From Microbacterium allomyrinae (lineage in GTDB: Bacteria; Actinomycetota; Actinomycetes; Actinomycetales; Microbacteriaceae): a DNA stretch of 64,000 bases. Positions 1-64,000 of the stretch are shown piece after piece (positions within the stretch are counted from its first letter, which is position 1; every line of letters starts with the position of its first letter). The DNA lies in contig NZ_JAGTTN010000008.1 of NCBI RefSeq assembly GCF_020682705.1, forward strand, positions 62,001 to 126,000, in the 5' to 3' direction. The notes beneath the pieces are model-generated. The model saw only the letters and a list, made by a program, of their open reading frames with translations. It had not been told where the DNA came from and made no database searches. The translations under genes were made by a program, and so were the position numbers.

Positions 1-2
1 TC

Positions 3-389
3 GACGGTAATCGCGGCGACGTGACCGCACCGTCGACTGCGACGGCCGGGAGCAGCATCACGATCGGAGCCGGTCCGCAGCACGCGGGCACGGACGTCCG
101 GGTGTGGATGTACTCGTCGCCCGCCCAGATCGGCGTGGGCGCGCTCGACGCGTCCGGCCGGATCACGGTGACCATCCCCGCGGATGCCGTCGCAGGCGCA
201 CACCGCCTCGCGGTGTACGACGCGGACGGCGACCTGCTGGGGTGGACCGAGATCACCGTCACCGCATCGGGCGCCCTCGCCGTCACCGGTGGAGGCGACG
301 CCACCGGTGCGCTCGCGATCGCGCTGATGATGCTCGCCGCCGGTGCGGCAGCGCTCGTCGTCCGCCGCAGGCGGACGCACGCGGCCTGA
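3..389 (+). CDS. C-terminal part of a wall-anchored surface protein (LAXTG sorting signal), 5' end outside window
   Basis: The frame is open to the left edge, so this is the tail of a longer gene; a GTG at 21 is unlikely to be the true start. The visible part has one beta-rich, Ig-like repeat (residue pattern of Gly/Val/Thr with ITVTIPADAVAG) followed by LAVTG, a hydrophobic stretch of about 20 residues and an RRRR tail. That order is a sortase cell-wall sorting signal, here of the LAXTG kind usually linked with class E sortases in actinobacteria. Similar C-terminal repeats occur on secreted nucleotidases and nucleases of this group (recollection), but the catalytic part is not visible. No sortase gene lies in the window. 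Confidence 0.75.
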   Translation, partial: DGNRGDVTAPSTATAGSSITIGAGPQHAGTDVRVWMYSSPAQIGVGALDASGRITVTIPADAVAGAHRLAVYDADGDLLGWTEITVTASGALAVTGGGDATGALAIALMMLAAGAAALVVRRRRTHAA

Positions 390-489
390 CCGCGCTATCG
401 AGGGTCCCGCGTCGGCGCGTACCGGCGCGGGGCCCCTCGTCGCGCCCCGGTGCCGAACTCCGCGGCGAAAGGGACATCGCAGAGGCGAG

Positions 490-495
490 TAGCCT
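490..495 (+). promoter_or_regulatory. -10 box TAGCCT, seven bases before ATG 503 (leaderless)
   Basis: TAGCCT is followed by seven bases and then the ATG at 503. With transcription starting about seven bases after a -10 box, the mRNA would begin at or next to the start codon. There is no Shine-Dalgarno sequence. This supports start 503 rather than an upstream one. Confidence 0.45.
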
Positions 496-502
496 TTCAC
501 GC

Positions 503-3500
503 ATGACACAGGCGACACGGCGGGGCATCCTCGCCGTGATCACCGTGATCGTGCTGCTCGCGCTGGGTGCGGGGCTCGCGTTCGCCGTCGGCGACGCGCT
601 GGGCATACGCACCGAGCCCGCAGCGCAGATGCAGCCGGCCGCCGCGATCGTCCCCGACGTGGCCGATCCGGTGGCGCCGCCTGACTTCGTCTCGCTGGAT
701 GTGCCCGCCACCGTGCGGGTCGGAGTGGCGATCGACGAACTGCTCGACGCCGTCGCCGATGCGCCGACGCGCGAGGGCGAGGGATCGCTCACCGTCGTGC
801 AGTCCGCCGCGGCGGGTGACGAAGCGGCCGACGGGTACACCCTGGAGGGCGACGCCGCGTCGCTGCGCATCGTCTCGGACTCCGAGACGGCGACGGTGCG
901 GGCCATCTACGACCTCGCCGCGCAGGTGCGCGCCGCGCGACCGCTCGCGGACCTGCTCGGCGCGCACGCGCCGTCGGCCCTGCCCCTGCGGATGACCGAT
1001 CTCGGCGCGGTGGGTGTGGCCCCCGACCCGGCCGAGTGGGAGTCGGGCACCGACTACTCGCACGCCTCGAAGGCGTTCGCCGACGTGTTCCAGCCCGAGG
1101 CTCCCTACATCGACGAGGCCGCGCTCGCCGAGTCGTATCGCGATTTCGACGAGTTCCTCCGCCATTCGCTCGCGAACGGGTTCAACGCCCTCGCGTTTCC
1201 CGGGTTCGTCGAGTTCGTGACCTTCGACGATGCCCCCGGTGGTCCGGTCTACGCCGACGGCGACGATCACCGCGACAAGGCGCTCGCCCTGCGCGAGGCC
1301 TTCGCGCCGTTCTGGGAGCGGGCGGACGAGCTCGGCGTGCAGGTGTTCCTCCGCACCGACATGCTCGCCCTCACGGGCCCGCTCGAGCACTATCTCACCG
1401 ACCGCTTCGGCTCGCTCGACACCGAGAACCCCGAGTTCTGGGATGTCTACACCGCCGGGCTCGACGAGCTCTACGACGCGGCGCCCGCTCTCGACGGCGT
1501 GCTCATCCGCATCGGCGAGGCGGGGCCCGTCTACGACGTCGGCGGCTGGGACTATTACTCCGCGCTCGAGGTGACCACCGTCGATGCCGTTCGCACGATG
1601 CTCGGCGCGTTCACGGGGCAGGCGGAGGCATCCGATCGCGAAGTGATCTTCCGCACGTGGTCGGTGGGTGTCGGCGCCGTCGGCGACATGCACACGAATC
1701 CGGAGTCCTACGAGGCGGTGCTCGGCGGCATCGATTCGCCGGCGCTCATCGTGTCGACGAAGTACACGCTGGGCGACTTCTACACGTGGCTGCCGTTGAA
1801 CGACACCCTCGAGCAGGGTGCGCAGCGCCGCATCGTCGAACTGCAGAGCCGGCGCGAGTTCGAGAACTTCGGCGCGTTTCCCAACGACCTGGGCGCCGAG
1901 TACCAGTGGGCGCTCCAGCAGATCCTCGCTGCGAACGATCAGCTCGAAGGCATCTGGGTATGGACCCAGGACGGCGGGCCGTGGCGCGCCGGCCCGATGA
2001 CGCTGTATCTGAAGGCCGGGTTCTGGCAGCTGTACGAGCTGAACACGCAGGTCGCGGCATCCCTGGCGCAGAACCCCGACGTCGACGTCGCCGACGTCAC
2101 GGCGGACTGGGCGCGCGAGTGGTTCTCGGACGACTCCGAAACGGTCGAGGCGATCGTCGACGCGATGACGAACTCGCGAGAGGCGATCGCGCAGGGCATG
2201 TACATCGAGCAGTTCGCCGCGCAGCGGGTCTTCGCGATCGGCCTCGAGCCGCCGCCGATGATGTGGATCTTCGAGTGGGACATCCTGACCGGCGACTCCG
2301 CCGTGCTCGACGTCCTCTATGCCATCGCGCGCGACGCGACCGGCGGCGACATCGCGCAGGCGATAGAGGGCGGCGACGACGCGGTCGCGGCGGCGGAGCG
2401 CATGCGCGGGCTGGTCGAGCAGACGGATGCCTCGACCTGGCGCTCGCCGGAACTCCGCGAAGCATTCGTCTCGACTCTCGACTACGAGGTCGACGTGCTC
2501 CGGTTGCTCACCGCGTATCGCGCCATGATCCTGCATCAGGGCGAGTGGCACGACACCCTGTCGCCCGACGCGTACGCCGCATGGGATGCCGATCGCGCCG
2601 CCTTCGAACAGCTCGCCGCCGTGCACCTCGATCGCTATGAGGGCGACATCGATCACCCGGCGTTCAACGTCACTGCCGCCCAGCTGGGCGTGGATCGCGC
2701 CGAGCGCGACCAGGTGATGGCGTGGATCGCACGCGGGCTGCTGGCGCTTGCCGCCGCGTGGGTCCTGATCGGCATCCTCGCCGCTCGGACTCGACTGGTG
2801 CGCCGGCCCGGGGCCGCCGCGGCGCGGGGGACCTGGCTCGGGTCCACGCGGCCCTGGCGGGCACGCGAGTCCACCCTCGGCATGCTCGAGCTCGATCGCT
2901 GGCTGCTGCTGATCGTCCCGGCGGCGCTGCTGGTCGCCACGCGCGCCGTCCAGACGTCGTTCCTGTCGTGGACGCACCTCGCCGTCGTGCTCGGAGCGTG
3001 GCTCATGTTCGCCGTCGTCGTGCGCATCTGCATCCGGCGTCGTTCGCCCTGGCCCGTGATCGCCGCGGTCGGCGGGGTGGTGGTGCTCCGCTGCATCCTC
3101 ACTCTCTTCGCGCTGTCGTTCTCGGGACCGGGGGGGTACTGGTTCGCGTTCTGGACCGAGCCGGTGCTGCGCACGCTGTACATCGCGGTGGCGTTCGCAC
3201 TCTTCGTCTGGGTGTTCGTGGCCGCCGGCTGGGCGCTGGCCGCGCAGGTCGGCGCACGCCGGGGGGCCGGCTACGTGCTGGCCGGGGTCGGAGCCGGACT
3301 GCTCGTGCCCGCTGTGGTCATCGGCGCGATCGGCCTGGAGACCGCGCTCACGCTGTGGAACGACGAGATGGGCCTGCTGCCGTGGGGCCTGGCTCGCATC
3401 CTCGGCATCACCACGTACCTCGAGATCCCCAGCGCGACCCCGTGGTACGCCGCGGGACTCGGAGCCGCGCTGCTGGTGATCGGGGTGCTGCTCGCCCTGC

Positions 3501-3541
3501 CGTGGCGGCGACAGCGAGCCGCGGCATCCGGAACCGACTGA
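503..3541 (+). CDS. membrane-anchored glycoside hydrolase, GH67 alpha-glucuronidase-like, with polytopic C-terminus
   Basis: 1012 residues. Residues about 9-31 form a signal-anchor helix. Residues about 60-150 look like a small alpha/beta domain, and 170-560 like a TIM-barrel glycosidase (VLIRIGEAGP, VIFRTWSV, WVWTQDGG segments), most like the alpha-glucuronidase (GH67) superfamily. Roughly 737-1001 contain about seven hydrophobic helices separated by short Arg-rich loops, which is unusual for this family. The catalytic domain should lie outside the membrane. Catalytic acids cannot be assigned by eye. Start 503 is chosen because a TAGCCT -10 box sits seven bases before it. It follows the surface protein by 113 bases. 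Substrate unknown; glucuronoxylan fragments are one guess. Confidence 0.55.
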   Translation: MTQATRRGILAVITVIVLLALGAGLAFAVGDALGIRTEPAAQMQPAAAIVPDVADPVAPPDFVSLDVPATVRVGVAIDELLDAVADAPTREGEGSLTVVQSAAAGDEAADGYTLEGDAASLRIVSDSETATVRAIYDLAAQVRAARPLADLLGAHAPSALPLRMTDLGAVGVAPDPAEWESGTDYSHASKAFADVFQPEAPYIDEAALAESYRDFDEFLRHSLANGFNALAFPGFVEFVTFDDAPGGPVYADGDDHRDKALALREAFAPFWERADELGVQVFLRTDMLALTGPLEHYLTDRFGSLDTENPEFWDVYTAGLDELYDAAPALDGVLIRIGEAGPVYDVGGWDYYSALEVTTVDAVRTMLGAFTGQAEASDREVIFRTWSVGVGAVGDMHTNPESYEAVLGGIDSPALIVSTKYTLGDFYTWLPLNDTLEQGAQRRIVELQSRREFENFGAFPNDLGAEYQWALQQILAANDQLEGIWVWTQDGGPWRAGPMTLYLKAGFWQLYELNTQVAASLAQNPDVDVADVTADWAREWFSDDSETVEAIVDAMTNSREAIAQGMYIEQFAAQRVFAIGLEPPPMMWIFEWDILTGDSAVLDVLYAIARDATGGDIAQAIEGGDDAVAAAERMRGLVEQTDASTWRSPELREAFVSTLDYEVDVLRLLTAYRAMILHQGEWHDTLSPDAYAAWDADRAAFEQLAAVHLDRYEGDIDHPAFNVTAAQLGVDRAERDQVMAWIARGLLALAAAWVLIGILAARTRLVRRPGAAAARGTWLGSTRPWRARESTLGMLELDRWLLLIVPAALLVATRAVQTSFLSWTHLAVVLGAWLMFAVVVRICIRRRSPWPVIAAVGGVVVLRCILTLFALSFSGPGGYWFAFWTEPVLRTLYIAVAFALFVWVFVAAGWALAAQVGARRGAGYVLAGVGAGLLVPAVVIGAIGLETALTLWNDEMGLLPWGLARILGITTYLEIPSATPWYAAGLGAALLVIGVLLALPWRRQRAAASGTD

Positions 3542-3590
3542 CGATCAGGCGGGACCACCGAGCGGAGGCTTCCCCCGGCAGCGACCGGAT

Positions 3591-4337
3591 TCAGCGCACG
3601 ACGAGCTCGCCGGCCGCGATCGGAACCGTCCAGCGGTTGCCGGGCGGTGGGAAGACACACGCGTAGTGGTCGGAGAACGCGCACGGGGGAAGGTAGGCCC
3701 GGTTGAAGTCGAGTTCGACACGGCCGTCGGCGTCGGGGCCGTCCATGCGCAGGAAACGGAAGCGATAGCTCTGCACACCGCTGGTGGCATCCGCGAATGC
3801 GGCGAACAGCGAGCCGTCGCCTTCGCGCTGGACGGTCAATTCGAACTCGAGTCCGTCGAGGACGAACGACACGATGCCGTGGTACTGCGTCTCGGTGTGA
3901 TGCCCGTCGACGGATTCGGCGACGACCGCGCGGCTGCTCGGCGTGAAGCCGCCCGCGACCCGACGCGATGGGCTGAACTCCGCCCGTTCGATCCTCGCGA
4001 TCCCGCGCCGGGCTGCGGCGGCAGGATCCAGCACGCGCAGGGCGACCGATCCTGCGCGACCCTTCGCACGCAGTGCCAGCTCGCCGCAGCGGGTCTGCTC
4101 TTCGGGACGCAGTCGCACCTCCCATGGCAGTTCCCGCCCGACAGCGGATTCGTCGTCGGCGCACCAGATGCCCGGGATGCCGTCGAAGCGTCTTTCGGTG
4201 GCGTCGAGCCAGTGGGTGGCGGCGAGCGACGCGATCCCGTGCGGGGCCCACACGGCGTTGTCTCGTGCGGAGATCCACAGTGCATGCGTGTCGTCCATCG
4301 GTCCCGTTCTCGCGTCGTATGTCGGCGTGTGTCCCAT
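3591..4337 (-). CDS. DUF1684 domain protein
   Basis: 248 residues, soluble, no signal peptide. The C-terminal half carries the DUF1684 signature: VELDFNRAYLPPCAF, then DHYACVFPPPGNRWTVPIAAGE, with conserved Pro-Pro-Cys and Cys-x-x-Pro-Pro-Pro. The family has no settled biochemical role. A second possible start is the ATG at 4298 (MDDTHALW); I use 4337, but the extra 13 residues are not typical and either may be used. It is transcribed away from the LysR gene, sharing a 50-base region with a perfect palindrome (4345-4359), so LysR may control it. It ends 50 bases from the convergent glycosidase-like gene. Confidence 0.8.
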   Translation of the reverse strand: MGHTPTYDARTGPMDDTHALWISARDNAVWAPHGIASLAATHWLDATERRFDGIPGIWCADDESAVGRELPWEVRLRPEEQTRCGELALRAKGRAGSVALRVLDPAAAARRGIARIERAEFSPSRRVAGGFTPSSRAVVAESVDGHHTETQYHGIVSFVLDGLEFELTVQREGDGSLFAAFADATSGVQSYRFRFLRMDGPDADGRVELDFNRAYLPPCAFSDHYACVFPPPGNRWTVPIAAGELVVR

Positions 4338-4344
4338 TGAGACA

Positions 4345-4359
4345 TATTGTTACACAATA
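4345..4359. promoter_or_regulatory. palindrome TATTGT-TAC-ACAATA, candidate LysR operator
   Basis: A perfect 6-3-6 inverted repeat between the divergent DUF1684 and LysR starts, eight bases from the former and 28 from the latter. It is AT-rich in a GC-rich genome. LysR proteins usually bind such divergent regions; the spacing is not the textbook T-N11-A, so assignment is inferred. Confidence 0.45.
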
Positions 4360-4375
4360 GAAATCTCAAGGTGAA

Positions 4376-4381
4376 TAGCAT
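4376..4381 (+). promoter_or_regulatory. -10 box TAGCAT, six bases before ATG 4388
   Basis: TAGCAT-N6-ATG spacing predicts a leaderless LysR transcript. No Shine-Dalgarno sequence precedes the ATG, which fits. Confidence 0.45.
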
Positions 4382-4387
4382 CTACCT

Positions 4388-5431
4388 ATGGATGAGGTGG
4401 ATGCGCCGGAAGTCGACGCCCTGACCCGCGCACTGGACGTGCACTCGCTGCGCATTCTGGTCGCCATCGACCAAGAGGGTTCGATCAGCGCCGCCGCGCG
4501 GTCCCTTGGATACACGCAGCCGACCATCACCCAGCACGTGCAGCGACTCGAGGCCAGGCTCGGGGCGGCCCTCGTCGCCCGCACCGCGCGTGCGGCCACT
4601 CTGACACCGGTCGGCGACCTGCTGGCGCGGCATGCGCCGCGTATCGACGCCAGCCTCACGGCCGCCGCCACCGAGCTCGCGCGCGTGCTCGGCCGTCGCG
4701 CCGGCGTCGTCCGATTCGCGGCTCCCGTCGAGAGCGTCGCGCACGTGATCGCACCGACCATCGCGAGACTCGCCGCAGAGATCCCCGGGATCGAGGTCTC
4801 GGTGCACGAGACCGCCGACGCCGAGAAGGCCCTCGAGATGGTGCACGGCGGTCGCGCCGACATCGCGGTCACCATCGACGTCACCGCGGCGAATGGTCGG
4901 CGCACGAGCGCCCGGCGAAACGGGACGCGCACCACCTTCCTCTTCGCCGAGGAGATCGTCGTCCTCACTGCCGCCGAGGTCGATGCCCCGGGTGGCCGAC
5001 TGGATGCGGGGCTGCTCGCCGCGCTGCCGTGGATTCGCGGACGCGGGACCTGCAGCGACGTCGTGGCCGCCATGATCGGGCGAGCCGACCGCGCGGACGA
5101 CCTCGTGGTGAGCCGCCCGGATGCGGCGATCGCGCTCGCTGCGCACGGGGCCGGGTCAGCGTTCGTCGCGGAGTCGGACCTCGCGGGGATCTCCCTTCCC
5201 GCGAGTCTGCGCACGCTCGGGATCGCGCCGTCTTTCACGCGCCGCATGTCGGCGACGACTCTCCTGGAGGCTGCGTCGATCCCCGCCGTGGCAGCCGCCG
5301 TTCGCACGCTCGCCGCTCACCGTCCCACGCGCGCCGAGGTCGAGGTCCTCCTCGACGCCCGACGCCGCAGCGAGAACCACCGCTCTCGTTTTCGCACCGC
5401 TCATGCACCCCTACCCGAGGAGGGTCACACC
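4388..5431 (+). CDS. LysR-family transcriptional regulator, reading frame continues without stop into the next gene
   Basis: About 348 residues before the next gene's start codon. Residues 18-65 form the LysR winged helix (EGSISAAARSLGYTQPTITQ), and about 95-310 the periplasmic-binding-like effector domain. Residues 311-348 are a basic, low-complexity tail. No stop codon occurs: the same frame runs on to 7036 through the solute-binding lipoprotein, an 882-residue open frame. The other two plus-strand frames also stay open across the junction, closing only at 5630 and 5760, so a single frameshift near the junction would not restore a stop. Likely controls the peptide operon downstream and perhaps DUF1684. 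The end coordinate is the last base before the lipoprotein ATG, not a stop. Confidence 0.8.
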
Positions 5432-7036
5432 ATGCCGTTCCCGTCCACAGCCCGTCTGGCGAAGGCAGCAACCGTCGCCACCGCCGGCGCCCTGCTTCTG
5501 GCAGCCTGCTCCAGTCCCGCGCCCGAGACCAGCACGGGCCCCGACACCGGGGCGGAGATCGACCACGTCACGGTCGCCCTTCCTGGATCGCTGTCGAGCC
5601 TCTATGTCGGCCAGGAGGCCGGCATCCTGAACTACTACATCGCGTCGATCGCTCAGGAGGGGCTGGTCTCCATCGACGCGCAGGGTCGCATTCAGCCGGG
5701 GATCGCGGAGTCCTGGGAACAGCCCGACGACGTCACGTACGTCTACGAGCTGCGCGATGACGCCGTGTTCCAGGACGGCACCCCGGTGACCGCCGACGAC
5801 GTGGTCTTCAGCCTCGAGCAGGCTCGCGACGAGACGAGTTCGCCTGGCCTCGCCTACTACCTCACGAACGTCGACACGATCGAGAAGACCGGCGATGCCG
5901 AGGTGACGATCACGCTGTCCGAGCCCGACGCGGCGTTCGCGGCGAACATGAGCACCGGCGGTGCCGCCTTCATCACATCGAAGGCGTTCTGGGAGGAGCA
6001 CGACGGCACGGTCGGAACCGCGGATGCACTGCTGCTCGGCACCGGCCCCTACCAGGTGACCGAGTTCGCGCCCGATTCCCACGTCACCTTCGAACGGGTC
6101 GACACGTGGTGGGGCGAGCTTCCGAAGGTCAAGGAGATCACCGTCAACTTCGTCCCCGACGAGTCGACGAGGCTGCTCGCCGCCCAGTCGGGTGACGTCG
6201 ACGTGGCCTTCAACGTTCCCCTCGCGCAGTCCCAGCAGTGGGAGAACCTCGACACGATGCGCGTCGACTACGTCAACGACCTGTCGTACGTCGGTCTCTA
6301 CTTCAACACGAGCATCGCGCCGTTCGACGACCCGAAAGTGCGAGAGGCGTTCGCCCACGCCGTCGACCGCGACGCGTACGTCGAGAAGCTGCTGCGCGGT
6401 CACGGCGAGGCCGCCACGGCCATCATGACGCCGGAGTCGCTCGGGAAGGTCTACGACGCCGACGCGGCGCGCGACCTTCTGGCCGAGATTCCGCAGTGGG
6501 ACTTCGATCTGGATGCCGCGAAGGCGGCACTGGCCGACTCTTCCGTGCCCGACGGGTTCGACGTCGAGATCCTCACCCCGAACACCGGCCCGCAGCTGGG
6601 CACGGCCGCTCAGGCGCTCGCGCAGAACCTCGCCGAGATCGGCATCACCCTCAACGTGCGCGAGGTGCCGATCGAGGAGTGGCTCGCGAGCCTGGATGCG
6701 TCGTCGGACCACGGCGCGAACCTGATGTGGTATTTCTCGACGCTGGGCGACCCGGCCGAGGTGCCGAGCTACCTTCTCGGCGCCGGCAACCCCGCCGCGT
6801 ACGACAACCCCGAGATCCTGGACCTGCTCGCACAGGCGGGGGCGGAGGCGGACCCCGCGGCCCGCGTCGACCTGCTCGTGCAGGCCGAGTCGCTGCAGGC
6901 AGAGGATGCGATCAACATCCCGCTGTGGTGGGGGCAGTCGGCGACCGCGTTCGCGAAGGACCTGGGGATGACCGACTACAGCTCGTTCGCCTTCATCTCG
7001 TCGTGGCCGACCCAGCTGTACCGGACGGGTCAGTGA
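5432..7036 (+). CDS. peptide/nickel-type ABC transporter substrate-binding lipoprotein (SBP family 5)
   Basis: 534 residues from ATG 5432. The start is chosen because GAGGAGG lies seven to nine bases upstream and the product begins with a lipoprotein signal peptide: Lys at 11, a hydrophobic core, and lipobox LLLAAC with Cys26. The mature part has family 5 features (ITVTLSEPDAAF, GTGPYQVTEF, FNTSIAPFDDPKVREAFAHAV, NIPLWWG). It should sit on the outer face of the membrane and deliver peptides or similar solutes to the two permeases that follow. It lies in frame with the LysR gene, so a fused protein is possible too; its signal peptide would then be internal. The stop overlaps the next start (GTGA). 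Confidence 0.92.
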   Translation: MPFPSTARLAKAATVATAGALLLAACSSPAPETSTGPDTGAEIDHVTVALPGSLSSLYVGQEAGILNYYIASIAQEGLVSIDAQGRIQPGIAESWEQPDDVTYVYELRDDAVFQDGTPVTADDVVFSLEQARDETSSPGLAYYLTNVDTIEKTGDAEVTITLSEPDAAFAANMSTGGAAFITSKAFWEEHDGTVGTADALLLGTGPYQVTEFAPDSHVTFERVDTWWGELPKVKEITVNFVPDESTRLLAAQSGDVDVAFNVPLAQSQQWENLDTMRVDYVNDLSYVGLYFNTSIAPFDDPKVREAFAHAVDRDAYVEKLLRGHGEAATAIMTPESLGKVYDADAARDLLAEIPQWDFDLDAAKAALADSSVPDGFDVEILTPNTGPQLGTAAQALAQNLAEIGITLNVREVPIEEWLASLDASSDHGANLMWYFSTLGDPAEVPSYLLGAGNPAAYDNPEILDLLAQAGAEADPAARVDLLVQAESLQAEDAINIPLWWGQSATAFAKDLGMTDYSSFAFISSWPTQLYRTGQ

Positions 7037-8028
7037 CCCTCACCCTCCCTGTTCGAGCGCGCGCATCGCGGTACCGGTCGGTCGGCCGGCTGCTCGCGGT
7101 GCGCGTGCTCGGCATGCTCGTCGTGCTGCTCGTGCTGTCGGTCGTCATCTTCTCTCTGATGCACGTCGCACCGGGAGACATCGTCAAGAACCTCCTCGGC
7201 AACCGGCCGTCGTCGCCGGAAGCGGTGGCGGCGATCCGGGAGCAGTACAACCTGGACGATCCGGTCTGGCTGCAGTATCTGAAGTGGCTGGGCGCCTTCG
7301 TCGTCGGAGACCTCGGGCAGTCCATACGTCTGCAGGTGCCGGTGGCGGATGCCATCGGTCAGCGCGTCGGGATCACCCTGACGCTGTGCGCGCTGGCATT
7401 CGTCGTCGCCCTCGCGGTCGCCGTGCCGCTCGGCGTGCACAGCGCCGTGCGCGCGGGTGGCTGGACGGACCGCGCCGCCAGCAGCCTCGCGGTCGTCGGC
7501 CTGAGTGCGCCCACGTTCGCCGTCGGCCTGCTGCTCCTGTACGTGTTCGCCTACTACCTCCGGATCTTTCCCGTCTACGGCGCGGGCTCCGGCGGGCTGG
7601 ACACCCTTTGGCACCTCGTGCTCCCGGCGGTCACTCTCGCCCTGGGTCTCGGCGCGATCGTCGTCAAGCTCACGCGTGCGGCGATGCTGCGTGAGCTCGA
7701 GTCCGACTACGTGACGTCGGCCCGGGCCCGCGGCATCCCCGAGTCTCAGGTGCGACGTACGGCCCTGCGAAACGCGGCGATCCCGATCGTGACCGGCGCG
7801 AGCCTCGTGCTCACGTTCCTCGTCGGCGGCACGGTGCTCGCCGAGACGACGTACGCGCTCCCCGGACTCGGGACGCTGCTGCAGGACTCCGTGCTGTTCA
7901 AGGACATCGCGGTCGTCCAGTCCCTGACACTGCTGGTCGCCGTCGTCATCGCCGTCATCGCGCTGCTCGCCGATCTCGCGTATCTGATGCTCGATCCCCG
8001 CATCCGCCGCAACGAGGGGGCGCAATGA
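7033..8028 (+). CDS. ABC transporter permease, DppB/OppB type
   Basis: 331 residues. GTG 7033 overlaps the upstream TGA by four bases, typical of translational coupling. The N-terminal helix (LLAVRVLGMLVVLLVLSVVIFSLMH), the PGD segment and the following inner-membrane segments match the DppB class; the EAA loop reads ELESDYVTSARARGIPESQV, the contact site for the ATPase. About six membrane helices in total. It forms the translocation pore together with the DppC-like protein. Its ATGA stop overlaps the next gene. Confidence 0.93.
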   Translation: MTLTLPVRARASRYRSVGRLLAVRVLGMLVVLLVLSVVIFSLMHVAPGDIVKNLLGNRPSSPEAVAAIREQYNLDDPVWLQYLKWLGAFVVGDLGQSIRLQVPVADAIGQRVGITLTLCALAFVVALAVAVPLGVHSAVRAGGWTDRAASSLAVVGLSAPTFAVGLLLLYVFAYYLRIFPVYGAGSGGLDTLWHLVLPAVTLALGLGAIVVKLTRAAMLRELESDYVTSARARGIPESQVRRTALRNAAIPIVTGASLVLTFLVGGTVLAETTYALPGLGTLLQDSVLFKDIAVVQSLTLLVAVVIAVIALLADLAYLMLDPRIRRNEGAQ

Positions 8029-8885
8029 CCGCCGCGATCGATCTGCTCACCGCCCCGCCGCGATCACGTCGCCGTCGCCCTTCCGCGACCGCCGTCCTCG
8101 CCTTCGTGGTGCTGGGTCTGACCGCCGGCGCGGTCGCGTTCGGTGGGCTCGTGTACCCCGACGCCATGCGGCAGGACATCCTGTCGAGCCTGCTTCCGGC
8201 CGGCGCGCCCGGCCACCCGCTCGGCACCGACGAACTCGGGCGCGACGTGTGGGCGATGACCGTGGCAGGCGCTGCATCCGCGCTGATCGGACCCATCTGC
8301 GTGGCCATCGGCTCGATGATCCTCGGCATCGTCCTGGGCACCCTCGCCGGGTATGAGCGCGGCTGGCTCGACGTCGTGATCAGCCGCTGGACCGACCTGC
8401 TGCTCGCCCTTCCCGTGCTCCTGGCCGCCATCGTCGTGTCGGGGGTGTTCGGAGGCGGCTATTGGGTGACGGTGGTGCTGCTGATCCTCCTCTTCTCCCC
8501 GTCCGACATCCGCATCGTGCGTGCCGGTGTGCTCGAGCAGTCCGCGCGCCCGTACATCGAGGCGGCACGGATGCTGTCGCTGTCACGCTGGCGCGTCATG
8601 TTCCGGCACATCCTGCCCAACGTCTCCACCCTCGTGCTCACGAACGTCATGCTCAACGTCGCCTTCGCGCTGGTGGCGTTCTCGTCGCTGTCGTTCCTCG
8701 GGGTGGGTGTTCCGCCGGGGACGGCGGATTGGGGCCGTCAGCTCACCGACAACCGGGCGATCATGTTCGACAACCCCGCCGCCGTCATCGTGCCCGCCGG
8801 GCTGATCATCCTCGTCGCCTCCGCCGTCAACCTCGCCGGGGACTGGGCCGGCCAGCGGCTCTCGCAGGTGGGCAGGACACTGTGA
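8025..8885 (+). CDS. ABC transporter permease, DppC/OppC type
   Basis: 286 residues, ATG 8025 overlapping the upstream stop by four bases. The sequence HPLGTDELGRDVWAM is the hallmark of DppC-type permeases, and YIEAARMLSLSRWRVMFRHILPN is the EAA loop (shown as its two halves in the protein). About five to six helices. Partner of the DppB-like permease. GTG of the ATPase gene overlaps its stop. Confidence 0.93.
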   Translation: MTAAIDLLTAPPRSRRRRPSATAVLAFVVLGLTAGAVAFGGLVYPDAMRQDILSSLLPAGAPGHPLGTDELGRDVWAMTVAGAASALIGPICVAIGSMILGIVLGTLAGYERGWLDVVISRWTDLLLALPVLLAAIVVSGVFGGGYWVTVVLLILLFSPSDIRIVRAGVLEQSARPYIEAARMLSLSRWRVMFRHILPNVSTLVLTNVMLNVAFALVAFSSLSFLGVGVPPGTADWGRQLTDNRAIMFDNPAAVIVPAGLIILVASAVNLAGDWAGQRLSQVGRTL

Positions 8886-10459
8886 GCGGCGTGGAGATCA
8901 CAGCGCTCACGGTCATCGGGCACGACGGCCCGGTGGTGCACCCGCTCGATGCTCGCATCGAGCCCGGACGCACACTCGCCGTCATCGGCGAGTCGGGATC
9001 GGGCAAGACGCTCACCGCGAAGTCGCTCGTCGGGCTGCTTCCGCGCGGCTTCCGAGCCGAGGGCTCCGTGCGGATCGGTGAACGCACGCTCGCCCTCGAC
9101 GCTGCGCAGGCGGCCTGGAGATCCGTGCGCGGCGGCACGGTGACGCTCCTGCTCCAGGATCCCTTCACGAGCCTCTCGCCCGTGCACCGGTGCGGCGATC
9201 AGATCGGGTGGACGTTGGATGCCGCGGCCGGGCGCCGTCTGCCGAGCGCGGAGCGCGATCGCGCGATCGCCGAGCGGCTCGCCGAGGTGAAGCTCCCCGC
9301 GCACGTCGCCCGCTCGTATCCGCATCAGCTCTCCGGTGGAATGAGGCAGCGCGTCGCCATCGCTGCGGCTCTCGCCGCAGACCCGCAGCTGCTCATCGCG
9401 GATGAGCCCACGACGGCGCTGGATGCCTCGAACCAGGCCGAGATCCTCGACCTCCTGCGGTCGGTGCAGCAGGCGCGGAGTCTCTGCGTCATCCTGATCT
9501 CGCACGACCTCGGGATGGTGCGAGGCCGCACCGATGACGTCCTCGTGATGCGCCACGGCGAAGTCGTCGAACGGGGCATGACAGCCACGGTGCTCGCCGA
9601 TCCGCAGCATCCGTACACGCGCGCGCTCATCGAGGCGGACCCGACCATCGCGGTCTCGACCCACGCGAGCGATGACAGGATGCCGGTCGCGCACGACGCA
9701 CCTCTGCTCCGCGCGACGGGAGTCGTCAAGACGTTCGGAGATCGGCTGGTGCTCGACGGCGTCGCCCTCAGCATCGGTGCCGGCCAGATCGCCGGAGTGG
9801 TCGGTGAGTCGGGTTCCGGCAAGTCGACTCTCGCCCGCTGCATCGCCGGACTCGAGACGGAGGACGCGGGTGAGATCGTGTTCGACGGCGAGCGTCTGGC
9901 GCCCGGCCGACGATCGCGCACGCCCGGGCAGATGCAGATCGTGTTCCAGGATCCGTATTCGTCGCTCAACCCGATGATGTCGATCGGCGCGATCCTGCGC
10001 GAGGCGCTCCGGGTCGCGCGGCGCCCGGCGAGCGAGATCCACGACCTGCTGGAGACGGTGGGGCTGCCGGCCGAGATCGCTCGCAAGCGGCCCGCAGAGC
10101 TCTCAGGAGGCCAGCGGCAGCGGGTCGCCATCGCCCGCGCTCTTGCGCCGCGGCCACGGCTGCTCATCTGCGACGAATCCGTGTCGGCGCTCGACGTATC
10201 GGTGCAGGCGCAGATCCTCGCACTGCTGCTGCGTCTGCGAGAGGAGATCGGCATCGCGGTGCTGTTCATCTCGCACGACCTCGCCGTCGTGCGCATGATC
10301 GCCGATTCCGTCACGGTGCTCTGGAACGGACGCGTCGTCGAGTCCGGTACGTGCACGCAGGTGCTGAACGCGCCGCGCCACGAGTACACGGCGCTCCTGG
10401 TGGCCGCCGCGCGCCGCGAGAACACGATGACCGCCCTCGAGATCCCCCGTGAGGACTGA
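8882..10459 (+). CDS. ABC transporter ATPase with two fused nucleotide-binding domains (DppD-DppF type)
   Basis: 525 residues from GTG 8882 (overlaps previous stop). Two complete ATPase domains lie in tandem. Domain 1 (about 1-255): Walker A GESGSGKT, Q-loop LLLQDPF, signature LSGGMRQRV, Walker B LLIADEPTTALD. Domain 2 (about 265-515): GESGSGKS, IVFQDPY, signature LSGGQRQRV, Walker B LLICDESVSALD. So one polypeptide replaces the usual DppD and DppF pair and energises the permeases. Both sites look competent, although the second has Ser after the catalytic Glu. One base separates its stop from the next ATG. Confidence 0.93.
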   Translation: MSGVEITALTVIGHDGPVVHPLDARIEPGRTLAVIGESGSGKTLTAKSLVGLLPRGFRAEGSVRIGERTLALDAAQAAWRSVRGGTVTLLLQDPFTSLSPVHRCGDQIGWTLDAAAGRRLPSAERDRAIAERLAEVKLPAHVARSYPHQLSGGMRQRVAIAAALAADPQLLIADEPTTALDASNQAEILDLLRSVQQARSLCVILISHDLGMVRGRTDDVLVMRHGEVVERGMTATVLADPQHPYTRALIEADPTIAVSTHASDDRMPVAHDAPLLRATGVVKTFGDRLVLDGVALSIGAGQIAGVVGESGSGKSTLARCIAGLETEDAGEIVFDGERLAPGRRSRTPGQMQIVFQDPYSSLNPMMSIGAILREALRVARRPASEIHDLLETVGLPAEIARKRPAELSGGQRQRVAIARALAPRPRLLICDESVSALDVSVQAQILALLLRLREEIGIAVLFISHDLAVVRMIADSVTVLWNGRVVESGTCTQVLNAPRHEYTALLVAAARRENTMTALEIPRED

Positions 10460-10460
10460 C

Positions 10461-11528
10461 ATGCCCGCACCGCTCCGCGTCGATTCAGACGCGCTACCCG
10501 CCGACGTCGCAGACGAGCTCGAGGCCTTCGACCTGCCGGGGGAACGGCTCGAGAGGTGGCGCCTCCCGCGCAACGGGTATCGTCCCACCACCTGGGTCGC
10601 CCGCGACGCGGACGGAATCGTGGCCGCGGCCGCGCTGACGAGCGGCAGGCCGGCGACGGCCGCCGTGAAGATCGTCGACGTCTGGTGGCGAGATCGAGCG
10701 GCTGCAGTCCTCCTCGTCGACGCGGTCGTGGAGCGGTCGCGCTCCGTCGGCGATGTCGCGGTGAAATGGGAGGTTCCTGCCGGCGCCGAACTGCCGGCGT
10801 TCGCCGCAGAGCAGGGTTTCATGCAGATGCGTCGGCCCTGGGCGGCGGTCGGCACAGAGGCCGTCGGCGGCTTCGTCCGCTGGCTCGCCCCGGCCGAGCA
10901 CGACGAGCCCGGGTACTACGCCCAGACGACGCTGTTCACCTGCGGTGCGGTCGCGGCACTGATCGCCTCCGAGGGAAGCAGCGCCGGCGGCTTCAGCGGA
11001 GGTGAAGCGGACCGGGATGCAGAGGTCGGGTTCTGGCGCCGGGCGAGCAACTATCCCGCGTGCGAGCCCGTCGGCCTGGCCGTCGCACTGCATGATCACC
11101 TCGTCGATGCGACGGTCGAGGTCGCCCTCGACATCGACGGTCCGGCGCTGCTGGAGGGCCTCACCGGCTTCGACCGCTCGTTCCGCGCGGAGCTGCAGGA
11201 CGATTCGCTGCGGCAGGCGGGGGAGCGAGGGATGCCGGTGCGCCGCGATCGGGTCGCCGTGTCCGAGATCGCGCGCCGCGTCGACGCGGGCGAGCAGGCC
11301 CTGCTGCTGATCGACGAGGCGCCGATGCACGGTGAGAGCGGGCCGCACTGGATCGTCGCCCACGCGCGCGTCGGCGACGCGGTGATCGTCGAGGACCCGT
11401 GGATCAGCGTCGAGGTGGGCGAGACGTGGGTCGACACTCACGAGATGCCCGTCCGCCCCGAGGATCTGGACCGGCTGGTGCGCTGGAGCGCCGACGCCTA
11501 CCGAGGCGTGGTCTTCGTCGCAAAGTGA
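10461..11528 (+). CDS. GNAT-like / C39-like cysteine peptidase fusion (DUF3335 type)
   Basis: 355 residues from ATG 10461, chosen over GTG 10449 because GAGGA sits seven bases upstream. Residues 1-135 resemble a GNAT acyltransferase fold (VKIVDVWWRDRAAAVLLVDAV, EVPAG). Residues 150-355 match the Peptidase_C39-like family: Cys161 in LFTCGAVAAL, His296 in GPHWIVAHARV and Asp312 in VIVEDPW make a plausible Cys-His-Asp triad. There is no signal peptide, so it should act in the cytoplasm. As the last gene of the peptide-importer operon, it may cut or transacylate the imported peptide. Neither substrate nor reaction is known. Confidence 0.75.
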   Translation: MPAPLRVDSDALPADVADELEAFDLPGERLERWRLPRNGYRPTTWVARDADGIVAAAALTSGRPATAAVKIVDVWWRDRAAAVLLVDAVVERSRSVGDVAVKWEVPAGAELPAFAAEQGFMQMRRPWAAVGTEAVGGFVRWLAPAEHDEPGYYAQTTLFTCGAVAALIASEGSSAGGFSGGEADRDAEVGFWRRASNYPACEPVGLAVALHDHLVDATVEVALDIDGPALLEGLTGFDRSFRAELQDDSLRQAGERGMPVRRDRVAVSEIARRVDAGEQALLLIDEAPMHGESGPHWIVAHARVGDAVIVEDPWISVEVGETWVDTHEMPVRPEDLDRLVRWSADAYRGVVFVAK

Positions 11529-11649
11529 CGACGCGGTGCCGTGACGATGTGCGCCCGACGAGGTCCATCGTCCCTGCTGTAGCGCGGTTTCGGCGCACCG
11601 CGCGTCCGCCGCCGGACGCGACCGCGGACGCGGTGTCGGGTCACGCGCC

Positions 11650-11655
11650 TAGACT
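11650..11655 (+). promoter_or_regulatory. -10 box TAGACT upstream of pcrA
   Basis: TAGACT lies nine bases before ATG 11665, giving a leader of about two bases or none. No clear ribosome binding site is present. Confidence 0.4.
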
Positions 11656-11664
11656 TGTCAGGTT

Positions 11665-14160
11665 ATGACCGACGCCTCCGCGGCCGCGCAGCGCGCGGCA
11701 TCCATCCCCCTCATCGTCGGCGCAGATGCCGGCCCCCGTTCCGCGGGCGCTCGTCCCGACGAAGACCTTCTCGAGGGGCTCAACCCGCCGCAGCGCGAGG
11801 CCGTCACCTACCGCGGCCCGGCGCTGCTGATCGTCGCGGGCGCGGGCTCGGGCAAGACCAGCGTGCTGACGCGTCGTGTCGCATCGCTGCTGCGCACCCG
11901 TGAAGCGTGGCCCAGCCAGATCCTCGCGATCACGTTCACCAACAAGGCCGCCGGCGAGATGCGCGAACGGGTCGAGGCGCTCGTGGGCGAATCCGCGCGG
12001 GGCATGTGGATCTCGACGTTCCACTCCGCGTGCGTGCGGATCCTGCGCCGCGAGGCCGAGCAGTTCGGCTTCACGAAGTCCTTCACGATCTACGATTCCG
12101 GCGACTCGCGGGCGCTCATCAAGCGCCTGGTCAAAGAGCACGAGGCAGACGCGTTCGGGCTCACGCCCGCCGCCACGCAGTCGAAGATCTCCAAGCTCAA
12201 GAACGAGCTGGCGGATGCCGAGTCCTATGCGCGCTCGGCGAATATGAGCGACCCCGCCGAACGGGTCTTCGTCGAGCTGTTCGGCGCCTACCAGCGCGAG
12301 CTCCAGCGGGCGAACGCCTTCGACTTCGACGACCTCATCGGCCAGACGGTCTTCCTGTTCCGTGCGTTCCCGCACGTCGCGGACGTCTACCGGCGCCGGT
12401 TCCGTCACATCCTCGTCGACGAGTACCAGGACACCAATCACGCCCAGTACGCGCTCATCCACGAGCTGACGCGGCCCATCGGCTCCGACGCACCGCCGCT
12501 GGCCGGCGCGGGCGGCATGATGATCTTCGAGCCGGACCCGGCGGACGATCCCGACAAGGCGGGGGCGTCGCTCACCGTCGTGGGCGACTCCGACCAGTCG
12601 ATCTACGCGTTCCGCGGCGCCGACATCCGCAACATCAGCGAGTTCGAGCGCGACTATCCGGGTGCCAGGGTCGTGCTGCTCGAGCAGAACTACCGGTCGA
12701 CGCAGAACATCCTCACCGCCGCCAACGCGGTCATCAGCAACAACTTCGACCGCAAAGACAAGAAGCTCTGGACCGACGTCGGCGCCGGTGAGCAGATCAT
12801 CGGCTTCACCGGGTACTCGCAGCACGACGAGGCGCAGTTCGTCGCCGACGAGGTCGAGGTGCTCCGGCGCACGGGCCTGGACTACTCCCAGATGGCGGTG
12901 TTCTACCGCACCAACTCGCAGTCGCGCGCGCTGGAGGAGATCTTCATCCGCTCGGCCGTGCCTTACAAGATCATGGGCGGCACGAAGTTCTACGACCGCG
13001 CCGAGATCAAAGATGCTCTCGCCTACCTCGTCGCGGTCTCGAATCCCGCCGACGAGATGGCGCTGCGCCGCATCATCAACCGGCCGCGCCGCGGCATCGG
13101 CGACGTCACGATAGAGACGATCTCCCGCTACGCGCAGGACGAGGGGATCACTTTCCGCGATGCCCTCGCGAACTCGTCGGCGCTGGGCGTCGGACCCAAG
13201 ATCCAGGCGGCCATCGCGCATCTCGACGCGGTGCTGGCCGAGGCATCCGAGATCATGCTGCCCGCGTCGGGCGAGCTCGCGCCCCCGACCGCGGTCGCGG
13301 CGGGACTGCAGCTGCTGCTGACCAAGGGCGGGTACTACGACGCGCTGCGCGCCAGCAAGGGCGCACAGGACGAGGCGCGCATCGAGAACCTCGACGAACT
13401 CGTCGCGGTCGCCCGCGAGTTCGCGCGCAACAACCCCGAGGGCACGGTGCTCGACTTCCTGACCGAGGTCGCGCTGGTCTCTGACGCCGACGACCTCGAA
13501 GACGCGTCGGGCTCGGTGTCGCTCATGACCCTGCACACCGCGAAGGGTCTCGAGTACGACGCCGTGTTCGTCACCGGTGTCGAAGAGGATCTCATCCCGC
13601 ACCGCATCTCCGCGGGTGAGCCCGGCGGGCCGCAGGAGGAGCGGCGCCTGTTCTACGTCGGCATCACGCGTGCGCGCAAGCGTCTGTACCTGTCGCTCGC
13701 GATGACCCGCGCCCAGTTCGGCGAGGTGACGGTGGCGATGCCGAGCCGGTTCCTCCAGGAGATCCCGAACGAACTCATGCACTGGCGCCAATCGCCCGGC
13801 GACGTCAACTCGCGCGGTGGCACCCAGTCGCGTGCCCTCAATGCGCGACGTCAGTCCGGATCGGGCTTCGGCGGCTCGGGCGGCGGTCAGCGATACGGGG
13901 ACGACCTCGTTCCCCTCCCGCGCAGCGCCCGACGAGAGCCCGGGGCGATCGATCGTTTCGCGAACAAGATCCCTGCCAAGGTGCGCGACAACGGCGACAT
14001 GGAACTCGCCCCCGGGGATCGCATCCGCCACGACGACTTCGGCGAGGGCCGAGTGGATGCCGTCACGGGCGAGGGTGCGAAGCGCGTCGCGCACGTGCGC
14101 TTCGACTCCGCCGGCCCCAAGAAGCTGCTGATCAAGATCGCGCCGATCTCGAAGCTCTGA
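11665..14160 (+). CDS. pcrA: ATP-dependent DNA helicase PcrA/UvrD (superfamily 1)
   Basis: 831 residues, usual length for actinobacterial PcrA. Motif Q (GLNPPQREAV), motif I AGAGSGKTS, Ia (ITFTNKAAGEMRERV), II VDEYQDTN, III GDSDQSIYAFRGAD, IV EQNYRST, V LMTLHTAKGLEYD and VI YVGITRARKRL are all present in order. The C-terminal 60 residues form the Tudor-like domain (GDRIRHDDFGEGRV), which binds RNA polymerase in PcrA of other bacteria. It unwinds DNA 3' to 5' in nucleotide excision repair and replication-fork maintenance. Single gene with its own near-leaderless promoter. A Gly/Ser/Arg-rich linker precedes the Tudor-like domain. Confidence 0.96.
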   Translation: MTDASAAAQRAASIPLIVGADAGPRSAGARPDEDLLEGLNPPQREAVTYRGPALLIVAGAGSGKTSVLTRRVASLLRTREAWPSQILAITFTNKAAGEMRERVEALVGESARGMWISTFHSACVRILRREAEQFGFTKSFTIYDSGDSRALIKRLVKEHEADAFGLTPAATQSKISKLKNELADAESYARSANMSDPAERVFVELFGAYQRELQRANAFDFDDLIGQTVFLFRAFPHVADVYRRRFRHILVDEYQDTNHAQYALIHELTRPIGSDAPPLAGAGGMMIFEPDPADDPDKAGASLTVVGDSDQSIYAFRGADIRNISEFERDYPGARVVLLEQNYRSTQNILTAANAVISNNFDRKDKKLWTDVGAGEQIIGFTGYSQHDEAQFVADEVEVLRRTGLDYSQMAVFYRTNSQSRALEEIFIRSAVPYKIMGGTKFYDRAEIKDALAYLVAVSNPADEMALRRIINRPRRGIGDVTIETISRYAQDEGITFRDALANSSALGVGPKIQAAIAHLDAVLAEASEIMLPASGELAPPTAVAAGLQLLLTKGGYYDALRASKGAQDEARIENLDELVAVAREFARNNPEGTVLDFLTEVALVSDADDLEDASGSVSLMTLHTAKGLEYDAVFVTGVEEDLIPHRISAGEPGGPQEERRLFYVGITRARKRLYLSLAMTRAQFGEVTVAMPSRFLQEIPNELMHWRQSPGDVNSRGGTQSRALNARRQSGSGFGGSGGGQRYGDDLVPLPRSARREPGAIDRFANKIPAKVRDNGDMELAPGDRIRHDDFGEGRVDAVTGEGAKRVAHVRFDSAGPKKLLIKIAPISKL

Positions 14161-14393
14161 CAGGCGAGGACCGCGCGAGCCCGGGCGGTCTCGAGTCGCT
14201 CGTTTCGGCGATGGCGGACCGCGGGAAATACGCTGTCGGGGCTCTCGGCTGCGGTCGGTCGGGTGCGTCCAGACCCGCAGATTGCGCGACCGGTGTGACG
14301 CCGGTGTCTCGCGAGTGACGGTCGGGCGAATCCTGCGGCGCCTGCACTCGAGCGGCGGCTGTCCCGGCTGCGGAGCCGGGTTAGGCTCGCACA
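14161..14393. other. intergenic region between pcrA and the SseB-like gene
   Basis: It holds a weak stem at 14168-14191 (GACCGC pairing with GCGGTC), which may end pcrA transcription, and the -10 box for the next gene near its right end. I see no tRNA, small RNA or short coding sequence with a convincing start. Confidence 0.4.
14382..14387 (+). promoter_or_regulatory. -10 box TAGGCT, six bases before ATG 14394
   Basis: TAGGCT-CGCACA-ATG has the six-base spacing that predicts a leaderless mRNA. Confidence 0.5.
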
Positions 14394-15551
14394 ATGGCTC
14401 TGTTCTCGCGCCGCTCGAAGAAGCCCGCCGCCGCACAGCACGAAGCGTCCGCGATCGACGCCGACTCCCGGACCGAACCCGCGGTCGCCGACACTCCGTC
14501 GGCGTCGACCGGCGCCGAGGGGGCGGGCAATGCGACGGATGCCGCTGCCGGGCCCACGCGACCCGGGTCTTCGTCCGACGCTCCGGCCGCGGATGCAGAG
14601 GTCGCGGCATCCGTCTCGATCTCGCTCTCGTCCTACGCGGGCCTGGGGTCCGTGGCGGTGCCGACGCCCCTGAGCGCTCCGGGCGCCCCCGCACCCGCCG
14701 GCGATGCTCCCGCCGCGCCGCGGGCTCGCCCCGCCGCGCGTGCGGCCACCGAGACGGCGCCCGCGGCGACCGAGACCCTTCCGGGCCTGCGCGACAATGT
14801 GCTGCTGCGCGAGGCGCTCGCCCGCGTCGAGGCGGGGCCGGCGTCCGCGGCGCTGCTGGATGTGGCCCGCCAGCTGCTGCAAGGACACGTGTTCCTCCGG
14901 GTGAGAGGCGACGCGCGCACGCTGCTCGCCGAGGGCAAGGATCTGCCGCTCGCCGCGGCGACGGCGGGGGAGCGCTCGTTCGCCCTGGTGTACTCCAGCG
15001 GGGCGGCGCTGCAGGCCAGCCTGAAGGCCGACGGCGACACCGATACCTCGGCGATGGCCCAGCCTGTGCTGCCGGTTCTGCGCCATGTTCTCGCCGGCAC
15101 GTACGACGGCGTCATCCTCGACCACGCGTCGGCCCCGGCGCGTGCGGTGCTCCCGCGTGAGCTGCTGCAGAAGATGGTCGAGCAGATGGATCCGAAGCTC
15201 ACGGTGAAGAACCTGCTCACCGCCGAGCGCACCCCCGCGAGGGCGGCCGAGGTGTCCGAGGCCCTCACCCGTGTGCCGCTGTGGGTCGCGGTCGGTACCG
15301 CCGAAGGGGGGCAGCCCGGACTCGCCGAGGGGCGGCTGCCCGACGGCTCCCGCTATCTCGAGGTCTATTCGCATCCGCTCGAGGTCGCGGTGATGGGTCG
15401 CGGCGACAACGCGGCGCCCCTGTCGGGAGCGCAGCTCGCCCGCGCGCTGGGCGGCGCGACGGGGCTGAGTGGCATCGTCGTCGACCCGGCCGGCCCGTGG
15501 ATCCGCCTCACCTTGGCCGATCTGGCACCGGTGCTTGCTCTCGCGGACTGA
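14394..15551 (+). CDS. SseB-family protein with long Ala/Pro-rich N-terminus
   Basis: 385 residues. Residues 1-130 are low complexity, rich in Ala, Pro, Ser and Asp, and probably disordered. Residues 130-240 resemble the SseB N-terminal domain: ARTLLAEGKDLPLAA, then RSFALVYSSGAAL and GTYDGVILDHASAPARAVLP. Residues 245-385 look like a second, related C-terminal domain. Actinobacterial SseB-like proteins have no clear role; the enterobacterial SseB enhances serine sensitivity. It has a leaderless promoter and no operon partner. The family call rests on pattern recall, so the function stays open. Confidence 0.6.
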   Translation: MALFSRRSKKPAAAQHEASAIDADSRTEPAVADTPSASTGAEGAGNATDAAAGPTRPGSSSDAPAADAEVAASVSISLSSYAGLGSVAVPTPLSAPGAPAPAGDAPAAPRARPAARAATETAPAATETLPGLRDNVLLREALARVEAGPASAALLDVARQLLQGHVFLRVRGDARTLLAEGKDLPLAAATAGERSFALVYSSGAALQASLKADGDTDTSAMAQPVLPVLRHVLAGTYDGVILDHASAPARAVLPRELLQKMVEQMDPKLTVKNLLTAERTPARAAEVSEALTRVPLWVAVGTAEGGQPGLAEGRLPDGSRYLEVYSHPLEVAVMGRGDNAAPLSGAQLARALGGATGLSGIVVDPAGPWIRLTLADLAPVLALAD

Positions 15552-15575
15552 CCTGCGCGGCCCTCGGGCGAGGGG

Positions 15576-15603
15576 TTGACAGCCGGTTCTTCGTGGGTAT
15601 CCT
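15576..15603 (+). promoter_or_regulatory. strong sigma-A type promoter of the arsR operon
   Basis: TTGACA at 15576-15581 and TATCCT at 15598-15603, separated by 16 bases. This is the closest match to the consensus promoter in the window. Predicted start of transcription is near 15610, inside the operator. Confidence 0.75.
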
Positions 15604-15606
15604 ATT

Positions 15607-15620
15607 CAACATAAATGTTG
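15607..15620. promoter_or_regulatory. ArsR operator CAACAT-AA-ATGTTG
   Basis: A perfect 14-base palindrome at the predicted transcription start, with another half-site ATGTTG at 15631-15636. The form (ATCAA...TTGAT-like arms) fits ArsR-family operators. Repression by the product of the next gene is the simplest reading. Confidence 0.65.
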
Positions 15621-15638
15621 ATAAACAAGGATGTTGAT

Positions 15639-16034
15639 ATGGATGCCGACCAGCTCGACCGCGCATTCGTCGCGCTGGGCGACCCGGTGCGCCGAGCGAT
15701 CATCGCGCGGCTCAGCCGTGGGCCGGCGACCGTGAACGAGCTCGCAGAGCCGTTTCCGATCACCGTCCAGGCGGTGTCGCGGCACATCCGCGTGCTCGAA
15801 GACGCCGGCCTGGTGACGCGTTCGCGCGATGCCCAGCGTCGCCCGGTCCATCTCGAGGCCGCCGCCCTCGAGCAGCTGACCGCGTGGATCGACCGCTACC
15901 GGCTCGAGTCCGAACGCGCCTACCGGCGGCTCGACGCGGTGCTCGCCGTCGCGGCATCGGCATCGGCATCCGCATCCGGGACCCCCAGAACCCCTCGCAA
16001 CCAGAACACTCGCACGAAGGAGAAGGAATCATGA
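15639..16034 (+). CDS. ArsR/SmtB-family winged-helix regulator
   Basis: 131 residues from ATG 15639. I prefer it to ATG 15615 because AAGGA lies eight bases upstream and 15615 falls inside the operator. The sequence FVALGDPVRRAIIARLSRG and VNELAEPFPITVQAVSRHIRVLEDAGLV is a classic ArsR helix-turn-helix. No metal-binding Cys cluster is present, so this is the non-metal type often paired with SRPBCC genes. The C-terminal 30 residues are a low-complexity Ala/Ser/Thr tail. Its stop overlaps the start of the SRPBCC gene (ATGA), and the operator upstream suggests autorepression. Confidence 0.92.
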   Translation: MDADQLDRAFVALGDPVRRAIIARLSRGPATVNELAEPFPITVQAVSRHIRVLEDAGLVTRSRDAQRRPVHLEAAALEQLTAWIDRYRLESERAYRRLDAVLAVAASASASASGTPRTPRNQNTRTKEKES

Positions 16035-16507
16035 GCAACCCACTCGTCATCGACGCCGTGCCGGGCACGTCCTATGCCGACATCACCCGCGAGTTCGACG
16101 CGCCCGTCGCCGACCTGTTCCGCGCGCACGCCGACCCCGAGTTGTACAAGCAGTGGATCGGTCCCGGCGAGGAGCACACCGAGATCACGCACTGGGACTT
16201 CCGCTCCGGCGGCGGCTACCGGTTCGTGCAGCGCGACGCCGACGGCGAATACGCCTTCCGGGGCGTATTCCACACGGTCCGCGAGAACGAGCTGATCATC
16301 CAGACGTTCGAGTTCGAGGGCTGGCCCGACGAGGTGAGCATCGACACGATCCGCTTCGAGGAGCTGCCCGGCGGACGCTCGCGCCTGGTGGACCACAGCG
16401 TGTTCCCGAGCGTCGAGGTGCTCGAGAACATGCAGGCGGAAGGCATGGAGCGCGGCATGCGCGAGGGTTACGAGAAGCTCGACCGGATGCTCGCCGGGAA
16501 GAGCTGA
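16031..16507 (+). CDS. SRPBCC (AHSA1-type) domain protein
   Basis: 158 residues, ATG 16031 with GGAGAAGG upstream and a four-base overlap with arsR. The pattern REFDAPVADLFRAHADPELYKQWIGP, then HWDFRSGGGYRFVQ, GVFHTVRENELIIQTFEFEG, and a final amphipathic helix matches the START-like AHSA1 fold, which makes a hydrophobic pocket. The ligand is unknown. Fixed ArsR-SRPBCC-DHFR operons are common in actinobacteria; ligand sensing or a stress response is often proposed but not shown. Confidence 0.88.
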   Translation: MSNPLVIDAVPGTSYADITREFDAPVADLFRAHADPELYKQWIGPGEEHTEITHWDFRSGGGYRFVQRDADGEYAFRGVFHTVRENELIIQTFEFEGWPDEVSIDTIRFEELPGGRSRLVDHSVFPSVEVLENMQAEGMERGMREGYEKLDRMLAGKS

Positions 16508-16508
16508 C

Positions 16509-17105
16509 ATGGGCAAGGTCATCACGTCGGCCTCGGCATCCCTCGACGGATTCGTCGCCCACGAGAACAACGATCCCGGGCGCCTCTTCGACTGGTACGA
16601 GGCCGGCGACGTCGAGGTCGTCACCGCCAGCGAGCCGGCCGCGTTCCATCTCACCCGCACGAGCGCCGACTACTGGCAGAGCTGGGTCGGCGACGTCGGA
16701 TGCCTCGTCGTCGGCCGGCTGCTGTTCGACATCACGGACGGGTGGCAGGGCGAGCACCCGATGGGCGTGCCTTTCGTCGTACTGACGCATGAGGTGCCGA
16801 CCGAATGGGCCCACGCCCACACCGGCAACGCGCACTTCGTGACGGAGGGCATCGAGGCCGCCATCGCCCGGGCGCAGGAGATCGCCGGCGACCGCGTGGT
16901 CGGCGTCGCCGCCGGCACCATCGCCGGCCAGGCGCTCGCCGCAGGGCTCGTCGACGAGGTCGCCATCGACCTCGTGCCCGTGGTGCTCGGCACCGGCCAT
17001 CGATACTTCGAGGGCGTGGACCCCGCCGCCGTGCGGCTGGGCGATCCGACGGTGGTGATCCAGAGCGCGCGCGTCACGCACATGGTGTTCCCCGTCGAGA
17101 GGTGA
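16509..17105 (+). CDS. dihydrofolate reductase / RibD C-terminal family protein
   Basis: 198 residues, one base after the SRPBCC stop. It starts GKVITSASASLDGFVA and has LVVGRLLFD, VVLTHE and IDLVPVVLGTGHRYF, the usual marks of the RibD_C/DHFR-like fold, an NADPH-binding reductase. Such operon members are not the essential FolA or RibD and their substrate is unknown. Third gene of the ArsR operon. Confidence 0.9.
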   Translation: MGKVITSASASLDGFVAHENNDPGRLFDWYEAGDVEVVTASEPAAFHLTRTSADYWQSWVGDVGCLVVGRLLFDITDGWQGEHPMGVPFVVLTHEVPTEWAHAHTGNAHFVTEGIEAAIARAQEIAGDRVVGVAAGTIAGQALAAGLVDEVAIDLVPVVLGTGHRYFEGVDPAAVRLGDPTVVIQSARVTHMVFPVER

Positions 17106-17142
17106 GCGCGAATGCGGGGTGCCGGATGTCGCGGCATCCCGC

Positions 17143-17148
17143 TAGCGT
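17143..17148 (+). promoter_or_regulatory. -10 box TAGCGT, six bases before ATG 17155
   Basis: TAGCGT-CGGACC-ATG predicts a leaderless transcript for the LigD-type polymerase, independent of the ArsR operon. Confidence 0.45.
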
Positions 17149-17154
17149 CGGACC

Positions 17155-18186
17155 ATGGCGTCCGAACGCATCACGCTCACCGTTCCCGGTCCCGACGGCG
17201 CCCGCGAGGTGGGGCTGTCGAGCCCCAATCGTGTGCTGTGGCCCGAGCTGGGGATCACCAAGCACGAGCTCGCCGAGTACGTGATCGCCGTGGCGGTGCC
17301 GTTCCTCGCCGCGAACGGCGACCGGCCGGTCTCGCTCGAGCGATTCCCCGACGGCGTCGACGGGGAGCGCTTCTATTCGAAGAACCCGCCGAAGGGCGCC
17401 CCGGGGTTCGTCGAGGCGCAGACCGTGACCTACAACAGCGGGCGGCGGCATCCGCAACTCGTGCTCACCGAGATCGCCGCGGCCGTCTGGGCCGTGCAGA
17501 TGAACACGGTGGTCTTCCACCCGTGGGCGTCGCTCGCCGGCGACACCGACAATCCCGTCGAGCTGCGCATCGACCTCGACCCGCAGCCCGGCACGGATTT
17601 CGCGGATGCCGCCGCCGTCGCTCCTGCCCTGCGCGAGGTGCTGGCCGAGGCAGGGCTCACCTCGTTCGTCAAGACCAGCGGCAATCGCGGCATCCATGTC
17701 TTCTGCCCGATCGAGCCGACGCACGAGTTCCTCGACGTGCGCCATGCCGTGATCGCGGCCGGACGCGAGCTCGAGCGACGCCTGCCCGAGAAGGTGACGA
17801 TGAACTGGTGGAAGGAAGAGCGCGGCGAGCGCATCTTCATCGACTTCAACCAGGCCAACCGCGACCGCACGATGGCGGGCGCCTACAGCCCGCGTGCGCT
17901 GCCGACCGCCACGGTGTCGACACCGGTGACCTGGGACGAACTGGCCGCTGGAGTGGATCCTGCCGCATTCACGGTCCGCTCGGTGCCCGGGCGCCTGGCC
18001 GAGGTCGGTGACCCGTGGGAGCACCTGCTCGCGACGCCCGGGCGCATCGACACGCTGCTGGAGTGGTGGCAGCGCGACCTCGACGCCGGACTCGGCGAGC
18101 TCGCGTTCCCGCCCGACTTCCCCAAGATGCCGGGAGAACCCCCGCGCGTGCAGCCCAGCCGCATCAATCCCGAGAACTGGACCTGA
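17155..18186 (+). CDS. LigD-type NHEJ primase-polymerase (PolDom)
   Basis: 343 residues, a stand-alone polymerase domain without ligase or nuclease parts. Asp140 and Asp142 (LRIDLDPQ) and Asp230 (FIDFNQ) fit the three metal-binding Asp residues of mycobacterial LigD polymerase, and SGNRGIHVF carries the nucleotide-binding His/Arg. It belongs to the archaeo-eukaryotic primase superfamily and fills gaps, preferring ribonucleotides, at double-strand breaks. In mycobacteria, stand-alone PolD1/PolD2 play this role. It faces the ATP-dependent ligase gene across a 526-base repeat-rich gap. No Ku gene is in the window. Named by family only. Confidence 0.9.
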   Translation: MASERITLTVPGPDGAREVGLSSPNRVLWPELGITKHELAEYVIAVAVPFLAANGDRPVSLERFPDGVDGERFYSKNPPKGAPGFVEAQTVTYNSGRRHPQLVLTEIAAAVWAVQMNTVVFHPWASLAGDTDNPVELRIDLDPQPGTDFADAAAVAPALREVLAEAGLTSFVKTSGNRGIHVFCPIEPTHEFLDVRHAVIAAGRELERRLPEKVTMNWWKEERGERIFIDFNQANRDRTMAGAYSPRALPTATVSTPVTWDELAAGVDPAAFTVRSVPGRLAEVGDPWEHLLATPGRIDTLLEWWQRDLDAGLGELAFPPDFPKMPGEPPRVQPSRINPENWT

Positions 18187-18248
18187 CGCTGGCGACTGGG
18201 CCGACGAGCTTCACCGACCACGCGCCGGACTGAGCGGGCCGGAAGTGG

Positions 18249-18311
18249 ATACACCGTAAACGCGACGAGACGACGTGCGCGGCATGGTGTTTCGCCGCGT
18301 TTGCGGTGTAT
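18249..18311. repeat. 63-base imperfect palindrome, copy 1
   Basis: Starts ATACACCGTAAACGCG and ends with the near reverse complement CGCGTTTGCGGTGTAT. The inner part (GACGAGAC / GTGTTTCGCC) also pairs, so about 23 bases of each side can form one long hairpin with a few mismatches. Same length as copy 2. Confidence 0.75.
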
Positions 18312-18330
18312 TGCCTTGCGTGGAGTTCGG

Positions 18331-18393
18331 ATACACCGTAAACGCGACGAGACATCGTGTGCGGCATGGTGTTTCGCCGCATTTACGGTGTAT
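18331..18393. repeat. 63-base imperfect palindrome, copy 2
   Basis: Nearly identical to copy 1 (18249-18311) and 19 bases after it. The right arm (CGCATTTACGGTGTAT) differs from copy 1 by two changes that keep or restore pairing with the left arm. Candidate REP/MITE-like element or double terminator between convergent genes. Confidence 0.75.
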
Positions 18394-18665
18394 TGCCCGG
18401 CCCCGGCATCCGGCGCCCGGCACCCGGCCCCGGCCCCCGGCATCCGGCATCCGGCATCCGGCGCCCGGCACCCGGCCCCGGCACCCCGGCATCCCGCCCT
18501 GCGGCACCCCGGCCCCCGGCACCCCGGCCCCCGGCACCACGGCACCCCGGCCCCCGGCACCCCGGCCCCCGGCACCACGGCACCCCGGCACCCCGGCACC
18601 CCGGCCCCTGCACCCTGCAACCGGCCCCGGAGACCCCGGCACCCGGCACACGCCGCGGCACGCCG
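18394..18665. repeat. degenerate GC-rich tandem repeat, unit about CCGGCAYCC (7-9 bases)
   Basis: About 270 bases made of CCGGCACCC, CCGGCATCC and CCGGCCCC units with irregular spacing. On the minus strand it reads as many GGGG runs separated by TGCC or CC, a G-quadruplex-prone pattern. No frame in it looks coding by composition. Confidence 0.8.
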
Positions 18666-18685
18666 GCGCAGGACCGCGCAGGTCT

Positions 18686-18710
18686 CGGATGCCGCGCCCC
18701 GCGGCATCCG
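18686..18710 (-). terminator. hairpin just after the ligase stop codon
   Basis: CGGATGCCGC and GCGGCATCCG form a ten-base perfect stem with a five-base loop, starting three bases after the ligase stop. It has no T-run. Same stem core as the sucD, icd and exporter terminators. Confidence 0.55.
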
Positions 18711-18712
18711 CG

Positions 18713-19759
18713 TCACTCCAGCACGTCGGCCAGGTCGTACGCCGACACCGTCTCGAGCTGCTCGTACGTGCACGAGCGCGGATCGCGGTCGGGCCGCCAC
18801 CGCTCGAACTGCACGGTGTGGCGGAAGCGCCAGCCCTCGAGCTGGTCGTAGCGCACCTCGAGAACGCGCTCGGGACGCAGCTTCACGAAGGACGAGTCGG
18901 CGCGGCCGGCCTGGAAGCGCGACTTCTCACCCTCGCCTCGCAGCGCCTCGCCGTCGGCGTCGCGCTGCACGAGCGGTGCGAGCTCGTCGATGAGTTCGAG
19001 ACGGCGGGCGTTGCTCCATGCGGCGACTCCACCGACGGGGTAGAGCGTGCCGTCGTCGCCGTACAGTCCGACAAGGAGCGAGCCGACGCCCTGCCCGGAC
19101 TTGTGGATGCGGTAGCCGAGGGCCACGACGTCGGCGGTGCGCGCATGCTTGATCTTGAACATCGTGCGCTTGTTCGGGGCGTAGGGCTGGCCGAGCGGCT
19201 TGGCGACCACGCCGTCCAGGCCCGCGCCCTCGAACTCCGAGAGCCAGCGCCGCGCGCGGTCGGGGTCGTCGGTGGTGCGAGTGACGTGCACCGGGTGCGG
19301 CACGTCGCCGAGCAGATCGACGAGCTCGGCACGCCGGACCGAGAAGGGCTCGGGCTGCAGGTCGCGATCGCCGCGGGCGAGGAGGTCGAACGCGATGAAC
19401 ATCGCCGGAGTCTGCTCGGCGAGCAGGTTCACCCGCGAAGCGGCGGGGTGGATGCGCTGCGAGAGCGACTCCCAGTCGAGGCGCTGCGCGCCGGGGTCGC
19501 CTTTCGGCACCACGACCTCGCCGTCGATCAGGCACGGTTCGGGCAGAAGCCGCGAGAAGGCCTCGACGAGCTCGGGAAAGTAGCGGGTGAGCGGCTTGGC
19601 GCCGCGTGAGCCGATCTCGACGCGCTCGCCGTCCCACGAGACGAGGCCGCGGAAGCCGTCCCACTTCGGTTCGAAGCTGAGGCCGCCCGGCACCTTCGCC
19701 GGGTCGGGAACGTCGGGCACGGACTTGGCGAGCATCGGCGCGGGGATCTCATACGGCAT
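18713..19759 (-). CDS. ATP-dependent DNA ligase, LigC type
   Basis: 348 residues, the length of mycobacterial LigC. Nucleotidyltransferase motif I is EPKWDGFRG with Lys32 as AMP acceptor; motif III is AMFIAFDLLA, motif IV GLDGVVAK, motif V RTMFKIKH. An OB-fold follows (VGSLLVGLYGDDG, VLEVRYDQLEGWRFRH). It joins nicks with ATP and acts as a back-up NHEJ or base-excision repair ligase, alongside the NAD-dependent LigA that such bacteria also carry. Convergent with the PolDom gene. Confidence 0.92.
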   Translation of the reverse strand: MPYEIPAPMLAKSVPDVPDPAKVPGGLSFEPKWDGFRGLVSWDGERVEIGSRGAKPLTRYFPELVEAFSRLLPEPCLIDGEVVVPKGDPGAQRLDWESLSQRIHPAASRVNLLAEQTPAMFIAFDLLARGDRDLQPEPFSVRRAELVDLLGDVPHPVHVTRTTDDPDRARRWLSEFEGAGLDGVVAKPLGQPYAPNKRTMFKIKHARTADVVALGYRIHKSGQGVGSLLVGLYGDDGTLYPVGGVAAWSNARRLELIDELAPLVQRDADGEALRGEGEKSRFQAGRADSSFVKLRPERVLEVRYDQLEGWRFRHTVQFERWRPDRDPRSCTYEQLETVSAYDLADVLE

Positions 19760-19811
19760 GGGTACATCCTGCCCGGGGGAGCGGACGCCCGACAGTGCCC
19801 GGTGCTGCTCT

Positions 19812-20969
19812 TCAGGTCTCGAGGCGCTGCTTCGGGCGCGCCCAGCGGGCGGGTAGATCCGGCCCGTCCCAGACCTGCACGATGCCCCACACTGCCGCGG
19901 CGATGGGTACCGCGAGCACGGCGCCGACGATGCCCCCGAGCACGGTGCCGATGGTCAGCGCGATCAGGATCACGAAGGCGTGCAGCTTCATCGAGCGGCC
20001 CATCAGCACCGGCTGCAGGAAATTGCCCTCGAGCTGGTTGACGAGCACCACGACCCCGACGACGAACAGCGCGTTGATGGGCCCGTTCGCGACGAGCGCG
20101 ACCAGCGCCGCGACGATGCCGGCCAGCGTCGCGCCGACGATCGGGATGAAGGCGAGGAGGAAGACGAGCACCGCGAGCGGGATCGCCAGCGGCACCTGCA
20201 GGATCAGCAGGCCGATCAGGATGCCGATCGCATCGACGAACGCGACGGTCGCGGTACCTCGCACATAGGAGCCCAGCACGACGGTGGTCTTGTCGCCGAT
20301 GCGCCGTGCGCGGCGGTACTGCTCGCCGTGGAACGGGCGCAGCAGGAACTCCCACATCTGCGGTCCGTCCTTGAGGAAGAAGAACAGGATCGTCACCATG
20401 AGCACGAGTCCGGTGAGGAAGTTCGCCACGGCCCCCACTCCGGCCAGTGCTCCCGAGCCGAACTGGGCGCTCAGCACGAAATCGGTGAGCCAGGCGACCC
20501 ATTCGTCGATCTGGTCGGTCGAGAGGAAGTCGAACGGCAGCGTGTCGAGCCACGCGAGCAAGCTCTGGAAGCCGCTCTCGGCCTGAACGTACAACTCGTC
20601 CCACTGGTCGCGCACGGCCCAGACGATCAGCCACCCCAGGAGTGTCAGCACGATGGCGATCGCGAGCAGTGTGATGAGCGTCGCGAACACCGAGGGGACG
20701 CCGCGTCGTCGCAGCCACGTCATCGCCGGAGCGAACGCGCACGCGAAGATCAGCGCCAGCACGAGGGGGATCGTCACGAGCGTCACCTGCTGCATCGCGA
20801 AGACGATGCCCGCCGTGACCGCGACGACCACGATGACCTGGATGGAGCGGATGCCGAGCCGGCCGAATCCGTCGGCCCACAGGCTCCACGGGGCCCGTGA
20901 CGCAGACAGCTCGACCTCTCGCGATTCGAGTCGCACGGTCTGCGGATCGTCTCGGCGGAACAGTCCCAT
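19812..20969 (-). CDS. AI-2E family transporter (PerM/YdiK-like membrane protein)
   Basis: 385 residues from ATG 20969, chosen because TAGCCT lies seven bases upstream and translation upstream of it lacks membrane character. Helices at about 30-75 and 85-115, a middle extracytoplasmic stretch, then the family block VLVFLLAFIPIVGATLAGIVAALVAL and LEGNFLQPVLMGRSMKLH (conserved PxxMG), eight helices in all. Despite the family name, most members are of unknown function; some are Na+/H+ antiporters. No neighbour helps to choose. Confidence 0.9.
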   Translation of the reverse strand: MGLFRRDDPQTVRLESREVELSASRAPWSLWADGFGRLGIRSIQVIVVVAVTAGIVFAMQQVTLVTIPLVLALIFACAFAPAMTWLRRRGVPSVFATLITLLAIAIVLTLLGWLIVWAVRDQWDELYVQAESGFQSLLAWLDTLPFDFLSTDQIDEWVAWLTDFVLSAQFGSGALAGVGAVANFLTGLVLMVTILFFFLKDGPQMWEFLLRPFHGEQYRRARRIGDKTTVVLGSYVRGTATVAFVDAIGILIGLLILQVPLAIPLAVLVFLLAFIPIVGATLAGIVAALVALVANGPINALFVVGVVVLVNQLEGNFLQPVLMGRSMKLHAFVILIALTIGTVLGGIVGAVLAVPIAAAVWGIVQVWDGPDLPARWARPKQRLET

Positions 20970-21140
20970 GACGACGAGGCTATCCGCGGCTCGGGGACCG
21001 GGACGGATGCCGCGCGGAGGGTGCCCGCCGTACAGAGATCGCCCGCCGCGCGGACGTGAGGACCCGGAGCCGCGGAGTTTTCCCGGCGCGCGGAGGTGCG
21101 CCGTTGGGCGGTGCACGGCAGAGTGGAGCCGGAGGTGCGC
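20970..21140. promoter_or_regulatory. divergent promoter region of the AI-2E and YidE/AspT-like genes
   Basis: On the minus strand TAGCCT (20982-20977) precedes ATG 20969 by seven bases, a leaderless arrangement. On the plus strand GGAGG at about 21131 precedes GTG 21141 by six to seven bases, so that gene uses a normal ribosome binding site. Nothing else stands out. Confidence 0.45.
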
Positions 21141-22721
21141 GTGAGCACTGTCTTCGAGTTCCTCGCCGCTCAGCCGGTGATCCTGCTCTTCCTGCTGCTC
21201 GGCGCCGGTGCGGCGATCGGGCGGATCCGCATCGGCGGCATCTCGCTCGGCGCGGTCGCCGTGCTCTTCACGGCGATCGGCCTCAACGCGTGGGCGGTGT
21301 CGCAGGGCGTCACGCTCGAGATCCCCGCGGTACTGGGCGACTTCGGGGTGGTCGTCTTCGCCTTCTGCACGGGGATCATCGCCGGCCCGGCGTTCTTCCA
21401 GGCGCTGCGCACGTCCTACCCGCTCATGCTCGTGGTGTCGGCGATCGTGCTTCTCGCCGCGGCAACCGGGTACGGGCTCGGCACCGCGATGGGGCTCTCG
21501 CCCGTGACGATAGCGGGGACCTTCGCCGGCGCCGTCACGAACACCCCTGCGCTGGCCGCGACCGGCGGCAGCCCCGAGGCGACCGTCGGGTACGCGAGCG
21601 CCTACGTCTTCGGGGTCGTCGGGGCGATGGCCGCGGTGTGGTTGGCCCTGCGGCATGCCCGGCACGACACCGACGCACCGGGCGTCATCGTCGACAAGCC
21701 GGTCCAGGTCGACACCACGTCACTGCCGACGGCGACGGATGTCGCCGGCCGGCACGGCGGTCGCGTCGCCTTCTCGCGCATCGAGCACATCAGTGGGGAT
21801 CCGGCAGAGACCGTGCACAGCGGCACGGAGTTCCGCCCGGGCGATGTCGTCAACGTCGTCGGGCCGGCGGACGAGGTGCAGGCGGTCGCTGCCGAGCTCG
21901 GCCACACCAGCGCGATCGACATCACGCGCGACCGGACGCGCCTGGACTTCCGCCGCATCATCCTGTCCGACGCGGCGCTGGCCGGTCGCACCATCGGGAG
22001 CCTGCGGCTGCGCGAGCGGTTCGGTGCGAGCATCATGCGCGTGCGGCGGGGCGACGTCGACGTCGTCGCCGGACCCGATTTCCCCCTGCATCTCGGCGAC
22101 CGCCTGCGGGTTGTCGCCCCGACCGAGCAGATGCCGGCGGTGACCGCGTTCCTCGGCGACTCGGAGCGGGGCCTCGCCGACGTCCATCCGGTGGCCCTCG
22201 GCGTCGGCGTCACGATCGGTCTGCTGCTCGGGTCGGTCCAGATCCCGATCCCGGGCGGGGGGTCGTTCAGCCTCGGATTCGCGGCGGGGGCGCTGATCCT
22301 CGGACTCGTGATGGGAAGGGTCGGGCGGATCGGGCCCTTCGTCACGGCGCTGCCGAACACCGCAGCGACCGTGCTCGCCGAGATCGGACTGCTGATCTTC
22401 CTGGCGTTCGCCGGAACCAAGGCCGGTTCGCTCATCGTCTCGGCGATCGTCTCGGGCGAGGTCGTGGGGCTCCTGCTCCTGGGCGGCACGATGACCGTCA
22501 TCCTCATGGGCGGGGTCTACCTCGTGATGCGATTCGCCTTCCGCCTTGGCGGCACCCGGCTCTCCGGCCTCATCGGCGGCGCCCAGACCAACCCGGCGAT
22601 CCTCGCGTTCGCGAACTCCCGCACCGCGTACGACGTACGGGTCGCACTCGGATACAGCCTCGTGTACCCGGCCGCGATGGTGGTGAAGATCGTGCTGGCG
22701 CAGGTGATCGTCGGACTCTGA
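21141..22721 (+). CDS. YidE/YbjL-AspT duplication family transporter with RCK_C domains
   Basis: 526 residues from GTG 21141, chosen for the GGAGG site. Residues 1-180 hold a first membrane block of about five helices (ending with GTFAGAVTNTPALAA). Residues 200-355 contain TrkA-C-like regulatory segments (FRPGDVVNVVGPADEV, LHLGDRLRVVAP). Residues 360-526 hold a second membrane block with the related sequence LSGLIGGAQTNPAILAFAN. This internal repeat is typical of the aspartate:alanine exchanger group. Substrate not predictable from sequence. Single gene, convergent with the acyl-CoA dehydrogenase. Confidence 0.9.
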   Translation: MSTVFEFLAAQPVILLFLLLGAGAAIGRIRIGGISLGAVAVLFTAIGLNAWAVSQGVTLEIPAVLGDFGVVVFAFCTGIIAGPAFFQALRTSYPLMLVVSAIVLLAAATGYGLGTAMGLSPVTIAGTFAGAVTNTPALAATGGSPEATVGYASAYVFGVVGAMAAVWLALRHARHDTDAPGVIVDKPVQVDTTSLPTATDVAGRHGGRVAFSRIEHISGDPAETVHSGTEFRPGDVVNVVGPADEVQAVAAELGHTSAIDITRDRTRLDFRRIILSDAALAGRTIGSLRLRERFGASIMRVRRGDVDVVAGPDFPLHLGDRLRVVAPTEQMPAVTAFLGDSERGLADVHPVALGVGVTIGLLLGSVQIPIPGGGSFSLGFAAGALILGLVMGRVGRIGPFVTALPNTAATVLAEIGLLIFLAFAGTKAGSLIVSAIVSGEVVGLLLLGGTMTVILMGGVYLVMRFAFRLGGTRLSGLIGGAQTNPAILAFANSRTAYDVRVALGYSLVYPAAMVVKIVLAQVIVGL

Positions 22722-22737
22722 GCGGTCTTGCCGATGC

Positions 22738-23970
22738 TCAGACGAACGCGCTCATCCCGGTGATGTCCCGGCCGATCAGCAGCGCCTGCACGCTCTCTGT
22801 GCCCTCGTAGGTGTGGATCGCCTCGATGTCGGCCATGTGCTGGATGACGCCGTTCTCGAGCAGGATGCCGTTGCCGCCCAGCAGGTCGCGTGCGGTCGAG
22901 GCGATCCGGCGCGCGGCGCGCGTGTTGTGGTACTTGGCGAGCGAAGCCTGCGTGGGGCGCAGCTCGCCGCGTGTCTCGAGGTCGGCCATCCGGCGACAGA
23001 ACAGCTGCATCGCGGTGAGATCCTCGAGCATGTTCGCGAGGCGCTCCTGCACCATCTGGAACTTCGCGAGCGGCTTTCCGAACTGGATCCGCTGCTGCGA
23101 ATAGGCCAGCGACGCCTCGTAGCAGGCGGTCGCGTGCCCGAGCGCCGACCAGGCCACGCCCGAGCGGGTCGAGTAGAGCACGGTCGAGGCATCCTTGAAG
23201 CTCTTGGTTCCCGGCAGCACCGCGTCCAGCGGCACCCGCACGCCGTCCAGAACGATATGGGCCTGGTGGATGCCGCGCAGCGACCCCTTTCCCGCGATCA
23301 CCGTGCCGAGGTATCCGGCCGTCTCCTGCTCGACCAGGAAGCAGCGGACGGCGCCGTGCTCGGGCGTGCCGGCATCGTCGACGCGGGCCCACACGAACGT
23401 GATGCCGCCCGAGGCGCCGTTGCCGATCCACTTCTTCGCGCCGTCGAGCACCCACGCGTCGCCGTCGCGGCGTGCGACCGTCTCGAGAGAGACCGAGTCG
23501 GACCCGTGGTCGGGTTCGGTGAGGGCGAAGGATGCCGCGACCTCGCCGCGTGCGACCGGTACGAGCCAGCGATCCTGTTGCGCAGGGCTTCCGAAGAGCG
23601 CGAGCGTGCGCAGCGCCAGCCCGCCTTGGACGGCGATCACCGTGCCCAGCGATCCGTCGCCACGCGAGACCTCCATGTTGACCAGGCCTGCGGCGAGCGG
23701 CGAGAAGCGCGTCAGCGCGGGGTGGTCGATGCCGTCGTTGAAGAGGTCGAGCTCGCCCAGGCGCATCCCGATGTCGAGGGGGTACTCCGCCTTGTCCCAG
23801 GCATCCTGCATGCGGGTGCCGACTTCGTCGACGTATCCCTGCGCGCGTTCCCAGATCTCGCGGTCGCCGTCGGGGATGTCGGCGAACACGGCGTAGTAGT
23901 CGGTGCCGAGGCGGGCGGTGACGTCGTAGCCGGCGACGCTCTGACCGGGGCGGGGCTGGAAGTCGGTCAC
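22738..23970 (-). CDS. acyl-CoA dehydrogenase, glutaryl-CoA-dehydrogenase-like
   Basis: 410 residues from GTG 23970, with AGGAG about eight bases upstream. FAD and substrate motifs are FALTEPDHGSDS and KKWIGNGASGGITFVWARV. The C-terminal segment IHTYEGTESVQALLIGRDITG is close to that of glutaryl-CoA dehydrogenases, with Glu389 as the likely catalytic base. It would oxidise, and perhaps decarboxylate, a CoA thioester using electron-transfer flavoprotein. It follows the FabG-MaoC pair on the same strand after 102 bases, so all three may serve one CoA-thioester degradation route. Confidence 0.93.
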   Translation of the reverse strand: MTDFQPRPGQSVAGYDVTARLGTDYYAVFADIPDGDREIWERAQGYVDEVGTRMQDAWDKAEYPLDIGMRLGELDLFNDGIDHPALTRFSPLAAGLVNMEVSRGDGSLGTVIAVQGGLALRTLALFGSPAQQDRWLVPVARGEVAASFALTEPDHGSDSVSLETVARRDGDAWVLDGAKKWIGNGASGGITFVWARVDDAGTPEHGAVRCFLVEQETAGYLGTVIAGKGSLRGIHQAHIVLDGVRVPLDAVLPGTKSFKDASTVLYSTRSGVAWSALGHATACYEASLAYSQQRIQFGKPLAKFQMVQERLANMLEDLTAMQLFCRRMADLETRGELRPTQASLAKYHNTRAARRIASTARDLLGGNGILLENGVIQHMADIEAIHTYEGTESVQALLIGRDITGMSAFV

Positions 23971-24072
23971 GATCGGGCTCCTGACGTGCGGGGACAGTGG
24001 TGCAGCATCCGAGTCTAGTGGAACTCGATACCGCGTCCCCTAGGACTGAGTCTCACCGCTAGAGGGGATGCG

Positions 24073-24534
24073 TCAGTGAGAGTCGCTGACGAACAGCGTG
24101 AGCGTCTCGGCGACGAGCGCCGGACGGTCGGAGCCCTCGAGCTCTACGGTCGTGCGCAGACCCACGCGGCACCCCTGGGGCGTGGGCTCGGCCGAGGCGA
24201 CCACGGTCACGGCCCGCACCCGCGAGCCGGCGAGGACCGGCTGCAGGAACCGAACCCTGTCGAGTCCGTAGTTGACGACCATCGCGGAGCCGCCGACCGA
24301 CAGCAGGCCCGACGTCAGCCGGGGCAGGAGTGAGAGCGTCAGGTAGCCGTGCGCGATGGGCCCGCCGAAGGGGCCGGATGCCGCGCGCTCGGCATCGAGA
24401 TGGATCCACTGCCAGTCGTCGGTGGCGTCCGCGAACGCTCGTATCCGCTCCTGGTCGATGGTGAACCAGGCGCCCGTCGCGGTGCGCCCGACGGCCCCGG
24501 GCAGATCGGCGGCGGACGCCACCGCGATGCTCAT
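24073..24534 (-). CDS. MaoC-like (hotdog) enoyl-CoA hydratase
   Basis: 153 residues. ATG 24534 overlaps the fabG-like stop by four bases. RIRAFADATDDWQWIHLDAERA and GPIAHGYLTLSLLPRL form the MaoC hydratase core with the Asp/His catalytic pair; NYGLDRVRFLQPVLAGSRVRA follows. It should hydrate trans-2-enoyl-CoA. It is translationally coupled to the reductase upstream, an R-specific hydratase plus 3-oxoacyl reductase pair. Confidence 0.92.
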   Translation of the reverse strand: MSIAVASAADLPGAVGRTATGAWFTIDQERIRAFADATDDWQWIHLDAERAASGPFGGPIAHGYLTLSLLPRLTSGLLSVGGSAMVVNYGLDRVRFLQPVLAGSRVRAVTVVASAEPTPQGCRVGLRTTVELEGSDRPALVAETLTLFVSDSH

Positions 24535-25280
24535 CCGCGCGGCCCCCCGGCGACGTACAGCACCTGACCCGAGACGAATCCCGCACCCTCCGAGCAGAAG
24601 AACGACACGGCCGCGGCGATGTCTTCGGGCGTTCCGGCCCGCTGGAGCGGGACCTCGGCGGCCCGTGCCTCGATGAACTCCTCGAAGCCGACGCCCAGAC
24701 GCTCGGCCGTGGTTCGGGTCATGTCGGTGACGATGAACCCGGGCGCGACGGCGTTGGCCGTCACGCCGAAGCGCCCGAGCTCGATGGCGAGAGTCTTGGT
24801 GAGACCTTGCATGCCCGCCTTGGCGGCGGCGTAGTTCGCCTGGCCGCGGTTGCCGAGCGCCGACGTGCTCGACAGATTGACGATGCGACCCCACCCCGCC
24901 TCGACCTGGTGCTTCTGCACCTCGCGGCTCATCAGGAACGCTCCGCGCAGGTGCACCGACAGCACCGTGTCCCAGTCGTCCTCGGTCATCTTGAACAGCA
25001 GGTTGTCGCGGATGACGCCGGCGTTGTTCACGAGGATGGTGGGGCCGCCCAGCTCGGCATCCACCTGGGCCACGGCGCGTGCCACCGCATCGGCGTCGGC
25101 GACGTCGGCGCCCACCGCGATCGCCCGGCCCCCGGCATCCGCGATCGCATCGACCGTGGCAGCGCACGAGCCCGCGTCCAGGTCCAGCACCGCGACGGCG
25201 CAGCCGTCGGCGGCGAGTCGCTGCGCGGTCGCGGCGCCGATGCCGCGCGCGGCGCCCGTGACGATGGCGATTCGAGTCAT
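24531..25280 (-). CDS. short-chain dehydrogenase, 3-oxoacyl-ACP/CoA reductase (FabG) type
   Basis: 249 residues. Cofactor motif TGAARGIG at 9-16, NNAG at about 85-88, catalytic Ser137, Tyr150 and Lys154 (NYAAAK) with the spacing seen in E. coli FabG. Residues 184-196 carry VAPGFIVTDMTRT. NADPH-dependent reduction of a beta-keto thioester, or the reverse, is likely. First gene of the pair with MaoC; 64 bases after the P-type ATPase. Confidence 0.93.
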   Translation of the reverse strand: MTRIAIVTGAARGIGAATAQRLAADGCAVAVLDLDAGSCAATVDAIADAGGRAIAVGADVADADAVARAVAQVDAELGGPTILVNNAGVIRDNLLFKMTEDDWDTVLSVHLRGAFLMSREVQKHQVEAGWGRIVNLSSTSALGNRGQANYAAAKAGMQGLTKTLAIELGRFGVTANAVAPGFIVTDMTRTTAERLGVGFEEFIEARAAEVPLQRAGTPEDIAAAVSFFCSEGAGFVSGQVLYVAGGPRG

Positions 25281-25344
25281 GGGTTCTCCTCACGGGGATT
25301 TCGCGGTGCCCGTGCGGCCGGCGGATCCGCGCGGTGAAGAGCGA

Positions 25345-28059
25345 TCAGCTGTGCGCGGCCGCCGCGCGGCGGCCGATGCGGGCGCGCCGGATCCACTTCT
25401 CGAGTTCCACGAAGATCGGGACCACGACGGCGAGGCCGATCGCGATGAGCCATTCGGTCCCCGACAGGCCGGTCGTCCCGATGAGGCGCTGCAGGAACCC
25501 GATCTCCACCGCGGCCACCGTGAGAGCGAGCGGGATCGAGAGCCACTTGACCGCGGTGAGGATCGGCGCCGTGAGGCCGCTCTCGGGATCGCGGCGCATC
25601 GCCAGGCCTCCGAGCACTGCCCCGAAGGCCGCGACGACGAAGGTCATGGTGACCGGGACGTTCGGCTCGGTCGAGCTCAGAAGGTCGGGGAACATGAGCA
25701 GCGGGACGAGGGTCATGAGGAACAGCACCCCGCCGTACACGAACCACAGCGTGACCGCTCCGCCGTTGGCGATCGTCTTCTTCGGGTCGCGCGGGGGCTG
25801 CAGCATGATCCCGTCCGGCACGGGGTCCAGCAGGATCACGACGACCGGGAAGATCGAGACGAAGAAGTTCAGGAACAGGATCATGATCGGCGTCAGCGGG
25901 ACGCCGTCGTTGATGTCGAAGAGACTGGCCACCAGGAACAGCAGCACGAGCGAGAACAGCTGCGACATCTGGTAGCGGACGTAGCTGACGATCTTCTCGT
26001 AGATCGCGCGCCCCAGGCGCACGGCCGTGACGAGCGTGCCGAAGTTGTCGTCGATCAGGATCATCTTGCCGGCCTGCTTCGTGACCTCGCTGCCCGACCC
26101 CATCGCCACGCCGATGTCGGCCTGCTTGAGTGCCGCGGCGTCGTTGACGGCATCGCCGGTCATGGCCACGACATCGCCGGTCTCCTGCATCAGGCGGGCC
26201 AGGCGCAGCTTGTCTTCGGGAGTCACGCGCCCGAAGACGTGGAGACTCGGCAGCGCCGCCTTGAGCTCGTCGTCGCTCATCGCCTGGATGTCGGCACCGC
26301 TGGCGGCGCCGGGTCCCAGGCCCAGCTTCGCGCCGATCGCGGCCGCCGTGATGGCGTGATCGCCCGTGATCATGCGCACCTCGATACCCGCTTCGTGTGC
26401 GATGCGCACGGCCTCTTTCGAGGAGGGGCGGAGAGGGTCGATGATGCCCACCAGGCCGACGAGGGTGAGGTCCTTCACCTCGGCCATCGGGTCCGCGGGC
26501 ACCGCGGCGCCCGCGGGGAACCGCCGCACCGCGAACGCGAGGACGCGCAGGCCCTGCTCGGACAGCTGCCGGTTCGCGTCGAGCACGGTCTGGCGCTGCT
26601 CCTCGATCGGTGCAGGACCATCGGCGGTGGCGACTGCCGAACACCGGTCGAGCACCACGTCGGGTCCGCCCTTGACGAGTGCGACCAGTTGCGTCTCGCC
26701 GTTCTGGCCGACCTCGTGGAAGGTCGCCATGAACTTGTAGGCCGAGTCGAACGGCACCTCGGCGGCTCGGGGGTACTGCCCGCGCGTCAGCTCGGCATCC
26801 GCCCCCATCTTCGCCGCGAGCACGACCAGCGCCGCCTCCGTCGGATCGCCGATCACGGCGCCGTCGTCCGACACCGTCGCATCGCTGCAGAGCGTCAGCC
26901 CGAGCGCGAGCTGCGTGAAATCGGGAGTCGGCTGCCCCGCGGCCCCCCGGATGTCGCCCACCTTCTCGTACCCGCTGCCGCCCACGGTGAACCAGTCGCC
27001 CGCGAGATAGAGGGACTCGACCGTCATCTCGTTCATCGTGAGCGTGCCGGTCTTGTCGGAGTTGATCGCGCTCGTCGCGCCGAGCGTCTCGACGTCGGTG
27101 AGGTTCTTGACCACGGCGTTGTGCTCGGCGAGCTGCCGGGACCCGTACGAGAGCATCGCCTGCACGAACGACGGCATGCCGGTGGGGATCGCGGAGATCG
27201 CCATGGAGATGCCCAGGAGGATGACCGCGGCGATCTCCTGACCGCGTAGGAGACCCGTGATGATGATGATGGCCACCGCGCCCCACGCGATCCAGCCGAG
27301 GACGCCGGTGAGCGCATCGAGTTCTCGCTGCAGCGGAGACTTCGCGGGCTTGACCGCCGACAGCATCGACGCGATCTGGCCCATCTGCGTGCCCATGCCG
27401 GTGTCGGTGATCACGACGCTGGCCGTGCCGCGGGTGACCTGGGTGTTCTGGAACACCATGTTCGCGCGGTCGCCGAGAGTCGTCTCGGGGTCGGGGATGG
27501 CCGCGGCGTCCTTCGCGATCGGGGCGCTCTCTCCGGTGAGCGCCGCCTCTTGCGTCTCGAGGGTCGCGGAGCGGAGGATGCGCCCGTCGGCGGGGACGAT
27601 GTCGCCCGCTTCGACCATGACGATGTCGCCGGGCACGATGTCGGTCGCCGCCACCTGCAGGAGCGATCCGTCGCGGATGACCTTGGCCTGCGGGATCTGC
27701 ATCTTCGCGAGCGCGTCGACCGACGCCTTGGCCTTGAGCTCCTGCCGGGCCCCCAGCACGACGTTGAGCACGACCAGGGCGCCGACCAGGATGCCGACAC
27801 TCACCTGATCGATGAGCAGGCTGATGACCGCGACCGCGACGAGCATGACGTTCATCGGGTCGGCGAGCTGGCGGAGCGAGACCTGCCAGACGGAGGGCGC
27901 GGGCTCGGCGGCGATCGAGTTCGGGCCGTGCTCCGCGAGCCGTCGAGCAGCCTCCGCTCCGGTGAGTCCGCGCTCTCGGTCGGTCTGCATCGCAGTGACG
28001 ACGTCGGAGGCTTCTTGGGCGAACCAGGGGGCGGGCGGCGAGGTGTCCACGGTGGTCAT
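25345..28059 (-). CDS. cation-transporting P-type ATPase (P2-like)
   Basis: 904 residues from ATG 28059. An N-terminal cation-ATPase domain (RGLTGAEAARRLAEHGPNS), actuator motif LTGES, phosphorylation site SDKTGTLT with Asp335, ATP-binding KGGPDVV and hinge MTGDAVNDAAALKQADIGVAM are intact. About ten helices, four of them in the C-terminal half. The membrane motif that normally reads PEGLP in P2-type pumps is PTGMP here (about residues 290-295), so the transported ion cannot be assumed to be calcium. It lies 71 bases after a TetR gene on the same strand, and TetR may regulate it. Confidence 0.92.
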   Translation of the reverse strand: MTTVDTSPPAPWFAQEASDVVTAMQTDRERGLTGAEAARRLAEHGPNSIAAEPAPSVWQVSLRQLADPMNVMLVAVAVISLLIDQVSVGILVGALVVLNVVLGARQELKAKASVDALAKMQIPQAKVIRDGSLLQVAATDIVPGDIVMVEAGDIVPADGRILRSATLETQEAALTGESAPIAKDAAAIPDPETTLGDRANMVFQNTQVTRGTASVVITDTGMGTQMGQIASMLSAVKPAKSPLQRELDALTGVLGWIAWGAVAIIIITGLLRGQEIAAVILLGISMAISAIPTGMPSFVQAMLSYGSRQLAEHNAVVKNLTDVETLGATSAINSDKTGTLTMNEMTVESLYLAGDWFTVGGSGYEKVGDIRGAAGQPTPDFTQLALGLTLCSDATVSDDGAVIGDPTEAALVVLAAKMGADAELTRGQYPRAAEVPFDSAYKFMATFHEVGQNGETQLVALVKGGPDVVLDRCSAVATADGPAPIEEQRQTVLDANRQLSEQGLRVLAFAVRRFPAGAAVPADPMAEVKDLTLVGLVGIIDPLRPSSKEAVRIAHEAGIEVRMITGDHAITAAAIGAKLGLGPGAASGADIQAMSDDELKAALPSLHVFGRVTPEDKLRLARLMQETGDVVAMTGDAVNDAAALKQADIGVAMGSGSEVTKQAGKMILIDDNFGTLVTAVRLGRAIYEKIVSYVRYQMSQLFSLVLLFLVASLFDINDGVPLTPIMILFLNFFVSIFPVVVILLDPVPDGIMLQPPRDPKKTIANGGAVTLWFVYGGVLFLMTLVPLLMFPDLLSSTEPNVPVTMTFVVAAFGAVLGGLAMRRDPESGLTAPILTAVKWLSIPLALTVAAVEIGFLQRLIGTTGLSGTEWLIAIGLAVVVPIFVELEKWIRRARIGRRAAAAHS

Positions 28060-28130
28060 GGCTTGACCATACCCCGAGGCGCACTCCGGCGAGAGGGGAA
28101 TTTCGGGCGTGCAGCGCGCGCCGCACGGCG

Positions 28131-28838
28131 TCAGTCCAGGCGCTCCTGCAGGCGCCGCGCGACCTCTGCGGTCGGCATGGAGCGGGGGAACACCGCGACG
28201 ACGAGGTCGTCCGAGGCAGCCCGGGATGTCTGTCCATCGGGATGCACGCCGAAGCGGCGCAATGCGTCGTCGAGAGCCGAGCGCAGCACCGACGCGGGAA
28301 CCTTCTTCGGACCGCGCAGCAGGCGCCGGAGCACGTGGTTGTGGATGGCGGTCACCAGGGCGGCGAATCCGACCGCGTCGAGCGGGTCGAGCCCGGGCAG
28401 TGATGCGCGCAGGTACTCGTCGAAGAGGCGCTCGTAACGGAAGACCGTGACGATCTCGCGCTCGCGCAGCGCCGGCACGCCGCGGACGACCGCGTAGCGG
28501 CGGCGGGCGAGCTCGGGGTCGGCGGCGAAATGCGCGTAGACGAACAGGGAGGCGTCGCATACGGCGACCCACGGATCGGCGTGCGGCTGCGCCAGGAACT
28601 CGCGCAGCTGATCGAGCAGCTCTTCGTGATCGGTGAAGACGACGTCGTCCTTACCGCCGAACTGACGGAAGAACGTCGAGCGCGACACCCCGGCGGCCTG
28701 CGCGATCTGCTCGACCGAGGTCTGATCGAAGCCCTGCCGGGCGAACAGCTCCAGCGCCGCTGCGACGACGGCCGCACGCGGGGATGCCTGCGGTGCGGAG
28801 GTCGGGCCCGTGACGCGGGCGGAGGCGGTGTCGGACAT
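28131..28838 (-). CDS. TetR/AcrR-family transcriptional regulator
   Basis: 235 residues. The helix-turn-helix spans about 22-68: AALELFARQGFDQTSVEQIA and AGVSRSTFFRQFGGKDDVV. The C-terminal ligand domain is all alpha (RERLF... VGFAALVTAIHNHVLRRLL) and fits the TetR_C MftR-like group. TAGGCT lies ten bases before the ATG. Same strand and 71 bases upstream of the P-type ATPase, so joint transcription is possible. Effector unknown. Confidence 0.93.
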   Translation of the reverse strand: MSDTASARVTGPTSAPQASPRAAVVAAALELFARQGFDQTSVEQIAQAAGVSRSTFFRQFGGKDDVVFTDHEELLDQLREFLAQPHADPWVAVCDASLFVYAHFAADPELARRRYAVVRGVPALREREIVTVFRYERLFDEYLRASLPGLDPLDAVGFAALVTAIHNHVLRRLLRGPKKVPASVLRSALDDALRRFGVHPDGQTSRAASDDLVVAVFPRSMPTAEVARRLQERLD

Positions 28839-28962
28839 CTCGGATCAGAGCCTAGTCGCAGCGTCTGCGGAGGTCGCGGCATCCGCTCGGCGACCCGCCG
28901 CGTGCATCCTCAGCCGAACCGCTGGCGCGTCGTTGCGGTCCGGAGCGCGCCGTCGGCGGTAG

Positions 28963-28968
28963 TAGGCT
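28963..28968 (+). promoter_or_regulatory. candidate -10 box of sucCD (TAGGCT)
   Basis: TAGGCT fits the actinobacterial -10 pattern. It is 82 bases before sucC, giving a leader of about 75 bases that starts with the palindrome at 28983-29000. No good -35 was found. Confidence 0.4.
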
Positions 28969-28982
28969 GGGGGACTGGTCGA

Positions 28983-29000
28983 TATCTCGACGTCGAGACG
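28983..29000. promoter_or_regulatory. operator-like palindrome TATCTCGACGTCGAGACG before sucC
   Basis: The central 14 bases (TCTCGA-CG-TCGAGA) are a perfect inverted repeat. The same motif in a fully symmetric form occurs before icd at 46164-46181. Here it lies at or just after the predicted transcription start, a position suited to repression. The cognate regulator is not identified. Confidence 0.65.
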
Positions 29001-29049
29001 CTTTTCGGGCGTCAACCCACCCCATTCGCCACCTGCGAAGGAATGCACT

Positions 29050-31127
<2,078 letters not shown>

Positions 31128-31142
31128 GCACCGCACGTCGAC

Positions 31143-31183
31143 AGGGGCGGATGCCGCGGCCACAGGCCGAGGCATCCGCCCCT
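31143..31183 (+). terminator. hairpin terminator of sucCD
   Basis: GGGGCGGATGCC and GGCATCCGCCCC form a 12-base stem around a loop that can itself pair (CGGCC/GGCCG), followed by TTCGTT. It lies 16 bases after the sucD stop. Confidence 0.75.
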
Positions 31184-31250
31184 TCGTTCTGCGCCTCGGG
31201 ATGCGCCCGCGCTGTCTCCGCAGACGGGCCTCGGCGGGTTCCCGGCGTCG

Positions 31251-31256
31251 TATCGT
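31251..31256 (+). promoter_or_regulatory. -10 box TATCGT, six bases before ATG 31263
   Basis: TATCGT-GGGAGC-ATG gives leaderless spacing; GGGAG could instead act as a short ribosome binding site. Confidence 0.4.
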
Positions 31257-31262
31257 GGGAGC

Positions 31263-31700
31263 ATGCCGCTGACCGGAGAGTACAAGCCGTCCACGTCCGA
31301 TTGGGCCCGCAAGCAGGCGGAGGCCTTCGAGGCCTCCAACGGTGAGCAGGCGAACCTCTTGCGCGGGGTGCCGATCATCGTGCTGACCACCGTCGGCGCT
31401 CGGAGCGGTGCGCTGCGCAAGACCGCCCTCATGCGCGTCGAGCACGAGGGCCGCTACGCGGTCGTCGCGTCCAAGGGCGGCGCGCCCGACGAGCCCAAGT
31501 GGGCCGAGAACATGCGACGCCATTCCCACGTAGAGCTGCAGGACCTCGATGAGAAGCGCGACTACACGGCGCGCGAGCTGGAGGGCGACGAGCGCACCGA
31601 GTGGTGGCTGCGCGCCACCGCGGTATGGCCCGATTACGACACATATCAGACGAAGACCGACCGCCAGATCGCGATCTTCGTGCTCGAGCCGCACGCCTGA
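31263..31700 (+). CDS. F420/deazaflavin-dependent nitroreductase family protein (DUF385, Ddn-like)
   Basis: 145 residues. The split-barrel pattern [36 protein letters not shown] and [17 protein letters not shown], then [20 protein letters not shown], is typical of the mycobacterial Ddn/Rv1558 group, which uses reduced F420 to reduce quinones and nitro compounds. It has no F420 synthesis neighbour here. Single gene between sucCD and the formylglycine-enzyme-like gene. Hydride acceptor unknown. Confidence 0.9.
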
Positions 31701-31714
31701 TCCCGACCTGGGAG

Positions 31715-31777
31715 GGTCGAGAGTGCACGAACCGCGGCATCCGCCGACCTCAGCGCGCAATTCGTGCACTCTCGACC
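31715..31777. terminator. 17-base perfect stem with 29-base loop after the DUF385 gene
   Basis: GGTCGAGAGTGCACGAA at 31715-31731 is exactly reverse-complementary to 31761-31777. There is no T-run and the loop is long, so it could be a terminator or a mobile palindromic repeat. Confidence 0.6.
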
Positions 31778-31805
31778 GCATTCCGGGATCCGATGGAGGG
31801 CGAGG

Positions 31806-32549
31806 GTGAGTGAGATCGAGGTGGCGCGGATCGACGCCGGCGTCGTGACGCTGCACGACGCGCGGCGCAAGGTGCGCCGGAGCGTCGAGCTCGAGGCCTT
31901 CGAGATCGGCGTCTACGCCGTCACCCAGGCTCAGCTCGCGGAGCTGCTGGGAGAGTCCGCGTCACACCCGGACCGGCCCGCCGTCGATGTGAGCTGGCTG
32001 CGGGCGATCCGCTTCTGCAACGCGGCGTCGGAATGGGAGGGGCTCGACCCCGCGTACACATTCGACGGCGAGGATGTCACCTGGCACGTCGACTCCGACG
32101 GGTTCCGGTTGCCGACCGAGGCCGAATGGGAGCACGCCTGCCGTGCCGGATCCACCGGCCCGCACTACGGTCCGCTGGCCGAGATCGCCTGGACGAGCGC
32201 CGACGGCGTGACGGCGCCGCAGAACGTGGGCGGCAAGCATCCCAACCTCAACGGGCTGTTCGACACGCTCGGCAACGCGTGGGAGTGGTGCTGGGACCTG
32301 CTCGACCCGGCGCGGTACGGCGACTACCGGGTCTTCCGGGGCGGCGGCTTCGCCGACGACGCGTGGAGCGTCCGCGCGTCGACCCGCCGCGGGGGAGCGC
32401 CCCGGATGCATCACGACGACGTCGGCTTCCGCGTCGCTCGAGGCGGGTTCGATACGACGGATGCCGCGCAGGGCTGGTCCGCACGCGCGGACGAGGAGCG
32501 CGCCGCCGCCGACGGCCCGCTGCCGCCGGGCTGGACGCCGCTGCGCTGA
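31806..32549 (+). CDS. formylglycine-generating-enzyme (SUMF1) superfamily protein without the catalytic cysteines
   Basis: 247 residues from GTG 31806, with GGAGGGCGAGG upstream. Family marks: IGVYAVTQAQLAELLG, DVSWLRAIRFCNAASEWEGL, GFRLPTEAEWEHACRAG, NLNGLFDTLGNAWEWCWD, and a final RVFRGGGF ... VGFRVAR block. In true FGE the GG-S-x-x-C...C stretch before the last block carries the two active cysteines; here it reads GGGFADDAWSVR, so neither is present. It is therefore probably a non-oxidase member of the fold. No sulfatase lies nearby. The C-terminal 22 codons include a low-complexity tail PLPPGWTPLR. Confidence 0.85.
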   Translation: MSEIEVARIDAGVVTLHDARRKVRRSVELEAFEIGVYAVTQAQLAELLGESASHPDRPAVDVSWLRAIRFCNAASEWEGLDPAYTFDGEDVTWHVDSDGFRLPTEAEWEHACRAGSTGPHYGPLAEIAWTSADGVTAPQNVGGKHPNLNGLFDTLGNAWEWCWDLLDPARYGDYRVFRGGGFADDAWSVRASTRRGGAPRMHHDDVGFRVARGGFDTTDAAQGWSARADEERAAADGPLPPGWTPLR

Positions 32550-32572
32550 TCGGCCCGCTGCCGCCGGGCTGG
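32513..32572. repeat. 22-base direct repeat flanking the stop codon of the SUMF1-like gene
   Basis: The 22 bases at 32513-32534 recur at 32551-32572, 38 bases later, on either side of the TGA at 32547-32549. The second copy is outside the coding region. It looks like a small duplication of the gene's end. Confidence 0.8.
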
Positions 32573-32611
32573 GCGCTCCGGCGCCCCCCCCATCACCGCG
32601 GCGCGGGCTCG

Positions 32612-34078
32612 TCAGCCCAGCAGCGTCTCTATCGGTCCGCGCGCGAAATAGAGCACGAAGCCGGCGGCGACGATCCAGAGCAGCGGGCTGATCTCTCGCG
32701 CCTTGCCCGAGAGCGAGCGCACCACGACCCACGCGATGAAGCCCGCACCGATGCCGTTGGCGATCGAGTACGTGAGCGGCATCACGGTGACGGCGAGGAA
32801 CACCGGCAGCAGCACCGAGAAGTCGGAGAAGTCGATGAACCGGATCTGCGACATCATCAGCGCGCCCACGATCACCAGAGCGGATGCCGCCACCTCGGTG
32901 GGCACGATCGACACGAGCGGCGTGAAGAACATCGCCACGAGGAACAGCGCGCCGGTGACGACGTTGGCGAAGCCCGTACGGGCGCCCTCGCCGATGCCGG
33001 AGCCGGACTCGATGAACACCGTGTTGGACGAGCTCGAGGTGAATCCGCCGGCGACGGCGCCGACGCCTTCGACGATCAGCGCCGACGTGATGCGGGGGAA
33101 GTCGCCCTTCTCGTTCGCGAGCCCTGCTTCCTTCGACAGGCCGGTCATGGTGCCCATCGCGTCGAAGAAGTTCGTGAAGACGAGCGTGAAGACGAGCATG
33201 AGCGCCGCGAGTACCCCGATGCGCTCGAACGAGCCGAACGAGATCTGACCGACGAGCGACAGGTCGGGAACGCTCACGAGCGACGCCGGCAGCTCGGGCA
33301 CCGACAGCCCCCACCCGCCCGGATTGACGGTGTCGCCGTCGAACTTCGGTCCGATGTTCCAGATCGCCTCGACGATCACGGCGACCACGGTGCCCGTGAC
33401 GAGGCCGATGAGGATGCCGCCCTTGACCTTGCGTGCGACGAGGATGCCCGTGAGCAGCAGGGTGAAGACGAAGACGAGCGTCGGGACCGTGCTCACCGAG
33501 CCGTCGACGCCCAGGCCGACCGGGGGAGAGGCGGCGCCCGTCGCCGACACGAAGCCCGCGTCGACGAAGCCGATGAACGCGATGAACAGGCCGATGCCGA
33601 CCGTGATCGCGAGCTTCAGCTGGATCGGCACCGCGTCGAAGATCATGCGCCGAAGCCCTGTCACCGCGAGCAGCACGATGATGAGGCCGTTGATCACGAC
33701 CAGCCCCATCGCCTCGGGCCACGTCACCTGGCCGACGACCGATACCGCGAGGAACGAGTTGATGCCCAGGCCCGCAGCGAAGGCGAACGGCAGGCGGGTC
33801 ACGAGGCCGAACAGCACGGTCATGAGACCGGCTGTCAGCGCGGTCGTCGCGGCCACCTGGGCGAATCCGAGAGTGTTGCCGTCGACATCGACGCCGCTGG
33901 ACAGGATGATCGGATTCAGGATGACGATGTACGCCATCGTGACGAAGGTCACCACCCCACCGCGGACCTCGGTGCCGACGCTCGACCCGCGTCGGGTGAT
34001 CTCGAAGAAGCGGTCGAAGCCGTTCTTCGGCTCGGGAATATCGGTGGTGTCGGGAGCGGTGGATGGGGCAGTGCTCAT
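32612..34078 (-). CDS. NCS2-family (AzgA-type) purine permease
   Basis: 488 residues from ATG 34078, with GGAGG 14 to 10 bases upstream. About 12-14 helices. Family marks: EITRRGSSVGTEVRGGVVTFVTMAYI, ILSSGVDVDGNTL, LPFAFAAGLGINSF, then TNFFDAMGTMTGL and the SSSNTVFIESGSGIGEGARTGF stretch that lines the substrate site. Likely imports adenine, guanine or hypoxanthine with protons. Divergent from DUF6350-purN-purH, which makes purines de novo, so salvage and synthesis genes share one promoter region. Confidence 0.93.
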   Translation of the reverse strand: MSTAPSTAPDTTDIPEPKNGFDRFFEITRRGSSVGTEVRGGVVTFVTMAYIVILNPIILSSGVDVDGNTLGFAQVAATTALTAGLMTVLFGLVTRLPFAFAAGLGINSFLAVSVVGQVTWPEAMGLVVINGLIIVLLAVTGLRRMIFDAVPIQLKLAITVGIGLFIAFIGFVDAGFVSATGAASPPVGLGVDGSVSTVPTLVFVFTLLLTGILVARKVKGGILIGLVTGTVVAVIVEAIWNIGPKFDGDTVNPGGWGLSVPELPASLVSVPDLSLVGQISFGSFERIGVLAALMLVFTLVFTNFFDAMGTMTGLSKEAGLANEKGDFPRITSALIVEGVGAVAGGFTSSSSNTVFIESGSGIGEGARTGFANVVTGALFLVAMFFTPLVSIVPTEVAASALVIVGALMMSQIRFIDFSDFSVLLPVFLAVTVMPLTYSIANGIGAGFIAWVVVRSLSGKAREISPLLWIVAAGFVLYFARGPIETLLG

Positions 34079-34207
34079 GGAAAAGGAACCTCCGACGAAG
34101 AACGTTAGCCGCTCGAGCGCTTTCCTGGGGATTCGCTGAGCGGATGCCGCCGCCCTCCGCGCGGATGCACCGGGCGCCCTCGTCGCGCGAAGTAGGGTCG
34201 ATGGCGC

Positions 34208-35884
34208 ATGCATCGCCTCATCGTCGCCCTACTCGCCGCCGTCGACGCCGCCATCGCGGTCGCCGTCGGCCTCGCGGCGACCCTTGCCCCGCTGACCCTG
34301 CTCTGGGTGTTCGGTCTGGGCGGCGGCGCCGACTGGGGCGTGCTGTGGCCGACCGGAGTGACGGTGTGGCAGCTGGGCAACCTCGTCCCCCTGCTCGTCA
34401 CGCTGCCGGCGGAGTATCTCGCCGCGACCGGCATCGACCCGAGCGTCGCGTCGTTCACCCTCTCGCTCGCGCCCCTCGCGTTCGCGACCTTCACCGCGGT
34501 CTTCGCGGCCCGTTCCGGGATCCGGGCCGCACGCGCCGACGCCTGGGTGACCGGTGTGGTCACCTCGACCGTCGTGTACGGCGCTCTCGCCGCGGCCGCG
34601 GGTTTCACCTCCCAGAATCTCGTGGCCGACGCCGAGCTGTGGCAGGCGATCCTCGTGCCGACCCTGGTCTTCGCGCTGCCGGCGTTCGTGGCCGCGGTGA
34701 TCACCGAATGGGCCGAGGCCGGTGCCGGCGCGATCGCGCGCGTGCGCGACAGGGTCGAGGCCGCTCGCGACGGCTGGGCCCATGTTCCCGGGCTCATCGC
34801 GCGCGGTGGGGCGGTCGTGGTGGTCGGGCTCATCGGGCTGGGCGCCGCGGTCACGGCTGTCGCGGTGCTCGCGAGCGCGGGCCAGATCGTCGCCCTGTTC
34901 CAGGCGGGCAATGTGGACGCGCTCGGAGCCACCGTGCTGACGCTCGGGCAGCTCGCCTATCTGCCCACCCTGGTGGTGTGGGGTCTGTCGTTCGCGGCCG
35001 GTCCGGGCTTCGTCGTCGGCGAGGGCGGTGTCGTCTCGCCCGCCGGTACTCAGCTGGGCGTGCTGCCCGGCATCCCCGTGCTCGGCGCGATTCCCGAATC
35101 CACCACGACCTGGCTCCTGCTGCTCGCGCTCGTTCCGGTGGCGCTCGGCGCACTCGCCGGCTGGATCGCGCGTTCCCGCATGGTGGGCCCTCATGCCGAG
35201 ACCCCTCGCGCCCCGACCGCGCCTGCCGAGCGCCCGCTGCCCGCCACGTCAGTCGTCGGTGAGGACGCCGACGAGCGCACGGCCGCGTTGTCGGGACTGC
35301 TCGCGACCGCGCCGATCGTGAGCGCGACGGATGCCGCGGCCCTCGTCGGCCACGTCGGCTCGGGCATCGGCGAGCCTGACCGCTCCGCTGCCGCGGATCA
35401 CGAGCACGCGGAGCCCATCGCCGCGCGAGTCGTGGTCACCGCCGGCATCGCCGTCGTCGCCGCCGCCGCGGCGGCCGTGCTGGCCGCGTGCGCCTCCGGC
35501 TCACTGGGGCCGGGAGCCCTCGCCACGGTCGGTCCCCAACCCGGTCCTGTCGCCTTCGCGGTGGGCCTCGAAGTGCTGGTCGGCGCCGCGATCCTGCTGC
35601 TGGCGCCGCATGCGTCGGGGCGCACACGGCGTGTCGGCGGCGCCGGAGCGCCGGTCGACACGTCGTGGCAGGGAGCCGGCGACGGCGCGTACGACGTCGA
35701 CAGCGACACCGGGGCGTCCGGCGAGGCGGGAGCGGGCGACACGCCCCGCGCACCGCGCGCGGCAGGAACGGCGCCCTCGGCGCCCTCGTCGGCCGAGACC
35801 CAGCCCTTCGAGTTCCCGACGATCCCGGCGCGCCTGCTGCGCGATGCCGGGGCACGCGACAGCGAGGGCGACGCGCCCCGGTAG
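34208..35884 (+). CDS. DUF6350 membrane protein (PerM-like, upstream of purN)
   Basis: 558 residues. About ten membrane helices in the first 330 residues, a cytosolic linker at 340-400, two more helices at 405-480, then a low-complexity acidic/Ala-rich tail with TQPFEFPTIPARLLR near the end. This gene's place directly before purN is conserved in actinobacteria; the mycobacterial counterpart (PerM) has been linked to cell division under stress. A TAGGGT box lies nine bases before the ATG. Its stop codon TAG forms part of the purN -10 box. Confidence 0.82.
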   Translation: MHRLIVALLAAVDAAIAVAVGLAATLAPLTLLWVFGLGGGADWGVLWPTGVTVWQLGNLVPLLVTLPAEYLAATGIDPSVASFTLSLAPLAFATFTAVFAARSGIRAARADAWVTGVVTSTVVYGALAAAAGFTSQNLVADAELWQAILVPTLVFALPAFVAAVITEWAEAGAGAIARVRDRVEAARDGWAHVPGLIARGGAVVVVGLIGLGAAVTAVAVLASAGQIVALFQAGNVDALGATVLTLGQLAYLPTLVVWGLSFAAGPGFVVGEGGVVSPAGTQLGVLPGIPVLGAIPESTTTWLLLLALVPVALGALAGWIARSRMVGPHAETPRAPTAPAERPLPATSVVGEDADERTAALSGLLATAPIVSATDAAALVGHVGSGIGEPDRSAAADHEHAEPIAARVVVTAGIAVVAAAAAAVLAACASGSLGPGALATVGPQPGPVAFAVGLEVLVGAAILLLAPHASGRTRRVGGAGAPVDTSWQGAGDGAYDVDSDTGASGEAGAGDTPRAPRAAGTAPSAPSSAETQPFEFPTIPARLLRDAGARDSEGDAPR

Positions 35885-35887
35885 ACT
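35882..35887 (+). promoter_or_regulatory. -10 box TAGACT of purN, overlapping the DUF6350 stop codon
   Basis: TAGACT-GGGCCC-GTG gives six-base leaderless spacing. The first three bases are the stop codon of the upstream gene, so purN can be expressed apart from it. Confidence 0.5.
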
Positions 35888-35893
35888 GGGCCC

Positions 35894-36496
35894 GTGCTCA
35901 CGGTCGCCGTCCTCATTTCGGGCACAGGGTCGAATCTGCGAGCCCTGCTCGACGAGGCTGCCGACCCCGAGTTCCCCGCGCGCATCGTCGTCGTCGGCGC
36001 CGATCGCGAAGCCGAGGGCTTCTCGCACGCCGAGGAGTACGGCATCCCGACGTTCATGGTCCCGTTCGCGCAGTTCGCGACGCGCGAGGCCTGGGGGGCG
36101 GAGCTCGCAGAGCAGCTCGCGGTCTGGAAGCCCGACCTCGTCGTGCTGAGCGGGCTGATGCGGCTGCTGCCGGCCGCTCTCGTCGACGAATGGGCGCCCC
36201 GTATCGTCAACACGCACCCCGCGTATCTGCCCGAGTTCCCCGGTGCGCACGGCGTGCGCGACGCGCTCGCGGCCGGAGTCGCACAGACCGGTGCCAGCGT
36301 GATCATCGTCGACAACGGCGTGGACACCGGCCCGATCCTCGCGCAGGAGCGAGTCCCCGTGCTGCCGGGTGACGACGAGCACGCGCTCCACGACCGCATC
36401 AAGCCCGTCGAACGCCGCCTGCTCATCGATGTCGTGCGCCGCGTCGCGGCCGGTGACCTCGATCTCGCCGCGGTCGCCGCGGCGCCCGCCTCCTGA
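35894..36496 (+). CDS. purN: phosphoribosylglycinamide formyltransferase
   Basis: 200 residues from GTG 35894. The GART pattern is complete: [11 protein letters not shown] at the GAR site, [27 protein letters not shown] with Asn and His of the active site, and [16 protein letters not shown] with the catalytic Asp. It transfers a formyl group from 10-formyl-THF to GAR, step three of purine synthesis. purH follows after 31 bases. Confidence 0.97.
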
Positions 36497-36527
36497 CTCG
36501 TCCCACCCCACCCCGAGGAGTTCCGCC

Positions 36528-38132
36528 ATGGCCGGACCGCGCCACGACCCCGCCCTGTACCGCGACCGCGACGTCGTCCCCGTCCGCCGGGCGCTCGTCT
36601 CGGTGAGCGACAAGACCGATCTGCTGAGCCTCGCGACCGCGCTCGCCGATGCCGGGGTCGAGATCGTCTCGACCGGCGGCTCCGCGACGTTGCTGCGCGA
36701 CGCGGGCTACGCCGTCACCGACGTCTCGGCGATCACCGGATTCCCCGAATCCCTCGACGGACGCGTCAAGACCCTGCACCCGAGCGTGCACGCCGGTCTG
36801 CTGGCCGATCTGCGGCTGGAAGACCACGAGCAGCAGCTGGCACAGCTGGGCATCGAGTCCTTCGAGCTCGTCGTGGTGAACCTGTACCCGTTCGTCGAGA
36901 CCGTGCGCTCGGGCGCCCAGGGCGACGATGTCGTCGAGCAGATCGACATCGGCGGGCCCGCGATGGTGCGCGCGTCGGCGAAGAACTACGCGAACGTCGC
37001 GATCGTGGTCTCGCCCGAGTCCTATGCGTCCGTGATCGAATCCGTCCGTGCCGGCGGCACGAGCCTGGTGCAGCGCCGCGAGCTCGCCGCCCGCGCCTTC
37101 GCCCACACCGCGGAGTACGACCGTGCGGTCGCGACCTGGTTCGCCGAGGGCACGCTCACGGCGAAGGACCTGCCCGCGCACCTCACGATCAAGGCCGAGC
37201 GCCTGGCGACGCTGCGCTACGGCGAGAACTCGCACCAGCGCGCCGCGATCTACACGCGCACCGGCGGGCACGGCATCGCCCAGGCCGCACAGCTGCAGGG
37301 CAAAGAGATGTCGTACAACAACTACGTCGACGCCGATGCCGCCCTCCGCGCCGCTTTCGACATGATCAAGCCCGCGGTCGCCATCATCAAGCACGCGAAT
37401 CCGTGCGGCATCGCGGTCGCAGCCCCCAGCGCCCTCGACCCGATCGCGAGCGCTCACCTGCGCGCGCACGAGTGCGACCCGGTGTCGGCATTCGGCGGCG
37501 TGATCGCCGCGAATCGTACCGTCACGCTCAAGATGGCCGAGAACCTCCGCGACATCTTCACCGAGGTCATCGTCGCCCCCGACTTCGAGCCCGAGGCGCT
37601 CGAGGTCTTCAAGCTCAAGAAGAACCTCCGCGTGCTGCGTCTGCCCGTCGACTGGCAGCAGGAGCGCATGGACGTGCGCCTCGTCTCGGGCGGGCTGCTG
37701 CTGCAGGATGCCGACCGTTTCCCCGACGACATCGAGTCGGTCGCGAAGGACTGGCAGCTCGTCTCGGGCGAGCAGCCCGCCGCCGACGAGATGCAGAATC
37801 TCATCTTCGCGTGGAAGTCGTGCCGCGCGGTGAAGTCGAACGCCATCGTCCTCGCCAAGGGCTCCGCCACGGTCGGCATCGGCATGGGGCAGGTCAACCG
37901 CGTGGACTCGTGCAGGCTCGCGGTCGAGCGCGCCGGTGATCGTGCCGCGGGGTCGGTCGCGGCATCCGACGCGTTCTTCCCTTTCGCCGACGGCCCGCAG
38001 GTGCTGATCGATGCCGGCATCACCACGATCATCCAGCCCGGCGGCTCGGTGCGCGACGCCGAGGTGATCGAGGCTGCTCGCGCGGCGAATGTCACGATGT
38101 TCTTCACCGGAGAGCGCCACTTCTTCCACTGA
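36528..38132 (+). CDS. purH: bifunctional AICAR transformylase / IMP cyclohydrolase
   Basis: 534 residues from ATG 36528 with GAGGAG eight bases upstream. N-terminal MGS-like cyclohydrolase ([42 protein letters not shown]) and C-terminal transformylase ([24 protein letters not shown] with the catalytic Lys-His, [22 protein letters not shown]). It performs the last two steps of IMP synthesis. Cotranscribed with purN. Both enzymes use 10-formyl-THF, the product of the folD pathway near the right edge. Confidence 0.97.
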
Positions 38133-38210
38133 CGGGCGCCTTCGGGATGCCGTCACCACGGTGTCCGATTTCCGCGAGTGCATGTCGGCGGCCCGTGACA
38201 GGCTAGAGGC

Positions 38211-39818
38211 ATGAGCCTGGCCATGACGTTCGATGAGCGGTACCGCGCGATCGACTCGCGCGATACCCGCTTCGACGGTCAATTCGTCACGGCGGTGCGC
38301 TCGACAGGCATCTACTGCCGTCCGAGCTGTCCTGCACGCACACCGAAGCCGTCGAACGTCACGTTCTATCCGACCAGCGCGGCGGCGCACGAGGCGGGCT
38401 ACCGCGCGTGCAAGCGGTGCCTGCCGGAGGCCGCGCCGGGCTCGCCGCAGTGGAACCTCCGCGGCGACACGGCGGGCCGTGCGATGCGGCTGATCGCGGA
38501 CGGCGTCGTCGAGCGCGAGGGAGTTCCCGGGCTGGCGCGGCGCCTCGGCTACTCGCCACGCCATCTCACGCGGCTGCTCACGGTCGAGCTCGGCGCGGGG
38601 CCACTCGCCCTCAGCCGGGCGCACCGCGCCCAGACGGCGCGAATGCTGCTGGTCGGCACCGACCTGCCTGCCGCAGATGTGGCCTTCTCCTCGGGATTCT
38701 CGAGCGTGCGTCAGTTCAACGACACGGTGCGGGAGGTGTTCGGCATGCCGCCTCTCGAGCTGCGCGCCACGCGTCGGATCCCTCGACCGGTGCGCGGCCC
38801 GGGCGGGACTGCCGTGCCCGACGGGACTCAGGGCGCGGGTGCGAGAGGGCTCGTGGCTGCACAGGGGCCGGCCGCCGCGATCGATCTCGTGCTGCCGCAT
38901 CGCGGCGCCCTCGATGCGGACGGGCTGTTCGCGTGGATGTCGGCCCGCGCGATCAGCGGGGCCGAGACCGCGACGGCGACCACGTTCGCGCGCACCCTGC
39001 GGCTGCCCCACGGACCGGCGTGGTTCGAGCTGAGACTCGACGAGACCGGCCGTGTGCGGCTGCGTGCACGGCTCACGCACCTCGCCGACCTCTCGACCCT
39101 CGTGACGCGCGCGCGCCGGCTCTTCGACCTCGACGCCGATCCGATCGCGATCGACGAGGCGCTGTCGCGGCATCCGCAGCTCTCATCGCTGATCGCCGGG
39201 CTCCCGGGCATTCGCGTGCCGGGGGCTGCCGACCCGCACGAGATGCTCATCCGCGCGATGGTCGGGCAGCAGATCACCGTGGTCGCTGCGCGCACGGCGC
39301 TCACGGGGCTGACCGCGGCGCTCGGCGACGAGGTCGACGTGCTCGAGGGTGCTCGGGGGCCCGAGGGCGGGCCATCCGTCCCGTTGACGCTCTTCCCGAC
39401 GATGCCGGCGATCGCCGAGCACGGGCACGAAGTGCTGCGCGGTCCGGCCGCGCGCATCCGCGCCATCACCGGAGCAGCGGCGGCGCTCGCCGACGGGTCG
39501 CTCACTCTGACGCCCGGTGACGATGCGGCCGAGCAGCGCGCGGCGCTGCTGGCCATGCCCGGCATCGGTCCGTGGACGGCCGACTACGTCCGGATGCGCG
39601 TGCTCGGTGACCCGGATGTCTTCCTGCCGGGCGACGTGGCGGTGCGCGCCGGTGCGGCAGCGTCCCGCCTTCCGTCTGAGCCGCGTCCTCTCACCGACTG
39701 GGCTGCGCGCACAGCGCCGTGGCGCAGCTACCTCACCGCACACCTGTGGCGCGCGGTCCCGTCGAAGCGACCCGCACTCCGCACAAGCTCCCGCCCGAAC
39801 CCAGGAGGAACGCCATGA
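38211..39818 (+). CDS. AdaA-AlkA fusion: methyl-phosphotriester sensor/activator with 3-methyladenine DNA glycosylase
   Basis: 535 residues. Residues 1-80 are the Ada zinc domain with Cys36, Cys40, Cys67 and Cys70 (YCRPSC, CKRC); methylation of one Cys by DNA phosphotriesters activates the protein. An AraC-type helix-turn-helix lies at about 85-185. Residues 225-525 are an AlkA glycosylase: [25 protein letters not shown] and the HhH segment [26 protein letters not shown] with the catalytic Asp in DVAVR. So sensor and base-excision enzyme are one protein. The ogt gene overlaps its stop (ATGA). Confidence 0.95.
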
Positions 39819-40342
39819 CCACCGCGACGATCCAGACCATCGCCACTCCCGACGGCGGATTCACCCTCCTCGCCGACGAGGCCGGGCATGTGCTCGCGTC
39901 GGGCTGGACCGCGGATGCCGGACGCATCCTCGAGCGGCTGCGGACGGCGGATCGGCCGTCGACCGTGACCGCCTTCGACACGAACGCGCCGCAGACGGAT
40001 GCCGCCGCCGCCGTCGCCGCGTACTACGAGGGCGAATTGTCCGCGATCGACGACGTCCGGGTGGCGCAGCGCGGCACCGAGATGCAGCGGGCCGGGTGGG
40101 AGGCCCTCCGCCGCATCGAGCCGGGGCATCCCCTGACCTACGCGGAGTTCGCGATCCTGCTCGGATCGCCGAACGCGGTGCGGGCCGCGGCATCCATCTG
40201 CGCCCGCAATGCTCCCGCGCTCTTCGTCCCGTGCCATCGGGTGCTGCGCACCGGGGGAGCGCTCGGCGGGTTCGCGTGGGGTCTCGAGGTCAAGCGCAGT
40301 CTGCTCGAGCGCGAGGCCGGGGTGCCGGCGCTGATCGGCTGA
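39815..40342 (+). CDS. ogt: methylated-DNA-protein-cysteine methyltransferase
   Basis: 175 residues from ATG 39815 (AGGAGG upstream, four-base overlap with the ada-alkA gene). The C-terminal domain has [30 protein letters not shown] and the active site PCHRV with Cys140, then [19 protein letters not shown]. It takes methyl or larger alkyl groups from O6 of guanine onto Cys140 and is used up. Coupled to Ada-AlkA, forming an adaptive alkylation-repair operon. Confidence 0.96.
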
Positions 40343-40399
40343 CCCACCGGCGGTCGCCGATCCGCGCGGGAGGTCTTCCGGGGGACCGGAAAGCGCTTG

Positions 40400-40429
40400 T
40401 TGCTTTCAGCGAATCCTCAGGTATAGCCT
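40400..40429 (+). promoter_or_regulatory. promoter of the leader peptide and exporter operon
   Basis: TTGCTT at 40400-40405 and TATAGC at 40422-40427 (spacer 16), or TAGCCT at 40424-40429. A GAAAGC/GCTTTC inverted repeat (40389-40394, 40402-40407) overlaps the -35 side and may bind a regulator. Transcription would begin near 40435. Confidence 0.5.
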
Positions 40430-40493
40430 AGAGGGCTGTCGCGTCGCCACTTCGGAGGCGCCCCAGCTACTCACCGAGCCCAAGGAGGACGCC

Positions 40494-40574
40494 ATGCATC
40501 AGGCCGCCATCGTCGCGAAGACCGCCTTCGTCCTCGGGTTCGCCGGGTCGACCCGGCCTCGTATTCAGGGGTAG
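40494..40574 (+). CDS. 26-residue leader peptide upstream of the ABC exporter
   Basis: ATG 40494 is preceded by a near-perfect AAGGAGGA site nine bases upstream, the strongest in this region. The product starts MHQAAIVAK, has a hydrophobic middle and ends RPRIQG before TAG. Too short for a normal gene search. The following 165 bases contain three hairpins before the exporter start, the layout of a ribosome-stalling attenuator that senses an antibiotic or other translation problem. Homology unknown; function inferred from layout only. Confidence 0.6.
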
Positions 40575-40591
40575 TCGCTCGTCCGCAGGTC

Positions 40592-40679
40592 CCGGCTTCG
40601 GCCGGATTCGGCATATCGCCGTCATTCGGAGCGTTCCCTCCTCGGGAGCGCTCCGCCGCGCCCGACAACCCGGTTGTCG
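40592..40679 (+). promoter_or_regulatory. three hairpins between leader peptide and exporter (candidate attenuator)
   Basis: Hairpin 1 (40592-40605): CCGGC-TTCG-GCCGG, with a very stable UUCG loop. Hairpin 2 (40627-40655): 12 base pairs, CGGAGCGTTCCC with GGGAGCGCTCCG, one G-U pair, five-base loop. Hairpin 3 (40663-40679): CGACAACC-C-GGTTGTCG. No long T-run follows hairpin 2, so termination may be Rho-independent only weakly or the hairpins may block other signals. Confidence 0.55.
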
Positions 40680-40738
40680 AGCCTGTCGAAACACGACCCC
40701 GATCCCGGGTCATCCGCCACACCATCCCCACAAGGATC

Positions 40739-42598
40739 ATGACAACCACCGCCATTCCGCAGCCCCCAGAGCTGTCGCCACGGTCCGAGAAGTCCACCCT
40801 CAAATCCCTCGCGCGGCTCCTGCCGTTCGCCAAGCCCGTCCTGCCCCGACTCATCCTGGGCGCGGTCAGCGCGCTCGTCGCGAGCCTGCTCGCCCTGTCG
40901 ATCCCGCTCGTCCTCGAGGTCATCGTCGAGGGCCCGATCGCCTCGGGCGACTTCGGGCAGATCGCGTGGGGCGCGGCCGTGATCCTCGTACTGGGGCTGG
41001 CCGAAGCCGCCATGGTGTGGCTGCGTCGCTGGTTCGTGCTCGGGCCCGCGACCATGGTCGAGTACGAGATCCGTCAGACGTTCTACTCGCGCCTACAGCG
41101 CCTGCCGGTGTCGTTCCACGATCGGTGGCAGTCCGGACAGCTGCTCAGCCGGATGATGCAGGACATCAGCATGCTCCGCCGCTGGATGGCGTTCGGCGTC
41201 GTGCTGCTCGTCGTCAACGTCATCACCATCGCGATCGGATCGCTGCTGCTGTTCCGCTGGCACTGGCTGCTCGGCACGATCTTCCTCGTCACCTCGGCCC
41301 CGCTCTGGTACGCCGGGTACCGGTTCGAGAAGACGTACGGCACGCTCGCCCGCCAGTCGCAGGACCAGGCGGGCGACCTCGCGACATCCGTCGAAGAGAG
41401 CGTGCACGGCATCCGTGTCCTCAAGGCGTTCGGGCGCGGAAAGCACGCCCTCCAGAAGTTCACGAGGCAGGCCGAGACGCTGCGCGAGACCGAGCTCAGC
41501 AAGGCCCGCGCGGTCGGCTGGATCTGGTTCTGGCTGGTGCTGCTGCCCGACATCGCCTTCGCGCTGTGCCTGGGCGCCGGCATCTATCTGACAGCGCTCG
41601 GGCAGCTGCAGCCGTCCGAGCTCATCGCGTTCTTCGCGATGGCGACGGTGCTGCGCTGGCCGATGGAGTCGATCGGATTCCTGTTCTCGTTCCTGCTCGA
41701 CGCCCGCACCGCGACGGACCGCATCTTCGAGGTCTTCGACGAGGAGAACACCATCGTCGACCCCGAGGAGCCGACGTCGATCGAGAGCCCGCGCGGCGCG
41801 CTCGTGTTCGAGGGGGTGCACTTCCGCTATCAGGATGCCGCGACCCGCGAACGCGACCTGCTCGACGGCATCGACCTGGTGCTGGAGCCCGGCGAGACCA
41901 TGGCTCTGGTCGGCCTCACCGGTTCGGGCAAGACGACGCTCACGACGCTCCCGTCGCGCCTGTACGACGTGACCGGCGGCCGCGTGACCCTCGACGGCGT
42001 CGACGTGCGCGAGCTCACCCTGGCGGAGCTGCGCACGCACATCGGCATGGCGTTCGAGGACGCCACGCTGTTCTCGCAGAGCGTGCGCGACAACGTGCTG
42101 CTGGGCCGGGAGGACCTCGAGCCGGGAAGCCCCGAGGCTGAAGCGGTGCTGCGCGAAGCGCTCGGCGTCGCACAGGCCGGGTTCGTCGAAGATCTGCCCG
42201 ACGGCGTCGACACGATCATCGGCGAAGAGGGGCTCTCGCTCTCGGGAGGCCAGCGCCAGCGCCTCGCGCTCGCGCGCGCCGTCGCCGCGCGTCCGGCGGT
42301 GCTCGTGCTCGACGACCCGTTGTCAGCGCTCGACGTCGACACCGAGGCGCTCGTGGAGGATGCCCTCCGCGAAGTGCTGCACGCCACGACGGCTCTCGTG
42401 GTCGCGCACCGCCCGTCAACGGTCATGCTCGCAGACCGGGTGGCGCTCCTGGAGGCGGGGCGCATCACGGCGGTCGGCCGGCACTCCGATCTGCTCCGCG
42501 AGAGCGAGCACTACCGGCACGTGATCTCGAGTCTCGAGGTCGAAGAAGCCCGTCTGCGGGCCCGTCAGCAGGATCAGGACCTGGAGGTGACCCTGTGA
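40739..42598 (+). CDS. heterodimeric ABC exporter, subunit with degenerate ATP site (LDDP Walker B)
   Basis: 619 residues. Residues 30-330 are a six-helix type IV exporter membrane domain; about 350-600 the ATPase domain. Walker [11 protein letters not shown], signature [11 protein letters not shown], Walker [13 protein letters not shown]. The residue after the Walker B Asp is Asp, not the catalytic Glu, as in the degenerate half of LmrCD/TM287-288 type heterodimers. Drug or lipid export is likely. Start ATG 40739 has AAGGA six bases upstream. The second subunit starts inside its stop codon. Confidence 0.93.
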
Positions 42599-44412
42599 GC
42601 ACCGCGACCGTCACCGGAACCAGCGGCGAAGACCGCTCCGACTACACACGCGACGAGAGCAAGGCGGTCCGGGGGCGCTCGCTGCGCCTCCTCGGCTCGC
42701 TCATGGCACCCGTTCGCAAAGAACTCATCCTCGCCGGGATCGTGCTGGTCGTGTCGACGGCGCTGCGCGTCGCCGGCCCTGCGCTGATCGCGTACGGCCT
42801 GAACACCGCCCTGCCTGCCGCCGTCGACCAGATGAACTGGCTGCCGACCATCGGCGTCGTGCTCGTCTACCTCCTCACCGCGATGGGTGGTGCCGCGCTG
42901 ATCGGGTGGTACGTCGTGGTCGCTGCGCGCCTCACCCAGGCGATCATGCTGGACCTGCGCAAGCGCATCTTCCTGCACACGCAGCGGCTGAGCCTCGAGT
43001 TCCACGAGTCGTACACGTCGGGCCGCATCATCTCGCGCCAGACGAGCGACCTCGACACGATCCGCGAGCTCCTCGACGGCGGTCTCAACGAACTGGTGTC
43101 GGGCATCCTGTTCGGCGCCTTCACGCTGATCATGCTGCTGATCGTCGACTGGCAGTCCGGCGTGATCCTCATCGTGATGGGGCTGCCGCTGTTCCTGCTG
43201 ATGCGCTGGTTCTACACGCGCTCGCAGGTGGTCTATCGCGAGTCGCGGGTGATCAGCGCGAAGGTGATCGTCAAATTCGTCGAGACCATGACCGGCATCC
43301 GCGCCGTGAAGGCGTTCCGCAAGGAGCCCCGCAACGACGAGGATTTCGGCGCTGTGGCCCTGGACTACCGCGACGTCAACATGCGCTCCATCCGGCTGTT
43401 CGGCACGTTCGAGCCGGGGCTCATCGCGATCTCTGCGGTGACAGTCTCGGTGGTGCTCCTGTGGGGCGCCATCCGGGTGGTGGACGGGTCGATCCTGATC
43501 GGCACTCTGCTGGCCGCGGTCCTGTACGTCCGCAACTTCTTCTCGCCGCTGCAGGAGGTCGCGTTCTTCCTGAACTCGTACCAGTCCGCGACGGCGGCGC
43601 TCGAGAAGGTCTCGGGCGTGCTCGAGGAGGAGCCGACGGTTCCAGACCCGAAGAAGCCCGTGGACCTGTGGGCCGCGAAGGGGCACATCCGCTTCGACGA
43701 CGTGCTGTTCGGGTATGCCGAGGATCGCGTCATCCTGCCGGACTTCTCACTCGACATCCCGGCCGGTCAGACGATCGCGCTGGTGGGCACCACCGGTGCC
43801 GGCAAGTCCACGCTCGCCAAGCTCGTCTCGCGGTTCTACGACCCGACGCGCGGCACGGTCACACTGGACGGGGTCGACCTGCGGTCGCTGCACCCGAAGG
43901 ACCTCCGCCGCGCGATCGTCATGGTCACGCAGGAGGCCTACCTGTTCAGCGGTACGGTCGCCGACAACATCGCGCTGGGAAAGCCCGACGCGACGCTCGA
44001 CGAGATCAAGTCGGCCGCTCGCGCGGTGGGGGCGGATGCCTTCATCGAGCGACTGTCCGACGGCTACGCCACCGACGTCAACAAGCGCGGCGGCCGCGTG
44101 TCGGCCGGACAGCGCCAGCTGATCTCGTTCGCGCGGGCGTTCCTCGCCGACCCTGCCGTGCTGATCCTCGACGAGGCGACGGCATCGCTCGACATCCCGA
44201 GCGAGCGTCAGATCCAGGATGCGCTGCAGACGCTGCTCGCCGACCGCACCGCGATCATCATCGCGCACCGTCTGTCGACGGTGGCGATCGCCGACCGCGT
44301 GCTCGTCATGGAGCGCGGCCGCATCATCGAGGACGACGCCCCCGCGACGCTCATCAGCGGTGACGGCCGGTTCGCACGGCTCCACGCCGCCTGGCGCGAA
44401 TCACTCGTCTGA
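42595..44412 (+). CDS. heterodimeric ABC exporter, catalytic-site subunit
   Basis: 605 residues from GTG 42595, four-base overlap with the first subunit. Membrane domain at 35-335, ATPase domain at 355-600. Walker [11 protein letters not shown], Walker [13 protein letters not shown] with the catalytic Glu, H-loop IIAHRLST. Its signature reads VSAGQ instead of LSGGQ. This complements the partner: one ATP site would be formed from a good Walker B and a good signature, the other from two altered parts. Ends before a strong terminator. Confidence 0.93.
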
Positions 44413-44439
44413 CCGCGGCCGCCGAGCGTCGTGAAGCGC

Positions 44440-44477
44440 CGGATGCCCCGTCCCCGATCCCGGGGCCGGGGCATCCG
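44440..44477 (+). terminator. hairpin terminator of the exporter operon
   Basis: CGGATGCCCCG and CGGGGCATCCG form an 11-base stem, 28 bases after the exporter stop, around a loop with its own CCCGATCCCGGG pairing. Poor T-run. Confidence 0.65.
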
Positions 44478-44522
44478 CAGTTCACGCGGTCGGCGTGCCA
44501 CTTGTTCTCGCGGGGCGTGCGC

Positions 44523-45488
44523 CTAGACCAGTGGCGCGAGGAATCGCGCCTGTGCGTCCCACTGGTATGCCTGGCCGCCCTCGTGGCCGTTGTGGGTGTA
44601 CACCTCGATCTGCTTCGCCGCGGGATGGCGGTTGTACGCGGCGAAGACCGTCGACGGCGGGCAGACCGTATCCATGAGCGCGACGGAGTACAGTGCCGCG
44701 GCATCGGCCCGCTTGGCCATGTTGGCGCCGTCGAAGTACGACAGCGTCTCGAACACCCGCTCGTCCGCTCCGCGGTGCACCGACAGGTAGCGGACGACCT
44801 CCTGGTACGGGTCGGCATCGGTGAAGCCGACCGCACGCTCGAAATGGCAGAGGAACGGCACGTCGGGCATCACCGCGACGAGCCCGGCGCTGAGCGCCGC
44901 GGCCGCGATGGCGATGCCGCCGCCCTGGCTCGTGCCCGTCACCGAGACGCGGTCGGCATCGATCTGGGGGAGGCTGCGCGCGGCGTCGACGGCACGGACC
45001 GCGTCGGTGAAGACGCGCCGGTAGTAGTAGCCTGCGGGATCGTCGATGCCGCGTGTCAGGAAGCCCGAGGCCGCAGGGCCCGCGCCGTGCGGATCAGGGG
45101 TCTCGCCGCCGGAGCCCCACATCGAGCCCTGGCCGCGCGTGTCCATGGACAGATGGGCGTAGCCGGCCGCGGCCCAGCCGAGGCGATCGCCCGGGAGCCC
45201 TCGGCCGCCGCCGTAGCCCTGGTACTCGACGATCGCCGGCAGGGAGCCGGTCGCGCCGGCGGGGACCGTGAGCCATGCCTTCACGGGATCTCCGGCGAAC
45301 CCGGGGAAGGTCACGTCGAAGACGTCGACCAGAGTGAACGGCGTGTCGACGCGCACGATGCGGGGTGCGGCATCCCACCCCCTCGCCTCGGCGATGGTGG
45401 CGCCCCAGAATGCGTCGAAATCTGCGGGTTCGCGGATGTCGGGGGAGAACTGCTGCAGCTCGGTGAGAGGGAGGTCGAATCTCGGCAC
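44523..45488 (-). CDS. acetyl-xylan esterase / cephalosporin-C deacetylase family hydrolase (AXE1)
   Basis: 321 residues from GTG 45488, which gives the usual N-terminus (PRFDLPLTELQQF) and sits seven bases after a TAGGTT box. Alpha/beta hydrolase with nucleophile Ser187 in GTSQGGG, Asp273 in ALMDTVCPPST and His302 in YTHNGHEGG; the spacing agrees with characterised AXE1 enzymes. It removes acetyl groups from xylose oligomers or cephalosporin C. No signal peptide, so it is cytosolic and would act on imported acetyl-sugars. Single gene. Confidence 0.93.
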   Translation of the reverse strand: MPRFDLPLTELQQFSPDIREPADFDAFWGATIAEARGWDAAPRIVRVDTPFTLVDVFDVTFPGFAGDPVKAWLTVPAGATGSLPAIVEYQGYGGGRGLPGDRLGWAAAGYAHLSMDTRGQGSMWGSGGETPDPHGAGPAASGFLTRGIDDPAGYYYRRVFTDAVRAVDAARSLPQIDADRVSVTGTSQGGGIAIAAAALSAGLVAVMPDVPFLCHFERAVGFTDADPYQEVVRYLSVHRGADERVFETLSYFDGANMAKRADAAALYSVALMDTVCPPSTVFAAYNRHPAAKQIEVYTHNGHEGGQAYQWDAQARFLAPLV

Positions 45489-45495
45489 GCGCTCA

Positions 45496-45501
45496 AACCT
45501 A
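45496..45501 (-). promoter_or_regulatory. -10 box TAGGTT of the AXE1 gene (minus strand)
   Basis: TAGGTT is followed by seven bases and GTG 45488, leaderless spacing. Confidence 0.45.
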
Positions 45502-45594
45502 GCGTCTCGAGCGAGTGGATCGTGAAGGCGACGGAGCCTCGATGGGGGAGGGGTATTCGAGGCCCCGCCGCCGGTTTCGGGGACCATGGTAGGG

Positions 45595-45614
45595 CGAATC
45601 GCGGAGGCGATTCG
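45595..45614 (-). terminator. hairpin after the GNAT gene
   Basis: CGAATCGC and GCGATTCG pair over eight bases with a four-base loop, 21 bases after the GNAT stop on the minus strand. Confidence 0.5.
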
Positions 45615-45634
45615 GGTTGCATACGCGCCTCGTG

Positions 45635-46087
45635 TCAGAGACGGATCTCCGCGATGACTTCACCGTACTCGGTCTCGCCGACCGGAGTGAAGCCCACGCG
45701 CTGGAAGAAGGCCTCGGGCCCGTCCGAGCCCGCCTCGTAGATGACGTCGACGTGGTCCATCCCGCGCGCGCGGGCCTCTTCGATGAGCCCGGCGACGGCG
45801 AACCGGCCGACGCCACGACCCTGGTCGTCGGCGTCGACGTTGATGCGCCAGAGGACGGAGCGGAAGTGCTCCTCGGACTCCTCGGGGTCGAAGTTCGCGC
45901 TGACGAACGCCACGACCTCGTCGCCGTCTAGCACGACCCGCTGCCACGTGGTCTGAGGATTCACCACCGTCGCGGCGATGCCGTAGCTGACGGGAGCGAG
46001 GAACTGCTCCTGGCCCGGCTTGAGTGAGAGGTTGTTGACCGCCACGATCGTGGACGCGGACAGTTCGACGAGTCGCAGGTCACCCAT
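45635..46087 (-). CDS. GNAT-family N-acetyltransferase
   Basis: 150 residues from ATG 46087, chosen because TAGCCT lies exactly six bases upstream. The acetyl-CoA pyrophosphate loop is DDQGRGVGRFAVAGLIEEA, followed by HVDVIYEAGSDGPEAFFQRVGFTPVGE. Residues 60-85 (DEVVAFVSANFDPEESEEHFRSVLWRINV) form the central strands. Resembles the spermidine/spermine-acetyltransferase-like subgroup; the substrate is unknown. It is divergent from icd across 144 bases. Confidence 0.9.
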   Translation of the reverse strand: MGDLRLVELSASTIVAVNNLSLKPGQEQFLAPVSYGIAATVVNPQTTWQRVVLDGDEVVAFVSANFDPEESEEHFRSVLWRINVDADDQGRGVGRFAVAGLIEEARARGMDHVDVIYEAGSDGPEAFFQRVGFTPVGETEYGEVIAEIRL

Positions 46088-46093
46088 ACGCAC

Positions 46094-46099
46094 AGGCTA
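46094..46099 (-). promoter_or_regulatory. -10 box TAGCCT of the GNAT gene (minus strand)
   Basis: TAGCCT-GTGCGT-ATG spacing predicts a leaderless mRNA and selects ATG 46087 over GTG 46093. Confidence 0.5.
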
Positions 46100-46163
46100 A
46101 CCCGGATGGCGAGGATCCGGCATCGTCGATGTCACGGATCTCCACCGTGCTCATCGATGCGGA

Positions 46164-46181
46164 TATCTCGACATCGAGATA
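46164..46181. promoter_or_regulatory. perfect palindrome TATCTCGA-CA-TCGAGATA before icd
   Basis: An 18-base inverted repeat, 50 bases before the icd start and ending 15 bases before a TAGGCT -10 box (46197-46202), so it covers the -35 region. The related palindrome before sucC (28983-29000) indicates a shared regulator of citric-acid-cycle genes. Confidence 0.75.
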
Positions 46182-46231
46182 CTTTGACCCGTGCGATAGG
46201 CTGAGCCACGACCCGTACGAAGGACTTTCAG

Positions 46232-48463
<2,232 letters not shown>

Positions 48464-48472
48464 CGTACGACG

Positions 48473-48506
48473 AAGAGGGACGGATGCCGCGGCATCCGTC
48501 CCTCTT
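48473..48506 (+). terminator. intrinsic terminator of icd
   Basis: A perfect 34-base palindrome (17 base pairs if fully extruded) centred on CCGCGG and ending in TTTC, ten bases after the icd stop. Its arms contain GGATGCC/GGCATCC. Confidence 0.8.
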
Positions 48507-48655
48507 TCGTGCGCGGGTCAGAAACCCCACGCCGGCCGCTGCACGGGAGGCTGTGCTCCCGCGGGGGCCGCACAGGTCGACCGAAGGGGCGGCACGGCTC
48601 TCTTCGGGATGGGCTCGCGGCGATCGGCGCCGATGGGCGATGATCGCGCTCGTGA

Positions 48656-50164
48656 TCAGTAGTGGACCCAGACCTCGGTGCCGGTGGCCGTCCACTCGTA
48701 GACGAATTTGGCATCGTCGTTCCACATGTTCACGCAGCCGTGGCTCTGCGGAAAACCGAGCGAGGAACGGAAGGCCGACGCGCCGTGGAAGGCGATATCG
48801 GGCGCGAACCACGTGATCCAGGGCACGTCTTCTGTGCAATAGCTGTTCACTGCGTTCGGGTTGTAGCACAGCGCACCCATGTCCTGCATGCGGGTGTAGG
48901 CGTTCACGGTGAAGCGCCCGGTGGGAGTCGCCGTTCCGGGGAGTCCCGAAGAGATCGTGTAGGAGCCGATGACGCTCCCGTTCTCGAAGAGGGACGCCGT
49001 CTGGGTGGAGAGGTTCACCTCGACGGTGCGGGCCAGCGTCGTGATGACGGGCTCGACCTCGGTCGCGGGCAGTTGGAACGTCGCGTTGCCGGTGGCCAGC
49101 TGCTCGGCGAAGTCGGACGCCACGTTCGAGGTGTCGCCGAGCTCGCGGCCCGAGACGCCTGCCGCCTCCTCGCGGAGCACATCGCCGGAAGAGTTGGTGA
49201 TGACGGCGCCGTTCTCCACCGGCCGGTTGACGGACGCGGCGAGGCCGTCGACGAGGGGCTGGATCGCCCCGGCATCGGCGGTGATCTCGAAGGTGCCGCG
49301 CTCGCCGGGGGCCACCGTGAGCCACGAGGCGGCGAGGGCCCGATCGACGGGGACGGTGCGCTCTTCGCCGATGTAGAAGCCGGCGGAGTCGAGCATCGCG
49401 TTGAGCCGCGAGGCCGTGGCCGTCGCCACGTAGGTCGGCGTATCGGCTTGGATGTCGGCCTCGACGACCTCGAACTCGACGCGCTCCTCGCCGGCGGCGA
49501 ATGCTGCCTGCAGGGTGTCGCGGACGGCATCGACGTCGATGCCGGTGCCGAGGACGGCGGGGGTCGCGACGTACGACGCGGTCGCGGGATCGAACGCGAG
49601 GACGGCATCGACGGGGTCGGTGTAGAGCTCCGGCGCGGCGGCGCGAAGGGCGCTCGTCGCAGCCTCTGCGTCGACGAACACGGGTGCCGCCGGCACGGGG
49701 GCGAACCACGTCGTCGGGTTCCACATCGGGTGCTCGGCGAATGCCGCATCGGCGAGGGCGCGTGCATCGACCGAAGCGCCCAGGTCGGCGCCGGTGACCT
49801 CGACGTCGCCGCCTTCTCCCGTCAGCACGACGGTGGTCGCTGCGAGCCGCTGCTCGATCGCATCGGCCGCGGCCCCCGGCGTCATCCAGCCGACCGATAC
49901 GCCGGCGACCGTGGTGCCGGGGGCGATCAGCACGAGCGACGACGCCACCAGGGCGACCACTGCCGCTCCCGCGCCGACGCCGATCCACAGCGCCGTCCGG
50001 CGCTTCTTCGGCTCGGGCTCGACCGGAGCCCAGGCATACACGGGTGCATCGGGCCCGCCGCCGGTGGGTGTGCCGTCCGTGGGGGTCGTCTCGGATTCCC
50101 CTGGGTCGACGACACCGTCGTTCGACGCCTCATCGGCGCCTGGCTTGGTCGCCAGATCCGTCAC
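48656..50164 (-). CDS. L,D-transpeptidase (YkuD) with VanW-like/PG-binding repeats
   Basis: 502 residues from GTG 50164. Residues 1-55 are a cytosolic acidic/Pro-rich stretch, 56-80 one membrane helix (LWIGVGAGAAVVALVASSLVL). Residues 85-350 contain two related peptidoglycan-binding-type domains (GVSVGWMTPGAAADAIEQRL, GTGIDVDAVRDTLQAAF). Residues 370-502 are the YkuD catalytic domain: EVNLSTQTASLFENG, SYTISSGLPGTATPTGRFTV, IAFHGAS and SHGCVNM with Cys477. It makes 3-3 cross-links in peptidoglycan or attaches proteins outside the membrane. Single gene. Confidence 0.93.
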   Translation of the reverse strand: MTDLATKPGADEASNDGVVDPGESETTPTDGTPTGGGPDAPVYAWAPVEPEPKKRRTALWIGVGAGAAVVALVASSLVLIAPGTTVAGVSVGWMTPGAAADAIEQRLAATTVVLTGEGGDVEVTGADLGASVDARALADAAFAEHPMWNPTTWFAPVPAAPVFVDAEAATSALRAAAPELYTDPVDAVLAFDPATASYVATPAVLGTGIDVDAVRDTLQAAFAAGEERVEFEVVEADIQADTPTYVATATASRLNAMLDSAGFYIGEERTVPVDRALAASWLTVAPGERGTFEITADAGAIQPLVDGLAASVNRPVENGAVITNSSGDVLREEAAGVSGRELGDTSNVASDFAEQLATGNATFQLPATEVEPVITTLARTVEVNLSTQTASLFENGSVIGSYTISSGLPGTATPTGRFTVNAYTRMQDMGALCYNPNAVNSYCTEDVPWITWFAPDIAFHGASAFRSSLGFPQSHGCVNMWNDDAKFVYEWTATGTEVWVHY

Positions 50165-50262
50165 GTCTTCACCCCCCGACTGTGAGCAACGCTTCCCTCA
50201 TGGTAATCGACGCGCGCGAGCGCGCGGGTTACAGGCTGATCACGCGTGCGGGGAGGGCTGGC

Positions 50263-50748
50263 TCAGGGCGCGCAGAGCTCCTGGAACTTCTCGCCGGTCT
50301 CCTGGAAGGTCGTGCCGAGCTCCTCCATCTCGGCGAGCTTCGACACGTCGCCTTCGGCGATCGCGCCCATGACGTCGGCGACATTCTGGAACATCTCCTG
50401 GAGCGAGGGCAGCACGGCGGCGACCTCGTCGTTGGTGATCTCCGATGACATGTCCGCGAGGCGGTCGGCCGCGGCGTTCATCGCGTCGACGACGGCGCCC
50501 GGGTCTTCGCTGGAGACGTTCTCGAACTCGTCGGTGGCCTCGGTGATCGTCTCCTGCACCAGCTGGCACGCAGCGGCGGTGGACTGGCCGTCGTCGCCCG
50601 AGGCGTCCTCGCTCCGCGGCGCGGTGGTGGCGTCGCCCGCCGATCCTCCCGGGAGGAACGGGATGCCGCTGCACGCGGTCAGCCCGAGCAGAGCGGTGCA
50701 GGCGATTGTCAGAGCGGCGATCGGGCGGGCCAGGCGCGACGTGGTCAT
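50263..50748 (-). CDS. small secreted lipoprotein of unknown function
   Basis: 161 residues from ATG 50748, selected by TACAGT six bases upstream. Signal peptide MTTSRLARPIAALTIACTAL, then lipobox GLTAC with Cys28 or so as lipid anchor. The mature part starts with a Gly/Asp/Ser linker and continues as a mostly helical domain with two Cys (AAACQLVQE and the C-terminal KFQELCAP), which may form a disulfide. I do not recognise the family. Codirectional with, but separated by 98 bases from, the L,D-transpeptidase. Confidence 0.75.
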   Translation of the reverse strand: MTTSRLARPIAALTIACTALLGLTACSGIPFLPGGSAGDATTAPRSEDASGDDGQSTAAACQLVQETITEATDEFENVSSEDPGAVVDAMNAAADRLADMSSEITNDEVAAVLPSLQEMFQNVADVMGAIAEGDVSKLAEMEELGTTFQETGEKFQELCAP

Positions 50749-50754
50749 CGCACC

Positions 50755-50760
50755 ACTGTA
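50755..50760 (-). promoter_or_regulatory. -10 box TACAGT of the lipoprotein gene (minus strand)
   Basis: TACAGT-GGTGCG-ATG, six-base leaderless spacing. Confidence 0.5.
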
Positions 50761-50871
50761 AGGGACGGAATTCCGGTGCATCAGGGGTCCGCCTCGCCCC
50801 ACCGGGACGGATGCCGTTGCGTAACAGTTTTGTAAACCATCCGATCAAATGGAGGGGAACGCTTGCGGTTT

Positions 50872-50898
50872 GTTTGTTCGTAAGGTCTACTAACAAAC
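50872..50898. promoter_or_regulatory. ROK-regulator operator: GTTTGTT ... AACAAAC
   Basis: A perfect seven-base inverted repeat with 13 bases between its arms, directly before ATG 50899 and covering the -10 region (TTGCGG at 50863-50868, TCTACT at 50886-50891). The 18 bases at 50880-50897 match 14 of 18 with 62296-62313 upstream of the GH20 gene. Autoregulation is likely. Confidence 0.6.
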
Positions 50899-52095
50899 AT
50901 GTCAACGTCGGATGCGCAGAGCGGCCCTTCGATCCTGGAGTCGCCGTCCAAGCCTGTCGCCCACGGGCGTGCGTTCGCTCCCGGACGCACGCTCCGCCAG
51001 GGCGGCAAGGTTCTTCCCGAGCACGCCCGCGGACACAACCGGTCGCTGGTGCTTCAGACGCTGTTCCACCAGGGCGCCATGAGTCGTGCCGATCTCGCAC
51101 GCGAGACCGGGCTGACACGCGTGACGATGTCCGACCTCGTCGCCGAGCTCATCGCCGACGGCTTCGTCGCCGAGATGGGGGTGCGCGAAGCATCGGGCCC
51201 CGGCAAACCCGCGATGCTGATCGATCTCGATCGCGACGGTCACCGCATCGTCGGAATCGACCTGTCGGGCAACGACTCGCTGATCGGCGCCGTCTTGACG
51301 CTCGACGGCAGCATCGTCGCCCGTCGCGAGGTGCCGCTGCCCGTCGCCGCAGATCTCGTCAGCACCATGGTCGACCTCGCCCGTGCCCTCGTGGCCGATT
51401 CGCATGCCCCTGTCCTCGGGATCGGCGTCGGCACGCCCGGTGTCGTGGATGACCGCGGCGTGATTCTGACCGCGCCGAACTTCGGCTGGGCCGGCTTCGA
51501 TCTCGAAGGCGCGCTGCGCGGGGCCCTGGGGCTGCCGGTCCTGGTCGCCAACGACGCGAACGCCGCGGTGCTCGCCGAGTACACGTTCGGCGGAGCAGCC
51601 GACGATGTGCTGCTCGTCAAGGTCGGTCGAGGCGTCGGCTCAGGGCTCCTTGCATCCGGTCAGCCCATGCGCGGCAGTCGCTTCGCCGCCGGCGAGATCG
51701 GCCACGTCACCGTCGGCACCGACGGCGGGCCGCAGTGCGCCTGCGGCAAGGTGGGATGCCTGGAGGCATGGCTGTCGGTGCCCGCCCTCACCTCGCGCCT
51801 GGCCGCGGCGTCCGCTCCCGCCGATCGCGAAGGCATCCTGCGCGACGCGGGCGAGCGACTGGGCATCGCCCTGGCCCCGGTCGTCGGTGCTCTCGACGTA
51901 TCGGAGATCGTGCTGTCGGGGCCGCCCGAGCTTCTCAGCGGGCCTCTCGCCGAGGAGGCCCTGGCAACTCTCCGCGCCCGCACGCTGGCCCAGCCGCACG
52001 AGGGTGTGCGCGTGCGCATGACGCAACAGGGCGACGACATCGTCCTGCGAGGCGCCGCCGTCATGGTCCTGTCCGGGCAGCTCGGCGTGTCGTAG
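50899..52095 (+). CDS. ROK-family (NagC/XylR-type) transcriptional repressor
   Basis: 398 residues. Residues 45-105 form a winged helix (NRSLVLQTLFHQGAMSRADLARETGLTRVTMSDLVAEL). Residues 115-398 are the ROK sugar-binding domain: IGIDLSGND in the phosphate loop position, GIGVGTPGVVD, VLVANDANAAVLAEY, AGEIGHVTVG, and the zinc motif CACGKVGCLEAW. Kinase activity is not expected in this subgroup. It should sense an amino sugar or its phosphate and repress the following transport genes and, by shared motif, the GH20-nagA operon. ATG lies at the predicted transcription start. Confidence 0.9.
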   Translation: MSTSDAQSGPSILESPSKPVAHGRAFAPGRTLRQGGKVLPEHARGHNRSLVLQTLFHQGAMSRADLARETGLTRVTMSDLVAELIADGFVAEMGVREASGPGKPAMLIDLDRDGHRIVGIDLSGNDSLIGAVLTLDGSIVARREVPLPVAADLVSTMVDLARALVADSHAPVLGIGVGTPGVVDDRGVILTAPNFGWAGFDLEGALRGALGLPVLVANDANAAVLAEYTFGGAADDVLLVKVGRGVGSGLLASGQPMRGSRFAAGEIGHVTVGTDGGPQCACGKVGCLEAWLSVPALTSRLAAASAPADREGILRDAGERLGIALAPVVGALDVSEIVLSGPPELLSGPLAEEALATLRARTLAQPHEGVRVRMTQQGDDIVLRGAAVMVLSGQLGVS

Positions 52096-52150
52096 CCGTT
52101 CGCGCCCGGCCTCGCGCTCCGGCATCCGCATCGCCCCACATCTGAAGATC

Positions 52151-52205
52151 CCCCGGATGGGTCACCCGACCCGTCATCACCCCCCCGGATGGGTCACCCG
52201 ACCCG
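52151..52205. repeat. two 23-base direct repeats upstream of the sugar-binding protein gene
   Basis: The 23 bases at 52151-52173 return unchanged at 52183-52205. Each copy contains GGATGGGTCACCCGACCC, with a short GGGTCACCC palindrome. They lie 33-87 bases before the lipoprotein ATG, in the 142-base gap after the ROK gene. Confidence 0.85.
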
Positions 52206-52237
52206 CCCGACACCAAGAGAACACGAAGGAAGAGACC

Positions 52238-53572
52238 ATGAAGAAGACGCTTGGAGCCGTGGCGCTTCTCGGCGCCTCGGCACTGGTGCTCGCCGGCTGC
52301 GCCGGCGCGAGCACGCCCACCGGAGACTCCGACGCCTCGGGATTCGACACCGAAGGCGCCCAGGGGCAGGACATCACGTTCTGGCTCATGGGCGGCGACA
52401 CGCCGGCCGCGCTGCGCGAGTACCTCGTCGCGGAGTACGAGGACGCCACCGGCGGCACCCTCACCATCGAGGAGCAGTCCTGGGGTGACGCGCTGACCAA
52501 GCTCGCCAACCAGCTGCCCGACGCCAAGAACACCCCCGACGTCACCGAGATCGGCAACACCTGGTCGCCGACCTTCACGACCTCGGGCGCGTTCAGCGAC
52601 CTGAGCGGCGTGTACGAGGACCTGGGCGGCGAAGACCTGCTCCAGTCGTTCGTCGACGTCGGAACGGTCGACGGCGCGCAGTACGCGCTGCCGTACTACT
52701 TCGGCTCGCGCTACATCACGTACCGCAAGGACATCTGGGAGGCTGCGGGCCTCGAAGTTCCCACCACTCTCGACGAGTTCAACGAGTCGGTCGCGGCGCT
52801 GCGCACCGACGACCAGTCCGGGTTCTACATCGGCGGCGAGGACTGGCGCAACGGCATCTCGTGGATCTTCGCCAACGGCGGCGAGCTCGCGGCGAAGGAC
52901 GGCGACACCTGGACGTCGACGCTGAGCGACGAGAAGACGATCGCGGGCCTCGAGCAGTTCCAGGCCCTGTTCGCGGACGCGTCGAACGCGCCTGCGACCG
53001 AGGACGACAGCACGCCCTGGGTCAACATCAACAACGACAAGAGCGGCGCGGCCCCCACGGCGGCCACGATCATCGCTCCCGGCTGGGCGCACTGGTCGAT
53101 CGGCGACTTCGTCGAGGAGAAGACGGCCGACGACGGCACCGTCTCCGAGGTTCGCGAGTGGAACGACGACACGTTCGGCGTCTTCCCGCTGCCCGGCCTC
53201 ACCGAGGGCGAAGCCGCACCCGTATTCGCGGGCGGCTCGAACATCGGCATCTCGGCCAAGAGCGAGAACCAGGCGGGAGCCAAGGAGCTGCTGCGCATCA
53301 TCTACTCGGACGAGTACCAGCAGATGCTCGGCGAGAACGGCCTGGGACCTGCGAACACGCAGTTCGTGGACTCGCTCGGCGACGACATCTTCGCTGCGGC
53401 GCTCATCGAGTCGGCGCTGAACTCCAAGCTCACCCCGGCCGCGCCGGGCTGGGCTGCCGTCGAGGGTCAGAAGATCCTCGAGGAGTTCTTCGGAAAGGTC
53501 GCGGCCGGTGGTGACATCGAAGCCCTCGCCGGCGAGTACGACGAGAAGATCGACGCCATCATCAACGGCTGA
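52238..53572 (+). CDS. sugar ABC transporter substrate-binding lipoprotein (family 1)
   Basis: 444 residues from ATG 52238, with GAAGGAAGAG upstream. Signal peptide MKKTLGAVALLGASALVL with lipobox LAGC (Cys22). Mature features of family 1: DITFWLMGGD, LTIEEQSWGDALTKLANQL, TPDVTEIGNTW, YYFGSRYITYRKDIWEAAGL, GGSNIGISAKSENQAGAKELL. It captures an oligosaccharide or GlcNAc outside the cell. A stable hairpin follows its stop, before the permease genes. Context (ROK kinase, NagB, GH20, NagA) argues for GlcNAc or chitobiose as ligand. Confidence 0.93.
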   Translation: MKKTLGAVALLGASALVLAGCAGASTPTGDSDASGFDTEGAQGQDITFWLMGGDTPAALREYLVAEYEDATGGTLTIEEQSWGDALTKLANQLPDAKNTPDVTEIGNTWSPTFTTSGAFSDLSGVYEDLGGEDLLQSFVDVGTVDGAQYALPYYFGSRYITYRKDIWEAAGLEVPTTLDEFNESVAALRTDDQSGFYIGGEDWRNGISWIFANGGELAAKDGDTWTSTLSDEKTIAGLEQFQALFADASNAPATEDDSTPWVNINNDKSGAAPTAATIIAPGWAHWSIGDFVEEKTADDGTVSEVREWNDDTFGVFPLPGLTEGEAAPVFAGGSNIGISAKSENQAGAKELLRIIYSDEYQQMLGENGLGPANTQFVDSLGDDIFAAALIESALNSKLTPAAPGWAAVEGQKILEEFFGKVAAGGDIEALAGEYDEKIDAIING

Positions 53573-53585
53573 GATTCCGTGAAAG

Positions 53586-53618
53586 CCGGGGTCGCGAGCT
53601 GTCCGCTCGCGACCCCGG
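53586..53618 (+). terminator. 14-base-pair hairpin between binding protein and permease genes
   Basis: CCGGGGTCGCGAGC pairs exactly with GCTCGCGACCCCGG, loop of five bases. Located 14 bases after the binding-protein stop and without T-run. Such hairpins usually lower read-through or stabilise the upstream mRNA so that the binding protein is made in excess. Confidence 0.6.
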
Positions 53619-53648
53619 ACCCCTGAGAGACCCCTGAAGGAGGCGGGC

Positions 53649-54605
53649 ATGGCCACTGCTGCCCCCACCACCCTGCAACGCGACGCACGCCCCGACGAAT
53701 CCGTCGGCTCGCGCCGCCGCCCGCCCATCGCCCATCTGCTCCTGATCCCGGCGATCGTGATCCTGCTGTTCGGCATGGGCTACCCCGTGATCTGGCAGGT
53801 CATCACGTCCTTCCAGAAGTACGGCGCCCTCCAGCAGCTCGGCGGCAAGGCGCCGGAATTCGTCGGGCTCGACAACTACATCGCGATCGCGACGAGCCCC
53901 ACCTTCTGGGCGGTGGCGCTGCGCTCGATCGTCTTCTGCCTCGTCACCGCCTTCATCACCGTCGTGATCGGCATGGCGCTCGCACTGCTCATGACCCGCG
54001 TCGCCGCCACGGTGCGCATCATCCTCCAGCTCTCGCTCCTGCTCGCATGGGCGATGCCGGTCGTTGCGGCCATGACCGTCTGGATCTGGCTCTTCGACCG
54101 CCGCCGCGGCGTCGTCAACTATCTGCTCGATCTCATCCCCGGCGTCGAGATGAACCAGTTCAACTGGATCGGCGGCGAGCCGTTCGTCTTCTTCCTCGTC
54201 GCATCGATCATCGTGGTCTGGATGTCGGTTCCCTTCGTCGCCTTCTCCTCCTACGCCGGCCTCACCCAGGTGTCGGGCGAGATCATCGAGGCCAGCCAGC
54301 TCGACGGCGCCACCGGCTGGCAGCGACTGCGCTTCATCGTGCTGCCGGTCATCCGTCCGGTGATCATGATCGTGCTGCTGCTGAACCTCATCTGGGATCT
54401 GCGCGTCTTCACGCAGATCACGATGCTGCAGGATGCCGGCTCGAACTCGAGCGACTACGACCTGCTCGGCACGTACATCTACAAGATGGGCGTCGCAGGT
54501 CTCAACTACGGCCAGGGAGCCGCGATGGCGCTCTTCGTGCTGGCGCTGACCATCGTCCTCAGCTGGTTCTACATCCGCAGTCTCCTGAAGGAGGACCAGG
54601 TCTGA
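53649..54605 (+). CDS. sugar ABC transporter permease, MalF type
   Basis: 318 residues from ATG 53649 (AAGGAGG upstream). Six helices after a cytosolic N-terminus of about 28 residues. The EAA loop reads EIIEASQLDGATGWQRLRFIVLPVIRP, the ATPase contact. LLLAWAMPVVAAMTVWIWLFDRRRGVVNYLL is the usual family segment. Partner is the MalG-type permease, whose ATG overlaps the stop by one base (TGATG). Confidence 0.94.
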   Translation: MATAAPTTLQRDARPDESVGSRRRPPIAHLLLIPAIVILLFGMGYPVIWQVITSFQKYGALQQLGGKAPEFVGLDNYIAIATSPTFWAVALRSIVFCLVTAFITVVIGMALALLMTRVAATVRIILQLSLLLAWAMPVVAAMTVWIWLFDRRRGVVNYLLDLIPGVEMNQFNWIGGEPFVFFLVASIIVVWMSVPFVAFSSYAGLTQVSGEIIEASQLDGATGWQRLRFIVLPVIRPVIMIVLLLNLIWDLRVFTQITMLQDAGSNSSDYDLLGTYIYKMGVAGLNYGQGAAMALFVLALTIVLSWFYIRSLLKEDQV

Positions 54606-55534
54606 TGTCTGTGTCCACACCCACTCCCGCACCCGCGCAGGTCGTGTCCGCTCCGGCGCCGCGCGCCGATCGCCCGGCCGCGGTCGCGCCCGCGCGCCGC
54701 TCGCGCCGCCGCTCCGCCGCCACCTGGGGCTGGGGCGTCCTCGCGATCGTCATCGCCCTGATCTGGGTCTTCCCGGTGTACTGGATGATCAACTCGTCGA
54801 TGCTGTCGTCGGCGACCCTCGAGTCCTTCACTCCCACGTTCCTGCCGTTCGGCGGATCGTTCGCCAACTTCACCGCGGTGATCGACGGGAGCTTCTTCGG
54901 AGCCCTCGGCATCAGCGTGTCGGTGACCCTCATCGCGGTCTTCTGCTGCCTGCTGTTCGCGTTCCTCGCGTCGGTCGCGATCAGCCGCTTCCGTTTCCGG
55001 GGCCGCACCACCTTCGTGCTGGCGATCCTCATCATCCAGATGCTGCCCGCCGAGGGGCTCTTCATCGCGCAGTACAAGATGATGAGCGAGCTCGGGCTGC
55101 TCTCCAACGTGCTGGGCCTCAGCCTGCTCTACATCGCAGCGGTCGTCCCGTTCACTGTGTGGATGCTGCGCGGCTTCGTCGCGGGCGTGCCGGCAGAGCT
55201 CGAAGAGGCCGCGATGGTCGACGGGCTGAGCCGCACCCAGGCGTTCATGCGCATCACGCTGCCCCTGCTGGCCCCGGGGCTGGTGGCGTCGGGCGTGTTC
55301 GCGTTCCTGCAGTGCTGGAACGAGTTCACCGTCGCGCTGGTCATCATGAACGCCGAGAGCGAGACGCTGCCGCTGTGGCTGCGCGGCTTCGTGCAGCAGA
55401 GCGCATCGCGCGCGATCGACTGGGGCGAGGTCATGGCCGCGTCGACGATCGTCGCCATCCCGGTGATCGTGTTCTTCGTCATCGTCCAGGGCCGCATGAC
55501 CAGCGGTCTGGTCGCCGGGGCGGTCAAGGGCTGA
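54605..55534 (+). CDS. sugar ABC transporter permease, MalG type
   Basis: 309 residues from ATG 54605. A long Pro/Ala/Arg-rich cytosolic start (about 40 residues) precedes six helices. IWVFPVYWMINSSMLSS, ISRFRFRGRTTFVLAILIIQMLP, VPFTVWMLRGFVAGVPAELEEAAMVDGLSRTQAF (EAA loop) are diagnostic. No ATPase gene is in the cluster; such importers in actinobacteria often share one MsiK-type ATPase encoded elsewhere. Confidence 0.94.
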   Translation: MSVSTPTPAPAQVVSAPAPRADRPAAVAPARRSRRRSAATWGWGVLAIVIALIWVFPVYWMINSSMLSSATLESFTPTFLPFGGSFANFTAVIDGSFFGALGISVSVTLIAVFCCLLFAFLASVAISRFRFRGRTTFVLAILIIQMLPAEGLFIAQYKMMSELGLLSNVLGLSLLYIAAVVPFTVWMLRGFVAGVPAELEEAAMVDGLSRTQAFMRITLPLLAPGLVASGVFAFLQCWNEFTVALVIMNAESETLPLWLRGFVQQSASRAIDWGEVMAASTIVAIPVIVFFVIVQGRMTSGLVAGAVKG

Positions 55535-55577
55535 TGCGCGAGGATCAGAGCGCCGCCTCCACACGGGAGCGCGGCCG

Positions 55578-56534
55578 ATGAAGGTCGGACTGGACGTCGG
55601 CGGAACCAAGACCGACGCGGTGGCCGTGGACGACGCGGGCACGATCGTGGGACGCCTCCGCGTGCCGACGGGGTGGGGACCGGATGCCGTGACCCAGACC
55701 GTGATCGACGCGGTCCGTGCCCTCGGCACCCAGCGCGGCATCGACCTCGACGCGGTGCGGTCGGTCGGGATCGGCATCCCGGGTCAGATCGAGCCGGGGA
55801 GCGGCCGCGTCGTGCACGCGGTCAACCTGGGGGTCGACGAGCTCGATCTCGCCGCGGCGGTCTCGCCCGCGTTCGGGGTCCCCGTGCAGGTCGAGAACGA
55901 TGTCAAAGCCGCAGCCCTCGGCGCGTACGCGATGCACGGCGCCGACGGCGGGCGTCCCAGACCGGGGTCGATGGCGTACCTCAACGTCGGCACCGGCATC
56001 GCGGCGGGGATCGTGTCGAACGGGGTGCTGTGGCGCGGCGCGCGCGGCACCGCGGGAGAGGTCGGCCACATCTCGGTCGACCCGGGCGGGCCGCTGTGCC
56101 GCTGCGGTCAGCGCGGCTGCATCGAGGCGTTCGCGGGCGGCGGTGCGGTGGCCGAGCGCTGGGCGCGTCGCGGCGCTCTGCCCGTGCGCGACATCTTCGA
56201 CGCCGCCGACGCGGGAGATCCGGCGGCGCTCGAGCTGCGCGCGGGGCTCGCCCGAGGGGTGGCCTCCGCGATCCGGGTGCTCGTGCTCACCGCCGACGTC
56301 GATATCGTTGTTCTCGGAGGAGGTGTGACCGCGTTGGGCGAGCGGCTGATGACGGATGTCGCAGCCGAGCTCTCAGCCAGTGCGGAGGCATCCCCTTTCA
56401 TGCGCTCGCTGCGCCTGCGCGAGCGAGTGGAGCTGCTCCCGGCCGGCTCGCCGGCGGCGGCTCTCGGCGCCGCCCTCGTGGGCGCCGCCGGCACTGCCGA
56501 ACACGACGCCGAGGAGGCACTGGCACATGGCTGA
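55578..56534 (+). CDS. ROK-family sugar kinase (GlcNAc kinase-like)
   Basis: 318 residues from ATG 55578. ATP motif GLDVGGTKTDAVAVD at 4-18, then SVGIGIPGQIE, VQVENDVKAAALGAY with the catalytic Asp, GTGIAAGIVSNGVLWRG, GEVGHISVDPGGPLCRCGQRGCIEAF with the zinc-binding His and CxCGxxGC. Phosphorylates a hexose or N-acetylhexosamine with ATP at C6. The nagB gene overlaps its 3' end by eight bases, so GlcNAc kinase is the best guess; glucokinase remains possible. Confidence 0.88.
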   Translation: MKVGLDVGGTKTDAVAVDDAGTIVGRLRVPTGWGPDAVTQTVIDAVRALGTQRGIDLDAVRSVGIGIPGQIEPGSGRVVHAVNLGVDELDLAAAVSPAFGVPVQVENDVKAAALGAYAMHGADGGRPRPGSMAYLNVGTGIAAGIVSNGVLWRGARGTAGEVGHISVDPGGPLCRCGQRGCIEAFAGGGAVAERWARRGALPVRDIFDAADAGDPAALELRAGLARGVASAIRVLVLTADVDIVVLGGGVTALGERLMTDVAAELSASAEASPFMRSLRLRERVELLPAGSPAAALGAALVGAAGTAEHDAEEALAHG

Positions 56535-57306
56535 GATCGTCATCGTTCGAGACGCGGCGGAGGCGGGCGCGCTCGTCGCCGATGAGATCGTGCGCCTCAT
56601 CCGCACGAACCCCGAGACCGTCCTGGGACTCGCGACCGGTTCGACGCCGCTGCCCGTGTACGAAGCGCTGCGACCGCGCGTCGCTGGCGTCGACCTGTCA
56701 CACGTGCGCGGGTTCGCCCTCGATGAGTACGTGGGGATCGACCGGGCGCACCCCGAGAGCTACCGCTCGGTCATCACGCGCGAGGTCGTCGAGCCCCTCG
56801 GGCTCGACCCGGCCCGCATCCGCACCCCCGACGGATCGCCCGAGGGCATCGAGCACCACGGCGACGAGTACGAGGCCGCCATCCTCGAGGCGGGCGGCAT
56901 CGACCTGCAGATCCTCGGCATCGGCACCGACGGTCACATCGGCTTCAACGAGCCGGGCTCGTCGTTCGCGTCGCAGACGCGCGTCAAGACGCTCACCGAG
57001 CAGACGCGCCACGACAACGCGCGCTTCTTCGACTCGGTCGACGACGTCCCGATGCACTGCGTCACCCAGGGGCTGGGCACGATCCTGCGCGCACGACACC
57101 TGGTGCTTCTCGCCTTCGGCGCGGGCAAGGCCGACGCGGTCGCCGGCGCCGTCGAGGGGCCTGTGACCGCGTCTCTCCCCGGATCGGCGATCCAGCTGCA
57201 TCCCCACGCGACGGTCGTCGTCGACGAGGCGGCCGCGGCGAAGCTCACGCGCGCCGACTACTACCGCTACGCGTTCTCGAACAAGCCCGACTGGCAGGGC
57301 ATCTGA
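56527..57306 (+). CDS. nagB: glucosamine-6-phosphate deaminase
   Basis: 259 residues from ATG 56527, overlapping the kinase gene by eight bases with GGAGG upstream. Asp66 (FALDEYVG), Asp135 and His137 (GTDGHIGFNEPG) and Glu142 line up with Asp72, Asp141, His143 and Glu148 of E. coli NagB. It converts glucosamine-6-phosphate to fructose-6-phosphate and ammonia. Last plus-strand gene of the amino-sugar operon. Confidence 0.97.
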   Translation: MAEIVIVRDAAEAGALVADEIVRLIRTNPETVLGLATGSTPLPVYEALRPRVAGVDLSHVRGFALDEYVGIDRAHPESYRSVITREVVEPLGLDPARIRTPDGSPEGIEHHGDEYEAAILEAGGIDLQILGIGTDGHIGFNEPGSSFASQTRVKTLTEQTRHDNARFFDSVDDVPMHCVTQGLGTILRARHLVLLAFGAGKADAVAGAVEGPVTASLPGSAIQLHPHATVVVDEAAAAKLTRADYYRYAFSNKPDWQGI

Positions 57307-57355
57307 GACCGCGCCGGGCGGCGGGGGACGGGCGGATTCCGCCGTCTCCGCCGCA

Positions 57356-58768
57356 TCATCCCCGCGCGAACACCTTGCCGGGGTTCAGGATCCCCTGCGG
57401 GTCGAACACCCGGGTGATCTGTCGCTGCAGCTCCCACTGATCCTCGCCCAGCTCATCCACGAGCCAGCGTCGCTTGAGCACGCCCACACCGTGCTCACCT
57501 GTCAGGGTGCCCCCCAGGCGCAGCGCGGCGCGGAACAGATCGTCGGCGGCAGCCCAGATGTGCGGGGGCGCCTCGACGATCCCTGCCGCGTCGGGCTGCG
57601 CGTCGAAGACGAAGTTCGGGTGCAGGTTCCCGTCTCCGGCATGCGCCACCGTCGGAATCACGACCCCGTGCTCGCGTTCGACGCGGGCGATCTCGTCGAA
57701 CATCGCAGGAAGCGCGCTGCGCGGCACCGAGATGTCTTCGATGAGCGTCGTTCCCAGCGTCTCCATGGCCGGATGCATCGACCGCCGGATCGCGAGCAGA
57801 CGCTCGCCCTCCTCGCGGTCCTGCGAGACCACGACGCTGCCGCCCGCGGTGCGCAGCACCGCCGCGATCGCTTCGGCCTCGGCCGCCGCGGCCGGCCCGT
57901 CGGTCTGGATCGTGAGCTGCGCGGCCCCCGGCGTGGGGGCGTCGAGGCCGAGCAGTGCGTGCACGGCGGTGAGGGATGCCGCATCCATCAGCTCCATGAT
58001 GGCCGGCTGCGCACCCGACGCGGTGACCGCGGCGGATGCCTCTGCCGCGGTGCGCACGTCGCGGAAGGTCGCGGCGATCGTGCAGACGTCTCCGGGCACC
58101 AGCCGCCGGAGCTTGAGCGTGGCGCCGACGATGACGCCGAGCGTGCCCTCGGACCCGATCACGAGGGAGGTGAGATCCAGCCCCGTGACGCCCTTGACGG
58201 TGCGGTGGCCGAGGCGCAGCATCCGTCCGTCGGCCAGCACGATGTCCACGCCCAGCACGGCGTCGCGAACGACCCCGTACTTGGCGCACAGCAGGCCACC
58301 CGCTCCGGTCGCGATGTTGCCGCCCACGGTCGAGATCGCCCGGCTGGCGGGGTCGGGCGCCCACCACAGGCCGTGCTGCGCGAGGGCGCTGTTGAGGTCG
58401 GCGTTGAGGATCCCCGGCTCGACGACGGCCAGGAGATCGTCCGGACGCACTTCGACGATGCGGTCCATGGCGCGCACCGAGAGCGCGATCTCGCCGCTGC
58501 CGGCGTTCGCGCCGCCGGCGAGCCCGGTGGCCGCGCCCCGGGTCACCACCGGTGTGCCGGTCGCGGTGGCGATGCGCAGTGTCTGCTGCACGTCGTCGAC
58601 CGAGCGCGCGTGGACCACGGCGAGCGGCATCCCGGATGCTGCATGGCCCGACTTGTCGGCGCGCGCGGCTGCTCGCGATTGTGCCGTCGTGTCGACGCGA
58701 TCGCCCAGCGCCGCGCGCAGCCGGCCGAGAACCTCGGACTCGCCGTGGGCGTCGGGCGCGGCGCTCAC
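57356..58768 (-). CDS. FAD-linked oxidase, glycolate oxidase / D-lactate dehydrogenase type (GlcD-like)
   Basis: 470 residues from GTG 58768, which overlaps the upstream YrdB-like stop by four bases. N-terminal PCMH FAD domain (TPVVTRGAATGLAGGANAGSGEIALS, STVGGNIATGAGGLLCAKYGVVRD, IGSEGTLGVI) and C-terminal FAD-oxidase domain (VAHAGDGNLHPNFVFD, GGTLTGEHGVGVLKR, DPQGILNPGKVF). Oxidises a 2-hydroxy acid such as D-lactate or glycolate, passing electrons to the respiratory chain. No GlcE/GlcF subunits are nearby. Its relation to the amino-sugar genes on either side is unclear. Confidence 0.93.
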   Translation of the reverse strand: MSAAPDAHGESEVLGRLRAALGDRVDTTAQSRAAARADKSGHAASGMPLAVVHARSVDDVQQTLRIATATGTPVVTRGAATGLAGGANAGSGEIALSVRAMDRIVEVRPDDLLAVVEPGILNADLNSALAQHGLWWAPDPASRAISTVGGNIATGAGGLLCAKYGVVRDAVLGVDIVLADGRMLRLGHRTVKGVTGLDLTSLVIGSEGTLGVIVGATLKLRRLVPGDVCTIAATFRDVRTAAEASAAVTASGAQPAIMELMDAASLTAVHALLGLDAPTPGAAQLTIQTDGPAAAAEAEAIAAVLRTAGGSVVVSQDREEGERLLAIRRSMHPAMETLGTTLIEDISVPRSALPAMFDEIARVEREHGVVIPTVAHAGDGNLHPNFVFDAQPDAAGIVEAPPHIWAAADDLFRAALRLGGTLTGEHGVGVLKRRWLVDELGEDQWELQRQITRVFDPQGILNPGKVFARG

Positions 58769-59184
58769 GAGAGGTGCCGGCGGCCGGCGATCACGCCGAC
58801 CGTCACGGCGACGACGCCGAAGGCGAGGCCGATCCAGGCGTTGCCCATGCTCCACCAGGCGATCGTCGCCGAGGCGTAGACGAGGAGCTCGACGAATGCC
58901 CGCACGAACGGGTGGACGGCGAAGACCGCACGCGGCGAGACGAACAGCGCCCAGGTGAGGATCGCCACGGCGGGAGCGCCGATTCCGGCGACGATGTTCC
59001 ACGGGAACGGCCACATCGTGAAGCCCCACAGCGCAAGCGTTCCGAAGGCGAGGATCTCGCAGAGGAACGCCAGGATGTCGATCGCCGAAAGCGGTGCGCG
59101 CATTCCCGGTGCCGGCGCGGCGTTCTGCGCCGCAGCCTTGCCTGGGGGCATGGATGCGGGGGTGGCGTGGGGCGTGTCGGACAT
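58765..59184 (-). CDS. YrdB-like DUF2568 membrane protein
   Basis: 139 residues from ATG 59184, with TAGAAT six bases upstream. A low-complexity N-terminus of about 30 residues, then four helices (ILAFLCEILAFGTLALWGF, VAGIGAPAVAILTWALFV, VRAFVELLVYASATIAWW, GLAFGVVAVTVGVIAG). The AVHPFVRAFVELL stretch matches DUF2568/YrdB. Function unknown. Coupled by a GTGA overlap to the FAD oxidase gene downstream. Confidence 0.85.
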   Translation of the reverse strand: MSDTPHATPASMPPGKAAAQNAAPAPGMRAPLSAIDILAFLCEILAFGTLALWGFTMWPFPWNIVAGIGAPAVAILTWALFVSPRAVFAVHPFVRAFVELLVYASATIAWWSMGNAWIGLAFGVVAVTVGVIAGRRHLS

Positions 59185-59190
59185 CTCTCC

Positions 59191-59196
59191 ATTCTA
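59191..59196 (-). promoter_or_regulatory. -10 box TAGAAT of the YrdB-like gene (minus strand)
   Basis: TAGAAT-GGAGAG-ATG: either a leaderless mRNA or one using GGAG directly before the ATG. Confidence 0.5.
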
Positions 59197-59497
59197 CGGC
59201 GCGGCCCCGAGAGCCGAGGGGCGCACGGTCCGGCAGGAGAGGCCCCGTGGAATGCCCGGCCGCGCGCGGGCGAGCGTCGCGGCGGGGTGGGGCGGGACGG
59301 GGCGGGACGGGGCGGGGCGGGGCGGGGCGGGGCGACGGATTCGAGACTCCGCGTCATGAAACGGCGACGCGGACGTCTTGCTCAGTGACGGTCGTCGCGA
59401 ATTGGGGACCCGGGTACGCCCGCGGGCGAACGCGGCGCCGTCGGCGCGGAGGCGACTCGGGGGAGGGGCCTCCGCGCCAGGGCGTCCTCGAGCAGAC
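59197..59497. other. intergenic region with G-rich tract between nagA and the YrdB-like gene
   Basis: It holds the G-rich repeat at 59282-59333 and the upstream promoter part of the YrdB-like gene. The rest is GC-rich without a convincing coding frame, tRNA or terminator. Confidence 0.4.
59282..59333 (+). repeat. G-rich pentamer repeat (GGGGC/GGGAC)n
   Basis: About 52 bases of GGGGC and GGGAC units in close phase on the plus strand, with more than ten G-runs of three or more. Classic G-quadruplex-forming pattern, 100-150 bases upstream of the YrdB-like start codon. Confidence 0.85.
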
Positions 59498-60634
59498 TCA
59501 GGCGCTCCGGCCCGCGACCCACACCCGCTGGACGCGGAGCTCCGTGTCCAGCAGCACCGCGTCGGCGATCGAGCCGAGGCCGAGCGTTCCGAGGTCGGGG
59601 CGGCCGATCGCACGTGCCGGAGTCGACGTGAGCGCCGTGACGGCGACCGGCAGCGCGATCCCCGCGGCGACGACTCGGCGCAGCGCCTCGTCCTGGGTCA
59701 GTGTCGAGCCCGCGATCGCGCCGCCGTCCTCCAGGCGCGCGACACCGTCGACGACCTGCACCGCGAGTCCGCCGAGGGAGTAGTGTCCGTCGCTCGCACC
59801 GGCGGCGGCCATCGCGTCGGTGATGAGCGCCACGCGGCCACCGGCGACGGCGAAGACCGTGGCGATGACGTCGAGGTCGACGTGCACGCCGTCCGCGATG
59901 ATCTCGAGGATCACCCGGTCGTCGCGAAGCGCCGCGATCACCGGCCCCGGCGCTCGGTGGTGGATGCCCGGCATCGCGTTGAACGCGTGCGTGAGCAGCG
60001 TGGCACCCGCGTCGAACGCACGGTGTGCGGTCGCGGCATCGGCATCGGTGTGCCCGACGGCGACCGCGACGCCCGCGCCCACGAAGCGTCGGATCGCGGC
60101 GTCCGCGCCCGGCAGCTCGGGGGCCAGCGTGACCTGACGGATCGTGCCGCGGCCGGCTTCGAGAAGGCGATCCACGGATGCCGCATCCGGCGCGCGCAGC
60201 AGGCTCTCGGTGTGCGCGCCCTTGTGACCGGCGTCGAGGAAGGGGCCCTCCAGGTGCGACCCGAGGATCGTGTCGTCGGACTCGCACAGGTCGGCGACCA
60301 TGGCGGCGCGCACGGCGAGGTCGTCGACCGAGGCGGTGACGAGCGAGAGTACGGCGCGCGTCGTGCCGTGCGCACGGTGCAGCGCCCGGCCCAGGCGCAC
60401 GGCATCCGGTCCGTCGTCGAAGCTCGCGCCCGCCGCACCGTGGCCGTGGATGTCGATGAACCCGGGGACGAGGCATCCGCCCGCGCCGTCGATCGTCTCG
60501 TCGGCGGGTGGGAGGTCGCCGCCGGTGCCGATGGCCGCGACCCGTCCTTCGTCGAACAGCGCCCACGAGTCGCGCGCGGCAGGGTCGATGGACGCGGCTC
60601 CGAGCAGACGGACGGAGTGGACGAGTGTGCTCAT
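59498..60634 (-). CDS. nagA: N-acetylglucosamine-6-phosphate deacetylase
   Basis: 378 residues from ATG 60634. Amidohydrolase fold with VPGFIDIHGHGAAG (metal-binding HxH), SHLEGPFLDAGHKGAH (Glu ligand), GVAVAVGHTDADA, THAFNAMPGIHHRAPG, LEIIADGVHVD and LITDAMAAAG with the catalytic Asp. Hydrolyses GlcNAc-6-phosphate to glucosamine-6-phosphate, the substrate of NagB. It follows the GH20 gene on the same strand after 65 bases. The ATG lies in a 17-base tandem triplication (60632-60682), with two other ATGs 17 and 34 bases upstream. Confidence 0.95.
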   Translation of the reverse strand: MSTLVHSVRLLGAASIDPAARDSWALFDEGRVAAIGTGGDLPPADETIDGAGGCLVPGFIDIHGHGAAGASFDDGPDAVRLGRALHRAHGTTRAVLSLVTASVDDLAVRAAMVADLCESDDTILGSHLEGPFLDAGHKGAHTESLLRAPDAASVDRLLEAGRGTIRQVTLAPELPGADAAIRRFVGAGVAVAVGHTDADAATAHRAFDAGATLLTHAFNAMPGIHHRAPGPVIAALRDDRVILEIIADGVHVDLDVIATVFAVAGGRVALITDAMAAAGASDGHYSLGGLAVQVVDGVARLEDGGAIAGSTLTQDEALRRVVAAGIALPVAVTALTSTPARAIGRPDLGTLGLGSIADAVLLDTELRVQRVWVAGRSA

Positions 60635-60682
60635 GCGGTGACTCTGCTCATTCGGTGACTGTGCTCATTCGGTGACTGTGCT
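60632..60682 (-). repeat. three tandem 17-base units containing the nagA start codon
   Basis: On the minus strand the unit is AGCACAGTCACCGAATG, twice exact and once with two changes (AGCAGAGTCACCGCATG). Each unit ends in ATG; the last ATG is the nagA start. Because 17 is not a multiple of three, the three ATGs are in different frames. Confidence 0.85.
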
Positions 60683-60699
60683 CACTTCGGGGGCGCCCC

Positions 60700-62295
60700 T
60701 CATTCGGTGGCCCAGGAGATCTCGTCGGACGGGTGGAAGCCGATGCCGAGGCTCGTCCAGAGCGGTCCGAGCGTGCCGACCCGTGCCCGGAACGACTCCC
60801 ATGTGCGCAACTCGCTCGCTCCGGTCGCGGGCGACCAGGCAGCCTCCGCGGCAGCGGCGATCCGGGGGAAGGCCATCAGATCGATGTCGTCGAGCGTCCG
60901 GATCGTCTCGGTCCACATCGGCGCCTCGACGCCGAGGATGTCGGAGTCGTCGATACCGGCGATGACGTCGGACGGTTCCCACGAGTACGCGTCCTCGACG
61001 CTCGTCGGGCCGTTCGCCCACGAGAGGCCGAGGGCGGGCCCACTCGGGTACTTCATGTCGAGATAGATCGCATCGGCGGGCGAGAGGATCAGCTGAGAGC
61101 CGTTCGAGACGAACGCCCGCGCCTTGTCGTCCATGCCGTCCGTCGGAGTCACGTACCCCCAGTACTGCCCCACCGTCGTGTCGGCGACGCCCTTCGCGGA
61201 GCCCGCCTCGTGCCAGGCGACCGGGGTCTTGCCGAGGTCGGCGATGATGTCGCTCGCCCGCTCGACGAACAACGCGAAGTCCTCGGCCGACGTGCCCAGG
61301 GCCTCGTCGCCGCCGAGATGGAGATAGGGACCGGGGGTCATGCCGGCGAGCTCGCCGAACACGTCCGCGACGAAGTCGTACGTCGCCTCGTCGTGGATCC
61401 GCAGCGACGAGAAGCCGACGGCGATTCCCTCGTAGGGCGCACCCGCGATCGGCAGTTCGCCCCCGGTCTCGCGGATGTCGTCGCTGAGCACCGGCGCCTC
61501 GGCCAGTTCCGGATATGCGAGGCCGACCGCGTGCGTGTGGCCGGGAAGGTCGACCTCGGGCACGACGACCATGTGCCGCGACGCCGCGTATTCGACGATG
61601 TCGCGGTAGTCGTCCTTCGTGTAGAAGCCGCCCGGGTCGCCGCCCACCGACGTGCCGCTCGCGAGCTCGGTGAGGCGTGGGCGGGAGTCGAGGTGCACGC
61701 GCCAGCCCTGATCGTCGCTCAGATGCAGGTGCAGCGCGTTGAACTTGAGCGTCGCGGCACGGTCGATGTAGGCCTTGACGGTCTCGACCGGGTGGAAGTG
61801 GCGGGCGACGTCGAGCATGACGCCCCGGTAGGCGAAGCGCGGCGCATCGTCGATCCGGACCGCGGGGATCGCCCAGCCGTCGGCGTCGCGCGTCACCAGC
61901 TGCGCCAGCGTCTGCACACCGTAGAACAGGCCGGCCGCATCCGCACCGGTGACGACGGCGGCCCCATCCACGGTGATCCGGTACGACTCGGCGGGTCCGC
62001 GGCGCTCGATGCGCAGCTCCACGCCGCCGGTCCCTGACGCTGCCGAAGAGAGCGCCAGCCCCGTGCGGGCCGTGAGCAGTGCGGTCAGCGTTGCCGCGGC
62101 ATCCGCTTCTCCGCGCAGCGCGATCTCGTCGGTCAGGCGGAACGGCTCGCCGGAGCCGGCCTCGAGTGAGGAGGGGAGGGGGACGACGGCGGGGAGCGAC
62201 ACGGTGTCTCCATTCTCTGCGACCGGTACGCATGCGGCCAGCAGCGCGGCGACGACAGCAGCGGTCACGACAGCCCGTCCTCGACGACGAATCAT
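60700..62295 (-). CDS. beta-N-acetylhexosaminidase lipoprotein, GH20
   Basis: 531 residues from ATG 62295. Signal peptide RRRGRAVVTAAVVAALLAAC with lipobox Cys22. GH20b-type domain to about 145, then the catalytic barrel: RFAYRGVMLDVARHFHPVE, LHLSDDQGWRV, VVPEVDLPGHTHA, YLHLGGDEALG with the Asp-Glu catalytic pair, and WGYVTPTDG. It releases terminal GlcNAc from chitin oligomers outside the cell, feeding the importer. It shares an upstream motif with the ROK regulator gene. First gene of the nagA operon. Confidence 0.95.
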   Translation of the reverse strand: MIRRRGRAVVTAAVVAALLAACVPVAENGDTVSLPAVVPLPSSLEAGSGEPFRLTDEIALRGEADAAATLTALLTARTGLALSSAASGTGGVELRIERRGPAESYRITVDGAAVVTGADAAGLFYGVQTLAQLVTRDADGWAIPAVRIDDAPRFAYRGVMLDVARHFHPVETVKAYIDRAATLKFNALHLHLSDDQGWRVHLDSRPRLTELASGTSVGGDPGGFYTKDDYRDIVEYAASRHMVVVPEVDLPGHTHAVGLAYPELAEAPVLSDDIRETGGELPIAGAPYEGIAVGFSSLRIHDEATYDFVADVFGELAGMTPGPYLHLGGDEALGTSAEDFALFVERASDIIADLGKTPVAWHEAGSAKGVADTTVGQYWGYVTPTDGMDDKARAFVSNGSQLILSPADAIYLDMKYPSGPALGLSWANGPTSVEDAYSWEPSDVIAGIDDSDILGVEAPMWTETIRTLDDIDLMAFPRIAAAAEAAWSPATGASELRTWESFRARVGTLGPLWTSLGIGFHPSDEISWATE

Positions 62296-62313
62296 GTAAA
62301 GAGTCCTAACAAA
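62296..62313 (-). promoter_or_regulatory. ROK-regulon motif upstream of the GH20 gene
   Basis: GTAAAGAGTCCTAACAAA (plus strand) agrees at 14 of 18 positions with 50880-50897 before the ROK regulator gene. It adjoins the GH20 start codon and covers the likely -10 (TAGGAC, minus strand). Confidence 0.5.
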
Positions 62314-62370
62314 AGGTCGGGCTCAGCCTAGCAGGACGGTCACGAGCACCGCTCGGACCGCGGAATCCGT

Positions 62371-62376
62371 TATGCT
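62371..62376 (+). promoter_or_regulatory. -10 box TATGCT of the glyA riboswitch transcript
   Basis: TATGCT lies just before the ZTP aptamer, so transcription would begin near 62383, at the start of the aptamer. The -35 is weak. Confidence 0.45.
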
Positions 62377-62379
62377 CGG

Positions 62380-62458
62380 GATGTCGCGACTGGCGTTGAG
62401 GTGGACTACCACCGGGGAGCGACGGACTACGGCATTCGACCGCACGCCTGGGCCGATG
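62380..62458 (+). ncRNA. ZTP (pfl) riboswitch
   Basis: The conserved parts appear in order: CGCGACTGGCG, a hairpin GGTGGACTACCACC, then CGGGGAGCGAC, a variable linker, and CCGCACGCCTGGGCCG. These match the known pfl consensus (CGACUGGCG ... CCACCGGGGAGC ... CCGCCUGGGC). It senses ZTP/ZMP, which build up when 10-formyl-THF is short, and turns on one-carbon genes. The downstream genes glyA and folD are typical targets. The link to the expression platform before ATG 62514 is not clear by eye. Confidence 0.88.
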
Positions 62459-62513
62459 TGATTCCCGGTACCCCGTGCCGCGCACCCCGAAAGCCGCAGT
62501 CAAGGAGATCGTC

Positions 62514-63788
62514 ATGACCGATCAGTACTTCAACGCCCCTCTCTCCGAGGTCGACCCCGAGATCGCCCAGGTGCTCGAGCGCGAGCTCGAGCGTCAGCGC
62601 GGCTATCTCGAGATGATCGCATCCGAGAACTTCGTTCCCGTCTCGATCCTGCAGTCGCAGGGCTCGGTGCTCACCAACAAGTACGCCGAGGGCTACCCGG
62701 GGCGCCGCTACTACGGCGGCTGCGAAGAGGTCGACGTCGCCGAAGAGCTCGCGATCCAGCGCGCGAAAGCGCTGTTCGGCTCCGAGTTCGCGAACGTTCA
62801 GCCGCACTCGGGCGCCTCGGCGAACGCCGCCGTGCTGCACGCGATCGCGCGCCCCGGCGACACGCTGCTCGGCCTCTCGCTCGACCAGGGCGGCCACCTC
62901 ACGCACGGCATGAAGATCAACTTCTCCGGTCGCCTCTACAACATCGTCGCGTACGGCGTGAACCCCGAGACGAGCATCATCGACATGGACGAGGTGCGCC
63001 GCCTCGCCGTGGAGCACAAGCCCAAGGTCATCATCGCCGGGTGGTCCGCCTACCCCCGCCAGCTCGACTTCGCCGCCTTCCGCGCCATCGCCGACGAGGT
63101 CGGCGCGCTGCTCTGGGTCGACATGGCGCACTTCGCCGGCCTCGTCGCGGCAGGGCTGCACCCCAATCCGGTGCCCCACGCCCATGTCGTGTCGTCCACG
63201 GTGCACAAGACGATCGGCGGACCCCGCTCGGGCTTCATCCTCACGAACGACGCCGACATCGCCAAGAAGATCAACTCGGCCGTGTTCCCGGGTCAGCAGG
63301 GCGGACCGCTCATGCACGTGATCGCCGCCAAGGCGACCGCGTTCAAGCTCGCCGCGACCCCCGAGTTCGCCGAGCGCCAGGAGCGCGTGCTCCGCGGTGC
63401 CTCGATCATCGCGGACCGCCTGTCGGAGCAGGACGTGAAGGATGCCGGGATCTCCGTGCGCTCGGGCGGCACCGACGTGCACCTCGTGCTGGTCGATCTC
63501 CGCGACGCCCAGATCGACGGCAAGCAGGCCGAAGACCTGCTGCACGAGATCCACATCACCGTGAACCGCAACGCGGTGCCGAACGACCCGCGCCCTCCGA
63601 TGGTCACTTCGGGCCTGCGCATCGGCACCCCGGCACTGGCGACCCGCGGCTTCGGCGATGCGGAGTTCACCGAGGTCGCCGACGTGATCGCGCTGGCGCT
63701 GCTTCCCGGCGCCGACGTCGAGGCGCTGCGCACCCGCGTGGCTGCCCTCACCGCCGCCTTCCCGCTGTACCCCGGTCTGCAGCAGTAA
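62514..63788 (+). CDS. glyA: serine hydroxymethyltransferase
   Basis: 424 residues from ATG 62514, AAGGAGAT ten bases upstream; an ATG-like upstream GTG at 62475 would lie between aptamer and start site and is rejected. Family motifs: [57 protein letters not shown], and [13 protein letters not shown] with Lys232 binding PLP. It converts serine and THF to glycine and methylene-THF, the one-carbon source for FolD and for PurN/PurH. Controlled by the ZTP riboswitch. Confidence 0.97.
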
Positions 63789-63800
63789 CAACCACTTCGT

Positions 63801-63859
63801 CGAGAATCGCCGACGCGCGTGAGACTCCTGCGGAGTCTCACGCGCCCGAGCGATTCTCG
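63801..63859 (+). terminator. nested hairpin between glyA and folD
   Basis: An outer ten-base stem (CGAGAATCGC / GCGATTCTCG, 63801-63810 and 63850-63859) encloses a perfect 14-base stem (63815-63828 and 63832-63845) with a three-base loop. It ends 23 bases before the folD start. Confidence 0.65.
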
Positions 63860-63882
63860 CTGGGACGAAAGGCAACCAGAAC

Positions 63883-64000
63883 ATGACGGCGATCACGCTC
63901 GACGGCCGTGCGGCCGCGGCCGGCATCAAGGAAGAGCTGCGCGGACGTGTCGCAGCCCTCAAAGCCCGGGGCGTCACACCCGGCATTGCGACCGTGCTCG
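63883..64000 (+). CDS. folD: methylenetetrahydrofolate dehydrogenase/cyclohydrolase, N-terminal part (cut by window edge)
   Basis: Only 39 codons are visible: [20 protein letters not shown], then [12 protein letters not shown], the typical FolD start with the Lys/Leu-rich helix and PGLATV-like strand. The catalytic Tyr-Lys region lies outside. Start 63883 fits but its ribosome binding site is only GAAAGG about 14 bases upstream. It oxidises methylene-THF to 10-formyl-THF, used by PurN and PurH. Same strand as glyA and beyond a nested hairpin. Confidence 0.88.

Follow-up and report, generated by a model that had tools for sequence, protein, structure and literature searches.

A conserved leader reading frame before an ABC exporter operon of Microbacteriaceae: a candidate translation-sensing attenuator

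What is the role of a short reading frame with a strong ribosome-binding site, followed by a series of hairpins, in front of two ABC exporter genes that begin from a weak site of their own? We addressed this question through computational analysis of a 64,000-nucleotide stretch of DNA, hereafter the window, whose positions are used throughout. The locus was placed on contig C17 of a 4.02 Mb genome, where the gene order is an Ada/AlkA-like gene, an ogt-type methyltransferase gene, the leader region and two ABC half-transporter genes (Table 1). A preliminary description of the region had pointed out that the ribosome site of a frame of 26 codons is near-perfect, as opposed to the exporter's weak AAGGA, and the sequence agrees. 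It had also likened the layout, a leader frame and hairpins before an ABC exporter, to that of known translation-sensing attenuators, and the layout indeed matches theirs. Finally, it had not recognized the leader peptide, and neither did we: the peptide belongs to no Pfam family, and no published description of the leader was found in the open-access full-text literature.

Table 1. Features of the leader region and exporter operon, in window coordinates.
Feature	Position	Strand	Basis or remark
Candidate promoter: -35 TTGCTT, 18-nt spacer containing TCAGCGAATCCTCAGG, -10 TAGCCT	40400..40429	+	Similar sequence before relatives' leaders
Predicted transcript 5' end (AGGGCUG) and 5'-terminal hairpin P1	40432..40468	+	Pattern; predicted folds
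Leader Shine-Dalgarno sequence, AAGGAGG	40482..40488	+	Sequence; AGGAGG or GGAGG in relatives
Leader ORF, 26 codons, ATG...TAG	40494..40574	+	Sequence; comparison with relatives
C-rich, G-poor leader-exporter interval, candidate rut region, 164 nt	40575..40738	+	C-G +0.152
Hairpin P2, CCGGC-UUCG-GCCGG	40592..40605	+	77.0% of cells paired in 26 relatives; loop varies
Hairpin P3, 4-pair, loop AUAUC	40609..40621	+	98.1% of cells paired in 26 relatives
Hairpin P4, 12-nt arms 40627-40638/40644-40655, 92% complementary	40627..40655	+	Contains conserved GCGUU 40631-40635
Short palindrome, lineage-specific	40660..40682	+	Columns are gaps in most of 26 aligned relatives
Hairpin P6, GACCC...GGGUC	40695..40711	+	94.4% of cells paired; two-sided changes at 2/5 pairs
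Exporter ribosome site AAGGA (40732-40736) and start codon ATG (40739)	40732..40741	+	Sequence
ABC exporter subunit A	40739..42598	+	PF00664, PF00005; LVLDDP at Walker B region, non-canonical
ABC exporter subunit B	42595..44412	+	PF00664, PF00005; LILDEA, canonical; 4-nt overlap with A

Pfam analysis identified ABC_membrane and ABC_tran domains in both exporter subunits. The pairing of one non-canonical with one canonical site is the asymmetry of heterodimeric exporters, such as BmrCD and TM287/288. The many exporter matches include YheH (BmrD) and TM_0288, plus tet-type exporter models below NCBI's cut-offs, and among the 25 NCBIfam matches listed per subunit, all lie under the curated cut-offs. 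The operon product is a putative heterodimeric, drug-type ABC exporter. Of 299 Microbacteriaceae genomes, 261 contain an exporter match at E 1e-80, paralogues included. Among named genomes, 73 of the 80 loci nearest by exporter are labelled Microbacterium, on which basis we assign the window to this genus. Two loci labelled Planococcus (L052) and Agrococcus (L103) encode exporters that are 85% and 91% identical to that of the window, respectively; mislabelling or mixed bins may account for this. The genome also contains a paralogue of subunit A (G000 C15:193648-195405, 52% identity), and no leader ORF was found in the region upstream of it (L227) under a still looser rule that allows GTG starts. 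At the start of the exporter gene, AAGGATCATGAC (40732-40743), which includes the spacer between the ribosome site and the ATG, is identical in 26 of 26 aligned sequences.

The occurrence of the leader in relatives was evaluated using a strict rule, requiring 14-40 codons, a GGAGG-type site and a position 60-350 nt upstream of the start of the exporter match, with 40 rounds of dinucleotide shuffling as the chance control. Conservation of the frame and hairpins in relatives had been set out beforehand as a test on which the attenuator proposal could fail; apart from two hairpin details described below, the proposal withstood it. Among 79 close exporter loci (the 80 minus L103, which begins inside the exporter), the frame was kept in 76, as compared to a shuffled mean of 0.025. 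Two of the three misses have a leader nonetheless: in L045, a run of N shifts the search window, and L085 uses a GTG start. Between its leader and exporter, L045 contains CGCGAACCAATCCCAC repeats together with the run of N. The third, L111, is without a leader, and its promoter and first transcribed bases remain.

We further evaluated 59 loci from 48 other Microbacteriaceae genera, each genus being represented by one or two loci among its best listed matches (60 regions, from which L199 was removed as the same place as L154). The strict rule was passed by 26 of these loci (shuffled, 0.05) and a looser rule by 39 (shuffled, 0.32), leaving 20 without a leader. By the looser rule, a leader was detected in none of 27 related loci from other families of the order (28 loci minus L227, the genome's own paralogue); the still looser rule with GTG starts yielded a frame in 1 of the 28. 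The leader appears to be a feature of Microbacteriaceae, in most though not all of the sampled lineages. Because the frame is absent from L111 and from the 20 sister-genus loci, mostly with the promoter and first transcribed bases retained, the leader is dispensable.

Further comparisons were based on a set of 91 loci, consisting of 75 loci (window included) and 16 added ones; loci with no recognizable exporter start or transcript start were excluded. Codon, alignment and folding-state tests were performed on the 26 of these loci closest to the window, referred to here as the window clade. In this clade, 241 of 291 pairwise gaps in the leader are multiples of three, a count of non-independent pairs that share history. 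In the leader-exporter interval of the same 26 sequences, the corresponding number is 384 of 1986, a proportion hardly expected if either strand there encoded a conserved protein. Across the 91 loci, the start, ribosome site and stop of the leader are kept, while its length varies from 18 to 33 codons. As judged from these patterns, the leader ORF is apparently translated.

The peptide itself is poorly conserved. Within the window clade, 38% of leader amino acids differ, versus 12.5% over exporter codons 1-500, such that the peptide evolves approximately three times faster. Between genera, no recognizable similarity of the peptides was found by eye. The two halves of the frame behave differently. 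In the first half (40497-40535), synonymous changes reach 0.43 of the expected number, below even the minimum among 71 exporter windows (0.58), and the rates of change at the three codon positions are about equal (0.178, 0.161 and 0.191). In the second half, these rates are 0.297, 0.306 and 0.449, a third-position excess. This comparison shows a putative constraint on the first half at the level of nucleotides, not of amino acids, for which the attenuator model offers no reason.

The end of the peptide has features specific to the window clade. An [RK]x[RK] motif is present in 25 of its 26 leaders (shuffled, 11.7), which are mutually related; the usual form is R-x-R, with the last Arg four residues from the end of the peptide. 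Ribosomes stall at this type of motif in the presence of erythromycin (PMC6238534). In other Microbacterium leaders, the motif occurs in 12 of 65, below the shuffled value of 16.4, and in leaders of other genera in 17 of 37 versus 11.6, a modest excess. As the motif is not enriched in other Microbacterium, if drugs are sensed, either the drug or stall site differs or stalling is not peptide-specific. The last six leader codons of the window clade are rarer (0.65) than those elsewhere (0.88 and 0.82), the value for gene ends in the window being 0.80. Over all 91 leaders, the rare codon ATT encodes 10 of the 21 isoleucines that fall within the last six positions, versus 11 of 114 earlier. Neither the leaders listed nor their pooled composition contained the run of codons for one amino acid by which an amino-acid attenuator would be identified.

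Upstream of the leader, we take TTGCTT and TAGCCT to be the -35 and -10 boxes on the basis of the consensus; a sigma-70 scan did not report this pair. The 44-nt promoter pattern, allowing up to 3 mismatches, occurs at one place in the genome. A pattern combining the -10 box and the first transcribed bases, TANNCTNNARRGCTG, is found once each in 157 of 202 loci, a set that includes several copies of one place, with a few matches off the equivalent place. A stricter pattern, TANNCTGNARGGCTG, has no match in the genome itself, the window having CTAG there. The idea that the promoter and hairpin element mark a regulon was not supported, each having one strong genome place.

The predicted transcript begins with hairpin P1. 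Of 91 predicted folds, 83 have four or all of the five bases of its 5' arm in pairs, and the mean z is -1.44; P1 of the window itself is weak (z -0.37). When arms were swapped, the average was -16.6 versus -20.0 for a hairpin's own arms. In 36.8% of cases (43.3% in the leader control), the swap made the pairing no worse, and the result is therefore weak. The leaderless loci L155, L159, L163, L187, L188, L195, L197 and L111 keep a promoter-like sequence and first transcribed bases such as AAGGCTGC or GGGCTG, and several leaderless relatives have a 5'-terminal hairpin. In these relatives, the promoter and 5' hairpin may constitute a separate layer of control.

Between the leader and exporter, the preliminary description had noted three hairpins: one with a UUCG loop, one of 12 pairs and a short palindrome. 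All three are present in the window and the interval does contain conserved stems, but relatives retain neither the UUCG loop nor, for the most part, the palindrome. Beyond these three, we identified the 5'-terminal hairpin and the conserved hairpins at 40609-40621 and 40695-40711. The palindrome was also considered as a dispersed repeat; only one further place in the genome lies within 3 mismatches, and the idea was dropped. Taken together, P2, P3, P4 and P6 have 83.8% of cells paired, P4 and P2 being the least regular. The two parts of P4 are paired in 81.0% and 71.5% of cells in the relatives, where the stem is imperfect. The predicted probability of P6 in the window itself is only 0.05-0.21. 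The covariation analysis proposed at the outset, performed on the relatives, gave a score of 0.124; the 500 shuffles averaged 0.102, and none attained this score. The excess is small, and sequences that share ancestry can outscore shuffles of this kind even if unstructured. Taken as a whole, the 326-nt leader region outperformed 99 shuffles out of 100 in folding (z -2.38), and the z for folding of the interval is -2.66 in the window and -0.62 on average.

P3 followed by GCGUU is present in 41 of 91 loci, the shuffled expectation being 1.25; among 41 loci of other genera that have a leader, none contains it. In 30 loci selected for the stem, the GGCAU of P3 is invariant and the stem varies on both sides. 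This covariation is partly by construction, because the 30 loci were chosen for a stem of at least 4 pairs. A model of P3 and GCGUU (R1), which includes the window's own sequence, has one strong place in the genome, this locus, at 51.7 bits, the next scoring 19.9. In 99 Microbacterium genomes, R1 has some match at E 0.1 in 96 and a match of at least 34 bits in 20; in each of the 17 of these 20 that were compared (the other three being G003, G046 and G079), a strong match lies within ~250 nt of upstream-region matches. A search of 40340-40800 against Rfam 15 yielded no match at the gathering score and three matches far below it. In the 64-kb window as a whole, the sole Rfam match at gathering score is a ZMP/ZTP riboswitch at 62376-62460 (+), 56.2 bits.

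The base composition of the interval is also consistent across loci. The mean C-G of the interval over the 91 loci is +0.217 (sd 0.033) and that of the leader +0.111, as compared to +0.022 (n = 85, sd 0.110) for control intergenic regions of the same loci. Intergenic regions of the window average +0.015 (n = 21, the leader-exporter region among them). The window's own value of +0.152 does not stand out from these controls (sd 0.110), and it is the agreement among loci that constitutes the signal. Another upstream intergenic region of the window, 59030-59377, has a C-G of +0.15. The bias accompanies the leader: it is +0.186 in leader-bearing loci of other genera (n = 40), weaker in leaderless relatives (+0.080 for 14 of 20, based on the last 140 nt before the match) and +0.010 in loci outside the family (n = 27). 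Rho requires RNA that is C-rich, G-poor and untranslated. On compositional grounds, the interval is a candidate rut-like region, as a property of the group, and C-rich composition is no proof of Rho.

We consider the best explanation to be a translation-sensing upstream-ORF attenuator of the exporter operon, perhaps acting through Rho, with a probability of roughly one half. To the extent that sequence comparison can establish it, the leader, promoter, hairpins and composition together make up a conserved, non-random regulatory leader. The translation state of this leader is likely to control the exporter, and Rho is the best, albeit uncertain, candidate for the executor. We infer that the leader would be translated in the cell and that antibiotics may provide the inducing signal. 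Specifically, transcription would start at the conserved promoter ~60 nt before the short leader ORF with its strong site. In undisturbed cells, ribosomes would presumably finish the leader and then leave. The 164 nt of untranslated, C-rich and G-poor RNA would serve as the entry for Rho, and most transcripts would end before the exporter gene or early in it. Under ribosome-targeting drugs or other translation stress, ribosomes would be slowed or held on the leader. A held ribosome would cover the C-rich stretch or stay coupled near it, such that Rho would be kept off and the exporter made. The peptide would carry little weight, except perhaps at its end in the window clade, where R-x-R and the rarer codons may favour stalling.

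The evidence that leads to the attenuator reading is the leader frame above chance, its gaps in threes, the conserved hairpins and the C-rich interval, together with the promoter and element found at a single strong place each, the asymmetry of the exporter pair, the [RK]x[RK] of the window clade and the terminal enrichment of rare ATT. Against it we count that the C-G of the window is within the control spread, that the leader site is predicted to be more paired than that of the exporter, that the leader is dispensable and [RK]x[RK] not general, that the predicted stems respond little to ribosome position, and that the nucleotide-level constraint in the first half of the leader is unexplained.

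The presence of several conserved stems between leader and exporter would also fit a classical refolding attenuator of the BmrB/erm style, in which a stalled ribosome shifts the stems and thereby opens a terminator or the exporter site. The preliminary description had favoured such a change of folding on stalling, and here our results depart from it: the predicted stems were nearly unchanged, no terminator was detected and the exporter site was half open throughout. A simple consensus scan of 40300-40800 yielded 0 terminator-like sites, and no T-run follows the stems. In the ribosome-state test, in which we removed the RNA that would lie under a ribosome positioned on codon 8 or on the stop codon (three states, 26 sequences), values ranged from 0.58 to 0.68 for P3, from 0.34 to 0.43 for P4 and from 0.58 to 0.59 for the exporter site, the largest mean stem change with ribosome position being 0.10 (P3). 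The exporter site was 0.49 unpaired when the leader was included in the fold and 0.48 when it was not (91-locus mean; 0.58 in the window). The leader's own site, with a predicted mean openness of 0.22 (0.32 for the window), is mostly paired in these folds and less open than the exporter's, which speaks against efficient initiation on the leader. These folds are thermodynamic predictions that ignore cotranscriptional kinetics, and a half-open site leaves room for partial occlusion. Pairing of the leader stop region with downstream RNA is striking by eye in the window clade as well as in L061 and L072 (z 3.9 each) and L094 (z 2.2), but over 76 loci the mean z is -0.09, no better than shuffles; a long-loop duplex search for such pairing was too noisy to use. 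In L061, L072 and L094, it is the GCGUU element that could be the partner of the stop region. This element could also pair with the transcript 5' end, as proposed by RNAalifold, but the columns are near-invariant, 75 of 500 shuffles equalled the pairing and its mean probability in single-sequence ensembles is 0.00. With no terminator found, little predicted stem change and stop-region complementarity on average no better than chance, classical refolding is not supported, and we regard it as unlikely.

The leader could instead be a constitutive upstream ORF that protects or tunes the mRNA, through stability, re-initiation or basal translation, and senses nothing. The lack of recognizable peptide similarity between genera would fit such a role, as would the loss of the leader in several lineages that keep the promoter and first transcribed bases, and the 5'-terminal hairpin could stabilize the mRNA. 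The hairpin with GCGUU, at 41 of 91 loci versus 1.25, and the C-rich composition hint at a role beyond that of a spacer, however, and we are doubtful of this explanation. Small, often hydrophobic-basic peptides of 18-38 residues encoded directly upstream of an exporter might also be functional micropeptides, for example regulators or substrates of that exporter. This seems very unlikely given the threefold faster divergence of the peptide, the absence of a clear third-position excess in its first half and of similarity between genera, and an exporter in which Pfam analysis identified no peptidase domain. Finally, a chance frame accompanied by functionless GC-rich hairpins is scarcely credible: high-GC sequence folds easily and the leader coding region is slightly less structured than its shuffles (mean z +0.41 over 91 loci), but chance is contradicted by the shuffle controls for the leader and hairpin element and by the composition controls.

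An extension of the attenuator reading is that a sensor spanning the Microbacteriaceae reads completion of the ORF, not the peptide, using freely replaceable leaders and a C-rich spacer through which Rho or another factor would gain access to the message, and so ties the exporter to the state of the ribosome. We offer this as a tentative proposal that we consider rather unlikely. If true, the GGCAUA hairpin and GCGUU of Microbacterium, a conserved RNA element with no Rfam match, would be a new RNA motif, and a large, environmentally common actinobacterial family would keep a drug-type exporter under a translation-sensing leader. The arrangement would parallel BmrCD of Bacillus subtilis, but with unconserved peptides and no intrinsic terminator. 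Leader-ORF sensing that needs no dedicated arrest peptide would become directly testable in harmless soil strains, as would attenuation by Rho in Gram-positives of high GC content.

How does the locus compare with known systems? In Streptococcus pneumoniae, a transcriptional attenuator reportedly precedes patAB, which encodes a heterodimeric ABC multidrug exporter. In tnaC, Rho is blocked by a ribosome that stays on the stop codon of the leader, and the arrest peptide is tryptophan-specific; the leaders described here have no comparable peptide conservation. In terms of function, the locus comes nearest to bmrB in Bacillus subtilis and to toiL, discussed below. Translation of the small ORF bmrB is needed for drug induction of the ABC exporter pair BmrC/BmrD, and bmrCD is induced by antibiotics that target protein synthesis (PMC4191407). 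As at our locus, the small ORF lies just upstream of an ABC multidrug exporter pair and is associated with stem-loops. Both leaders contain rare codons; those of bmrB raise basal read-through and leave the lincomycin response unaffected (PMC4191407). An intrinsic terminator and stem-loops lie within bmrB (PMC4191407), whereas here the stems follow the ORF and a terminator was not found. The host of bmrB belongs to a different phylum, and bmrB is likened to our leader by layout, not by peptide alignment.

Two further upstream ORFs are relevant. The whiB7 upstream ORF of mycobacteria is likewise actinobacterial, a comparison made by description, and ribosome stalling there induces a drug-resistance factor; it controls a transcription factor and has a terminating leader hairpin (PMC13236596), whereas the target here is an exporter. 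In Escherichia coli, ribosome-targeting antibiotics of several classes are sensed by toiL, a short ORF upstream of topAI, with Rho-dependent termination within the topAI gene as the end result (PMC12121999), whereas the candidate Rho region of our locus precedes the gene. The topAI ribosome site is hidden by pairing with toiL (PMC12121999), whereas the exporter site here was about half open in all folded states. Because an intrinsic terminator was not found and a hidden ribosome site has no clear support from the folds, we file the locus as neither the BmrB nor the toiL subtype, and go no further than to class it with bmrB and toiL, in a general sense, as a leader-ORF attenuator.
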